From Peromyscus leucopus (lineage: Eukaryota > Chordata > Mammalia > Rodentia > Cricetidae), in contig NC_051071.1 of the NCBI RefSeq assembly GCF_004664715.2, positions 28,575,661-28,639,660 of the forward strand: a stretch of DNA of 64,000 nucleotides, in the 5' to 3' direction. A model generated the notes under the pieces. It did no database searches, was not told the origin of the DNA, and saw nothing but the letters and a program-made list of their open reading frames with translations. The position numbers and the translations under genes were made by a program. Shown here in pieces: positions 1 through 64,000 of the stretch (position 1 is the stretch's first letter; the number at the start of each line of letters is the position of its first letter).

Positions 1-24
1 AAGGCAGGAAAACTCTAGCTACAG
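1..24 (+). mobile_element. 3' tail of an LTR cut by the window edge
   Basis: The first bases, ending CTCTAGCTACA, resemble the 3' end of a cricetid LTR family related to the elements at 6872 and 56422. Too little remains for certainty. Confidence 0.3.
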
Positions 25-430
25 ATTAGTTTTTAGGAAGTCAGATTTTACCCTGCAGAGAATATTGGTACCACCAGGTCAGATTTTTCTTTGCTTGGAA
101 TTTTTTCCAGGTATTTTTTTCCTTCTTATTTAGATGTCTAGATGTACAGGGTCTTTTGACTTCTTGAAGATCTGAAGCCATAGGCCAAACAGTTCAAGTT
201 CCCACAACAGTCCTGCCTACAAAATATGGTAGAACGATGGAGGCACAAAGTTTGTTAGAGTAACCAACCAATATCTAATTTGACTTAGTTTTGGCCCACT
301 ACATGAGATGGAAACCATACCCAACACTGCTTGGGTCATCAAGAGTCTGAGACTAGATAGCCTGGGAACCTATGGTAAAACCAAATACTACTGTATTCTA
401 CTTTAGTGTTCTGTTTTAGTATTCTCCTAA
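25..430. other. No recognised feature
   Basis: This is AT-rich sequence with no convincing frame, repeat or motif. Part of it may be degraded upstream L1 sequence leading into the fragment that follows. Confidence 0.5.
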
Positions 431-1505
431 AAGAATGTAGCAATAAAATGACTTATAATGACATTCTGCTATTCTCCTAGATATCAGTTCCTTGCTCAGC
501 CATCATCAGAGAATCTTCATCCTACAGAACAGGGTATCAAATACAGAGACCCACAGAAAGAACTTATGTAGAGAGTGAGAGACCTTTGAACACCAAGCCC
601 TAAATGGGATGTCTTCATCAAATCCCTCCCCTCAAGTTCAGGGAACCCAACGGAAGAGGAGGCAGAAAGAGGGTAAGAGCCAGAGGGTATGGAGGGCACC
701 AAAAATCCAGGCCCTCTAAATCAAAATGATTGATGCACACATGAATTTAAAGAGACTGAGGCAGCATGCATAGAGCCTGGACAGGTCTGTACTGGTTGGG
801 GTTGTAGATCTGAAAGGAGAAGTAGACATATTCCCCCTACCCCTAACCCATAAGCAATCTCTAATTGATAACCACTTGCAGATGAAAATTCAGTTTCCCC
901 CAAGTTAGTCTTGATGGAGGTACAAACTACTCTTAAGGGTAGGCTGCATGCCCAGCAGTAGGTGGCCAATAGTAAATGACCTCAAAGGATTCTTTAGAGG
1001 CTTGTTGTCTCATAATTTTGTGTCAGGACTTTTCCTCTTTTAATTTTATTAGATATTTTATTATTGATTTTATTTATTATTAGTTTTTATTTTATTTAAA
1101 TATTTTTCTTTACTATTTTTACCTTACAGGTCCTTTGCATAAATATTATGACTACTAGTTTACTGTTTTTATGGGATTCCTTAGTGTGTAAACGAATGAG
1201 TCTGTTTCTTCTGTTTTCTTACAGGCTCTTTTTCTTCTGTTAGTTTGTTTTCTCCAACTCTGATGTGTTAGTTTTGGTTTTATCTTATCACATATATTAT
1301 TATATTAGATAATATATTATATTTATTGTATTACATTACAAATATCCCACAGAAGCCTGTTTGATTTCTAATGAGAGACTGACAGAGAGAAGATCTGGAT
1401 ATGAGGGGACACAGGAAGGATCTGGGAGGAGTAGAGAGAGACAGGGAAACTGTATTCAGGATATACTATGTGTGAAAAAAAATTCTATTTTCAATAAAAG
1501 GGGAA
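431..1505 (+). mobile_element. Rodent L1 3' UTR fragment, copy 1
   Basis: The order of motifs is that of a rodent L1 3' UTR in sense orientation. It has a CCATCATCAGAGAA stretch, then AGGAGGCAGAAAGAG, a T-rich middle, TTTCTAATGAGAGACTGA, a purine-rich block, and the tail ending in CTATTTTCAATAAAAGG. No coding part remains. An AT-rich section at 1030-1110 and 1285-1340 looks locally expanded. Confidence 0.8.
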
Positions 1506-1913
1506 AATGCTATCAGCTGTATTATTTCCACAATAAGGGTTGCCACGTTAATAGTATTCAGTGAGAAAAGATCAGTCTAATAGGCCATGCAGCCAAGAAT
1601 TCATTTCCAAGGTAGCGAGAGATGATTAATTCGTTAATGGTTGAGTGTGTTCACTGGTTAATGAATTTTATGACTTGGGTTAAATTCTGTACCTGTCCAA
1701 TGAGGTTTTGTCTCATGCATATTCACTTAATACAGATTTCCATTTAGTAAATTGCACTTGATGAATATTTACTTAGCAGGGCTTCACTTTTCCACCTGAA
1801 ATGTATTTAGTGTCCTTAAATGAATTTTTATGTTCAGTAAAGAGCAGCAAGAACTGAAGTTGCAGTGTGCCATAAGCCTCTTTAAACAGCTTCTGCTCCT
1901 TTCAAACAGAAAA
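1506..1913. other. No recognised feature
   Basis: This is AT-rich single-copy-looking sequence between an L1 tail and a SINE. No frame or RNA gene was recognised. Confidence 0.5.
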
Positions 1914-1914
1914 A

Positions 1915-2085
1915 CTGGAGAGATGGTGGGGTAGTTAAGAGAGCTTGCTGTTCTTCCATAGTTCAGAGCCCAACACCCATAGGAGGCCACTCACAATTGC
2001 CTGTAACTCCAGCTTCAGGGGGATCAGAAGCTCTTTTCTGGCCTTCAAGAATATGTACACTCACATTCACATTCTGATAAACAGT
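1915..2085 (+). mobile_element. B3/B2-type SINE
   Basis: It begins with the tRNA-derived head CTGGAGAGATGG and continues through AACACCCA and a degraded GGGGGATCAGA stretch to CTGGCCTTCAAGAA. Divergence is moderate. It directly precedes the second L1 fragment. Confidence 0.7.
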
Positions 2086-2845
2086 TGTAATGGGGATATT
2101 CGCATCAAATCACTCTCCTTGGGGCTCAGGAAACCTAGTGGGAGTGAAGGCAGAAAGATTGTAAGAGCCAAGGGAGATGGAGGACACCAAGGAAATGAGA
2201 CCTGAAAAGAGCAGACTGACACATATGAACTCGCAGAGACTGTGGCAGCGTGTACAAGGAGATGTCTGTGCCAAATGGGGTCCCAGAACTGAAAGAAATG
2301 GACACATAATGCTATCCCTAACCCAGAAGCTGTCTCTAATTGATAACCACATGCAAATAAAAAATTAGTACTCTGCAATAAAGTCTCACAAGTGTGAGAT
2401 ACAAATCACACTTAAGGGCAGACCCCATGCCCATTAGTAGATACAAAACAAACTCACTGGCATCTTTGGATTTTTTTTTTTGTTTGTTTGTTTCATAATA
2501 TTATCAAGGCAGTTTTTTGTTGTTGTTTGGTTTTTAACATCATAGGTCCGTTGCATATATTACGGTTCCTGGCTTTGTGTTTTATAGGATTCATGTGTAT
2601 ATGAACTTGGGTGTTTCTGTATTTTTATGTTTCTGAAGCTTTTTCTTTGATTTCTTTCCTTCTGTTTATTTTATTTTTGTGCTTCACCCTATTCTGTTTT
2701 GTTTGTTTTATTACCATTTTTTAGATGACTGTTTGCTTTCTAATGAGAAACAGAAAAGGTATGGCTTCAGATGGGAGAGGGAGGTAGGGAAGATCCTGGA
2801 GAAGTTGGGGAAGCAGAATATGATGCATGAAAAAAAAAAAACCCT

Positions 2846-2997
2846 TTTTTTTGTTGTTTTTTGTTTTTTGTTTTTCGAGACAGGGTTTCTCTGTGTAGCT
2901 TTGCGCCTTTCCTGGAACTCAATTTGGAGACCAGGCTGGCCTCGAACTCACAGAGATCCGCCTGCCTCTGCCTCCCGAGTGCTGGGATTAAAGGCGT

Positions 2998-3035
<38 letters not shown>

Positions 3036-3040
3036 CGGCA
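2846..3040 (-). mobile_element. B1 SINE, antisense, with internal CCG expansion
   Basis: The minus-strand B1 begins as GCCGGGCGGC and ends in a T-rich (A-rich in sense) tail at 2846-2870. On the plus strand, GAGACAGGGTTTCTCTGTGT and GTGCTGGGATTAAAGGCGTG are intact. The element is young. The position where B1 normally has a few CCACCAC-type triplets is replaced by 11 perfect CCG units at 3001-3033. Confidence 0.92.
3001..3033. repeat. (CCG)11 trinucleotide repeat inside B1
   Basis: Eleven uninterrupted CCG units are followed by CCCGGC. It evidently arose by slippage within the GC-rich end of the SINE. Triplets of this composition are prone to length change and to methylation. Confidence 0.95.
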
Positions 3041-3075
3041 AAAAACCCTATTTTTAATGAAAGAAAAGTAGAAAA

Positions 3076-4875
3076 AAATCATTTTAATCATGTTTAACAG
3101 GAGAAAGGCTCTGCTTCTGAGAGCCACAGTCTGTAAAAGGTAAAAGGGAAACCCAAAGCAGTGCTAATGAATGAATGAATGAGACATCTCCAGGGCTGAC
3201 TGAAATGGGAAGTTTAACTGCGCAGGCCCAGCACACTGTTGTGTTAGAACTTTTCCACATATTCCCCAAGCTTTTCGTGTACTTTGAAAATGTTGGACAT
3301 TGTATTAAATACTTAGTATTAGTTATCTCATGTCATTCTTGAAACAACCCTAATGTTGAATTTCCTCTTAGAGGTAAGTGAATCAAGTTACAGATAAAAT
3401 AGAGTTATAAAGACATGGAGAGATCATAGTGTTGCTTTCTTTGTGGGGAAAGAAGTGAAAATATTCATTTATATCAGACAAGGCCAGGTTAACAGTACAA
3501 AACAACATCCTGCCCAAATGCAGTTTGGTGAACCAAACCAGTAAGTGTATTTGGTTTACTTACAGAAGGATGGGTAAGGCATCACTTGTAGGAGCAGCTA
3601 GACTCTGGCAGATGTACCATCTCCAAAGCTACCCTTCTATGAGGGATGACTCATCAAAGCTGCATCAGTCAAGTTCCCCGCAGAACATGAAAGCAGCTTC
3701 ACCAAAACTTCTCATCTCCCATGAATTGCTTGCTGTTTATAGCACCTTGGGAAAATTCATGGTGAGTCTTGTATGTTCTGTGAGCTATCTAGGTCTTCTA
3801 CCATCCCAAGAAGGAAATGTTTCCATTCAGAGGGAATACCTTGTATCCCTATACTCATCACCATCAGGATCTGTCATCTCTAGAGATACATCAAGAAATA
3901 ATCTAGAGAAAGAAAAGGCATAGAGACTTTTAGAAATGTCTAAGATAAAAAAAAAATCAGTTTCAAGAAAATAATTCAATAAAATGTGTTGTTCTTAGTA
4001 GAATGCAATAATTCTTCCAGAGATTAACAGCAACAAGAATTGGTACCCACTGAATGCATTTCTAATTGCTGGCCATCACAAGGGACAATTAATGGGGTTT
4101 TCCAGTTATTTAATGCATTTTAAAGGTTCCATTCATAGGCTACATTGGTATGAAAATAAACACATCCTAAGGAGTATTATTTGTGGACTAAAATTTGATT
4201 TATATACAAAACCTACATTTGATGGTAAGAAGTAAAAACCTTTCAGTTAAATGAAGACCAAAGCCAAAACAAAATACACTTGCCATACTATCTTCAAACC
4301 ATAGGAATTAATCATGTACAGGGCTGCCAAGTTTCTACAGGCTGTCCTACACTCTCTTGGGAGTAAGTAGTGGAAATTCTCTATGAGAAGATACTTAAAA
4401 CACCTAAGAGCTTTTAAGACCTATAATTTGGAACAAGAAGAAAAGGTGTGGTTACTAACAGTGGAGATGGCAAGTTAACATGTGTGGCATTAACATGTTT
4501 ATTTAGGTATTAGCGGGCACCAGCAAGATGAAACTTCATGACTTCATTGAATCTTCTCAAGAAACTCCAAGAAAAACAAACCGTCATTATCTAGTTGCAG
4601 AAATCTAACTTAGAGCCCTCAAGGAGCTCATGCACAACATGACACAGCTCTTCAGCTTCAGAGTCAGGTAGTCAAGCAACTTATCCATTTTACTCTAAAG
4701 GTCAGTATACACAGAGAAAGGGGATAGTCCTAATTTTAAAAAAGGTTAATATGACCAAATAAAAATACATTTTTCTTTTAACCTTCCAATTCAGAATAAA
4801 AACACTGGAAATACTTGACCATAGTTCATATGCCATTGAAGATCAAATTGTACCAAGCAAGAATGAACACGAAGT
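3076..4875. other. No gene recognised; one possible old repeat
   Basis: The 3500-3930 part contains a frame of 132 codons, but its sequence (AGTGTATTTGGTTTACTTACAG and what follows) resembles a dispersed rodent repeat rather than a protein. The rest is AT-rich with nothing recognised. A short ATGA/GAAT run lies near 3165-3183. Confidence 0.4.
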
Positions 4876-5090
4876 CCTGGAGATATGGCTTAGTGGTTAA
4901 GAGAACTGGATGCTCTTGCAGAGGACCAAGGTCTGGTTCCCAACACCCACATGAAAGCTAACAGACATCGGTAACTATAGTTCCAGGGGATCCAATGTCT
5001 TCTTCTGGCCTCCATGTCCAATGTATGCAAATGTTGCAGACATGCATGCATGTGAAATACTCATACACATAAAATAAATAGATCCAAAAA
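4876..5090 (+). mobile_element. B3 SINE
   Basis: It has the head CCTGGAGATATGGCTTAGTG, the middle CCAACACCCACATGAAAG, the B3-type CCAGGGGATCCAATG with CTTCTTCTGGCCTCC, and a tail of CACATAAAATAAATA. It is complete or nearly so. Confidence 0.85.
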
Positions 5091-6286
5091 GAAACAATTT
5101 ATTTAAGAATAGTTTTGACTATTTTATTCTTACTTTGGAAAAGGAGCTTCTGGCAAAAGCTGCTTCAGCCACTTTGGCTGGCAGGGAATAGAGGGTCAAG
5201 TTCAAGAGCAATCCTGGGAGTGAGATCAAAGAAGTTGACAAAACAACTTTTTTTCTTGGTCCTCAGAAACTTATGAAGAAATGCTAAGTTAAGGCAAAGG
5301 TTCTGGATGGAGTTCCAAAATCTGCTCATTGGATATCTTATAATAGACGGTAAAAAAGTTGTCATTATGAGACTATTGTGTTCACTTTTGGATGACATAT
5401 TTATGGGCAGGAAAGTGGAACAACCCAAAAGGTGCATTTAAACAGTGGTGGTGTGTATTGCTATATATCTCATGTATCAGCTGTTCTCCTTAGGCTGTGA
5501 ATATTAACTCAGTGCCCTGACTCATGAGTCAGAAGTGGATAGTCTTACTTTGACTCCATTCTACAAAGGCTTATGGCAGTTGATGGATGTGAATGATCAC
5601 AGCTGGCCAGTGCTGGAACCTGTTCACACTCATATCTGACCAACTTGCTTGTCCAGGAGAGTGAAAGAAAGAGAGCAATTAGAATTGAATTGGTAAGAAG
5701 AATGAAAAAAAAAAAAAAAAAAAAAAAAAGGATCAGAGGTGTTTTCTTGGAATGGGAAGGTTTGAGACCCAACAGCACAGGAACCTAAAGTTAGCCAAAA
5801 TGTAAGAGTATTCAGTTTTATTTGTTGTAGGAAAGAAGCTCTTGGGTATTTCAAAGACTGCTTCTAGGCAGACAAAGCTGCTCTATGATTCAAAAGCCAT
5901 GCATTCCACCGAGCATGCAATGGGAAAGTGCTCATCCAACTGCTTGGTGTCTAGCTCATCTTGACAACTCTCCAGGTCTGTGATCTCAGGTAGGCACATG
6001 GGACCTCCAGTGGCATGACACATGCAATAGCTTAAGTGTCCAATGAGGGTCAATGGAAAAATGGAGTTAGACATCTATTGAGAGAGTGTGGCAATGCATG
6101 AAGGCTGCCCTAATAAAGTACCATATACAGAGTGTGTTGAATAAAATAACTTATCTTCTCACAGTTTTAGAGTCTGAGAAGTCTAAAATAAGGATCTGAT
6201 TCAATGCAGTTGCCTGTGAGGGCCATCTCACTGGCTTGAATTCCCTTCTCATTATGTCTTGATGAAGAAACAAATAAGTCCTCCCA
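5091..6286. other. No gene recognised; contains an A25 tract
   Basis: An uninterrupted A run of 25 lies at 5705-5729 without a recognisable SINE body. The rest shows no frame or family that I can name. Confidence 0.45.
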
Positions 6287-6341
6287 TTCTCCTCTCTCTC
6301 TCTCCCTCCCTCCCTCCCTCCCTCCCTCCCTCCCTCCCTCC

Positions 6342-6430
<89 letters not shown>

Positions 6431-6435
6431 TGTGT
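6287..6435. repeat. Compound (CT)n/(CCCT)n/(CT)n/(TG)n microsatellite
   Basis: A pure pyrimidine run of 127 nt (6287-6413) changes from CT to CCCT units and back to CT, then becomes TG to 6435. Frames on both strands here are low-complexity artefacts. Confidence 0.97.
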
Positions 6436-6499
6436 CTTCCCCAAGGGCACAGTAGTATAGAATTATGGCCGAATTTAAACTTAGTTACTTAATTTCCTC

Positions 6500-6780
6500 C
6501 TTGTTTCAGTGTATTTTTGTGGCTGTAACAAAACTAGTGAGATATGGTAACTTAAGAAAGAATGGAATGGTGATTTAGCTTGTGGTTCTGAAGAATGTAT
6601 GGTAAGAGAGTTAGTGTGCAAGACCAGGACTTGACTTTCTATAAAGTCACTAATAGACTCATGACCTTGTGCATGTCCCCAATAATCACACCACATTCAA
6701 GTACTCTTAGCATATAAACTTAGGGATTAAGTCCCAGCTATGAACTTTGGAGGACATTCAAACTTTAGCACCCTACAGAG
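6500..6780 (-). mobile_element. MaLR-type LTR, antisense, degraded
   Basis: The plus strand reads TGTGGCTGTAACAAAACTAG near one end, and GATTAAGTCCCAGCTATGAA then ACATTCAAAC near the other. This is the order expected of a reversed MST/MLT1-like MaLR LTR. It is old and diverged. Confidence 0.55.
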
Positions 6781-6871
6781 TAGCAGTAAGGAGTATCAAT
6801 TTGGGGTAATGGGATATAATTTAATGCCAAGAAAGAAGGAGGAAAAATTAAAGTGAGCTGAAGAGACACAG

Positions 6872-7218
6872 TGCTGTGGATATCACTCTATATAAATAAA
6901 ACACTGATGGCCAGTGACAAGGCAGGAAGTATAGGCGGGACAAAGAGAGAGGAGAATTGGGGAAACAGGAAGAAGGAGGGGGAGATACTGCAGCCACCAG
7001 CAGGATAAGCAGCATGTAAAGACGCCGGTAAGCCACCAGCCACGTAGCAAGGTATAGATTTATAGAAATGGGTTAATTTAAGATATAAGAACAGTTAGCA
7101 AGAGGCCTGCCATGGCCATACAGTTTATAAGTGATATAAGCGTCTGAGTGATTATTTTATACGTGGATTGTGGGACTGCAGGGCTTAGTGGAACCTGGAG
7201 AGAAGCCCTCCAGCAACA
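6872..7218 (+). mobile_element. Solo LTR (class II ERV, mys-like) with 6-bp duplication
   Basis: The element runs from TGCTGTGG to CAGCAACA. It is flanked by identical hexamers ACACAG at 6866-6871 and 7219-7224, the duplication length typical of ERV2/ERVK integration. Inside are ATAAATAAAACACTGATGG and GAAATGGGTTAATTTAAG, the latter nearly shared with the LTR at 10278. No internal retroviral genes remain. The family name is inference. Confidence 0.8.
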
Positions 7219-7224
7219 ACACAG

Positions 7225-8904
7225 GGTGTCTGAGTAGAAAGGATCTTTGATACATGGATGGGTACTCTTGAACAAGTCAAGAGGAATCTCACTTCCCTGG
7301 GAGGGGAGTGGAATGGCTTCAGGGCTCAGCCATCAAGCCTGTACAGGAAGTGAAGTTTCAGTAAACATGGTAATAGATTCTGGGGTTCAAGACTAGGGTC
7401 AGAAGCAAATCACCAGTCTGTAGCAGAGATCCTTCAGAAGCAAATCAGTTTACAGCAGAGATTCTGGTATTGTATTTCTCTGACTGTTCTCCTGCATTGA
7501 AAAGGGCATGACAACCAAAGGGCACAGATCAAAGTGCTCTAGGCAAGTGTCTGTAAGTTAAATCACAGTACAGGCTCAGTGTCTGGCACACAGGACACTT
7601 AATATATTAGCACTTATTAAAAAGTACTGCCCATACTGGTCTTTGATGACATGGGAGCAGAGCTCTCATTCCATATTCATCCCAGGTTTTTGCCATTCAT
7701 TGTCAACACTCATACTTCAATTAAATATACCATTGGTTTTACTGCTTCATAAAAAACTTCCAAAGATAATCAGTGTGGGTGCTAGGAAAGGTTATTGCTC
7801 CATAAAATGGATAAAGAGCTCAATTCTCCTCACTTGAAGTTGCTGACCATCATGTGCAACTGTAGTTTTCTAGTTATTTATTTGTGTCTAGCAGAGTAGA
7901 TGGACCTTAGACTTACAAAGACTCTGAATCAAACTGTGAGGTTTAAGTCCTTGGTTCCAATGCCATGCTCTGCTTATCCTTCCCGGTGCCCCTCAGCCAC
8001 TCACTGTCTTATGAGGTTGGTCTTTTTAAGCGGTGTGGTGCTCAGGATGCCTGAGGCTCTAGATGCATGTTTTTTACTGCTCTGTGATGTCTACAAGAGA
8101 TAGACATTTTGGGACACTGTTCTTTTTTCTTACTCTGTGTAGCTAGTGGATTTCCCCAACGAGTGTGCTTAAACATGCGGAAGGAGCATCCTGCGGCTGC
8201 TTATTTCCCTGTGCACCACCCAGAGCCATGGTTAAAAGCAGTACTCTTACTAAGCCAGAGGATGCTGAGACAGTGTCCCCACCATTGTTTTAATTAACCC
8301 CAATTTTTACCTTATCTTCGGTGGCTCTTCTGTAGCCTACCCACACGTTTTGAGTTAATTTCACCGATAAGCTCACTTTAAATGGTCCTTATTGGAGTTT
8401 GCTGTTTTTCTTCTCACCATTCTCACTAACAGAGTGTTCCAAGTTAATAGAAGGAAAGGCGTCGATCCCTGTGAGTCATACATGAAGAATCTCAGCCATC
8501 TTTCCAAATGATAGCCCTTCAGGTTTAACCCAGAATTGACGGTCTCAACACTGCCACCATCAATATGAAGCTTCTGTAACAAAGATTTTGAAAAATTAAA
8601 TTCCAAACGTATTCCAAAAAAGGTTTCCACTGAAAAAGGTTGGCACCCAATATTCTACCTAAATTCAACAATCTTGCATACACTTTCCAGTCTAAATTTT
8701 TTCAATCTTTTAACAATCTGAAATGGTTTTCCTTACTATCTTTTAGGAAAACACACATCCTTTGCACATTCTTTTGGCATGACTGGCATTCCCCAAGAGT
8801 TTCCTGAGTAATGTACCAATAAAGCATTGATAGCCTTTAGCTTGTCCTGAATTGATCCTGCTTGTCTTATGTGGAGATGTAAATATACCCTTAATATATT
8901 TAGT
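7225..8904. other. No gene recognised
   Basis: A short imperfect duplication (CAGAAGCAAATCA and a CAGCAGAGAT-like part) occurs at about 7400-7430 and 7433-7465. About 7905-8040 has a weak MIR-like look. An 85-codon minus frame at 8373-8630 matches nothing I know and shows no splice or homology support. Confidence 0.4.
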
Positions 8905-9590
8905 TTCATCTTTTTTTTAATTTTATAATTAATTTTACATATCAGCCATGGATTCCCCTGTTCTCCCTCCTCCCCCCCCCCCCCCAGGCTTCCCCCCATT
9001 CCCACCTCCTCCAAAGCAAGGTCTCTCCTGGGGATTCATCTCTACCTGGTAGATTCAGTTGAGGCAGGTACAGTCCCCTCTTCCTTACACCAAGACTGAG
9101 CAAAGTGTCTCAGCATAGGCCCTAGGTTCCAGAAAGCCAGCTCACGCACTGAATAGTTCAAGCTAATCAACTGTCTCACTTTTCCAGAGGGCCTGATCCA
9201 GTTCCATGGGGGTGCCTCAGCTATTGGTTCATAGTTCATATGTTTCCACTAGTTTGGCTATTTGTCCCTGTGCTTTTTCCAATCATGGTCTCAATATCTC
9301 TTGCTCATATAATCCCTCCTCTCTCTTGCCAATTGGATTCCTGGAGCTCCACCTGGGGCTTGGCCGTGGATCTCTGCATCTGCTTCAATCAGTCACTGGA
9401 TGAGAATTCTAACATGACAGTTAGGGTATTCTGCCATTAGGTCATCAGAGTAGGTCAGCTTGGGCTTTCTCTAGGCCATTGTCAGTAGTCTATTGTGGAG
9501 GTATCTTTGTGAATTTCTGGGGACCTCTCTAGCACTTTGCTTCTTCCTGTTCCCATGGGGTCTTCATTTATCATGTATTTCTTGTTCCAC
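8905..9590 (-). mobile_element. Rodent L1 3' UTR, antisense
   Basis: Read on the minus strand it ends GAATCCATGGCTGATATGTA, an AT-rich stretch and A-rich tail (about 8905-8940), preceded by a G-rich polypurine tract (the C run at 8972-8986). This tract is typical of rodent L1 3' UTRs. Upstream parts such as GAGGTCCCCAGAAATTC are intact. It abuts an L1 ORF2 piece of the opposite orientation. Confidence 0.8.
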
Positions 9591-9591
9591 A

Positions 9592-10165
9592 CAATAGGAA
9601 CAGAAGGAATGTTACCAAACTTCTTCTATGACGCTACAATTACCCTGATTCCCAAGCCAAACAAAGATGCAATAAAGAAAGAGAACTACAGACCAATCTC
9701 CCTCATGAACATTGATACAAAAATACTCAATAAAATACTGGCAAATCAACTCCAAGAACACATCAAAAAAAATTATCCACCATGATCAAGTAGACTTCAT
9801 CCCAGGGATGCAAGGGTAATTCAACATATGAAAGTCTGTCCATGTAATACACCATATAGCAAACCGGAAAAAAAAAAAAAACCAAAAAAAAAAAAAAAAA
9901 ACCACATGATCATCTCACTAGATGCTGAAAAGGCCTTTGACAAAATTCAACACACCTTCATGATAAAGGTCTTGGAGAGATCAGGAGTACAGGGAACATA
10001 TCTAAACATAATAAAGGCAATTTACAGCAAGCCAACAGCCAACATCAAATTAAATGGAGAGAAACTCAAAGCGATTCCACTAAAATCAGAAACAAGATAA
10101 GGCTGTCTGCTCTCCCCATACTTATTCAATATAGTACTTGAAGTTCTAGCCAGAGCAATTAATTT
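9592..10165 (+). pseudogene. L1 ORF2 reverse transcriptase fragment, broken
   Basis: The plus-strand translation shows L1 reverse transcriptase landmarks: [20 protein letters not shown] and [10 protein letters not shown], a gap, then [14 protein letters not shown] and [11 protein letters not shown] stop at 9783-9785 ends the first part. An A-rich insertion at about 9868-9900 breaks the frame before the second part. The endonuclease and the downstream FADD catalytic motif are missing, so it cannot make an active enzyme. Confidence 0.93.
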
Positions 10166-10277
10166 AATCTTAAATGGCTTTTTAAAAATAAAGAAAAAAG
10201 AAAAAGATGATGTTAGGAGTTGGGAAAGAGAAATAAGGGAGAGAAGAGAAAGGGAGGAGGGAGAGAGAGAGAGAAGC

Positions 10278-10610
10278 TGTGGAATAACCCTTCTACACAT
10301 TGTGAAGATATGTTGCTGTCATTGTTAATAAAAAGCTGATTGGCTGATGGCTAGGCAGAATTTTGGGGAATGGGAGAATGCTGGTGAGAAGGGCAGAGTC
10401 AAAGGATAGCCATGAGATATAGAGCAAGCAGGATCTGAAGCATGCACATGTGGTAAATGAGCCTGAGGCAGCACATAAATTAATAGAAATGGGTTAATTT
10501 AAATTATAAGAGCTAGATTAAAAACAAGCCTAAGCTATTGGCCAAGCATTTATAATTAATAATAAGTCTCTGTATGGTTATTTGGGAATGGCTGCCAGGA
10601 CATAGAGAAT
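10278..10610 (+). mobile_element. Solo LTR, mys-like family, 3' end eroded
   Basis: It starts TGTGGAATAACCC and includes AATAAAAAGCTGATTGGCTG, GAAATGGGTTAATTTAAAT, ACAAGCCTAAGCTATTGGCC and AATAATAAGTCTCTGTATGG, in the order of a cricetid LTR family. The 3' end runs into a GT/AG microsatellite, so no target duplication can be assigned. It is related to the 6872 element. Confidence 0.7.
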
Positions 10611-10611
10611 C

Positions 10612-10612
<1 letters not shown>

Positions 10613-10705
<93 letters not shown>

Positions 10706-10715
10706 GACAGAGAGA
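10613..10715. repeat. Compound (GT)24(AG)n microsatellite
   Basis: GT units run over about 10613-10660, then AG units from 10661, becoming impure (ACAG) after 10695. It sits at the eroded end of the LTR. Confidence 0.97.
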
Positions 10716-10759
10716 GAAAGCAAGTGGAGTAGTAAGATCAAGAAAGAGCAGAAAGAACA

Positions 10760-10870
10760 GGCAAGCTGGGTTTGGTAATGATAATACAAGCCTCTATCCC
10801 CACCTACTTGGAAGACTGAAGCATGAGAATCACAAATTTAAGTCACTTGGGAAACTGAGTGGGACTCAGA
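10760..10870 (+). mobile_element. Old B1-like SINE fragment
   Basis: The sequence AAGCTGGGTTTGGTAATGAT, followed by AAGCCTCTATCCCCACCTA and CTTGGAAGACTGAAGCATGA, follows the B1/7SL order with heavy divergence (proto-B1 grade). Confidence 0.5.
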
Positions 10871-10905
10871 CTATCTACCTGTCATCTATCTATCTCACCT
10901 ATCTA

Positions 10906-10908
<3 letters not shown>

Positions 10909-10959
<51 letters not shown>
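10909..10959. repeat. (TC)n microsatellite
   Basis: An uninterrupted TC run of about 51 nt is preceded by TATC units at 10870-10908. Confidence 0.97.
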
Positions 10960-10962
<3 letters not shown>

Positions 10963-10984
10963 CGTCTGTCCTTCCATCTCTCTA

Positions 10985-11080
10985 TAATCTGTGTGCTTGT
11001 GTAACTCAGGGACAGAATGCTTGATTAGCATGTATGATACACTGGATTCCACCCTCAGTACCTCCAAAATAAATGAATAA
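10985..11080 (+). mobile_element. ID-type SINE, diverged
   Basis: The parts GTGTAACTCAGGGACAGAAT, GCTTGATTAGCATGTATGAT and CCACCCTCAGTACC correspond to the alanine-tRNA-like ID head. They are followed by an ATAAATGAATAAATAA tail. Confidence 0.6.
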
Positions 11081-11837
11081 ATAATTTAATGAATAATAAA
11101 AATAGAAAGACAGGGAATCTAGAGCTGCCATACAAATCCACTTAATCCTGCCCAGTTAATCATTTTCTCACTATTTTGTCTTTTTCATGTGTAGAATATT
11201 TTCACATACTCTATTCCTATGCTAAAGTTTGTCATTTATTTCCAACTAACATTATAAACCCATTTTTCTGTTGCTTTCAAAGCAATAGGGGAAAAAGTCT
11301 GTATAGCATACCATGTTGTTTCTGTACTACAAGCTGCTTAACCTCTTCTGATCATTTGACACATGTTGTTACTTGATTATTGTTTTAATTATTAAACCTG
11401 AACTATTATAAATGTTGGAATGGATATCTTTGAAGCAAGAGTTTCTGTTATTGTTCTTTGTTTTTATTTTCTCCCTTACACCTCAATCTCAGAATTACCT
11501 CTGCAGATTGAAGCACTGAAGCTGTCATCAATCTCCAGCACCATGAGATGTGGAAGAATTTCTATATAACCACATCTTGGCCAGCAAGATATTGTCATTA
11601 GTGCAGACTTCCTTAATATCACACTTCCAGTACTGCTTGCATTGTTTGAGCTCTTGACTGATGCCCTATCAATTACACAAATGATTCTTGAGATTCTGAC
11701 ACAGAGACACAAAATATTAGCCATTATGATGTCGTTTCTTCTATGGACAAAGATTTGCTCTTGATATTATGCCAAGGGATCATGATGATTGTGAGTTATT
11801 CATCCTTTTTGTGTGTGTGAGGGCATACATATGTTTT
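11081..11837. other. No recognised feature
   Basis: This is AT-rich single-copy-looking sequence. Short frames only, without recognisable content. Confidence 0.5.
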
Positions 11838-12058
11838 TTAAATATTTGTTTATTTTATGTTTATGCATGTTTAGCCTGGGTGTACAGAAGTGAACCACAT
11901 GCATGAAGTACATACAGATGTAAGAAGAGGTCAGTTCCCCTGGAACTACAGTTCTAGATTGCTGTAAGCAGCTTTGTGGGTGCTGGCTGTCAAGTCCTGG
12001 TCCTCCACAAAAACAACAAGTTCTCTCAACTTCTGAGCCATATCCCCAGCTCAGCACA
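11838..12058 (-). mobile_element. B3-type SINE, antisense
   Basis: The plus strand runs from a T-rich ATTTGTTTATTTTATG stretch to CCTGGAACTACAGTTCTAGA, GTGGGTGCTGGCTGTCAAG and CTCTCAACTTCTGAGCCATA. This is a reversed B3 with its head at the right end. Confidence 0.75.
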
Positions 12059-13353
12059 TGTTTCCAATACATGTTTCAATTGTTTTCAATATCACTTTTA
12101 CATGATCATGGCTGCAGTAATCTTTACTCCAAAGTCTTTGCTGAGTTATTGGTGGTTCCTTTTTAGAGTTTTCTGGAAACAGAGTTATTTACCAGAAGTA
12201 TATGTCTATCCTTAGGGACCTTGATGCATGATTCTCCATGGCTTCCTGGAGTATTTTTTAACATTTAAATCTGAGACTGTTGTAGGAGAACATCCCAATT
12301 AGCAGATCCTTGCCAGTGTTGAACATTTCATGTTTATAAACTACCTGTGTATTTGACAAGTTGATAGGTAGAAGTCACTTAATTTTGTTACCACTACCTT
12401 TGAAATATTGGTGGAGCAACTGAGCAGTTATCTCTATTTTTGCTCACTTTACCATACAGCATCTACATACTTCCCTCCTAATCACAGCTCAATGGCTGAA
12501 TGGAATGTCTCTACACTGATTGCACTGATCTGCTACTAAAGTGCTTCCACAGCTTCTCACTTTTCTACTCTCTAAATCCAAGCAGACAAAGAGTACAAGA
12601 AGAAATGTCAGGTGGCGGGTAGTTCTCAAAGTGTGTCAAACCCAATGTGCGTGTTCAGAAACATAGCTCTTTTTGAATCAGTTTCACGGAGTGACTAGCG
12701 ACCTGGATGCTTGGAGTTGTGATGGCTGTGAAGTGTAGTCCATGTATTGGTTATCTGTAGGGCACTTAAAAGACACAAGTCAAATCTAACATGAATCTAT
12801 GAGAGTCCCCAAAAGTACTTTGTAGAAATGGGTTTGTATATTTTGAAAAACATACATCTTGAGACAATATAAGTTACATAGTGGAGAAAACCTTTTCTCT
12901 AGAATATCTCTGTGAAAGCTTAACTAAGCTCTTCCACTTGATTTTTTGTCACTAACATATAGTCCTGTAGAGAACGGGCATATTCTATGAGAAGAGCTAA
13001 TACACTGTTTAGTATATGCTTAATTTTCAAGAAAGTGTATTACAAAATTTTAACTCATATATGGCCACTGGGTAGTTGTGTGACTCCAAGTTCAGCAGCA
13101 TCTCCAATATTTAGTTGTCTAACCTATTAAGTTAGGACAGGAAATAAAATGAACCATTCTGTAGTCAGATTTTTGTTACCATAATGAAATAGTTGAGATA
13201 AGTTCACATAGTAATTAAAAAAAAAGAGAGATTGTTTTCTTTAGCTCACAGTTTGGGGTATTCAAGGGTTTAGTGCAACTACAAGCTTAGGGCTAATGAT
13301 GACCTTTTGCTGTCAGAGTTTAATGATGTTACCTGCTATCACTTGGCAAGTCT

Positions 13354-13354
<1 letters not shown>
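12059..13354. other. No gene recognised
   Basis: No frame or family was recognised here. From about 13160 the sequence may be a degraded rodent repeat similar to the one at 19690. Confidence 0.45.

Positions 13355-13410
<56 letters not shown>
13355..13410. repeat. (GT)28 microsatellite
   Basis: A pure GT run of 56 nt lies within possible old repeat sequence. Confidence 0.97.
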
Positions 13411-13414
<4 letters not shown>

Positions 13415-14700
13415 CTGTTATAAGTCAGCAGGATTTAATTGTGGGTACTCTTACCCAGCTTACCTAATTTTATTTGTTTTCCAAAGACCACTCCACTCCC
13501 AGATTCATTTTCTGCCCTCTCAATGCCATTAGCTACGGCTTTGGATTTAATCTGCATGATTTCAGAAAACTTGCAATGCTCCTGCTAGCTAGGATAGTCA
13601 TGGCCAAAGGACCCACCTTCAGTCTGAGTTAAAGCCACTCAGAGAACAGGGAGAGTTCCATCTCAGGCACCTACTCTCTACATAGAGGTTCATGTATCTT
13701 TATTACTGCCATGTTTCTGGACCTCAGATACCACTGATATTTATTAATGACTATCTAGCACATTTCAAATGTGACATTTAAACATGTAAAGTATTTTTGA
13801 AATAGAGGTTCATCAGCCACGGAGACAGGACCTCTCCCATGTTTGACACTCTTGTCATTCTATCTGTTCCTACATTCCTACCGCTGCAGAGAAAGTGCTC
13901 ACAGAGTTGTTAAGGTGCAAATAGTTTTCACAGACCGAGCAACCAGTTTTAGAGTATTTTAACCAGTCATTGTTGCTGTTTCAGCTATGAGTGTGTCAAG
14001 GTCTTCCATAGGAAAAGCCCGTTGTTTCTAGAGAGTAAAAACACATGGCATGATATGATTACATGTGTGTTAAAGTGTTGCAAGACCAGGGAACAGAGCA
14101 TGGAGAAAAGAGACTCAGTGCTTTTGGCTGGGTGAACATTAGCTTTTGTTCAAGACAGTAAAGCTTAAGGCACAGTGTGGTTTCCTCTCTTCTAAGGAAG
14201 GACTGTTCAGGTTTAAGGAGATGGAACACCTTAAAGATGTATGCTCCATTCCCAAGAAAGTTCATACCCCTAGTCCACTCCAAGTCCCTGTGCTGCTGAG
14301 AGCTCTGGGCTCAGTTTCAGGGTCTCAGCTCCCTGTCCATGTCTTTGCATACTTTTATTCCCACAACAACAAAGCCTTTTGTGCTCATCATTGGTCAAGG
14401 GTTTGTCTTTGCCATGTGGGTTGTTTAGTCTGGATAAGGTATGAGTGCCTTTTGACAGGAACACCTCAAAACATCACAGGCTTTACACACAAAAGTGCTT
14501 TAAGCCATTGGATCTCTCGAGAGATCAGGTGGCATTAGTGCTAGTGTCCCCTAATATGCCACTAGACATGATTTCTATGTAGTTGGGGATGTGAATACCA
14601 GATGTCATTCATACTAAGAGTTATAGTTTTGGTGGACTCCAAGAAAATCCCATTTCCTCTGGAAAATTGAGTGGTATCTCCCATGAATTCCCATCTCCAT
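13411..14700. other. No gene recognised
   Basis: A frame of 130 codons at 14146-14538 overlaps others on the opposite strand and has no recognisable protein content. Nothing else was identified. Confidence 0.45.
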
Positions 14701-14715
14701 TGTCTTCTCACTTTT

Positions 14716-14882
14716 TTTTTTTTTTTTTTTTTTTTTGGTTTTTCGAGACAGGGTTTCTCTGTGTAGCTTTGCGCCTTTCCTGGGACTCACTTGGTAGCCC
14801 AGGCTGGTCTCGAACTCACAGAGATCCGCCTGGCTCTGCCTCCCGAGTGCTGGGATTAAAGGCATGCACCACCACCCCCAGC
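14716..14882 (-). mobile_element. Young B1 SINE, antisense, 15-bp duplication
   Basis: The element is flanked by TGTCTTCTCACTTTT at 14701-14715 and 14883-14897. On the plus strand it reads poly-T, then GAGACAGGGTTTCTCTGTGT, AGCTTTGCGCCTTTCCTGGG and GTGCTGGGATTAAAGGCATG. This is the B1 form I associate with cricetids and one of the reasons for the organism call. Confidence 0.96.
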
Positions 14883-14984
14883 TGTCTTCTCACTTTTATG
14901 CAGGTGTAAAAAGGTAAATGTCACAAGCCCGGTCCACCCTGAAAGTAATATAATAGTGTGCAGAATGCTCTTTTAAAAGAATGT

Positions 14985-15026
<42 letters not shown>
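14985..15026. repeat. (TG)n microsatellite, left of LTR
   Basis: About 21 TG units end exactly where the antisense ORR1-like LTR starts. The run resumes on the other side of that LTR. Confidence 0.95.
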
Positions 15027-15030
<4 letters not shown>

Positions 15031-15374
15031 TTAGGGTTTCTATTGCTGTGAAGAGACACCATGACCACAACTCTTATAAAGAAAAACATTTAATTGGGTG
15101 GCTTACAGTTCAGAGGTTCAGTCCATTATCATCATGGCAGGACATGCCGGCATGCAGGCAAACATGGTGCTGATAGGTAGCTGAGAGTTCCATATCTTGC
15201 ACAGGAAATAGGAAGAGAACTGAACTGAGACACTGGGCAGTATCTTCAGCATAGGAGACCTCAGAGCCCACCTCTACAGTGACACACTTCCTCCAAAAAG
15301 GCCATACCCACTCTAACAAGACCACACTTCGTAATAGTGCCACTCCCTTTGGGGGGCATTTTTTTTTTCAAACT

Positions 15375-15377
<3 letters not shown>
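15027..15377 (-). mobile_element. ORR1-type MaLR LTR, antisense, inside a TG tract
   Basis: The plus strand runs from TGTCTTAGGGTTTCTATTGC through GAAGAGACACCATGACCAC, GGTGGCTTACAGTTCAGAGG and GTGACACACTTCCTCC to GTGCCACTCCCTTTGGGG and CAAACTACC. This is the reverse of an ORR1 LTR, complete end to end, with no internal sequence. TG tracts flank it on both sides. Confidence 0.85.

Positions 15378-15425
<48 letters not shown>
15378..15425. repeat. (TG)n microsatellite, right of LTR
   Basis: About 24 TG units lie directly next to the LTR and may be the other half of the tract at 14985-15026. Confidence 0.95.
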
Positions 15426-15426
<1 letters not shown>

Positions 15427-15429
15427 TGT

Positions 15430-15592
15430 TGTCTATGTGTATGTGGGGGTAGTATATGTACAGGTTCCTGGGGAAGCCTGTGGCATCCGATCCCCTCAAG
15501 AAGGAGTTACAGGTGGATGCAGGTGCTGGGAATCAAACTCAGTTCCTCTGCAAGAGCAGCATGCTCTCTTAACCACTAAGCCTTTCCTCTAA
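15430..15592 (-). mobile_element. B3 SINE, antisense
   Basis: The plus strand shows GGCATCCGATCCCCTCAAGA, GGAGTTACAGGTGGATGCAG, GTGCTGGGAATCAAACTCAG and CTTAACCACTAAGCC, which is a reversed B3 with its tRNA-like head at the right. Confidence 0.8.
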
Positions 15593-16042
15593 ACTTTTTC
15601 CTCTTTTTCTTACCTAGAAGAGTCCATAACATATTTGAAGATGCACAGACATTGCATATCATCCATTCTTAAGACAATTTTTAGAGGAGATTTGAGGCTT
15701 TGTGAAGATTCTTGTCCAAAAAAATCCCTGAGCTGGTAAATAAGCTGAAACTAGATATATCACTTCCTGTGTTCTGCCATCTAGAGATGTAGATAAACAA
15801 AAGCTCAAAGAGAGGAAGGCCACTTCCTTCCTGTGCCTGTCTAAGGAACACAGTCTGATACTGTGTGTGCAAAGGTGCTTTGCCCCCATGCTGAGAGCTC
15901 ACTGATCCCTGTTCCCAGGGAAGGGCAGCCTGGAGCTTAGCTAGCTTAGTGTGAAGTTAGTTAAAGGAGTCTCCCAGCAGAGAGGGGTTTCTATACTCTC
16001 CCTTGGCAAGTGCAAAGGATGCCTTCCCAAGAAGCTAATGAG
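15593..16042. other. No recognised feature
   Basis: No gene, repeat or RNA was recognised in this stretch. Confidence 0.5.
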
Positions 16043-16059
16043 GAAATCCCTCTAGAAAA

Positions 16060-16231
16060 GCCGGGCAGTGGTGGTGCACGCCTTTAATCCCAGCACTCTG
16101 GAGGCAGAGCCAGGAGGATCTCTGTGAGTTTGAGGCCAGCCTGGGCTACCAAGTGAGTTCCAAGAAAGGCACAAAGCTACACAGAGAAACTCTGGCTCAA
16201 AAAACCAAAAAAAAGCAAGCAAGAAAGAAAA
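16060..16231 (+). mobile_element. Young B1 SINE with 13-bp duplication
   Basis: GAAATCCCTCTAG occurs at 16043-16055 and 16232-16244. The element begins GCCGGGCAGTGGTGGTGCAC and ends in an A-rich, AAGAAAG-containing tail. Confidence 0.95.
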
Positions 16232-16244
16232 GAAATCCCTCTAG

Positions 16245-17079
16245 GAAAGTAAACAACTTCAAGTGTGTAACCCTTGGCCAAGGATGAAATATCAATGTGA
16301 AGATGTGAATAAAAAGTCAATGAAATGCTCCATCTGGTTATTCCCTCATTCTCTTCCGTGTCTCCCGGTCTTTCTCGTCCCTTCTTTCTTCTTCATTTAC
16401 TACTCACAAAGAGGATTGATTTTTTTCACATATCTCAATCTTGGATGTTCAAAAGCCTGCAGCATCTGTTTGAGACAGTGTGGGATACATAATATGTAAG
16501 GAGGGCCTCATGTTCCTATGGTCTTTGTGAACACTTTGCCACTCTGTCTAAGGTTTAAGGAGGGCCTCATTTTACTATGATTGTAATGGACCCTTTACAG
16601 ATCCAGATTACTAGCACAACTAGTCTGTGCTGCTCAGATGCATTGAGTAGCAGAGGAGATGGTATGATACACCTGTGTTATAATTCCAACTCTATCCCTG
16701 TCTATGCATTTTTGATGTCCAAGTCTCACTTTTCATACTGAGAAAAAGACACAAACCACACAAACCCATGAGAGCCCATCACAATGCTCTCCTTCTGTAG
16801 ATCTTCAACATGTGTTCTTTATTTCCTGGAGACAATTACAGTGCTAGGTAAAAAGACCATTCATTCACCTGCAACTTTTCAAATTTATAGACCTCGGCTT
16901 TTCTAGGGTCTGTGAGTTCACTGATGACCAGTAATACAATGTCTCTATTCTTACAAAGGCAAGCTCCTGAGAGGAAAGTCTAGACAGTATTGAGTCTATA
17001 AACAATACCTTGAGAATTGAGTGCTATTTGCAACAGAAATTAAAACAAGGCAGAATAAATAGAAACAGATTCCATTTAT
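16245..17079. other. No gene recognised; small local duplication
   Basis: AAGGAGGGCCTCAT is repeated 60 bp apart (16498 and 16558), apparently a small old tandem duplication. Nothing else was recognised. Confidence 0.5.
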
Positions 17080-17274
17080 GAATACAAATGTATACTATAT
17101 ATATTATACATATTATACTATACAATTATACTACACATATTATATCATACTATGTATACATACATACTATATGTGTGCTACATAATGTATATATAGCATG
17201 CTATATATATATGCTATATATATAGTACATATGTATTTTTTAAAGCTGAACTTCATTTTCCATCATTAAAACTA

Positions 17275-17314
<40 letters not shown>

Positions 17315-17360
17315 TAATATACACACACATATATATATGTATATACATGTGTGTGTGTCT
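17080..17360. repeat. AT-rich low-complexity region with TA and GT runs
   Basis: TATA/TACA-type repeats include the perfect palindrome TATATAGCATGCTATATA near 17191-17208 and a (GT)n run at about 17288-17314. It is prone to cruciform or unpaired structure. Confidence 0.9.
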
Positions 17361-18540
17361 ACTTATTACAAGGAGAGGTTGTATTTCCCAGACCTTTGAT
17401 CAGTAGATATTATCTGAGGAGGAAGGTACACACAGGTACAGTAGCAATCTCAGGGAATTGTCACTGATCATGGAAGCAGTTTTTTTAATTTTTCAGTATA
17501 TTAAGACTATTTAGCTCTGACATAACTAATTGCATTATACTGCATCGTCAGAATGTATGTGTTGTCATTACCAGAATTATTAGAATGGACAGGTCCTAAA
17601 AGCCATTGTAAGCTACTTACAAATTCACTCCATTCCCTTCACACTCTCACCTACCTATGCCTGTGGCCTCACGAGAATTACCTTATGAACAGCTGGTAGA
17701 ATGAAAAACTTGGGCCTGGGTAACAGACAGTCGTGTATGGTATGCTGAATACTGCAGTCTACTTCTAGGGCATTTCTCGAGTATGGTAGAAATGGGCTCT
17801 CCCCTTGGTGGCAGTCACTCCACTTTTCACTTTGAGGGGAGTTGGCCAAATCAGAGTTATATCCAACATATTAGCAGCAGCAAAGGCTTTACTAGGTGGT
17901 CAGAAGGAAATACAGTCTCCATTTACATTTCTGCCCCCTTGACTGGGCCATGGTCACCTCTAGGACTGAGGAAGCATCTGAGAGACATGCTCTTAACTTG
18001 GATTTTGGAATTCAGACAAAAAGGTGTCAAATGTGGTCTGAGGTCAGAAAAACCAAGACAAGCCAGACCATATTGGCTTCACTTCTCAGTATGGACCAGG
18101 CCTAGAGTCAGAAATCAGTCTTGGGCTATGAGCGTTAATTGTCAAAACTATAAACCCAAATCTCTTAAATGAACAGTTGGGATCCCTTGGAGAACTGGGC
18201 TCCTTAGATGAGCAGAGGAGCCTTCCTTGGAGGAAGTCTTCTTACTGTGTCTTCAACCTGAGGCTGCTTACCTTGAGTCTACACCTTGAGGCACATCAGA
18301 ATTCTGTCCTGGAGATTGCCAAGAGGCAGGATAAAGACCTTGGAAATATCCATGTCCTAATCTATGACATTCTTTGACTAATTTACTTTATATGGGAGGG
18401 GAATTTGTGCAGGGGGTTAAGAATCTTGAGGGGAGAGCCTGTTGTGAATTGTTTCTAGGGCACTATGAAAGCAATCTAAAGGCAGATCCTAAATGAAGTT
18501 TATTGGACATAGGGAGGACAGTTTTCTTTATAAAACTGCA
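17361..18540. other. No gene recognised
   Basis: Frames of 129 and 69 codons overlap in different phases at 17783-18172 and show no recognisable protein. No named repeat was identified. Confidence 0.45.
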
Positions 18541-18720
18541 TTAATATGGATATTTGCATGTAGCTGGATATGTATACACTATATAAACACATATATTCAC
18601 TGCATTTTCTTTGTTCATTCCTCTGCTGTTGGACACTTAAGTTGAGATTGTAGTTAAGCTCTTGTGAATAGCTAAAGTGCAAATATTTCTGTGATAACAC
18701 TGACTTGGGATTCCAAGGAA
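18541..18720 (-). mobile_element. Ancient L1 fragment (end of ORF2), antisense
   Basis: The plus strand reads CATTTTCTTTGTTCATTCCT, TGTTGGACACTTAAGTTGAG and CTCTTGTGAATAGCTAAAGT, matching the reverse complement of the conserved 3' end of L1 ORF2. It is heavily diverged. Confidence 0.6.
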
Positions 18721-19689
18721 CAGATGTTCCCCAGGAGCCATCAGGAAAAATAGATTCCTGACAACAGTGTGGTTCTAGCTCATAAATATTTGATTAAGTT
18801 TCAGAATAATGAGAAAAATTTTTATCTTGTAGGATGATATCTGTGTGGTAACCAGGTACAGCTGTTTAAAAAAATCAACCAAGCTTTGTGGTGACCTCCT
18901 GGCCTAGTAGAGATAGGCCTATTCCCATCTGAGGCATCCATGATCTTCCCCATTGAGGTAAGAGTGACCTATGCATGCTGAGACCTCCTTGTCTCTTCAT
19001 TTGAACCTTCTCAAACCTCCCAAACTTTTTGAGACTGTTGAGAATATTCACTGATGAAATTGTAATACTTGGTTGGGTTTTCAAAAAAAAGTATTCATTG
19101 TACATTATCATTTAGAGGTCATGTAAATAACAAAACATTGTGTTAATGTTTTCCTTCTGGAAAGACCCAGACTTCCTCCTGGGTCTCTATACTCTAACCC
19201 CTCCCTAAGGTCATATGCAATTAAGGTAGGGGTTTCATCAAATAGGAGGTAGGAAGTGGCTGTATACTCAGGCAAGCCCTCCATGAGGTGGTATAAACAG
19301 TCAATAAGCCCATTTGGGTTAATCCTTTTGCAGTAGGTATAGCCAAACATCTCTAGATGGCAGTGGCTTGGCACAAAGGACTCAATAAAAACCTCGTTTA
19401 ATCCTAATTACCTCACTGATGTCCTCCTTCCAACTATGTGAAAGTTTGAATTTAGGGTTTAAGTTTCCAACTTATGAGTTTTGGGAAATGGAAGAATCAG
19501 TATCTCTCCATAAGACCACACATATTTGTAAATGTTAAGTATAGAGGGTTAGTCTAGTTTTTAAGGATGTCACAGGCTTCACTTGATATCTAGAGGGAGT
19601 TAGGAATGAAATGCTCTGCTATCTGCTTGATCAAATCATGTGCCCAGTAGATATGAATAAAACAAAAATTTGAGATTTCTTTCCCCCTT
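18721..19689. other. No recognised feature
   Basis: No gene or named repeat was recognised in this stretch. Confidence 0.45.
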
Positions 19690-20035
19690 CTAATAGTTAT
19701 TTTTCTTGTTCTTCTGACCAAAACAACTTGAGGAAGGAAGGGTTTATCATGGCTCACAGTTTGAGGGTATTGTTAATAATGATGGTTGCAGAACTTCACA
19801 CAGCACAGCTGATCATAATGCAACCACAGTTAGGAAACAGAGAGAAAGGAACACTTACTCAGCTCACTTTCGCTTTTCCATTTAGTCTGGGATCCTACCT
19901 TATGGAACAGTGTCACCCACATTTAGGGGAGGGTCTGTCCTTTTTAACTAACCCATTCTAGAAAATCACAGAAATGTCCAGAGGCTATGTCTCCTAGGTG
20001 ATTCTAGATCTTGTGGAGTTGTTCAACACCCCCTT
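19690..20035 (-). mobile_element. Rodent interspersed repeat, probably MaLR-like, antisense
   Basis: The plus strand contains CTGACCAAAACAACTTGAGG, AAGGAAGGGTTTATCATGGC, CCTAGGTGATTCTAGATC and related stretches in the order of a common dispersed rodent repeat. I recognise the repeat but cannot name the family with confidence, and the strand is an inference. Confidence 0.5.
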
Positions 20036-20679
20036 GTAAATTCATTCTTTTGTTAATTATTAATAGACTCAATATTCATCTGTTTTTATTTGTTATTTAG
20101 CTTGACATTTGGTTATCACTTTAAACAGCTCAGTTAGTGGTGCTCAATCGAAGACTAGAAACCTTTATCCAATAGAATTGACAGGGCAAAGGCTAACTTC
20201 TGTCCTGGAAAGAGATGACTGATGGTATCCTAACCTTAAAGTTGTTATATTGAACTTTTCATGAGTAGCTTGGAATGAACATACTTTACAGAGACAAGAA
20301 CACAGTTCCTGATATGGTGAAGTAGAAAACTCTATCAATAGCTTAAATAATGAATGTAAAATGATTTTATTTCATTTTAAGCTACGTCATGAGGTAGGCA
20401 TGAGTTAAGTGGTGTAGATTGGCTTCATATGAGACATCATGGCAATTTCTACTAAAATCTACATAACTGATTAATAATGTATCAAATGGAATGAAATTGC
20501 CCTATAGAAAAGATATGGATTTAGTGTTTGTATGGGAATCTTTTCATATATACTGCAAGTGAATCAAGATTAGTCTATATATCTCCCCCTTTGAGAGATG
20601 TAAAGATGTACAAGACACACACATGCATACATACAGTGAATGTATAATACATATTTATACAATTGAAGTGATCTATATT
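20036..20679. other. No recognised feature
   Basis: This is AT-rich sequence. Nothing was identified. Confidence 0.45.
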
Positions 20680-21420
20680 ATACAAAATTAGCCATTTTGT
20701 TCATTTTCAGCATACAATTTACAGAAATTAATTAGTCAAAATACTGTGCATTTAACACTATTGTTTCCAAAACATTTCATGTCCCAAGGACAAACTCGAT
20801 GTCTCCACAGCCATAACTCTCCATGTCCTTCCTCCTACTTGCTGGCAACATAGTCTACTTTCTATTTCTGTGAATTTTCCTATTCCAGGTATTTTGTATG
20901 GGGAACTGTATTTGTCTTTTTGGAATGGGCTCAAGATAAATCCACCCATGCATATCAAAAACATTGTTAATTTTAGTATGGGATCAATATAGTGTCACAT
21001 GGATACATCACATTTTATTCATTCAGTCATTTACTGAGGACACTTGGTGTTGTAATTTGAAAGAGATGCCCCACATTAAGCTTCTAGCACTTGAACACTT
21101 GGTCCCCAGTTGGTGACTGTATGGGGAAGTTTAGGAGATATGAGCTTTGAAGTTTCAAAAGGCTTCCAACATTTTGAGTTCACTCTCTCTGCTTCCTATT
21201 TGTGGTCCGAGTTGAGAGCTCTCAGCTGCTGTTGCAACCACCTTCCACCTGTTACCTCTACTCCACTATAATGGACTCTAACACTATGTAACTGTAAGCT
21301 CCAAATAAACCCTTTCTTTCATGTGTTGCCTTGGCCAGCATTAGAAAAAGTTACTAATACAATTGACTGTTTCTTCCTCTTGGCTGTAAATAAAATTGCA
21401 CTTTGACTGTATATGGAGAT
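20680..21420 (-). mobile_element. Ancient L1M-type fragment, antisense, split by an LTR
   Basis: The left part has CTACTTTCTATTTCTGTGAA, TATTTGTCTTTTTGGAATGG and TTATTCATTCAGTCATTTAC. The right part (from about 21364) resumes with TTCTTCCTCTTGGCTGTAAA and GCACTTTGACTGTATATGG. The two join as one reversed L1M 3' region once the LTR at 21047-21363 is ignored. Confidence 0.65.
21047..21363 (+). mobile_element. MaLR LTR (ORR1/MT group), sense, nested in L1M
   Basis: It has ACTTGGTCCCCAGTTGGTGA near the start, GAGCTCTCAGCTGCTG in the middle, CTGTAAGCTCCAAATAAACC with the LTR polyadenylation signal, and CATGTGTTGCCTTGGCCAGC near the end. No internal sequence is present. No clear 5-bp duplication could be read. 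Confidence 0.75.
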
Positions 21421-24400
21421 GTTGAGGCTAGGATACTGCTGCACTTTAAACTTCTTTAAGGGTACTTTTCACATTGTCATCCTCTCTCCCAAGGGAGGGA
21501 AAAAAATTAAATATGTTGCTGTACATTTATAGAAGAGAGAATAGCTTAATTTTCAAGGAATAACTGTGGCAAGATTAAAAAATAAACTGCTAAAAAAGCA
21601 ATGTATATTTGTGGAATAGTTAACAACCTCTACTTTCAAAAGGGATAAAAATAAATGTCCAAATGGTTTAGTTGAAGTACTTAAAAAATAATGTCTTATC
21701 TGTATTAGTTAGAGAAAAAACAGACAATATCCTACTCTTACCTTTTCACTATTGAATATTATATGGAAACAAAATGACCTTTATTGTTCAGATAGTTGGC
21801 TCTAAAAATTGCATTTGTTGATAGCACAGTAAAAACAAGATGTATTTGTCTATATTCTGAATCAATTTACCCACTGTTTCTTTCCTGATGGTCATTAAAT
21901 ATATGGAGTTTTTTCTCACAACAAGCAATTCTCCAGTTCTTGGCAGATACTACCTGGGTGTCCTGGTATTTATTTTAATTCTAACAATCTCCTGAGATAC
22001 CTCTGGTTGCACAGGTAAAGATCTGAGTTCCATAAATCCATCCCTGTTGCAGATGGCAACAAACATCCATATAGCCCGTTGCATTTCTAACTCATTTGCT
22101 ACAAATTAAATGTTCTTAAATCTTCTCTTTGGATTTCATCATTTTATAGAACAGCTAATAGAATTTAATAGCTTCCCCGTTTGGTTAACAGGTCATTACA
22201 AAGGATACAGTTCGGGAATGGGCAAAGAAAGTAATGACATAAGGGTCAAGAAGCTTCCATGTAATTTCAGCAAGTCCCACCCATGGCTTCCACATCTCCA
22301 CGAGCCCAGGACCTCTCTAGAATCTGTTTGTTTGGGTCAATTTTTGTGAATGCTATAGAAGTTTTGCTTAGCAGGCTCAGTTAATTAAATTGCTGAATAT
22401 AGATTATAATGCAGCCCTCATTGTCTGTTGTCTGTACCCTAGAAGACCAAAGGCAGGGTAGTGGGAGGAAATTCAAAACTTCTAGTGACAAGGCTGGCCC
22501 CTCCTGCAACTGTCTTCCATCCTATCAATGTCCAGTGCAAAGGCTTTTCATTACAACACACTAAAGTATGATTTGTTATGAATAATCAAAGACTTCTCCT
22601 TTATTATTCTTACTATGCAGGAAATCCAACAGTTTAGAAACTATTAGTCGAGAATGAGGTGAGACCAAAATACAGTATGTATTTTCTGACTATATCACAA
22701 CTATACAGAAGCCCAGTTTAATCTGTGTGGATATTCACATTTATAGTCACAGTGCATTTAAAAAATAAAAATTTAGATGTATTGGTGTTAGTGTTTAGAG
22801 TGTTCAGTTATGGCTAAAGGAATGTTGTATTGCCAGTTGTAAATTGCTACTTAAAGACTGTTTGAAAATTTCCGTATTAAAAGACTATTAAATGTATAAA
22901 TATTGGGTGTACCTGTGTGCCTAGATATGCTCATAGGCTTTGAAGGCTATAGCCATTCCTAATCCCCATTCAAATTACCAGCAGAATGATCCTCTGAAAT
23001 GCTTAGTCCAACTTTCCTAGTATCCCTCAGATTTTAAGTCATTATACCAACATTTAAAACCTAGGATTTTTTTGTGATCGTTTGTTTCTGAGGAGATTAA
23101 CAGATAAATAAAAGAAAAAATGTAAATTACTGATGAATTGTATACTTGAAGAGCAAATCAGAATTAGGTAGTCTTTAATTGTGTGAAAAATGTAAATTGG
23201 TGCTAAAGATAGAACTTCCAAATTGGGAAGCTGGAAATAGAACCTGCCATGCATTCGTTTTTTTGAATGCCATACATAGCTTTTAATAGCCAGTGTTAAG
23301 AGTCTCAGCAACACTTTTTAGTGTTTGACAAATTGTCTAAGAAGTGTGGTAGGTCTGCCAGATTGTGTGCTTCCATATAGCAGTTTCCTGAGTGGCTTTC
23401 AACCTGTAATTTGTTTTAAGTGTGTCTGTTCTTTAAATGGTTCAATAGAATCACACAGCAAAATTCAGAAGAAGCAACACAGCAACAATCCTGTATTCTA
23501 CTTGTGTTGTGAATGGATTTATATAAAATCACTTAATCACCATCAATATCATCAAAGAATTGGGTTGAAAAGAGTCAAACAACTGAGGGCAAAATAGCTG
23601 AAATTACATAGAAGGCACAAGGACTTACAATAACATGCATTAGTGTAATGGACTTTGGTATCATAAAAGCTAAAACCTATATTAATCCCCCTTAAAGTAT
23701 GGCCAATGATCCATTAAGCAAGTGTGCTGTCCATTTTATTATTAAAGAATATATAGTAGTCAGATAAGTAGATAGTTTCTATAAATGAACCCCCATGAAC
23801 TACACCTCCTATTATTTAGCCCTTTATGTGGTCCTTTCCCACAGGAATTTCCCAGCTGGTATTTTTGGAACAGCAGAATGTGACCACACTTTTACTTTAT
23901 TACCTGATAACTTTTGCTTTCTCATTTGGAACCCTCTAGAATAAGACAACCATATGAAATGTCTCCCTAGTATCCTAGCTCTGTTATGCTATGAACACCC
24001 CCCAAGTGAACAATATGGAAAGAGGGGAGAAGGAAGGGAGAGAGAGTTGGGGGAGAGGATGGTGCTACATTCATTCCAACTTAAGATTCAGAGATGTGAT
24101 TCAAGACATCATATTGGATATTCTTCCAGGTCAGCCCTCCAGTGTTTTCTTTCATAGCCAACATCTGATTACACTTGAGGCTTTGCCAGGTCAGACTTGC
24201 CCAGCTAACCTCCAGGGTCTATGGGATTATCCACATGTCACTGACCCAGCAACACTCAGGTATGTTGTTACAGAGAAGTGAATAACCTGGTCTGAGTGAT
24301 ACTCCCTTGATTCCAAGGAGCACAACTTAAACTGGAAATTTCTAGTTGAGCTCCTGCTCTATGTAGAGACATGGATGAGATACAAGCTTCAATAGGCAGT

Positions 24401-25330
24401 GTAGGGAGCTACAGGCCTTTACTAGGTAGTGAGTGATAAGATCAAAAACATGCAGATACAAAGCATGATGGTGTGGGTTTCAGGATGAAAATAATTTGGA
24501 AGGATATAAACACAAATGTTGGCAAATAATTGTTTCTGAGTGCTCATAAATGAAGACTCTGGTTATTATACAATGTACATGTATTTATTTGGTAATAACA
24601 ACAAAAAACCCATGGGTTTTGTTTGTTTTGAAGAAGGATACAGGAAAAATGAACACAAGTCATTTGAGTGAACTAAAAAAAAAATGGACTCAAGTGTTTG
24701 TATTGGCATAAAGGCAAGCACATTACTAGATACCAGCAGGTTAAACCAACATAACTTGTAGTAGCTCAATGTAGGTGACTCAGGAGCCCAAGTCTGCCCT
24801 GGGGGGTTCTCCCCATAACAAACAAGGTTACAGCCAGATCATTTTCTAATCACTATCTTGTTCCCTGCTCACCTTTGTTGGAAAAAAATGAGATTTTTGC
24901 AAACATTTCTGCTGTATTTTTCTAGAAACACTCTTAGCTACTACTATTCACAATAGTCCTTTATGTTGCCATTTCTCAGAGTCCTGTCATACATAACAGG
25001 CAAAGCCAGGAGTATCTGTCTCCCCATCCTTTATCTCCTCTCTCTCTTTCTGAACGGGTCTATTAAATCACATACTATTGCCTTTTCCATACAGAGCAAC
25101 CTGATTAAGATAATAAATTGCACATCTTTTCAAATGTTACTCAGATGTGAGGGGAGGTTACTAAACAAGATATATACACCAAAGGAGGTGTGTATCATGG
25201 GACCATTTTCGAATTCCTTCTGCAACTGACTTTCAGGAGGTGTTTGTCCTGAGCTCCTCACCTCTTTCTTTGACTTTTTAGCACTTACTTTTGCCACTGG
25301 CCAAGGATCTCTCTTCTTCTTTGAAAAAGA
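21421..25330. other. About 3.9 kb without a recognised gene or repeat
   Basis: Only short frames (up to 96 codons) occur, with no recognisable protein content. The sequence is AT-rich and mostly free of young repeats, so it could hold conserved non-coding elements. I cannot test that by eye. Confidence 0.4.
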
Positions 25331-25715
25331 GTGTGGCCTGGAGATCAAGTGTGCTGGAGAGCACCCAGGGGAGAGTTCTGGAGGCCAAGTGTGCTAGAGA
25401 CTAGCCAGGAAAGAGTTCTGGAGGCCAAAAGACCACCCCAGGAGGGTTCTGGAGATCAAATGTGCTAGAGACCATCAAGGGGAGAGTTTTGGAGGCCAAG
25501 GGACTACCCATGGGAGAGTTTTGGAGGTGAAGTGTCCTAGAGACTACCAAGGGAAGAATTCTGAAGATCAAGTGTGCTAGTAACCACCAAAGGTAGAGTT
25601 CTGGAGGCCAAGAGACTACCCAGGGAAGAGTTCTGGAGTTCAAGTATGCTTGTGACTGCCCAGAGAAGATTTCTGGAGCCCACACATACTAGAGACTACC
25701 CAGGGGAGAGTTCTG
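25331..25715. repeat. Minisatellite of about ten units, 40/32-bp alternation
   Basis: The anchor GAGTTCTGGAGGCCAAG and variants recur at about 25375, 25415, 25446, 25487, 25519, 25558, 25598, 25630, 25671 and 25710. Spacing is either 39-41 or 31-32 bp. Short units lack a 9-bp GTGTGCTAG-like segment. The 94-codon minus frame across it is a product of the repeat. Confidence 0.92.
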
Positions 25716-26005
25716 GCTCTTTTTTAGTAGACAGGAGTCTAGGAATGTTATCATTGTCCTCTGGTTTCCTCATGCATAAACAAGATTAATGGTAGCAAAG
25801 GCTTGTCAGCTGACATGAAGACTGAAATATTTACTTACCTAATGATTATGGAATTATTACTTCAAAAGTGTTCAATTGTCTATTATTCATGTATTATGCA
25901 TAGATATTTTGGGCAAGGCATTATTTCTCCTGCTAGAAATTCAGAGAAATTAAGGAATTTGTTGAAGTTCACATAGCTATGAACAAAGCTGCTCTAAATC
26001 TCTAA
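25716..26005. other. No recognised feature
   Basis: This is a short AT-rich stretch between the minisatellite and a SINE. Confidence 0.5.
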
Positions 26006-26215
26006 ATTTGGGCTGATGAGATGTCTCATGTTTAAGGGTGTTTGCCACCAAGCATGAAGATCTGAGTTCAATCCCCAGAACCTACATGGTAGAAGAGAGA
26101 GCTGACTCCCACAGGTTGTCTTCTGACCTCCAAATATGAACTGTAACATTGCATACTCACACAATAAATGAATAAGAAAATGCATAAATAAATACATAAA
26201 TATATAAATAAATTC
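26006..26215 (+). mobile_element. B2/B3-group SINE, diverged
   Basis: It includes GGGCTGATGAGATGTCTCAT, GATCTGAGTTCAATCCCCAG, TTGTCTTCTGACCTCC and a long (ATAAATA)n tail. It is diverged but in the right order. Confidence 0.75.
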
Positions 26216-26935
26216 TGAATCCAGGTATTTGGGATACCTGGAATATTCATTCATGGATCCACGAGCTGAAGCTAGAGAACATAAGTCTAGGGAATATGAA
26301 TGTGAATAGTCGGTTTGAAGATATAATGGGTTGCCTAGGAGAATACTGAATTATCGACTAGTTGAATATTCAAGAGGCAGCAGAGTATAGCAGAGTGGAA
26401 GAAGCCTGGGCAGCAGGAGGATTTGTTTAGTTAATAAACATTTGCAACTCCAACATCAAGTATTGTACTATTTGCTGGCAATATATTAATAAGTAAACAC
26501 ATAGAACTTGGTTTGGTTGTTTCCCCAGGGTTTCTTGAGAACTGAATAAAACACCATATTGTTAAGTGCCTAGCAGTTCCTGGACAAAATAAAGGACTCC
26601 CAAAGGGAGGCCACACTGTGCGGCTGGGATGCGATGGATAGAATTTTCACATTAGATTGACATCTAGATAAGATTCATCATTCAATCCACAAACAAGTAC
26701 ATTCTATCCTCTTTTTACCTAGGCAGGCACAATGCTAAGTACCACAATTCTGCAGTCAAGAGGAAGACTCACACTTGTACTGACCCTGAGAGGAACATTG
26801 CAAATGAATAGAAATACCGTACTGTGGAACAGAAGTAAATCAGAACAATTTGATAAAAAAAAATGCAGTTTTGTCAACGGGATCTAGAAATATTTCATGA
26901 ACTTGAACCTGAAGTTTTATAATGATGTGTGGAAA
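26216..26935. other. No recognised feature
   Basis: There may be old MIR-like remnants around 26400-26590. Nothing firm was identified. Confidence 0.4.
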
Positions 26936-27057
26936 CTTTTTTTTTCTTTCCTGAGATGGGGTCTTCCTATGTAGCTCCTGCTGGCTTTGAACTAATGATC
27001 CTCTTGCCTCAAACTCACAAATGCTAGATTATAGGCATGTGCCAACATGCCTGGCTT
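26936..27057 (-). mobile_element. Old B1 SINE, antisense
   Basis: The plus strand reads CTTTCCTGAGATGGGGTCTT, CTATGTAGCTCCTGCTGGCT and GATTATAGGCATGTGCCAAC. It is shorter and more diverged than the young copies. Confidence 0.8.
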
Positions 27058-27908
27058 CATTGATAGTTTTTTAATGATAGTCTATTAATCCAAGAAAAAA
27101 AGTTACTTGGTAACAATTTCATCTATTGTATTTAATCCTTCTATGTGCTAGTCAATAAAATAGATTTGTTTCCCACTCCTTATTTAACTGGAAAAATGTC
27201 TATAGGTTGGTTGCATTAACTATGTTATACACATAGAACAAGACATAAATGCACATTTAACTATCTGATGCTAGGTGTCTTAGAAGCAAAAGTTGAGCTG
27301 GGTCATTTACTGATGATAAGGTGACAAAAAAATGACCACAATAAGGGGAGCAGAAAAGTATGAGGAGAAACAAACAAGCACATTTTTTTAGAAGTCTGGA
27401 TCTAGGCTGATTTCAGGAGGAACTATGAGCAGACATTGTACTACAAAGTCACCTGTACAGAGGCAAAGAAACTGAGCAGTTCCCCTCACCACCCAGTCCC
27501 CCCACCTCCTCACCACATCAGTCAAACATTAGTGGCTTGCTCCCAGCAAGAAGGGGGTGCAGCCCTCTCTAGGTGACATGACTTTTGCTATGATAAAACT
27601 TCAGGAACACATTTTTGTATAGCTGTTAGTAGTCTGCCTTTATGGGAGATGGAAGATGGAGAAGCTTTGGAAAATAGGATCTGCCTGGGCCACTAACAGC
27701 AAAGCCTATAGTCACATAGCTGGGCAGTGGGTGAGTGAACAAAGACAGTGAGGTGCTGCTGACTATTTTAAAATCTGTCTCCTAAATCCCTAAACCCTGT
27801 TCACAGTTAAGCCATATGAGTGCACCAACTTGATGGTCTTTGCAGTTCATCTCTTTGACTTTTCCCCAAAACTGAGTGAAGTATCAGCCCATTTTTACAA
27901 AAAGAAAA

Positions 27909-27910
<2 letters not shown>
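27058..27910. other. No recognised feature
   Basis: No gene or clear repeat was recognised in this stretch. Confidence 0.45.
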
Positions 27911-27976
<66 letters not shown>

Positions 27977-27977
27977 A
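27911..27977. repeat. (GAAA)n tetranucleotide repeat
   Basis: About 16 GAAA units lie in a purine-only context (27898-27987). Confidence 0.97.
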
Positions 27978-29938
27978 GGAAAAAGAAATTAAGGCTCTGA
28001 GAATTTGAGCTGAAGGCCACATGGCCAAAATTGGATTTACACCCAGATCTCCTGACTATAATTGCTTTTTCTTTCTTTTTACCTAACTATAGAATTTGAG
28101 GAAAATGGAGCTACCTTCACACAAGCGTGACCTGAAGATTCAGGGCTACTTCTTATGTGAGTGTACTTCAATCAGGCAACTGAATGAGATGATGGGCTAT
28201 GGGTCCTCTGCTTATTCAATGCTATTGAAGGATACTTGGTCAGCCCTTTATCTCATGCTCAGTGATTTTTTTTTTCTTTTAACTTCTGCCAGTTGCAACA
28301 CACCTTAGGACATCCTACATGTGTAATTCTCTGGGAGGTGATGTTCCAAGATCCTCCTGTGCCCAACCTCATACCTTATAACCTCTGTGTTAGATGTTGC
28401 CTCTTGATAGAGATCTATGCATTACTTCTTCCCTTTACTCACAATGCGATGGATGGAAATTGACCAGATTCAAGACACTAGAAAAAAACATGCAAATGGA
28501 ATAAATAACTTTCTCTATCATCACAGACAAACCCTTTAATCTCTAATCTTGAGTTTCTTCTTTTGTGAACCAAGGCACTATTTCCTATCTCTCAGAGTTT
28601 ATATGTAGGTTTTAATCAATGTATTTAAGATACCAAGCACATAGTGGGTATGTAATAATGATGGTTATTCTGATGTAATCAATAAACTTGCACAGGATTC
28701 AGACATATGGAGGGTTGTGAGTCTTTCAATACCTTCATCTTGGAAACTGTCTTCCAAGACTATAAGTGGCTGATACATCTTTGTTGTTTAATGTGTTTAA
28801 TCCAAGCTACACACTAGTTAGACAAGACTTTTCCTGTACTTCTCCTACCTCCTTTAGATTCCTCATCACCACTTGCTGATTCAAGACATGTCCTTATGCA
28901 GGATTTTTCCCTTTGGTAACATCAATGACTTCCATTTTCTGGCTCCAGGACAATTCCTCCACAAAGCCTTCCTACAAAAGAGCAGGGTCTTGGTGACCCT
29001 TGAATTAAGTGACTTTGATCATAGCTCTAGTGCAAATTTTATGTAATATTTCTTTCTTTCTTCTAAAAAAAGCAAAGCATTGGCAATCAGGAAAACTTCA
29101 TACCTCATTTTCATTCTTCATTCATCCTCTTAATATGGGCTAGTTGATTCCTTCTGGGGATGTGGCTGAATTGATGCCAAACTATAGAACATATTGTCCT
29201 GTCCAGCCTGTACACAACTCAGGGCCACTTCTCTTGCCTTCTTAGCACTTCTTTGCTTCTTATTAATTAATACCCTATACAGTTCATGACTATTATTTCC
29301 TGTGGCTTTTCATTTTATATTCTTGAAGAATTAGCACCACACTCGCCACATAATAGGAACTCAAGAAAAAGGTCATTCTAATGAATATAATGACCTTTGT
29401 CTCCACATCTCTAAGCAACAGACATGATGGGCACTGGCCTCTTCTACCCTTAGTGTAACTTCTGCTGAGGGTAGAAAGAGCAAGGCAGCCTGAGTTTAGA
29501 GGTCTCTCATGGTTTTTCCTAAATTAACCAAATTCCAGGCTTTTAACCGATAGTCACATAATATTAAGAGGATTTGAACACTGCCTGATTCTGGAGGAAG
29601 GAAAATCGATGCTATTCTTACTCTGGAACAACAACTAAGGTGTGAGTTCAACGCCAGAGGTGGTGCTTGGCTCAGCAAATTTCAGCTGCTTCTCTAGAAC
29701 TCTCAGGTGGCTGTGACCTGGCTGGGGTAGGAAGCTACACCTCCCATCAGGAAACTGTCTTTGTTAACAGGATTGGCATTCAGCATGGTTAGAAAGAACC
29801 AGATATCATTTGACTCCTGCCTCACTGCATTTTGACAAGCATGGCCATGGGTTTGTTGCAGCATCCTCTGAAAGTAACAGGGCTTGGATGAGTTGAAATA
29901 CCTGGTGAAAAGTAGGAGGTAATGGTTTTTTGCTCTTT
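27978..29938. other. No gene recognised; one probable MIR
   Basis: About 28536-28675 has a MIR-like order (TTGAGTTTCTTCTTTTGTGA, then ACCAAGCACATAGTGGGTAT). The sequence before 28060 also looks like a MIR3 remnant. No protein-coding signal was seen. Confidence 0.4.
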
Positions 29939-29953
29939 AGAATATACTGATGA

Positions 29954-30100
29954 GCCGGGCGGTGGTGGCGCACGCCTTTAATCCCAGCACTCGGGAGGCA
30001 GAGCCAGGCGAATCTCTGTGAGTTCGAGGCCAGCCTAGGGCTACCAAGTGAGTTCCAGGAAAGGCGCAAAGCTACGCAGAGAAACCCTGTCTCGAAAAAC

Positions 30101-30130
<30 letters not shown>
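29954..30130 (+). mobile_element. Young B1 SINE with 15-bp duplication
   Basis: AGAATATACTGATGA flanks it at 29939-29953 and 30131-30145. The element begins GCCGGGCGGTGGTGGCGCAC and has a tail of 30 A. It is the least diverged B1 in the window. The 171-codon minus frame across it is an artefact. Confidence 0.97.
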
Positions 30131-30133
<3 letters not shown>

Positions 30134-30145
30134 ATATACTGATGA

Positions 30146-31774
30146 CCGGCTGGAGTTTTATAGATTAAAAAAAAGAAGAAGAAGAAAAGAAAAGAATGAA
30201 TATATAGGCTGTCATTGGAACTCCTGGTATCTTGCTTGATGGTATGCAGGAATACGATTCCCCGAATCAATACTCTGTGCCCCCAGTAAAGCAATTCATT
30301 GAATGTACATCTGCCATTCACTTATACTGTGTTACCCCATGCCATTAGCTATGCAAGTTCTAACAGCTGAAGCTTACCCCTGGTGCCAGTTCTGACTTTC
30401 CTCATTCCTAACTAGTACCTCTGGTTGCAAGAGACCAGGCTCCAACCATACCATCTCCACCTGGGCATCTTCTTGGGCACCAGGGATTCCCACTGGAGGT
30501 TTCTTTCAGCCACCACATTCCTGGTCAGCTTTGGAAAACAGATGTAACCTTTCTGGGTCTTCTCATTCTTCAGGTTAAATGACATAAAAGATCCACAGAT
30601 ACGTTGTTGCAGAGGGAAGCACCCTGCATATCACAAAGTCTATAGAAATCTGCTATAAATAGTTCTGTTCCTCTTTCTGGGGAGACAGTGGTTGAATGAC
30701 AACCCTAATAGGTTCTGCAGAGGAAGGCATCCTCTTTGCTGTCAGGGCCTGGCCAGGAATGGGGTGTGGGCCAGACTAAGGTCGGTCAGGCAGGGACTGC
30801 CAAAACAACCAAGGTGATTCATTTCCCTCAGAAGACTGCTGAGAAAAATTGTGTTTCCCCTTTGCTCTTCCTCTAGCTCAAACACAGCTCTTAGGGCGGA
30901 AGACTTTCGGCACCAGGAAAGACATGTCAGGTCAAGTCAGGAAAACATTGCCTCTGAGTTTGAGAGATTTCTTTAGAGTCCAGATAGAGCAGGGTAGAGG
31001 GAAATAAATGGGGAACAGGTTACTTACACATTGGCTACCGCTGGGCTCTAAGCCTGACAGTGTGACCGTCAGCAAGTCCCTCGTGCTTGGGGGCCTATTT
31101 CTGTTTTCTGAACTTGTCAGAGTAACCCCTTCATCTTGAGTTTGCTTGGAGGAAGTTTCAAAGAGTTGTTGGATAGAGAAGACACTCAATGATGTCTATT
31201 TGTGTTTCATTTCTTCCTAACAAACTGTCAGGAAATGGTTCTGTACTGCTGTTCTCTCCTACTGTAATGACATGATACTTTCTTATGGAAATCATCTAGT
31301 CTGTTTAATTGTAAAAGGCTGATTAACAGGTATGCGTGACAATCCAGGAGCTTAGAACTGGCTTTTGTGACCAGTCTCTGCTAAGTGGCTGTTCTAGGCA
31401 GAAGTGAAACTCCCATATAAGTGTGTAGGTGCACGCACAGGCTTTGTGTTGTGACTTTTTCATATCTTAACTTCAACCCTGGAGTTTTAATTTTCTTTCC
31501 TATCCAGAACCTTAAAGTTGAAACTGATTTTGAAGCAAAGTCTATGAGTATAAAATACAAGATCACAAGTGCATACTGATCTTTCAGGAAACAAATTCCA
31601 GAGTGAGCAAAGGCTCACTCCTGCTCCTCATGAAAGTTACAGAATGGACAGACACACACAAAGAGACCTTGCATGTTTCCTTCTCTCTGCTAAGTAGCTT
31701 TTCAGAGGCCAATTGCTCCAAAAGGCAGGGTTTACAGTCTCAAGATCATTCTGAAATCCAAGGGTGTAATCTTG
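30146..31774. other. No gene recognised, 3' flank of HS3ST1
   Basis: No frame or repeat was recognised. The stretch is moderately GC-rich (30400-31150) and free of young SINEs. It could carry regulatory sequence or a longer 3' UTR, neither of which can be shown here. Confidence 0.4.
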
Positions 31775-31780
31775 TTTATT
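31775..31780 (-). terminator. Candidate distal polyadenylation signal AATAAA
   Basis: The plus strand reads TTTATT, giving AATAAA on the HS3ST1 strand about 957 nt past the stop codon. I saw no canonical AATAAA between the stop codon and this point on the minus strand. It could end a long 3' UTR isoform that would include the 26-bp minisatellite. A nearer end around 32400-32465 using a variant hexamer is equally possible. Confidence 0.3.
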
Positions 31781-31919
31781 ACAGGTTTTGCCCATTCCCA
31801 TTGCTGAGATCAGAGGTATATATCCTCTGAGACAAAAGTGGATCTTAGGGAATCTCTTGCCGATTACCATCTGGGGATCCTTCCTCAGCACCATTTTCTG
31901 CCCTTGAAATTTATATGAG

Positions 31920-32176
31920 TTAAATCTACATGCAGGCTGGCAAAGATTAAACCTATAGGCAGACTAACAGGGGTTAATCCCATAAGCAGTCTATAGGAGT
32001 TAAACCCCTATGCAGTCTATAGGAGTTAAACCCCTATGCAGGCTACAGGGGTGAAACCCCTATGCAGGCTACAGTGGTTAAATCCATATACAGGCTACAG
32101 GGGTTAAATCCATATGCTGGCTACAGGGGTTAAATTCATATGCAAGCTACAGGAGTTAAACATGTATGCAGGCTGA
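31920..32176. repeat. 26-bp minisatellite, ten units, next to HS3ST1 3' end
   Basis: Units of 26-27 bp begin TTAAA and end in GGCTACAGGGG or GTCTATAGGAG. Neighbouring copies differ at a few positions, and outer copies are the most diverged. The array starts about 560 bp past the HS3ST1 stop codon and lies before the distal AATAAA, so it would be transcribed in a long 3' UTR isoform. Confidence 0.95.
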
Positions 32177-32464
32177 CTTAAGAATGGATACAACTGCCAC
32201 TTCCAAAAATAATAGCGACTCACTGTGAAGAGGAAATTTAAAGTGCAAATAAAAACTTAATCTGGTGACCACAGGGAGACATTAAAAATTAAAAGAACAA
32301 ATTCAGAAAGAATAGAAGTCCATAGTGCCAATAAAATTTTTTTAAGCAGAAAAAGAATATAGATTTGACAAGGAGGGTGCAAACAGAGAGCTATTTGAAT
32401 TGGAGGCAAGTTAATTATATTTAAAAAAAAAAAGACGTCTCCAGAAAAAATCGGTTTTTTTTTT
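32177..32464. other. AT-rich HS3ST1 3' flank or 3' UTR continuation
   Basis: A run of 11 A at 32422-32432 and variant polyadenylation hexamers (for example AATATA on the minus strand near 32417-32422) occur here. The transcript end may lie within this stretch. Confidence 0.35.
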
Positions 32465-32736
32465 CAGTGCAATAGTTAAGTTCCTTCATATTATAGAGAC
32501 ATATACACAATGTTAACAACCATGAAAAACAATACAAAACGCCCTCCGTTTAACAAGTAGAAAAATATAACTACTATATATGGCAACTGTGAATCTAATA
32601 CTGTACAGAAGTCATTTGTGGGTTTTACAAATAAATTATAGCTTAAATGCCTTTTTAAAATTTCTTTCCCTCCCCCACCCTCAGATGTACACCAGAAGTT
32701 ACAACAGGAAAAGTTCCGAGCCTAACTGAAGGCAAA

Positions 32737-33718
<982 letters not shown>

Positions 33719-33744
33719 GAAGTGGCGGCAGGGATGCCTCTTGA

Positions 33745-33756
33745 TTACTGGAACAT
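33745..33756 (-). other. Minimal upstream ORF in HS3ST1 5' UTR (3 codons)
   Basis: An ATG at 33756, 22 nt inside the exon, is followed by two codons and TAA. With the next upstream ORF it makes two non-overlapping upstream starts within 84 nt of the real ATG. Such minimal frames can slow scanning ribosomes, but nothing here proves use. Confidence 0.4.
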
Positions 33757-33778
33757 GAGTGTCTCCAGTTGCCAATTA

Positions 33779-33798
33779 CTAAGAAGGAAAGGAAGAAA
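33779..33798 (-). other. HS3ST1: Splice acceptor and polypyrimidine tract of HS3ST1 coding exon
   Basis: Read on the minus strand, these bases are 17 of 20 pyrimidines and end in TTAG directly before the exon. The AG is complementary to CT at 33779-33780. This is a textbook acceptor about 106 nt upstream of the ATG and explains where the 5' UTR of the coding exon begins. It has not been confirmed against a transcript. Confidence 0.8.
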
Positions 33799-33906
33799 CT
33801 ATTAACTCCAAGTAAACATGGAAGTAATCCAACAAACATCTATAGTCGTGAGCCCTGGCCTTACCTTTCTCAAACTTTCTCTTTATTCTAAAAAGTAGGA
33901 GTGGCA

Positions 33907-34446
33907 GTCATTTTCTGTAAAGAGCTAGAGAGTAAATATTTTAGGCTTTGTGGGACATATGGTTTCCATGGCAACTCCAATTCCAACTGCTTTTATAGAT
34001 TTGAAGAAGCCAGAGACAATAGACAGAGCGGGGGTGTGGCTGTGTTTCAATAAAACTTTGTTTATGGACACAAAAGTATGAATGCCAAATAATTATCATG
34101 TGGTATTAAGTATTACTCTCCATTTAAAGTTTTATTTCAGTTTTAGGTGTGTGTGTGTGTGTTTGCAGGTCTTTTCACATGAGTGCAGGTAGCAGCAGAG
34201 GTAAGAGGCCTAGGATTCCCTCCAGATTGAAGTTACAGGCAGTTAGTTGTGAGCCATCCAGAAGTGAGTGTTAGGAAGTGAACTCAGGTCCTTTGTAAGA
34301 GCATTATGTGCTCTTAACCGCAGGGCCATCTTCTAAACCTGTTTAATATTAATTATTATTCTTGAAATAATCTATATGTTTAGCCAGACATATAGATGTA
34401 CCAAAAAGGGCTTTCCCTATTAGCCATATTTTGCTAATCCCTGGTA
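33907..34446 (+). mobile_element. hAT-type non-autonomous DNA transposon relic with SINE inside
   Basis: It has TTTTCTGTAAAGAGCTAGAG, AGTAAATATTTTAGGCTTTG, CAATAAAACTTTGTTTATGG, and at the far end ATTTTGCTAATCCCTGG. These match the well-known mammalian hAT relic whose terminus is CAGGGGTTGGCAAA. The exact family name is uncertain. A B3 separates its two parts. Confidence 0.65.
34148..34335 (-). mobile_element. B3 SINE, antisense, nested in hAT relic
   Basis: The plus strand reads CATGAGTGCAGGTAGCAGCA, GAAGTTACAGGCAGTTAGTT, GAACTCAGGTCCTTTGTAAG and GTGCTCTTAACCGCAGGGCC. It starts with a short GT run on the left. Confidence 0.8.
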
Positions 34447-35665
34447 TAAAGAAAAGGACTAGAAACATCCTTCAGACTCTAAAAAGCATCTAAGAAATAT
34501 CCCTCCTGTCAGCCTTTGGCAGAGGCACCAGGGGGTTCTATTCCAACGGGGTAGATAAGCCTATGTGGAGGTGTGAATGAATGAATGCTTCACCCAGCAT
34601 CAGACTCTGGCTGCTTCCTCATCATGGGCACTATACTTTGCAGCTTTGGGTTTGACCAATGGTATACTTGCAGATACAACAATATGCTGAATCCGTATCT
34701 GAAGCTACACTCTTGCAATAAGAACAGATCTGGCCAGCTACAGGTCTGATGGGAGGAAGGACATCCACCCTTGCTCATGAGCAAGAACCAATGACTATGG
34801 TTTAATCACTGGGTTTGCAGATGGTTTGCTGAATTTGGCAAAGGTCAATGTGTGTGCACTGACTGTGGGCAGTAGGCAGCAGGATGGCTGACCCAGGTTG
34901 GGGTTGGTTAGGATTATACTATATGGAAAGATGTTTACTCATTTGCCTAAGCAATTGCAAAGTCTTCATAACAGAGGAAGACACTGAAGGAAGACACTAA
35001 TGGTATTAGAAAGGCAATATTACCCAGAAGAGCACAAAGCTTTCTTAGGCACAAAGTTTTACTACTTATAAAGTGACTCATGACTGGCAGAGTTCATTGT
35101 CACCACAACCACACAGTGTGACAAAGAAAATCAAGGCTACTGTCATCACCAGTTTATTGATGATGGTCTTATGTAAGGACATAAAAAATTGTCATAATTC
35201 ATTTCAAAACACAGAAACCAAATTAGAAGCTATAAATGAAGACCTTTATGCTTACAAACTTCCTCCCACCACTTGTCTGAACTGTATCACTTGTTGGAAT
35301 AAAGTTCTTCCAGGACATTAGCTGCTAGCCTAGATGCAGGGACTCATGCAGAAGACAAGCCTTGGGTGCCACTCTGAAGAGTGGACACACAAGGACCCGT
35401 GTTCTTCATTCTCCCACTAAGAAGTAGAGGCACCGATTTGCGTTGGTCATCCCCAAATGGTTGGAAAAGTCTCAGCATTGGGATTGTAGGATTTTTACAC
35501 TCAGGAAATGTTTTCCTCTTCTTTATATCAAGCTTATTGCTTACTCGCTAGAATTTATGGACAAAGAGCAAATCTAGGACTTCCAAAATAGTGGCCATAG
35601 TAGTTGATCTGTTTCCCTCAGACACTAGGTTATGTAGTATGAAAAACATAGGTTAAAAACATGAG
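34447..35665. other. No recognised feature
   Basis: This is intronic sequence without a named repeat or coding signal. Confidence 0.45.
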
Positions 35666-35669
35666 CACC

Positions 35670-35890
35670 CAACTGGAGGATGGCTCGGCAGTTAAAAGTA
35701 CTTGCTGCTTTTCCAGAGGGACCCTGTTTCAATTTCAGTATACACATGATGTCTCACTACTGGCTATAACTCCACTCCCAGGGCATCGGATACCCTCTCC
35801 TGACCACCACAGTCATCAGACACACAAGTGTTATAATACATACATGAAGATAAAACACTCATACACCTGAAATAAAACTAAAATGCAATA
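35670..35890 (+). mobile_element. B3 SINE
   Basis: It has AACTGGAGGATGGCTCGGCA, CTTGCTGCTTTTCCAGAGGG, CTCCCAGGGCATCGGATACC and a CCTGAAATAAAACTAAAA tail leading into a CTA repeat. Confidence 0.8.
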
Positions 35891-35896
35891 ACAATA

Positions 35897-35930
<34 letters not shown>
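35897..35930. repeat. (CTA)11 trinucleotide repeat
   Basis: Eleven CTA units follow a SINE tail and are themselves followed by ATAATA units. Confidence 0.95.
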
Positions 35931-36727
35931 ATGATAATAATAAAAGTAAAAATAAAACAAAGCAAAAATCTTGAGCACTGAACCAGACAGAAGCCTTTAA
36001 AGAGAGCCAATCATACAGAAAAATGGCCTTATGGACCATGTAATATTGCAAGACAGAACTTGAGATCATTGAGGAAGCCCTTGGGGGAAAGCTGTTTATG
36101 GGCGGTGTGACTACTCAGTGTGGGTTAGGTTGGTTTTTTGAAGGGGGGTGACCTCAGTGTGACAGGACTGCTTTCCTCAATGAAAGGATTCAGGAAGCTT
36201 TACCCAAATTTCATTTCCTTCTCCGCTGTTCAAATGGGTGAAGCCAATGAGTCATCTATACCTGCTTTTTACACATTTGAGGGTGGAGGACACAGAAGGT
36301 CAGGCTGGAAGAATGAAATACAGGTGAAACATAGGTGGCACTAACTCGGACATGCTGGAGTGCCTCGCCCTGTGTGGTGGCACTACAGTCAGGTTCATAG
36401 CATTCTGCCTTTGAACTCAGGACTTGGGAACAACCAATGATTCACAGCATTCAGCACTCGTGTGACAAATGTACAGGCTACAACTACCATCTGTATTATC
36501 TGTCTGCTCATGCTTTCTCCACTTTAACTTGAAGCAATTTGGTCAGCACAGCATACACCTGAGACTTCTCCCTAACTGGGAATTACCAGCAGACAGCAGA
36601 GAAGACACTAAATATAGTTTGTCTGGAGTGCTAAGAGTGGGAAAAAATAGTCCAATTGGTTATACAATACCAGTAGGTCAGCCCTGAAAACAAACATACA
36701 AGCAACATTATACAGATTGAACAAGAG

Positions 36728-36758
<31 letters not shown>

Positions 36759-37440
36759 TATGTGGTATATGTATATAGACACATATGTACAAATATATAG
36801 AGTACATATATTTATAGCTACCTATATGTTGTACAAATGCCATGGATGTATCTAAGATATGTGCATGTATATTTATGCATATTATATATGTAAACATAGA
36901 ATATACATGCTACTATATGAACACATTTGTATATATAATATATAGGCATACAGTAGCCTTATGTTTCTTGTGCTTTGATAATTCAGACTCCTGGTGATAC
37001 AACCAGAATTACTTGGTCTTTTACTCACAGGAAAGAAAAACATCTCCAAGCTCACATGAACCTGCAAACAGTCTCTGGGCCATCCTGACCTTGACAATGG
37101 GTTTCCAAATAACAAAGAAGAGAGTCTTTTAGTCTTTGCCTTTCATTTCACACATGAGGAGATTCTGAGATGACTGAGTTATAGCCACAGGGAAACTCTG
37201 AGTCTGAAACTTTTGTCCCCTGAGTTCCAGTCTAGTGGTCTGGGTGTTATCATAACTGTCTCCCAAGCAGGTGATCGTGATATATAACAATGATAGTGAT
37301 GGGGGAAGGGTTTAAAAGAAAGACCCAATGTAATAGACTCAACTATAACAATCCTTCAGCTCCAAATTCTAGAAGTCAAATATATGTAGAGTACATTTGG
37401 CACAGTATTAAATCCATTTATTGCTTTTAGGCAGTAGATG
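35931..37440. other. No gene recognised; AT repeat at 36731-36960
   Basis: A (TA)n and TATATG-type low-complexity stretch occupies about 36731-36960. The rest shows nothing recognised. Confidence 0.45.
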
Positions 37441-37627
37441 AGCAACAGGATCTTTACAGCCTATGGAGCCAGGAGTCTATCTCTAGTTTTGAGTTTTGTA
37501 AAAGTGACTTTGTCTCTATGCCTCAGTCTGATCAACTGTGAAATAAGTGTGTTTCAGTCTACCCCAAAATGATTGTTTTGAAGCGTGAATGAAGATGTGT
37601 GTACCAGAGAGAATTACCTAACAGAAA
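37440..37627 (+). mobile_element. MIR element, whose 3' part forms a hairpin arm
   Basis: It has the MIR order: AAAGTGACTTTGTCTCTATG with CCTCAGTCTGATCAACTGTG, then CCCCAAAATGATTGTTTTGA and GTGAATGAAG. The last 43 bases are the left arm of hairpin 1. Confidence 0.5.
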
Positions 37628-37693
37628 ATTTAAAGGACAAATGTGGCTTGTTTCTGTTAGGTAATTCTCTCTGGTACACACTTCTTCATTCAC
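37585..37693. repeat. Long inverted repeat (hairpin 1), 43-bp arms
   Basis: The left arm 37585-37627 and right arm 37651-37693 are reverse complements at 42 of 43 positions. The single mismatch lies 12 bases into the left arm. The loop of 23 nt is 37628-37650. The stem contains CCAGAGAGAATTACCTAACA on the left and its complement on the right. It is one of two adjacent structures. Confidence 0.97.
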
Positions 37694-37699
37694 ATTTAC

Positions 37700-37807
37700 A
37701 ACATGATCTTATTCTGGAACAATGACATTGTGTATACATTGAGAGAAATATGTTTTAAAAAACCCCAATGTATACACAATGTCATTGTTCCAGAATAAAA
37801 TCATGTT
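37700..37807. repeat. Long inverted repeat (hairpin 2), 42-bp arms
   Basis: The left arm 37700-37741 and right arm 37766-37807 are reverse complements at 41 of 42 positions, with a C/T difference 9 bases in. The loop of 24 nt is 37742-37765. It begins 6 bp after hairpin 1 ends and shares no stem sequence with it. Confidence 0.97.
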
Positions 37808-38463
37808 ATAAAATTAATGAGCAATTTTTCAGTATTTTGTAGTAAGACTTGATTATTCAGTGTGTGTCTCTCTCTGTGAGAACAGCAGTCCACTCCAGGG
37901 CCCTGTGGGCCTGGGGTGACTAAGGTGGGTAAGGACAGAGGGGTGGGAAGCTATAGTTCCTCACCTGACACTTTCATAGAGAGGTCCCCTCCCCAGTCAC
38001 AGAGAAAAAGTTCCTCTGCAGGAAAAAGGACAAGAAAGGCAAGCCTAAACTTGCAGGTGACATAAATACATTCATATTCTATCTGTTGATAACTTCATTA
38101 TTCTCCCACAGGAAACAAACCAGGTGACCTTGAACACAGAGGGCTATTTGAAAGCTTGGAGCTGCCAAGGGCACAGACAGAAGATTCCACAGCACCCAGA
38201 CCTGAGGCCAGGCACCCTGGCAAGAACAGTGACAGCAGCCCCAGCTGCCATTGGCACTAGGCTTTGGACTGGCAGCTTCACACATAGCATGCCTGTGGTC
38301 TTGAAAATGAGCCCTCAAGACAACAAGCATTGATACTGGAAAGCTGGAATCAAAGGTATCAGAAGTCTGTCAAGAAAGAGTGAGGAGAGCTAGCCCCCAA
38401 ATGAAATCTGAGCAAATAGACCCAGGGCCTTGCTGTGCCTCTCACTCCTTCACAGTGCCTGAA
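37808..38463. other. No recognised feature
   Basis: This is intronic sequence without a named repeat. The short frames on both strands at 38079-38333 are not supported. Confidence 0.45.
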
Positions 38464-38545
38464 TTAGTGTGGGTCCTGGAAATCAAACCTGGGTCCTCAA
38501 GAAGAGCAGGAAGTGCTCTTAATCACTGAGACATCTCTCCAACTC
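38464..38545 (-). mobile_element. B2/B3 head fragment, antisense
   Basis: The plus strand reads GTGGGTCCTGGAAATCAAAC, CTCTTAATCACTGAGACATC and TCTCCAACTCC, the reversed tRNA-derived head only. Confidence 0.75.
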
Positions 38546-41500
38546 CTTTGTTGGAATCTTAGCCAAACCCTGTGTATCTAACAATCTTTGGTTTTAAGTC
38601 CCATTGTGTAGATATACCTCAAACGGGGGACAAAATTTCTGTGAAGCCTCAGACTGGCTAGGTTGACAAAATTAACCCTCTTCTTTTATAGATGGATTAC
38701 TAGGTCTAAGAGGGATGTCATCCACATCCCTGCTCCTTTAATCAGAGAGACTGTTTCCTGTGTGCTGGATGACAAATTAAGAATCAGAAGGTTGCAGAGA
38801 TCCTAGGCCCCACTACGACAATACTGAATACCAGGTAAATAAAGGAAACAGAGTGTGTAGGCTCCTTCATTATCCTTTGAATTCAATCCACACTGTGCAG
38901 GCTGGGGAGGCCCTTGGTGTGGGAGCTGCATGCCTCTCAGATTTCTTCCTTTTGCTGAGCTCAAGCCACACTGGTTTCTCAATCTTAGTCTTCCATATTC
39001 CTTCATAGTCTGCCATATTCATCTCAGCTTTGGACTTGGCATTCTCAGCTCCCTATTTCCAGAATGTTGTGCCCCTGGCTTTGAAAAGCTGTCTCTTTCT
39101 TGCTATTCAGGTTTTACTTCAAATGTCAGTTTTCTCTCAACAGTTTTTACATTATCCCATTTTAAAGTCCCCATCCATTGTTCTAAATCACATCTTCCAT
39201 CCACCTCTCCACTCAGTCATGCATGCCACTGAGTCTCTTGGCAGTGTCTTATCTTCTGAGATGCCAGTTCCAGAGTATGTCATGATTCCTGGCACATTGT
39301 AGAGGGCAGGGACCTATTCCTCCACTAACTTGTCAAGTACAGGGGCCAGGAAGGCCAATGGCTATAAGTTACTGAGAACAGATTTTAATTTAACAAAAAG
39401 TGAAACATAACAGTCTATGCACTGGAAAGCCTGCCAGAATTCAACATCCCTTATATTCCAAGAGAGTCAAGAAGAAGCCAGATGTTGAAAGGGGGCTTCA
39501 TATCGCTCAGTGATTGGACAAGCTCACCCAGGAGTCTAGAAAACATCTTAATTAAAAAGGAAGGGAATCTATTAAATAACCCTTCAAAAATATTTAAATT
39601 TCCTTCATAAGTCTCCTTATTACATAATTCACATTATGACTCAGACTCCAAATGTAATTAACTTTAATATACCCTCACAGTCCCACCAGTCTGATTGTCA
39701 ACATATTCACCATCAGAGGAAATAAGCAGAATAGTGCATGAGAGAAACAGTGATGTTCATGTGCCTCTGTCTTCAAGATACTGTCACAGTCCCTCCACCT
39801 AATGTAAGGACACAGCTTGCTCAAGCAAGTATGTTCTCTAGGATAAAGGACTTTGAGATTTAACAAAAGAAATAGAAAGGAAGAGGTTATTTTCTGAGCA
39901 ACTACTGTGTGCCAGACAGTAGGCACCCAACCAAAGGTCTCCTCTAAGACCTACAACACCACTACCAGCAAGAGTGGTTATTCTCATTTTATTTCATATC
40001 ATTAAGTAATGAAAAGGTGGTAGAGAATGATGAAAAGGTAAGGAAGCTCTGGGAATCAGACAGATCCAAATGGGAATTATTAGAGCTAAGTGATACTATG
40101 TAAGTATATCACCTCTTAAGGACTCAGTGTGTCATCCCCTCTGCTCTCCAGAAAAATGTATGGAACCACAGCTGTCAGGGTGGGGTGCTGTGTCAAGACA
40201 GTGGGGCCTGGAGACAGCAGAATCAAGATTAACATGAGCAAGAAAACAGTTTGCAGGGAAGGGCTGGGAATACTTCTTGACCTGGCATAGGTGGACTAAA
40301 CCGAACATGTTTGAGAGAAGCCGGATCTTCACAAACATGACAGAGTCAGGTACTATGTAGCATATTGATAAAGAGTCATGAGCCTCATGTCCCACATCTA
40401 ATTCTTTGTCCTTGGACACAGGATCTGGAACACTTCAGTAAGTGACCCTGAGACTCAGAGCCATGCCTATACAAATTCTAGGAAATGGGTCTAAGCCTAC
40501 AGCTTATGTGGGCAATCAGTATAACATCATTACTCATGCTTAATATGCAACAGTGAGTGTCTAGCACACAGTAGGTCCTCAGTAAACACGATTGTCCTGC
40601 TTTTATCCTTTTGGCTGTTATGGAAGCATATTATTAAGGTTAAAGAGCATCTTCAAGGCCACAGAACTAGGTAGGAATCATCAAAACTAAACACCAGGGT
40701 CCTTCTCTAAGGCCCTCGCTTTGCCTTCCCCTACATTGGATGGGCAACTTCTCTGCAGACACTATAAGTGCATTCCAGGCAGAGGCGGAAACTCCTGAAA
40801 AAGCCAGAGAAAATGGCAGAAGGCATCTGCTCTAATAAACTGCTGTGCAAATCTACTTCTTTCAAGTCTCCCATGGCGAGGAGTGATTTAATTTTCTGAA
40901 TTGTACTGAAACCTGAGTGGAGACAGTTTGGACAACAGAACTGTCATTTTTTTAAATGCAGCTAAACTGGACCATAGAAAGCATCAGGTTATTTGTTCAT
41001 CCTGAAGAGTCAAAAATGTCTTTGCTTTCATCTTTGCACAAAGATTTAAGAGTCTGTTGCTGTGGTGTCAAATTTCCATCCTTGGCAGGGCATCTTGGAA
41101 AGCAAGGCATAGGAAACAGATTCAGTCTGTGCCTGTCAGTCTGTGAAAGGACATGGGTATTTCAAGACCTCCATAAATATTTATTTTCTTGAAATTGCCT
41201 GTACATGACACTCCTCAGCCAACATTGACATTCGGTTTTGTTTGGAGTTATGATAATTGCTGTGTGGTAGGATGAGCTGGGAAGGATGCAGGGTAGAAAG
41301 GATCAAAGGGCAGCTCACATAATGTTAATAAGTGTTCTTGGAGCACATTTGCTATCTGAAGAAAACAAGTAAAAGTGGGCCCAAGTTCCCTTCAAAGTGA
41401 TTCATACTCTTGGAATGCAGTTCTTCCAAGCCTTCAGAGTTCCTTGAAGTCCTCCACAATGTCGAAAGGTTCTAAACCCATAAAAGGTTACCTGGGAAGT

Positions 41501-43456
41501 GAACACTGCTCCATAGGATTGAGTTGGGGAGGGAGAACCTTGGCAAGGACAAGAAGTTGCCCTTGCAGGATCAGGGAATCCTATCTCCCCCACAGGGTAA
41601 CTAGAAATCAAGCAACACAGTAGTGTCCTTCCCTCCACGTACAAGATTAGAACCCAAGAATGCTGAGGAGGTGTTAGAAGGAAGTGAATCCAGCTTCTTC
41701 ACCTAGCAGTCCAGGCTACCTCACGATTTAAAGAATTACAGCTGTCCAAGTGGGGATCTACACGGCAACTGTTTAGGGTCTTGTTAAAGAGGAAGATGGT
41801 CCTCTCAAAGTCCAGGGACAGGTGTGACTTTCTGCATCCCTATGTTCTCTGGGGCGCTGGTCTACTGACCAGCCTGTGGACCAGACCTGAAACCTCAATA
41901 CTCACTGCAACACTCACTGTGGAAGGGCTGTTCTTTGTTTCCCATTTGTTTTCACTGGATGGACATAGCTTGCTTTTAAACCCAGGATTAGGAACAATCC
42001 TGGTAGACAACAAAGAGAGGGATCAGTCTGGCCACAGAGGCGGAGCTATTCGAGGAAGAGGATAACAAGAATTTGAAATTAACAGGATTTCCAGTCAAAG
42101 CCCAGGTTCCTATCTCAGCTCTGCAATTTAAAACCTGCAGGAAAGCCCTGAAATGCTCCGGAGTTTTGGTCCTGTGTTTTTATTGTAAAGATTAAATAAA
42201 ATGGTATATACAGGGCACTTAGGACACTGTGCTATTGCGTAGTTCATATGGCAACACTTCAAGTCATGGTAGCTAATTTTATCCCTAAAAATGCTGCATG
42301 GTAGAAATAGGATCTAGGGATGATAATTAGTCAAATGCATTTGTTCATGAGCCAAACTGCTGCACTGACTCAACCAGACAGAAGCTCAAGGAAGAAAGGA
42401 CAGTGACAGGCAGATAGGATCAGGATCTCTGTTTGAGGAGAGCACAGAGCAGGGCCTTGATAAGAGACCCCGTCCCCTAGACAAAAGTGGAACAGCAGGT
42501 ACAAGTAGCTGCAGCTCCAGAGAAGGGACGGAGGCAGTGTTCCTTCTCAATGTGCTTCATGCGTCGTTGTTGGGCACAGAAGGCAGCAATGACCTAAATA
42601 AATCCTTCATTGCACACAGAAACACCCTGGCATAGGAAGCACACGGCAGAGCTCCGTGATAGGAAGCCTCTCGTATTACTGCATACCCGAGTGGAAATAA
42701 GACCCTGCCAGGAGATAGGAGGCTGGAGGTGGGTGCTGCAGACTCTTATGCTCAGGACTGTAGTCCTGCTCAACCTTTGACAGGTGCATTTTTAGCTGCA
42801 GGGGCTTCCTGGGTAGGGCAGAGAGACATCCATCATGCCGAATTCATGAGTTCTGTGTATTTTTCCCAAAATGCAAAGATACAAGAGACATGAGAGGCAC
42901 AAAGGCTATGCATGTACCAGCATCTTTAGCTGTCATATTATGGGAACATTTTACAGAAAGAGAAACTGATATAGGCAGAGAACAAGAACCCCAAATTCAT
43001 GCACAGAGGAGCTACACCCAGTAGGAAAGCACAGTGTCCTGACCCCATACATATGGACACAAGCTACACTTTGGATCTGTGCTACTAGCGTGTTGGGCAA
43101 AAGAGACCAGAACAATTTACAGTTGTAAACAAATACATGCAAAGCAAAGCAAAGCAAATTCTTCCTCTTACACAAACTCAGGAGAGGGATTTGTCTCATT
43201 TCTTAGGACACTTTAAAGGAATGAACATCTGTGTCTTTTCAGCATTTGTGCTTTGAAGCACTGATGCCCAATACGATTGTATTTGCAATCAGAGTCGTTG
43301 AGAAGTGATTTCGGTGAGGTCATGCAGATTGGGTCCTGATCTGAAAGGTCAGATATCTTTCTAAGGAGACAAAAATAAAATGAGTTCTTTATGTGTCCAA
43401 CATGCATGAAGATAAGGAAGAAGGAACCTGTCTGTGGACCAGGAAGAAAACCCTAT
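38546..43456. other. About 4.9 kb of intron, no gene; probable MIRs
   Basis: MIR-like stretches lie at about 40400-40610 (GAGTGTCTAGCACACAGTAG near the end), about 42095-42290 (AGATTAAATAAAATGG, GGGCACTTAGGACA) and possibly 39890-40020. AAAGC units repeat at 43138-43157. Otherwise nothing was recognised. Confidence 0.4.
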
Positions 43457-43472
43457 AAAGAAGTGAGTTTCG

Positions 43473-43631
43473 GCCGGGCAGTGGTGGTGCATGCCTTTAA
43501 TCCCAGCACTCAGGAGGCAGAGCCAGGCGGATCTCTGTGAGTTCGAGGCCAGCTTGGGCTACCAAGTGAGTCCCAGGAAAGGCGCAAAGCTACACAGAGA
43601 AACCCTGTCTCGAAAAACCAAAAAGAAAAAA
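43473..43631 (+). mobile_element. Young B1 SINE with 14-bp duplication
   Basis: AAAGAAGTGAGTTT flanks it at 43457-43470 and 43632-43645. The body runs from GCCGGGCAGTGGTGGTGCAT to CTGTCTCGAAAAACCAAAAA and is close to the other young copies. Confidence 0.96.
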
Positions 43632-43645
43632 AAAGAAGTGAGTTT

Positions 43646-44476
43646 CTCAACACCTTGATATTGAGTTCACATCCTCTAGGACTGTGAGCAATGAATGCTT
43701 GCCTTTTAAGCACCTATCCCTAGTATCTGTGTAGAACAGCTCCACTAGCACAAAGTCCTCAGAGACATAACAGCAGAACTAAGCTCTTTGCTGGAAGCCC
43801 TTCTGCTGTGTAAGCACAGGACTGCCTGCTGGATCCAGGCAGGTGACATCATGTATCAGGTTAGTTGATTATTAGGGGCTGTGGCAAGCAAGCTGTGCAC
43901 ATGATCTGTCTAAAGAGGCTGCTGCTGTCCACTCTGGCAGATGTCATTCAAGTGCAAGGACTGGAATGATCTGATACTCTGTTTTCTTCTGGATTCTACT
44001 ATGGATATTAATGTGAGAAATATTAGTTTTTGTTAATGTAATATGTGAATATTTGTTGCTAAATAAGGAGAAGGTAAGAAAAAAAATGGAGAGCAAACCA
44101 AATCTGCAATTTCTGATACTGGGAACTCCCTTTCTCCTGCAGGTGAGCACTCACTGTTCCCCAGTGGCTTCTGCAAGATTTCTGAGCTTGCATAGCATTC
44201 TGGAGATACATAAACAATCTACTCATTGTCTTCGAGAGTTCTCTCTAATATGGAAGACACACATAACGGAGCTAATTGCAAAGTTTCTGAGTGAATGTGA
44301 AGAAAGACATGTAAATAAGAGGTTTAAATTGTAGAAAATTGAAGAAAAGCAGGGTGTACCTAAAAAGAGGCCACAGGAGAGGTGATACCTGAGCACAATC
44401 ATGAAGGAGACAAAGGGCTTGCTTTACAGATCCCTTGACAGGGCATTCATTCTAGAATTTTTAGAACAGGAAATAG

Positions 44477-44478
<2 letters not shown>
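43646..44478. other. No recognised feature
   Basis: This is intronic sequence. Nothing was identified. Confidence 0.45.

Positions 44479-44521
<43 letters not shown>
44479..44521. repeat. (GT)21 microsatellite
   Basis: An uninterrupted GT run. Confidence 0.97.
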
Positions 44522-44522
<1 letters not shown>

Positions 44523-44785
44523 CCTCTAACCTAGCATTTGCTATGGGGCTCACATGCTATTGGTGAGTGTTGACAGAGATGAAGTTTCAGGAGCTTGGGG
44601 ACTCCATGGTGTAGAAGTCCAATAGGAGAATGAACACAACGTTCTGAGTTTGAATTCCTGCAAGGCCATTTCATTGGATAGATTCCAACTTGGGGAAAAT
44701 TACTGGAAATTTTGGAAAATTTCTGCCCAGAGATTTTGTTTACATGTGTGCTTGGTTTATCATGGACATTTAAAAGCAAGTATTT
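44522..44785. other. No recognised feature
   Basis: A short intronic stretch in which nothing was identified. Confidence 0.45.
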
Positions 44786-44890
44786 AGGTCAGGCATGGTG
44801 ACATACACTTGCAATCCTAATGCTTAGTACGCAAAGGAGAAGGACTGGGCTGCATAATGAGATCCTGCCTCAAAATCAAAATAAAATGAA
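44786..44890 (+). mobile_element. B1-related SINE fragment
   Basis: It reads GTCAGGCATGGTGACATACA, CTTGCAATCCTAATGCTTAG, GGGCTGCATAATGAGATCCT and GCCTCAAAATCAAAATAAAA, in B1 order with strong divergence. Confidence 0.7.
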
Positions 44891-45270
44891 AACCTAGCAT
44901 TTTGTATACATGCTTCTGCACTGACAGGGGAGCTGCCCTGGCACATCCCTGCAAAATGTATGTTGAATACATATATCCTATCGAACATCCCAACTGAGCA
45001 GCAAGGTGCACCACAGAGTGTTGGTGGTTTCCGTGGTGACCTCACACCCGACTTGGAGGTGCAGCAGAGAGCTGCCCAACATCCCAAGAGAGGATGGATC
45101 CAAACATTGCTGGCTCAAAAACAACTCCAAATTTAAAATGAAAATACAATTTTTTCTGGATGTATATCACTTTTTCACCAAAGTTGAAAAGTCCTATGTT
45201 AATATCACATCTTATCTGTACCGCTGAGTACCATGAATGAACCAGAAATAGAAGAATGCCAGAGACACAG
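44891..45270. other. No recognised feature
   Basis: This is intronic sequence. Overlapping frames of 65-88 codons show no protein content. Confidence 0.45.
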
Positions 45271-45559
45271 TCCCAGGCTGGGGAGAGTCTCTGTGTATAA
45301 AACACTTGTCATGCAAGTGGACCTGAGTTCGAATCCCCAGATTCAAAAGCTCAGCATGGTAACTTGTATACCAGTGTTCCAACGGTGAGATGGGAGGTGT
45401 AGATAAGAGAATCCCTAGATGATCAAAGGCCAGCTGATCTGGCATGCACAACTATGAACAAAAAAGGAAGCACCCTGTCTCGAACAAGGTGAAAGGTGGG
45501 ATTCTACACCTTACGTGGTCCTCTGACCTCAACACGCATGTGTTGGTTTGCGTACAACG

Positions 45560-45560
<1 letters not shown>
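45271..45560 (+). mobile_element. B4 SINE (ID head joined to B1-like tail)
   Basis: The first part GGACCTGAGTTCGAATCCCC is ID-like. The second, with AGCTCAGCATGGTAACTTGT and CACCCTGTCTCGAACAAGG, is B1-like. GTCCTCTGACCTCAACACGC precedes a CA repeat, as in B4. Confidence 0.8.

Positions 45561-45601
<41 letters not shown>
45561..45601. repeat. (CA)20 microsatellite
   Basis: This is an uninterrupted CA run at the 3' end of the B4. Confidence 0.97.
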
Positions 45602-45604
<3 letters not shown>

Positions 45605-45815
45605 TCATATAAACACATATCATAGACATAGATTCACATACACACGTATACAGATATATACATATGCATCACAGACATACACAGAGACATCATATACAGA
45701 CATATCATAGACATAGATATACACACATCATATAAATACATATCATAGTAATAGATGCACACAGAGATATTATGTACAGACATATCATAGACATAGATGC
45801 ACACACACAGATTTT
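45602..45815. repeat. Irregular AT/CA-rich tandem array
   Basis: The core ACATATCATAGACATAGAT, with variants, occurs at 45615, 45700, 45738 and 45780, spaced 85, 38 and 42 bp apart. It looks like a decaying array of about 40-bp units grown from the SINE's CA tail. Confidence 0.75.
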
Positions 45816-46489
45816 TTTTAAAAAGACAAAACCATGCCCATGAGGAACTCAGGAGGGAAGTTGGAATGTAAATAATCAAAACCTGGCACCATAGCAGGCA
45901 GTGATTTCATAGTGACTATATATTTTTCTGAATAAACCCATAGCCATTTATGAAACAACATTCTTTGACCTCCCCTATTATAAACACACACACTCATAAA
46001 CACACACAAACCATGGTGAATTATACTTTACAAAAACAACCACATTTAAATGCTACTTGAGTTCAACATTTCTTTGATACGTTCAGCCTTGGTACTGTAA
46101 AATTAATTACTGTCTCAATTTTTTCTGACTCCAACTTCAATTTATCCATAATGAATCTACTGTAAACAAAGGACACCTATTTTGTTTTACTGCTCATCTA
46201 AAAGCCATGTCATCTATCTATCTATCTATATATTGCTGCCCTTGACATAACTCTTTTGAAGTTCTCTTATTATTTCTTACTATAATTTCAATATCTTCAG
46301 ATCAAATATGATGACATTTGTCAAGAGAGATCATTACGAGTCTCATCTTTCATTCTTTCAGAATGTGAATACAAAATGATTGACTTACACTTTGTACCTT
46401 TAAAATATTATTTATTTTTATTTAGATAAAGCATTTGAAACAGGTTGGCATCAACAGGAAGATTTCTACAATCAGCTAGATGAATCCTG
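45816..46489. other. No gene recognised; short (TCTA)n
   Basis: A short TCTA run lies at about 46208-46227. Nothing else was recognised. Confidence 0.45.
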
Positions 46490-46735
46490 GCACTCACAAT
46501 GGGAAGTTTTGGAGACCTAAGAGTTTAGCTTTGAATCCCAGGTGCACAGACATTCCCCTGTGTAACCCAGATCAAATCCTGTGATCTGTGTGCCTCGTTT
46601 TCTTATCTGAGATGTGAAGATTGCAACAGTACTGACTTTGTGTGATTGTCATGAGAACCAAAGGAAGTGTTAGTACAGAAGAGGCTAAAGAGAGGGCCTG
46701 GCAGAGAGAAAAATCTTCATGAAATGTCAGCCATT
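46490..46735 (+). mobile_element. MIR SINE
   Basis: It has GTGTAACCCAGATCAAATCC, GTGCCTCGTTTTCTTATCTG, TGTGATTGTCATGAGAACCA and GAGAGGGCCTGGCAGAGAG in MIR order, with the usual old divergence. Confidence 0.7.
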
Positions 46736-47684
46736 GTCACTTTCTGACTTCTGTCCTCCACTGTAGCTGATAAAGACTCTATTCAGGTAGTCTAAGTAAC
46801 TAACCTAGATAATCTTAGCCACACACAACAGGTCTCCACAAAAGCTCCCTTGCTTGAAAGGGCCATTGCATGGGAATGGATCCCTGTTAAGCTACTGTCA
46901 GGACCTGGGATCCAGTCCAGCCTTTTGTACTGACTTCTTTGTGACCTTGCCCAAGATTTGGGGACATTCTAGACCTCATTTGAGGAGAGAAATAATTAGG
47001 ACACAGGTTCTAACTATTTAACACACACCTAAAAAGATAAATACTCAGAAAATTAAGACATACTCATATGTCTTAGTAATTACCAAATTCCAAACAGGAT
47101 GATTCCTGTTAAGTTAGTCATAAAGCCTTATCACTTAACCCACTATCAGCCTAACAGGCATAGGTTAAATGTAGCAAATTTCTAAGCTGCTAAAGTGTTC
47201 TTGATGAGGAGAAGAAGGGGAATAACACCGTTTTTAGTAGGTAAATCTACTGTCTTCAGATCACAGCTAACACTATTTTTTAATGAATATTAATGAAACA
47301 AACATCTGGTAGTAGATAGATCAAATAGACTAAAGAATAGGCTATAAGAAAGGCTTAGTTATTGCAAGAATAAAGTAAGATACAATGCCATAGTATGATA
47401 CTGACAGTGGACAGGTTGTGATTTGACTCTCCCTCCCCAAGAGCCCACTGTGCCAGAAAACTGTGGACAGTGAAACAACAGCTTCAACAATGAGAGGCAA
47501 AAGACTAGAGTTGATAAGAATTTAACAACTGAAAGAAGTTTGCAGTATGCCTCTTGGAGCAGACACTGGAGACCACTTGGGAGTCTAATGAGAATAAGAA
47601 CTAAGGTCAACACATTCGAGTGATGTCCACACTACAGCACAGGGGTGGGGAAATGTATAAACAGAGTGATGTTCTTGAGATACC
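46736..47684. other. No recognised feature
   Basis: This is intronic sequence. Nothing was identified. Confidence 0.45.
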
Positions 47685-47880
47685 TCGAGTTTAAGTCCTG
47701 GCTCAGGTCTGTCTCCCTGGGGGTTCTACTTCTCCTTCAGGGCCTCAGATTTCCATCTAGAAAGTGATAAAGGGCACCCTGATGTCCTAGTTGGGTGGAT
47801 ATAAGAACTAAATGAACTATTCTAAGAATCGTGCTAACTTTCCTGATACAAGGTAGATTTTCAATAAACAGGAACTCTGT
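47685..47880 (+). mobile_element. MIR SINE
   Basis: It has AGTTTAAGTCCTGGCTCAGG, CAGGGCCTCAGATTTCCATC, AGAAAGTGATAAAGGGCACC and AGGTAGATTTTCAATAAACA in MIR order. Confidence 0.7.
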
Positions 47881-50261
47881 GATATATGATCTTTCATAAG
47901 CTGGTGACACTTGAGAAAAAAATCAAAGGATAATAATGATAATAATTTGAGGTTTAAAGAACTATTTTTTGTCTCCTTAGATAATTTTCTTAAGTATAGC
48001 AGGGAGTTGAAACAATCTAAACACTAACACTTTGGCAGAAAAAAAAAGGTGTTTTTTTTTTTCTTCTCAAAATACAAAAATGTTGCATACTTTTAGTTAC
48101 AAAGGAAAAAGTAACAGATAAAAAGCAAATTACAGAACACAACTGTTCTTAGCCTGGTATTTATGAAGGACAGCTATTAGAAGACAATTAGTCATTATAG
48201 GAAAATCTTAAAAGCTATCCAGGTAAGGAAAGAAAGTAGGTGATGATAATCTCACACACTGGTTTGCCTGAGCCAGCCAGACCCAACCCTAGGAGGCCAT
48301 ACAACCAGATTCCCTGGCTTGATGTCAACCTAGGGCTTCCACAGCTTCCTTTGAAATGTGTGTGATGAAGTTGAGGACCGGGATCAGAACGAGCAGGCTC
48401 AACCTGCAAGACTGAAAAAGCAGTGGTGTTCTGGGATCAGAAGCTTTTGAGCCCTGGGAGATCTGCTTCACAGAAACGCTCTGGTGAGTGAGAACAGCCA
48501 AAGAGAGCACAGGGAGGAATGACCTTGACCACACAATGAACATCTGCACAGGCTGTGTCAAGTTGCTTAGGAGACAAAGGGCAGCTGTGCATCTGAACTC
48601 AGGAAGTCTAAATTAACACATGTGCTCGCTCTCAAAGCTGGTGTGTCTATTTATAACAAATGAGCTTTGAATTTATAATAATAGCACTTTCACTTCCCAA
48701 CTGCAAGGACCACATCCCTCTCTTGAACCTTGTTCAATGAATCCATCTACATACATTTCATTCTCTATTGCATTGTTTTACCTGGATTCAGTGCAAGGCA
48801 TCAAGAAGCATGCAGAATTGTTTGTCCTGTTGTCTGGGACCCAAGTCCTCAGAAATACAGCCAAGTCAACAGTGGTCATAACCATGTCACCTGGACGAGC
48901 AGTGCTCTCTCAGCACAGGAGAAGTAACCATACTTATTCAAAGTGGTTAAGCTTGAGAGGAGTGCCTACTTCTCAGCATCTCCTCCATGAATTTCTTGTC
49001 TCGTGCAGCTTGGTGGCAGGCTTCTGCACACTCAAGTCTTTCAGGGATCCTGAAAGAAAGCAGTCACTGTTTCAAACAGAGCATGTCACCAGCCTGAAGA
49101 GAAATAAATACTCTCCAATGCAGAAAACACAAAATGGCTCCTAAATTTACAGGACAGGAAATCTATCCATTGTCCTCCTAGAACAGAGATCTCTGCAGTT
49201 CTCCATACAGGAAATAATTTGCCAAGGGATAGAGACGCCATCAGAAGAAAATCAAGAGAGAACATAAAGAATGACCCAGTGTGAACCTGATGAGAAAAAG
49301 AAGACATAGAATCTCTGCACAGGAAGCAGTGTGCACCAAATATGGGGATACTCACATCACTGAAATCACGGGGTCCCAACATCAGATTCCAGAGAATAGA
49401 GTGGAAAAGGACTTCAGTGGGCACACCAGCTCCCCAATTTGGAAGTTCATTGATACTTCCACTTTTTAAAAGCAAAACATAATAAGAAGAAAAAGCTTTT
49501 ACACACCTACTATATGCATTATATGCTCCAACTAATTAAATGAACTGTCATTAAATCACCATTAAATGCATCATTGCACTTAATCTTGAAGACTTAAAAG
49601 GAGGGTGGCAGGGTCTCTTGTGTTTTCATTCAACAGTTCCCAATAACCATCTGCTGGGCTTGGGGGTGGGAGGCTCTAGACAAATTCCCCAAACTCTATA
49701 ACTTCATCTCTTGAAATAGATTTAATATTAAATATATGAGCAAAACTTATATATAAGAGAACTGTGTAATTAAAATTATGAGTGAATACCTAAGGAAGAG
49801 TGAAATTATTTACTTGCCCAAGGTGACCTTTGTACTGAAACCTTATGTTGTAGGATGAGATCGCATCTATGTCTAAGAGTCCAACACAATTCCCGGAGTT
49901 CTCCATTGCACTCGGGGGACATGGAAGTTTCCCTTTATCCCTGAGTTTTGCAAAGATTACTCAGGGCATAGGGAGAGACTAACAGGGAGAGATGCTGCAG
50001 ACTGCAAACGGTTGCAAATGTTATGGAGCCAGAGGAGGAAAAGAGAGGAAAGCAGGAGGATAAAAGATCTGTATTTCAGCTGAACATAGCAATAAAAAAG
50101 AAGTTATGAGGCTCAGCCTGATCAATCACTGGCTGCCGTGGACAAACACAGCTGTAATAGTTGCTCAAAGTAGGAGAGATCGATTCAGGGTTGCCATAGT
50201 CAATTAATTTTCTGCTCTCATTGCTTCAAATGTTTCTGTGCCTCAGTTTCCTATTATATTT

Positions 50262-50262
<1 letters not shown>
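47881..50262. other. About 2.4 kb of intron, nothing recognised
   Basis: Frames of 135 (48737-49144) and 129 codons (49086-49475) overlap other frames and resemble no protein. No named repeat was seen. Confidence 0.4.

Positions 50263-50303
<41 letters not shown>
50263..50303. repeat. (CA)20 microsatellite
   Basis: An uninterrupted CA run. Confidence 0.97.
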
Positions 50304-50306
<3 letters not shown>

Positions 50307-53018
50307 TTTACCTTTGGGCTAATTTCTGGCTGCTAGGGACTACTTAGAAAATCAAGAGGTATTTGAAGTTTCCGTTTCTGCTTAAAGGACAAGTGAGGTC
50401 CCCCAAGTCCATATCTTCCTGCTTTAGAGCCAAGTGATGAGATCACCTGTGTGAGGGACACTGTGACCTTTCATCACTCAGGGATGGGGCAATCATCTAT
50501 ACTCAGGATGGTACTCTTATCTGATTTTCAGCCAAAATCTGCCTTTCCAGAGAGAGAAACTAATAATGAGTATTGGGTGCCACCATGTTGATACTGGCTA
50601 TGTGCCAGGCTTCCTAATGGATGCTCTACATACATTACACATAAAATTCCTCACCAAATAGAAAGACATTTTACAGATAAAACAATGAAGGTTTTTAAAA
50701 TGCAAAATCATTTTCCAAATGTGAAATATAATGGAAAAACACTTCTTTTCTGGTCGGGGATATTTTCTTGTTCCCAGAGTCACTGTGAACTCAAAACTAC
50801 TCTTGGAACAGAGCTCTAGCTCTATGTGTGGCCTTACTTCCCAGGAGGGTGATAAAGGATGGCTCTATTAGCCCCATGAATGGATCGTTCACACAAGGTG
50901 TGCAGATGGAGCAGATTCGCGGCGCGGGGGGTGGGGGGAAAGATATGATTCTCCCTGAAGAGCCATTCCCATGGAGCACAGAGCAAGACACTCTGAAAGG
51001 CTTCTCCAAGAGTTTATTTAAACAATGCAAATGTAAAGCCCAACCAAGGAGGAGTCCCACCTCCCCAGAGGACCAACAGGGGCACAGTGGCTGGTCCCTC
51101 CACAAGGTGGCACTCCATGCCCTTGTCTTTTCATCTGCAATTTTACACTGCACAAGGATCCCCCCAGCTTCTCTCCAGCTTGACAATTTGAGCTTTTTAT
51201 TTCCTTCCTTCCGTATTAAGGGCATTACTTTGGGAATCTGAGCTTTGGGACACAGTATGGAGGTGGCGTTAACCTAAGTGCCTGCATGAAGATATAAGCA
51301 GGGCTTGCTGAGGACATTTCTATCATATATTACTAGACTCCCTGGTCCTGAGTTTTGTTTGTCCGCTCCTAATGGGTTTTCTGTCATCTCACCTTCTCTT
51401 TTCTTCTTCTACCCTCTGCTCCTCCCTGTCTCCATTCTTCTCTCCCACAACATGCACTCTGGGTCTCCTCCTGCCTTCATCCTATACCATTACTTCTTTG
51501 CTGCCTCACATGGGAAAGATAAATTAAGGTTTGAAAAGCAAAATACTGAGACACTGTCCTATAAATGTGATGTATGAGCTTTAGTTCTCGGCCCCCATGA
51601 CACAGTATCCAATTTCTTATCCAGGGTCATTATCACTTTCTGTTGTGAGCTTCATGTGACACTGTCCATCCGGCCCCTTGTATCTCTTGACATAGTTTAT
51701 TTGGTTAGCTGAGCATTAAACAACCTCCTGTTATAAATTCAAGCATGCCCATTTCCCAGATGTGAAGACTGAGGTTTAACCATGTAACACAACTTACCTT
51801 TTATGGCATGGCTCATACATAGTAAAGCAAATTCCAAACAAACCCAGCTGGCTGGTTAACTGAATGCCATTGTGCCCATATTTTTCTAGATAGAAACACA
51901 CTGCTAGTATGAAGTTCATGTTACACAGGTACTAATATTACATGTAACAGAAATGTATTATTTTATCTTAAGCAATATTTTACCACTAAGGAAGCTATAA
52001 AAACACATTAGAAACTATACAAGCAACAAACTCCTTGCTAATTTGATTCCCTGTCAAGTGGCTGCCTGATAAGACATGCTCACATCCATCCTCACAACAT
52101 GTTCCAAGAATCCTAAGGAGATCGCCATTCAGTTCCTAATCCCAGTCCACCGCACCAGGCCCAGTACAACAGAAAGGCCATCAATAGGCTGACGAACTTT
52201 GTAGTCATCTGATGGAAGAGTAATTTCAGGGATGAGCTTGCAAAGCAGTGGACACTGGCCCCAGTGGAGTCCTGTGGGGACCTAACCTTTCCTTCATTAT
52301 TAGTACTGTTTTTGACAACGTCTTACATGTATATAAAGTATTGCAATCACTCTCGGCCCCTTATCTCCCTCCCATCTCTACAGAACACCACCCATCATCC
52401 CCACCAGTCGCTTTCTCAGATTCACGGATTGGGGTTGATTTTGTGACTTACTAGGTTTAACCAGGGTTATCAGTGTGGCCACTGGTTTGGAACCATGCAC
52501 TGGAGCCTGATGGGGTCACCCATGGAGATGTATCTAAAGGCAATGATTCCCTGCCCTCCCTAAATCGACGGGAGCAAATAGTTCAGCAGTGAGAGACAGG
52601 CCCCTCGGAGTCCCTCCTCCAACCCTGCTTGACTTGGGCAGAACCAGTGCCTGTGTCTTCAGCTGCTCTGGGAGGCCATGGCTGTGATCGCAGTGGCCCT
52701 GTCTTGCCGAGGAGACATTTCACAGTCCTACTCCCTATCACCTGGCTTGTAGATTCTTTCCTCCTTTTCTTCCATAATGTTCCCTTTGCCCCAGAGGAGC
52801 TGATACAAATTATTTGTTTCAGGCTAAGCACTCAACTATCACTTATTCTTAGCACCCTGTGCAGGTATGAGCCCCCTCGCAAACACTGCTGTTCACTAGA
52901 AAGAGAGGATTCACTGGTTAACATCTACACGTACAAACATAAATATTTAGAAGGACAGCTTGACCCTGTCAATTTACTTAAGCAATGGTATTCAGTTCCC
53001 ATATCTCCCCTGCTATGC
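50304..53018. other. About 2.7 kb of intron; short GC-rich spot at 50917-50940
   Basis: The stretch 50797-51241 is open on both strands (142 and 137 codons) without recognisable protein. It includes the GC-rich spot GCGGCGCGGGGGGTGGGG and an octamer ATGCAAAT near 51026. MIR3-like remnants may lie near 50560-50700 and 51700-51790. Confidence 0.35.
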
Positions 53019-53800
53019 TTTTTTTTTTTTTTTTAATCCAGTTTACAGTACCAGGCATGGATTCTCTCTGGTGGGGCAGGTCTCAAATCCAGCTAGAGAA
53101 CAGTTGATTACACACATTACCGTAGTACTGCTGTCACACAAGTAGATACGTCTTGCCTGGCAGGCTGGTTTCATAGAAAGGAAGATTCACAGCTGTCTAA
53201 GACTATTGACTGACGTCTCCTCACACTTCTCCAGCAGCCTGTACAGCACCTTCTAGAACTACGATGGACCAGCCAACAGATGGGACAGCCTTCCAGCTTA
53301 ATGTCTCTGTTGTGCATCTGAGGGAATATGGTGTCTTTAGCAACCCTGTCTCACCATCTTGTGCTGGCTGGCAACAAAGAAAAGAGTGATAAGAGCGTGT
53401 CGTGTTTGGGGGATCCCTGACCTCCAACTCATAATGAAGTATCCCACCCCTGCCACGGGGTTTTTGTTTTAATAACCCATGGCTACTAGGGGCAGCTTTT
53501 TTCCAGCTATGCTGGGCATTTCCCTTCAAACAGTTTATTAAAAAAATAAATTGTATATTTTAATTTGGTTAGAGAATAGTAGGTTTCCATGTGGTTTTTT
53601 AATATCCCTTCATCAGGTTAACCCTCCTCCCTGCCAGCTTATTTCTCCTATCCTCCCACCCATTTTTACTTAAATCTTCCCTGCTCTATTTCCCCATTGC
53701 CCGTGTCCTTCTATCCTCCTGCCCTTTGTACCATAATCCTCCCAATGGCCTCTTTTTAGTTTCCTGGCTTCTACAGGTACTGCAAGCTAAACACACAGAA
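53019..53800 (-). mobile_element. Probable L1 3' UTR-derived repeat, antisense
   Basis: It starts with a run of 16 T (A-tail on the minus strand), then GGATTCTCTCTGGTGGGGCA, CAGCCTGTACAGCACCTTCT and GGCTACTAGGGGCAGCTTTT. These resemble a rodent L1 3' end read in reverse. A second L1-like segment (GTAGGTTTCCATGTGG) may continue to about 53800. Family and limits are uncertain. Confidence 0.45.
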
Positions 53801-56415
53801 TTAGGGATTCTAATACTAGGTCTGGAGAGATGAGCTTGGGACCATGTTTGCATTTAATAAGGCCCTGCCTTAGTGGACCCAGTACTCCTCTGGTAGCCTC
53901 ACAGGTTGACATTTCTCCTTCCCAGAGACTGCTGAGAAAGATATGGCTCATGATACCATGGGCTTAAAGAGAGAATGTGTGTCTCAGTTACTAACTACAT
54001 ATCGGGTTCTGTTTCCCTATTTTAACAGTTATATTAAAATAGGCTAGGCTAGGCTAGGCTGCTCCCTGCTTAGCTCACCAGGGAAAACAACATTTCTTTT
54101 TCATCTTGGACCATTCCCTCAGGCTAAACCATTTCACCTTTGAGATTACAATGTAACCCTTTCCTTAGCGTCATATGATTCAGTTTTCAGAAAAATAATT
54201 TCTAAGGAGAGTCAAGAACCTAGTGAGACTTTGTAAGACATAGAATCCAAGACACATATGACCACAGATGGATCTCAGGACTCAGGGGTACTAAGCACAC
54301 ACCCTACTGCTGACCTACACTCTGAGCCTATACTAAATGAATTCTTAAGTATCTGGGATATACCTAAACTGTTTTTTATTATTCATCTAAAATTCAAATT
54401 TACATGGCAGTCTTACGTTTCCATCTGCAAAGTCTATCAAATTTATACAAGATGACTTTCTGAGCATGGCACCAGTCACTTTTACATCCTTTTCTCTTCA
54501 GGATACTGTTGAGAAAACTAAGGTCTTGAAAAGTAACCCATACTGAAAACAAACAGGAGTGTCTATTTCTAGCAAAATAAAAGTAATTCCAAAATAGAAT
54601 CTCAAGTTATCTTCTGTGACACCCTAGCCTGGGGAGGGTCTGTTTTGAGAAGCAGCGAGAATCAAGGGCAAACCAGGTTTCTAGAGGAGACCAGTTTTCC
54701 AGCCTACTCTGGTCCCTGCCTCTGAAGCAGTTATTTTTCTGAGCACAGCGAGGCGAGCATGCCTTTTCATTTCAGCTTCATCTGCAATCACCTTTCTCTC
54801 ACTGTATTCTAACTGCTGATATAGGAGTTTGATTGACTCTCCTAAATGAAGAATGAAGACATTTACATAAAACAACCTACTGCAGGGCTTACATGCACTG
54901 AATCTGCAGGAATTCTAGGGGAAAGGCGACAAGACGTAAAAATGCTGAAGTGGAAGTTCTTGATGGATAAAAGAAGACGTGAACAGTTTTCAGCTTAAGT
55001 GTATTTCTTCACTTACAGAGTGTGGGTTACTCATTCAGTCCTTCAGGGGTTGAATAATCTTAAGCTATCTGCTCGGCACAGGTAGAGGATTCTGGCTGCA
55101 GGTCCCACACCTACCAGCTTCTGGCAGGAAATGGGGGGGAAAAGTGACTCATTTCCAGGCCTCAGTTTCCTTAAGCATAGACCGAAGAAACCGAGAGCTC
55201 TTCCTTCCACCTTTGCAGGACTGGGAGGGGAGAGAAAGGAGGCAGCTGGAATTATCACCAGCTGCCAAAGCAAGGGCTTATCATTCTACATTCTTTCTGC
55301 GTCAGAGGGGTTTGCAAGGCTATGGTAGCCTCGGCAATGGGCTCCTGCTACAGGGTCAGTTACTTGGCTGAATTTACACTTTGGAGACCTTAAAACAATT
55401 TGTTGGGTTCTCAAGAATTGGATCTATACCAATTTTGACTATATTTGATTTTTTTCTTTACTCTCTAATACTTTTCTCTCTCTCTCTCTCTTTTTTTTTT
55501 TCTTAAATATTTCTTCCCCCACAAAGTCCTCTGTCATTTCCCCAGATGAAGACTCTCAGGGTTGCTCTTTGAGCCAGTACTTGGGAGCAGACCTGGTGTT
55601 CGAGAAACTGAAACAAACAGACACCTCCAGGTCTTCGCTCTCATGGAGCGTATCTCCTTGTGGGGGAGTGTGACATAGAAAGCAAGTGAGTCAGGCAAGG
55701 AGCACGATAAGGACAGCTAAGCCCATTCAAGAGCTGCACAATTGTCTTAAGAAAGTACTGATGTGAACAAAGGGAACTGTGACGAAAGAGACCTATCTCT
55801 GAGATGAGGCCACTAAAGACGGCTTTACATTCCCCACCTTTTGAGCCCAACCTTGCTAATTTATGTGACTTCCCTGAACTGTAAGTTCACCAGGAATCTG
55901 AAGCATTTCTTCATCTCCTGGACAACTGCCTATCCACAAAGTTTGGGCAGATTTGGAAGATGGAAAGGCAGAGTATCCAAGGTCAAAAGCACACTTCATA
56001 CTTAGAAATAAAATAAATAAATAATTGGTTCCTGAAAGACAAAGCTAATTTCTGTAATCATATTTTTTTTAAGTCAATGCCAGACAAAGAAATTAAAGCT
56101 CCAAAGAACTCGTCACTAAGGATAGAATCTAGGAATGCAAAGCAAATTGGAAAGCACACATGTAAACTATTTCTGGCACATATACATATTCACTGCTCAA
56201 TTAAAAAGGCCCTGAACAACAGTGCTCCCAGCATGGACTCTCTACAAGAACATCTTCCCTACTCCCCTGCATAGCTCCAGACACCCAATCAGCTGTGATC
56301 CTGTATGGATGTCTTCCATGTTAATCTATAGCATCATTGCTTGGTTTGGCAGTCCATCATCACATTTAACGCAATGTCCAGTCCAAAGAAGATGCTCAGC
56401 AAACATGCCCACTCA
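53801..56415. other. About 2.6 kb of intron, no gene; (AGGCT)4 at 54041-54060
   Basis: Four AGGCT units form a tiny tandem repeat. A CT run followed by T occurs at 55474-55501. Nothing else was identified. Confidence 0.45.
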
Positions 56416-56421
56416 TCACTT

Positions 56422-56917
56422 TGTTGGGGAATATTGTTTTAGGGTGTATTACTTTTGTTTATGCTCCATTTGTTTAACTCTGTGAAGCCATGTTTCTTTG
56501 CCTGTATAAAACACCCGATGGTCTAATAAGGAGCTAAACGGCCAATGGCAAGGCAGGAGAAAGGATAGGTGGGGCTGGCAGGTAGAGAGAAGAAATGGAA
56601 GGAGAAATCTGGAAGGAAAGAAAGATCAGGGAGTGAGATAGGAAGGAGGAGGATTTCATGGGCCAGCCACCCAGCCACCCAGCCACCCAGCTACATAGCC
56701 AAACAGAGAAAGAAGGAAAGAAAAGGTATACAGGAAGAGAAAAAGATAAAAGCCTTGATGCCAAAGACAGACAGGATAATTTAAGGAAAGCTGGCTAGAA
56801 ATAAACCAAGCTAAGGCTGGCCATTTGTAAATAATAATAAGCCTCCATATGTGTGATTTATTTGGGAGCTGGGTGGCGGGCCCCCTCAAAGAGTAAAGAG
56901 CCAAACAACAACCAACA
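56422..56917 (+). mobile_element. Solo LTR (class II ERV) with 6-bp duplication
   Basis: The 496-bp element begins TGTTGGGGAATATTG and ends CAACAACCAACA, so its ends are inverted (TGTTGG and CCAACA). TCACTT flanks it at 56416-56421 and 56918-56923. Inside are GTATAAAACACCCGATGG, a 9-bp CAGCCACCC repeat (three to four copies near 56665-56690) and AATAATAAGCCTCCATATG. No viral genes remain. It is a third member of the LTR group seen at 6872 and 10278. Confidence 0.88.
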
Positions 56918-56923
56918 TCACTT

Positions 56924-59071
56924 TAAAAAAAAAAAAGTTAGATATTCAGAGAAATATCAGAGATTACTCTGAAATTGCAAAATACAATCAAGACTCCATA
57001 TTCCCATACTGAAAATAGTTTTGCGTCAGATAGTGAAACTTGATATTGATTACATTGAACTGGCACCTAAGCTACGTGCCAAAGGCCTCCCAACTTACCA
57101 GATACCCTGGCATTTTGTATCACAATTCCCTGGTTTCTTTTTAAATCCTCAGTGTATGACAATCTAATCATTAGTTTTCTCCCTGTGTCTCCTCCCCTAG
57201 AAGATGTGTACAGGGTGGGGTGGGGGGGGGGGGGGTGTCCATCTGTTTTATTCCCTGCTGTGTTACTGGTAGGAAGAACAGTGAGTGTTGCCGGGCTGGA
57301 ACTCAGCACATGACTTAAAGGTGTAAATGGGATTCTGAAACTGCTTACTGAGACAAGGACCAGAGGCATCCCCAAGTGACTGAAGCAGATGCCTCATCCA
57401 CGTGGAAGGAAGTGATTACAGCAGTCTCTAGCCCTTTTCCCACATTCCAATTGTGATTGTACAGGTAAGATCTTCAGTGTCACATTACAACCCAAATTCC
57501 ATTCTATCCTAGGCACCAGAAACCACAGACTGTAGGCCTGTGGGAGAACTCTGGGGTCCCTTCATAGAAAAAGGCTCTGTTGGGCCCACGTATACTATTT
57601 AGACATGTTGAATTAGCTGCTAGAACCTGATGTCAGTAAATTTTACGTAAAACTATGAACCTGCAATTTATCTTAAGCAGTAAACAAAACCTGGTGAGGT
57701 TAGGCCACAGGTTTCACTGGCAACGAAGTTGGATCTGAGCTCTAGGCTCACATTGGTGTTCTACCCAGGCTGCTTCTTGCCTGGCAGCTGAAGGCATTGC
57801 CATTTGCGACCCCTGCTGGAAAGCTACCAAAAAGCAGGAAGCATGAAGGAGAAAAAAATTAGAAAAAAAAAAAAATGTCCTTTGGGATCTATTTCTGTTA
57901 TGTTTAAGCCATTCCTTGGAAGAATAATGTATTCATTTTTTCTAGTCCTCTCCTGGTAGCACATAACTATTGACAAACTATGGCCCAGTAAATATTATTC
58001 TAACGGCCTGCAAAAGCTATGGACTTAATTCCCTGTGGGTGGAGGGAGCTGAGAAGGCTTCGTGCCAGAGGCAGTCCTGAAGATGGATCGTGGAGGCTGT
58101 ATGCATCAGCTGCTTACAATGTTGCTTGACTCAGACACAAAAAGGAATTTGTTTGAAGACTATGTGTTGCCTCTAGGAACTAGTGAGATGCTGAAAATCC
58201 AGGATTGGAAAATGAGAAGGAATGAAGGGGAACCAGACTCCAGGGATGATGTCAAGATGGTGCCCGAGGAATAGTTCCACTGGGAGCACATCTTGAGACT
58301 TGGATGCTGCTGCTGCTGACGCCAGCCACTCGATCTATGACCCAAGTGGGTGATAAACACTCAGCAGTTCCTGTGTCCTTAACCTGCTCCCTCCAGATTC
58401 CAATCCTCTGGTGGGATCATTTAACTGAACCTGAGTTCAGGGCTGCAAGGTACAAACTAGGAAAAGAAACTCCACCCCCAATGAGGAGCATCTATCTGAA
58501 GCAAGACAGTGAGGTTCTCTATAGAAGATGATATTTGGTTGCTGAGTGCTTTCCATCCATGTACTAGGGAGTCAAGTGGTGATGTAGGGAGAGGCACCCA
58601 AAGCAGTATTGAAGGCTGTAATGAGAACACATAGATCTGAATTCCAATCTGGAATCCTCTGTACCTTTAGAAAACTGACATTTCCTAATCTGCAGATTCT
58701 CAATTGTTAAAATAGAAATGATGCCATCTGCTCTCCTGAATGGCTGTGAAGATTTTGTTCAATCATTCATTCACTTTTCCAAACACATTATGGACTGCCT
58801 ATTAAGTGCTTCATACTGAACTAGGCTCTGGGGACAAATTCTGGAAAAAAGAAAAAGGAAGAAAAGCAAGCACTTTGTGCAGATGACCAAGTTAGATAAG
58901 GGATACCCACAAAACTGGTCATGCTTCACTCTCCCCAAGCTTAGTCATTGATTGTTAACTTTTCTCTGTTTTTGATTAAGCGATATTATGTCCCTCCTTT
59001 TAAATACATTCCCTTAAGACACGTGTACATACTGAACTTAAAAGCAAAACTACATAAAAAACCTTTAAAGG
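56924..59071. other. About 2.1 kb of intron, no gene; G14 run and probable MIR
   Basis: A run of 14 G lies at 57222-57235 within a longer GGG-rich stretch. About 58632-58830 is MIR-like (TCTGAATTCCAATCTGGAAT, CTCAATTGTTAAAATAGAAA). A possible hAT remnant lies at 57955-58045 (GACAAACTATGGCCCAGTAA). Confidence 0.4.
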
Positions 59072-59290
59072 GCAAGGGATGTAGGTCAGTTGGTAGAGTG
59101 CTTGCCTAGCACGCTAGTTTGAACTCTAGCCCCACACAATAACCAGGTGCTATAGTTCATGTCTAGAAACCCAGCACTTGGTATTGGGAGTAGGAGGGCC
59201 AGATGATGTCCAAGGTCATCTTTAGCTACATAGCAAATTTGAGGTAAGGCCAGGATACATGACTGTCTCACAAAGACAAAGAAGACAAAG
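59072..59290 (+). mobile_element. ID/B4-group SINE
   Basis: GGGATGTAGGTCAGTTGGTA, GAGTGCTTGCCTAGCACGCT and GAACTCTAGCCCCACA form the ID head. A B1-like part (ACATGACTGTCTCACAAAGA) follows. It is moderately diverged. Confidence 0.75.
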
Positions 59291-61422
59291 CAACTCTAAA
59301 ACTGAATATTGATCCTGAAAATTAAAATTATAATTCTTAGAAACAGTAGGGTTCAGTGTTGATGTAATTCATGTAGAGAGCCCATAAGATGAAGCTTATT
59401 TAAATCTGCCCTCATTTAATGTTTAGTTCCTGTGATAACTCGGTCATACTCCAATTACAATTAACATGAACACTGAGTAGATATAAAATAAAAATGCCAG
59501 AAAGGCATTTTAGATAAACAAAATTTCACAAGTGTTACTGTAGTAGGTTATTGTCGGCGAAGTATCTTTCATGTGTTTTTTTTTTTTTTTATCACTTCCT
59601 CTTAATCATCCTCCAGTCACTAATCTGCAGGAAAGACTGTGAGGTTTAGAAAGAGAAAACAGTCGGGTTAAGGTCATAGGGCCAGAAGTTGGCTTTACCC
59701 CAGTCTGGAGTCTCTTGCTTTCTCTTTCCAGAAGGGCAGCCTGGCAGAAAGCAGAGGGCCCGTGCCCAGGCGGGGGACTAGGGAACAGCGGTGTTGGTCT
59801 TTTCTAACCTCAGCTGGAAAGGCCCTCCCTACCTTCGGCAACATCTAGGAAGCTAGTACACTTGTCACAGAGCGGCCAGGAAAGTTCTACACTTGGAAAC
59901 TCGGGCCCTGGAACTGGTGTCTAGACACTCGTGCGTGACAGGCACAGGTTAAAACTCATGAAAGCATCTACATGTTTGACCACCCCTGCCTCCAAATCTA
60001 ATCACCTAGGAGAGAACATGTCTCAGTCCTGCTGGTAGCTGTGTGCCACCCAGTGTGTGTTCCTGGTCTCAGAAAGGCAGAGCACAGAGTTAAGCAGCAC
60101 CTACCAGCCAAGCCATTCCCAGCTGCTTTCAAATTGCCACTGAATTTTTACTTAAGACAAGAAAATCTCCCATGAAGCTTTTCCCTTCAGAGAATCCCTG
60201 GGATTTTTCAAGGCAGAGAATTTCTTTTGAGGATGAAAACACAAGTCTCAGCTATATAAAGGAGTTTGAGTAAGGCAAAGCTTACTCTGCTTAACAAGCT
60301 GTAGGAAGAGGATAATCCGCTGGAGAGAGCGCCTCTGCTCCTACACCAGCAAGAGCCCTCAATGTGTCCCAAATTCCCCTTGCAAGACCAAGGCATCACT
60401 TCCTCACCAGTTTCCCTGTTCAAAACTTCCCATCTTAAAGACATGCAATGCACAGCAGCTTGGCATAGGATGTGAAGTCCAGAAGCATAGCTCAGCCCTG
60501 CTCACTAAGACATCTTCTCTGGCTGCTGGCTAATTAACTGCAGAGACTTAAGAGTGCTTAGTCAGGAAGTTGTCCATCCCTGTCGAACAAGAGTTAGATG
60601 GGTAACTGACGCCATGGAGGCTCTTTGAAAAGTTCACCTTCTCATACCTGGCTGTAGAGAGGGGTGGTGTTCGGGGTGGGGGTAACCTTACATAACACAA
60701 TGGTCTATTTCCACATTATTTTTCCAGCTCTGTGAGTGGAAAAATCTAATCATGCTGGAAAAAAAGAACAGCACAACGATTTGAAGCTTAAGCGTTCATC
60801 TGGAATTTTGGAAGGTCCGGCTAATTCTAACTGTGGCTGGGAAAGTAGAAAGCAAGAGTAATAATCCCTAGGGTCAAAAGAAATGAGTACTTTAGAAAGG
60901 CAGTGGTTGGGGGTGCAGAAGTTGAGCTTTTTCTATTTCCTTTTATTAAAAACTACAGTTAAATATAGATTTCCTGGAATTAACTCCTAGGTGTAAGCTG
61001 GTAATTGAATTTCAACAAATACATCGTGATTTGAGAGCAAAGCTGAGACCACAGGACTTTGTTTTCTCTCCAGCAGCTGGTCAAACACCCAGGGCACATG
61101 GGGACTGTGCTGGGGCCTGCTCCCCAGGGGTGGCAGGGGCTAGGGGCTGGGTCAGGCTTGGGTGCTGGTGGAGCTCTCCCTGAGAATGGTGAGCTCAGAC
61201 TGAAGCAGGGATGCGCGCTCTCCCTTTTCTCTTGTCCACTTTCTCGTCTGTCTCCTCACCCCAATTCCTGGCTTACTAGAGACTGCTTCTGGGAGAGCAG
61301 CTTCAAGACAGTGGATCCATAGTTGAGTCCTTGGGATCCCCCCAGAGCATCTTAGCATAGTTATGGATAAAAATAGCCCAGGATAACATAACGCAGAGGG
61401 AAGAGGAGGAGTAAGTCTCGCG
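59291..61422. other. About 2.1 kb, no gene; promoter-proximal intron
   Basis: No frame or repeat was recognised and no young SINEs are present. Repeat-poor DNA next to a CpG-rich promoter may contain regulatory elements, which is inference. Confidence 0.4.
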
Positions 61423-61472
61423 CAAGGCAAGGCAAGGCAAGGCAAAGCAAGGCAAAGCAAGGCAAAGCAAGG
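61423..61472. repeat. (CAAGG/CAAAG)10 pentamer repeat
   Basis: Ten pentamers are present. The first four are CAAGG, then CAAAG and CAAGG alternate so that the second half has a 10-bp period. It lies about 400 bp from the CpG-rich block. Confidence 0.95.
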
Positions 61473-62008
61473 ATACCACAGCTTCTGCATAGTGGGAGTA
61501 AGAGAGAAAGGGTGCTACTCCGGGTCCGGAGGAAAGCCCTGCCTGTGCAAATAAGATCAGGTGCCCCCTTAGCTTAGGTTGTGCCAATACATGATCTGAA
61601 GCACCCACAAATAATTGCTGAGTCTGTCACAACCCACCAATCCTTGGCCCACATCTGGCTTCAGCGTTCCTTTCTCCATCTCATCACTGGCTTGAGCCCC
61701 AGGTTCGGAGAGCTGGCCCTCCAGTTCCAGGAAAGGCAGGTTCCAGAGGGGGAAGCAGTGGAGTCCACTGCTGCAAAGGCGGGTGTGTGGGGTTCACCTG
61801 AAGATATCGGGCTATGAGTAAGCCCTGCTCGTTCTAAATACAGGCTTCTCTAGTTCGTGTCCCGACATCCTTTAACATCCCCCACCGCCCCATCCACCTC
61901 CTCCGTCGGCGGTTCCCGAAATAGAAACCCAGGTGGGGAAAAAAAAAAAAAAAGTAAAAAGTAACATGAAAATTCAACTGCGGTTTGTAACTGGCTTTCT
62001 TAATACTT

Positions 62009-62011
62009 ACA
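62009..62011 (-). other. Further candidate splice donor near island edge
   Basis: The minus strand reads AGGCAGGACT followed by GTAAGTATT. The intronic side is a strong donor match and the exonic side is weaker. If used, the first exon would include most of the island. Confidence 0.25.
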
Positions 62012-62557
62012 GTCCTGCCTGCCACCTTCCTCTTCGATTACCCCGGGAGATGATCGGTCTCCCCATTACAGCTACTGAACGCAAAGGCACACCAGACCAA
62101 GGCTTCCACATCCCAGATGCCCCATCCCGGAGTGACTCCAGTCAGCTGTCCCCGCTGCCCAGTTCTCCGCCCCTAGTGGTACCCCGGTTCGGCAAGCGCT
62201 GCGCTCCAGCTGCACTTGCACAGGGTCCTAGAGAGAATCAGCGGCGCCGAGCAACGGACAACGACGACCCTCCTGAGTCAGGTAGGGACGCAAGTTCCCG
62301 TCTTTTAAGAGTCAGAAACTCCGGTCCCTTAGAGTCCATCTCGTGAATTCTAGAGATGCAGTTCCAGGGCAGGAGACAGGAGGATTCGAAAACCCCGAGT
62401 CTTCCTTCCGTGTACTCTCCACTCTAACTGCTTCATCCTGCACTCCTCTTAGGCTTTACACTTGCCCTAAGTCGGGACGCCAGAAGAAGAAGGCGCCTAG
62501 GCAACCCTCACCGGCCACTCCCCAGCCTGACACCTTTACCACTTGCGCGCAGCGCTC

Positions 62558-62560
62558 ACC
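62558..62560 (-). other. Alternative consensus splice donor
   Basis: The minus strand reads GACTCAG followed by GTGAGCGC, with CAG immediately before the GT. The exon would end at 62560. It is about 150 nt downstream of the 62711 donor in the gene's direction, so the two could define alternative first-exon ends. Confidence 0.35.
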
Positions 62561-62708
62561 TGAGTCGTTTACCCGTCCAGCCGGTCAGGCGCCCTCAATC
62601 TTCTCTCCGGCCGGGCCATGGGCAGCACCACCTCTGAGCATCTGATCCCCTTGGAGCAAATCTCCAGTCACCTCCAGGCGGACGAGCCGGGAAGGGACAC
62701 AAGCACTC

Positions 62709-62711
62709 ACC
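62709..62711 (-). other. Consensus splice donor, candidate end of HS3ST1 exon 1
   Basis: The minus strand reads CTCTCG followed by GTGAGTGC, a near-perfect donor. The GT is complementary to AC at 62709-62710, and the exon would end at 62711. It lies within the most CpG-dense part of the island. It is the best single candidate for joining to the acceptor at 33779-33780. Confidence 0.4.
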
Positions 62712-63450
62712 GAGAGAGACCCGGCGGTGGCGGCAGCTCGTGGCTGCAGCGCTCAGAGGACCTTGCAGACAGACGTTTTAGTGCCGGGATCCGAAGATGG
62801 GAGGAGCAGGAGGAGGAGCAGAAGCCGGAGGAGGGGACAGTGGAGGCCGACGCTCGGGGAGAGCGCGGAGGGCAGAAGAGGATCGCTAGCGCCCACTGCT
62901 GCCGCTTTGGCTCCGGTGCTGCCCTGAGTCCCGCTTCCCTGTGTGTCCCTGCCTGCTGACTTCCAGCGACCCAGCCTAGCACCTGGCTTTTGCCGCTTCT
63001 CGGTCCCGAAGGAGCGGTCTCCGCTGCTCACCCAGTGCGGCGGCTCCTTGGATTTCAGTTTAAGGGGAGAGACTAGCGCAGCCTAGAGGGTGGGACGTGT
63101 GGCTTGGGTGACTTCATCAACCTTGCAAACCCTGGACTCCCAGTGCGCTCTCTGACCCCCGCTGACTCTGAACCGGGGTCCATTACCCCTTTCGCAAACT
63201 TCGCGTGGTCCCCAAGACCCTCGCAGTACCCACGTGTGTTCACGTCAGCGTTCCCTACTGGCAGGTGACTCGCCTTAGGCTTCTTGTGCTTGGTGCACAG
63301 ACCTGGACGTCTCCTGAGCCCTTCGCTCCATCTTGCGCTGCAGCGGGGACAGAAGGCGTTAGAAGAGCTAGCTTCAGAGTGTGCACTTCCGCGATAAAAC
63401 ACTCTCTCTGCTTCGGTTTCGCCTCAAAAAAAGATGATTGGAACTTAACA

Positions 63451-64000
63451 AGGCGAGCTCGGAGGATTCAGCTCTCCTTTAGCAAAAGTAACTAGGTTGG
63501 CAAATTTCACCTCTGAAACTAATCAAGGTCTTCCTGCGTTCCAAAGCTGAGAGGTTTTGTGTGAAAGCCAACCTGCATATTGTGACTCAATTTAAGAAGT
63601 GGAGGGCAGCGGAGCTGGAATCTCCTTGGAGACACTGAACTGCTTCAGCCAAAGCAAGTCGCCTTCCAAAGCAGGTTACCAAAAGAAAAGAGGGGCGGGA
63701 AGAGGGTGGGGGTGAAAAGGAGGAGGTCTTCAAGAGGGAGCCAGATACAAATCAAAACAACTTCCTTAGCTTTTAATATCTTCCATATCTTAAAAATTAG
63801 AATAGAAACATTTATCATTTGCATTTCTAGAATCAATATTCTCTCATCTGAGGGGGAAATTTTCTTTAGGAAATTGACCACTTAACTGGTTGCAAAGGTT
63901 AGCCTTGGTCCTTTTAGAAAGCAAAGGAATGCCCAGTACAGTATATTGTGGATAAAGCCAGAAGCATCTTGGAGACCATGGCCAATTAATCTGAGGAAAT
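63451..64000. other. Upstream flank of the HS3ST1 promoter
   Basis: CpG content falls away here. A purine-rich segment with GGGGCGGG lies at 63680-63730. No gene on either strand was recognised before the window ends. Confidence 0.45.

Follow-up and report, generated by a model that had tools for sequence, protein, structure and literature searches.

Two abutting near-perfect hairpins near HS3ST1 in Peromyscus leucopus as a probable trace of local reverse-complement copying

How do two hairpins that show no clear likeness in sequence, and yet have almost the same geometry, come to lie back to back in mammalian DNA? The question is raised by a short unit in the genome of Peromyscus leucopus, which was analysed within a 64-kb window of NC_051071.1 (GCF_004664715.2); the window is the whole stretch of DNA examined and all coordinates are window positions. 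The best reading of the unit is that it stems from a local reverse-complement copying accident, apparently a recent one, and that it is neither a gene nor a mobile element. The probability of local copying, whether by snap-back synthesis or by template switching, is put at about 0.8 for the two histories together.

The original prediction had named HS3ST1 as the host gene, and this is borne out by a minus-strand open reading frame whose best solved-structure matches are the 3-OST-1 entries 1vkj, 3uan and 1zrh.

32737..33705, minus strand: HS3ST1 coding exon, matching 3-OST-1 structures; open reading frame as mechanically listed, start codon provisional

The hairpin pair lies about 3.9 kb upstream of this reading frame on the gene's strand, and is presumably within the intron that precedes the coding exon.

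Several tandem repeats occur elsewhere in the window. A minisatellite at 31947-32174 (8.7 copies of a 26-bp unit) lies about 560 bp past the stop end of the HS3ST1 reading frame on the gene's strand and is possibly inside the 3' UTR or just beyond it. A second, degenerate minisatellite at 25338-25716 has overlapping periods of about 40, 71-72 and 112 bp. A pure CGC run of 12.3 copies (2999-3035) would read as poly-alanine within the mechanically listed reading frame 2679-3071, and the stretch ahead of it looks SINE-like.

Anatomy and folding of the hairpin pair

The features on which the argument depends are as follows; those with no strand given were assigned none.

37483..37584, plus strand: 3' portion of an old MIR SINE lying directly against A (local alignment and nhmmer)
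37585..37627, plus strand: left arm of hairpin 1 (A), 42/43 complementary to 37651-37693; probably ancestral MIR sequence (weak match)
37628..37650: loop 1 (L1), 23 nt, defined from the sequence
37651..37693: right arm of hairpin 1 (A'), putatively the new inverted copy of A
37694: joint between the hairpins, 1 nt; with the 42-nt arm of hairpin 2 the joint is 6 nt (37694-37699)
37695..37741: left arm of hairpin 2 (B), 45/47 complementary to 37766-37812
37742..37765: loop 2 (L2), 24 nt, defined from the sequence
37766..37812: right arm of hairpin 2 (B'), 45/47 complementary to 37695-37741
37651..37741: predicted single insertion of 91 bp (A', 1 nt and B) in the two-ended break model, deduced from the geometry

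The unit as a whole (37585-37812, 228 bp) has the order A-L1-A'-(1 nt)-B-L2-B'. Hairpin 1 has 42 of its 43 arm positions paired, with one mismatch, around a loop of 23 nt; the core of hairpin 2 (37700-37741/37766-37807) has 41 of 42 paired, again with one mismatch, around a loop of 24 nt. Two back-to-back near-perfect hairpins, as originally described, are thus real. The 6-bp gap reported between them holds for the 42-nt arm of hairpin 2. This stem extends outwards to 37695-37741/37766-37812 (45/47 paired, two mismatches), and with the 47-nt arm the gap is the single nucleotide 37694.

Every centre in the 64 kb was scanned for ungapped stems with loops of up to 120 nt (match +1, mismatch -3, cut 18). 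Three stems were found: hairpin 1, hairpin 2 and one 18-nt stem in an AT/GT simple repeat. A chance origin is ruled out by pairing at 42/43 and 45/47 positions.

The two stems were then compared with each other. The score of A with B was equalled by 33 of 1000 mononucleotide shuffles, and for A against the reverse complement of B the figure was 333 of 1000, so there is no clear likeness between the stems. The loops gave the same result (310 of 1000 shuffles as high for L1 against L2; 33 of 1000 with one loop reverse-complemented). Duplication of one hairpin into the other is therefore unsupported.

Two short motifs were seen at the edges of the stems. The joint 37688-37699 reads ATTCAC-ATTTAC, a near tandem 6-mer in which ATTTAC, the 6-nt gap, is similar to the ATTCAC before it; it could have come from polymerase slippage at the joint, an explanation that competes with TTTAC being second-stem sequence. 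TCATT, near the end of A' (37686-37690), recurs reverse-complemented as AATGA just to the right of hairpin 2 (37816-37820), where it sits one base off the stem register. The two may represent joint microhomology, or chance.

Short inverted repeats are a known type of artefact, and an assembly or library fold-back chimaera was considered as an explanation. It is improbable here: there are three mismatches in total across the arms, two different stems abut, and base counts show a window without any N.

Stable folding of the minus-strand RNA, which had been predicted, was confirmed by computation. If transcribed in the HS3ST1 sense, hairpin 1 folds at -70.2 kcal/mol (z -14.7) and hairpin 2 at -73.8 kcal/mol (z -17.1), with none of 200 shuffles as stable for either stem, and a 271-nt stretch folds at -149.7 kcal/mol. 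On this strand the two mismatches of hairpin 2 are G-U pairs, so that 50 pairs follow one another without interruption. These properties are what favours a functional hairpin RNA, a pri-miRNA or a source of long hairpin siRNA, kept paired by selection; the stems would be putative Drosha/Dicer substrates. Strong folding follows from the arms alone, however, and strong folds are predicted for the opposite strand as well (-71.0 and -60.8 kcal/mol), so that stability is no evidence of function; nor are two G-U pairs evidence of selection. Rfam gave no match at gathering score anywhere in the 64-kb window, and ARAGORN, run with bacterial settings, gave no tRNA in it. A functional RNA is accordingly regarded as very improbable, and the double hairpin is most probably a neutral scar.

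The flanking MIR and mobile-element explanations

The direction of copying within hairpin 1 depends on which arm was there first, and the only guide is the old MIR on its left. An MIR consensus was used for the alignments and for nhmmer. Local alignment matched it to 37483-37658 with a score of 81, the maximum of 200 shuffled controls being 58. On removal of A' together with all sequence beyond 37765 the score was 78.5, and it was still 72 without the left arm; most of it therefore comes from sequence to the left of A. With the same consensus nhmmer found 37497-37592 (E 0.0045), and a profile built from the consensus and three other MIR copies of the window gave E 0.13 and stopped at 37593. 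The first left arm had been described as apparently the end of an old MIR. What can be upheld is that a MIR adjoins the arm on its left; the nhmmer match runs only 8 nt into it.

Whether the element continues further was assessed by anchoring the MIR continuation at 37585. A followed by L1 scored 21.5, against 7.5 for L1 without A, 8.0 for B, 4.5 for A', 8.5 for L2-B' and 10.5 for the sequence after the hairpins. An anchored extension of 75 nt, which includes 9 nt of A', was equalled by 4 of 300 mononucleotide shuffles and by 2 of 300 window positions. In a stricter test A and L1 to 37650 were equalled by 38 of 2000 dinucleotide shuffles and by 46 of 3994 window placements (its own included), and A alone by 69 of 2000 and 61 of 3994. 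L1 alone matched the MIR tail no better than shuffles (481 of 2000 shuffles and 574 of 3994 placements as high). A MIR running through arm and loop to 37650 is thus suggestive only. As A with L1 gives the best continuation of the MIR, A is likelier to be native than A', and the weak MIR match suggests a polarity in which A would be ancestral and A' the copy. For hairpin 2 no test distinguishes B from B' as the older arm.

The sequence around the unit was also searched for signs of transposition. For five definitions of the unit, the longest exact flanking direct repeat (shift of up to 2) was 1-2 nt. No second copy of the hairpins was found in the 64-kb window, where the best match besides the hairpins themselves had E 0.019 over 25 nt. 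The 801-bp region 37300-38100 had no match in plasmid or phage sequences; a 25-mer of A had no exact match in a collection of viral contigs and a 23-mer of B none in one of genome contigs. The collections searched are viral, bacterial, archaeal and plasmid, and are uninformative on copies in the host genome. A paired MITE-like insertion, one of the origins first proposed, is not supported, given this lack of a flanking direct repeat longer than 2 nt and of another copy in the window, together with the lack of clear similarity between the stems.

The other mobile form to be considered is of the ODIRA type: a hairpin-capped (dumbbell) DNA circle that has integrated, with a 91-bp duplex corresponding to B'-A. 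Hairpin-capped extrachromosomal DNA has been proposed as a source of inverted copy number variants (PMC10766183), and a dumbbell, once linearised, would read A-L1-A'-B-L2-B', which is the order observed. Against it, A seems to continue the MIR on its left, so that B' would not have been beside A there; this disfavours the dumbbell with the weight that the weak MIR match allows. Mobile-element origins, of either form, are taken to be highly unlikely.

Histories of local copying

The arms are near identical within each pair, the stems show no clear likeness, and the ungapped scan of the window found no other such stem beyond the simple repeat. This indicates that the copying was local; and two unrelated stems, each with near-identical arms, require two local reverse-complement copyings. 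The lack of a target-site duplication and of a second copy in the window was also counted in favour of a local copying accident. A single complex event with strand switching, the first origin offered in the original prediction, belongs to the best-supported class.

In the preferred reading, which is held at somewhat less than even odds, one double-strand break fell between the two loops and both of its 3' ends folded back before being joined. The ancestor would have been A-L1-L2-B', broken between L1 and L2. Each 3' end would then have looped back onto its own strand, paired with it over a few bases and served as primer for a polymerase that copied about 43-47 nt: the left end would have made A' from A across loop 1 and the right end B from B' across loop 2, B being new and B' ancestral. 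With almost direct joining of the extended ends, the net change would be a single insert of about 91 bp (37651-37741) that separates L1 from L2. The middle 91 bp do consist of inverted copies of both flanks, and would be the inserted part. A candidate process is snap-back (stem-loop) synthesis of the theta-mediated or synthesis-dependent end-joining type; foldback synthesis by Pol delta, followed by end joining, is an alternative. We infer the recency, the break, the polymerase and the choice of new arms from an anatomy that is itself observed.

The geometry fits this two-ended break in several respects. The supposed break and the limit of copying are 66 nt apart on the left (A and L1), and on the right 66 nt (L2 and the 42-nt B') or, with the 47-nt arm, 71 nt. 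The break would explain the matched geometry, as if the two overhangs had been of similar length. That the new copies abut, 1 or 6 nt apart, is required by a single joined break and not by independent events. The mismatch loads of the hairpins are also alike (1/43 and 2/47), which is compatible with one age. On the other side, the 66/66 equality is limited to the 42-nt arm, the MIR support for A is weak, and the inner arm ends would permit at most about 3-4 nt of priming, which counts against the two-ended break, as does the length of the copied tracts beside those reported for break repair. A more specific form of this reading, in which a germline break had both 3' ends folded back and extended by equal 66-nt tracts, so that the symmetry of the double hairpin records the lengths of the overhangs, is held a little more tentatively still.

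Most of the same facts are accounted for by serial short-range template switching at a replication fork, which is a possible history and almost as likely as the two-ended break. Here the ancestor would have been A-L1-B-L2. The nascent strand, after synthesis of A and L1, would have changed template to read A in reverse, making A'; back on its first template it would have gone on through B and L2 until a second switch produced B', and then have resumed its course. Two insertions would result (37651-37693 and 37766-37812), with B ancestral and B' new. One polymerase may have done all of this, or there may have been two events close in time, hairpin 1 stalling the fork and provoking the second. 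That template-switch mutations are abundant in general speaks for this history. TTT is found at the start of A' (37651-37653) and just after A' (37695-37697), as a short backward return would give. Serial switching also requires the second copy, B', to end at the foot of hairpin 1, which is physically reasonable, as a folded hairpin 1 could have blocked the polymerase there. A template switch can make a perfect hairpin in a single step (PMC8794818). Serial switching needs two long foldbacks, however, where the break needs one joint, and nothing in it makes the loop and tract lengths equal.

Under either history the arms can be used to estimate when the copying took place. Three mismatches in 90 pairs correspond to about 1.7% change per arm if the arms were never corrected. 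Rodent neutral rates serve to date such divergence, and they would make the hairpins a few million years old; correction between the arms would make this estimate misleading.

If both ends of the break did fold back, hairpins that occur in pairs with loops of matched size would serve as a recognisable mark of snap-back repair in the germline, and two-ended foldback scars would form a class of loci in which the genome records the length of resection. The locus is also an illustration of how a single accident could supply an intron with a pair of long perfect RNA stems simultaneously, raw material for new hairpin RNAs.

Comparison with known systems

A literature search at title and abstract level found no mention of paired hairpins of equal geometry, which is no proof of their absence from print.

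Short-range template switching (the four-point model of PMC7954356 and PMC8794818) resembles the present case in making a nearby reverse-complement copy, with a perfect stem possible in one step. In great apes, 4017 significant events were reported over six comparisons; those of the gold-standard set, which are enriched in introns, have copied lengths with a median of 12 nt and a maximum of 128 (PMC7954356). Reconstructed histories have been used to argue that hairpin stems arise by template switching in one step, microRNAs being the favoured case (PMC8794818). A near-identical reverse-complement source within about 100 nt is characteristic of such events, and here the arms are 23 and 24 nt apart and match at 42/43 and 45/47 positions. 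The differences are that two unrelated stems of matched geometry abut in this locus, and that the copies of 43-47 nt are to be set against the great-ape median of 12 and maximum of 128 (PMC7954356).

MITEs and other palindromic DNA transposons share with the locus their hairpin-forming inverted repeats. They differ from it in that this unit has no target-site duplication, no clear similarity between its stems and no second copy in the window.

In theta-mediated end joining (TMEJ) and synthesis-dependent end joining (SD-MMEJ), as in the break proposed here, a 3' end that has turned back and paired over a few bases primes an inverted copy of its flank before joining (PMC11292364). Two terminal base pairs suffice for stem-loop extension by purified human Pol theta, and a reaction in which ends are joined with an insertion made by such extension has been reconstituted (PMC11292364). 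For mammalian cells that paper gives inverted templated insertions of 3-30 bp, and for Drosophila a favoured loop of 6 nt; the copies here are 43-47 nt, the loops are 23-24 nt and both ends are proposed to have folded. As the copied lengths (43 and 42-47 nt) fall outside the 3-30 bp range for mammalian cells (PMC11292364), the hairpin pair is not classed as a member of this group; what is claimed is a similar way of working. Human cells also show templated insertions, with direct or inverted repeats, where breaks or integrated DNA have been joined (PMC5508229).

A further comparison is with yeast, where double-strand breaks gave foldback inverted insertions, mostly of 5-34 bp, through a 41-nt loop (PMC11724301). 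There, too, DNA next to the break is copied in inverted form over a long loop, 41 nt against 23-24 nt here. In the yeast cases one end folds and the other captures it, the two being joined by NHEJ or Alt-EJ, and the insertions are mostly shorter than either arm of this locus (PMC11724301). The copies in this locus are longer than those break-repair examples, and they are paired; the locus is a known kind of mutation in an unusually long, double form.
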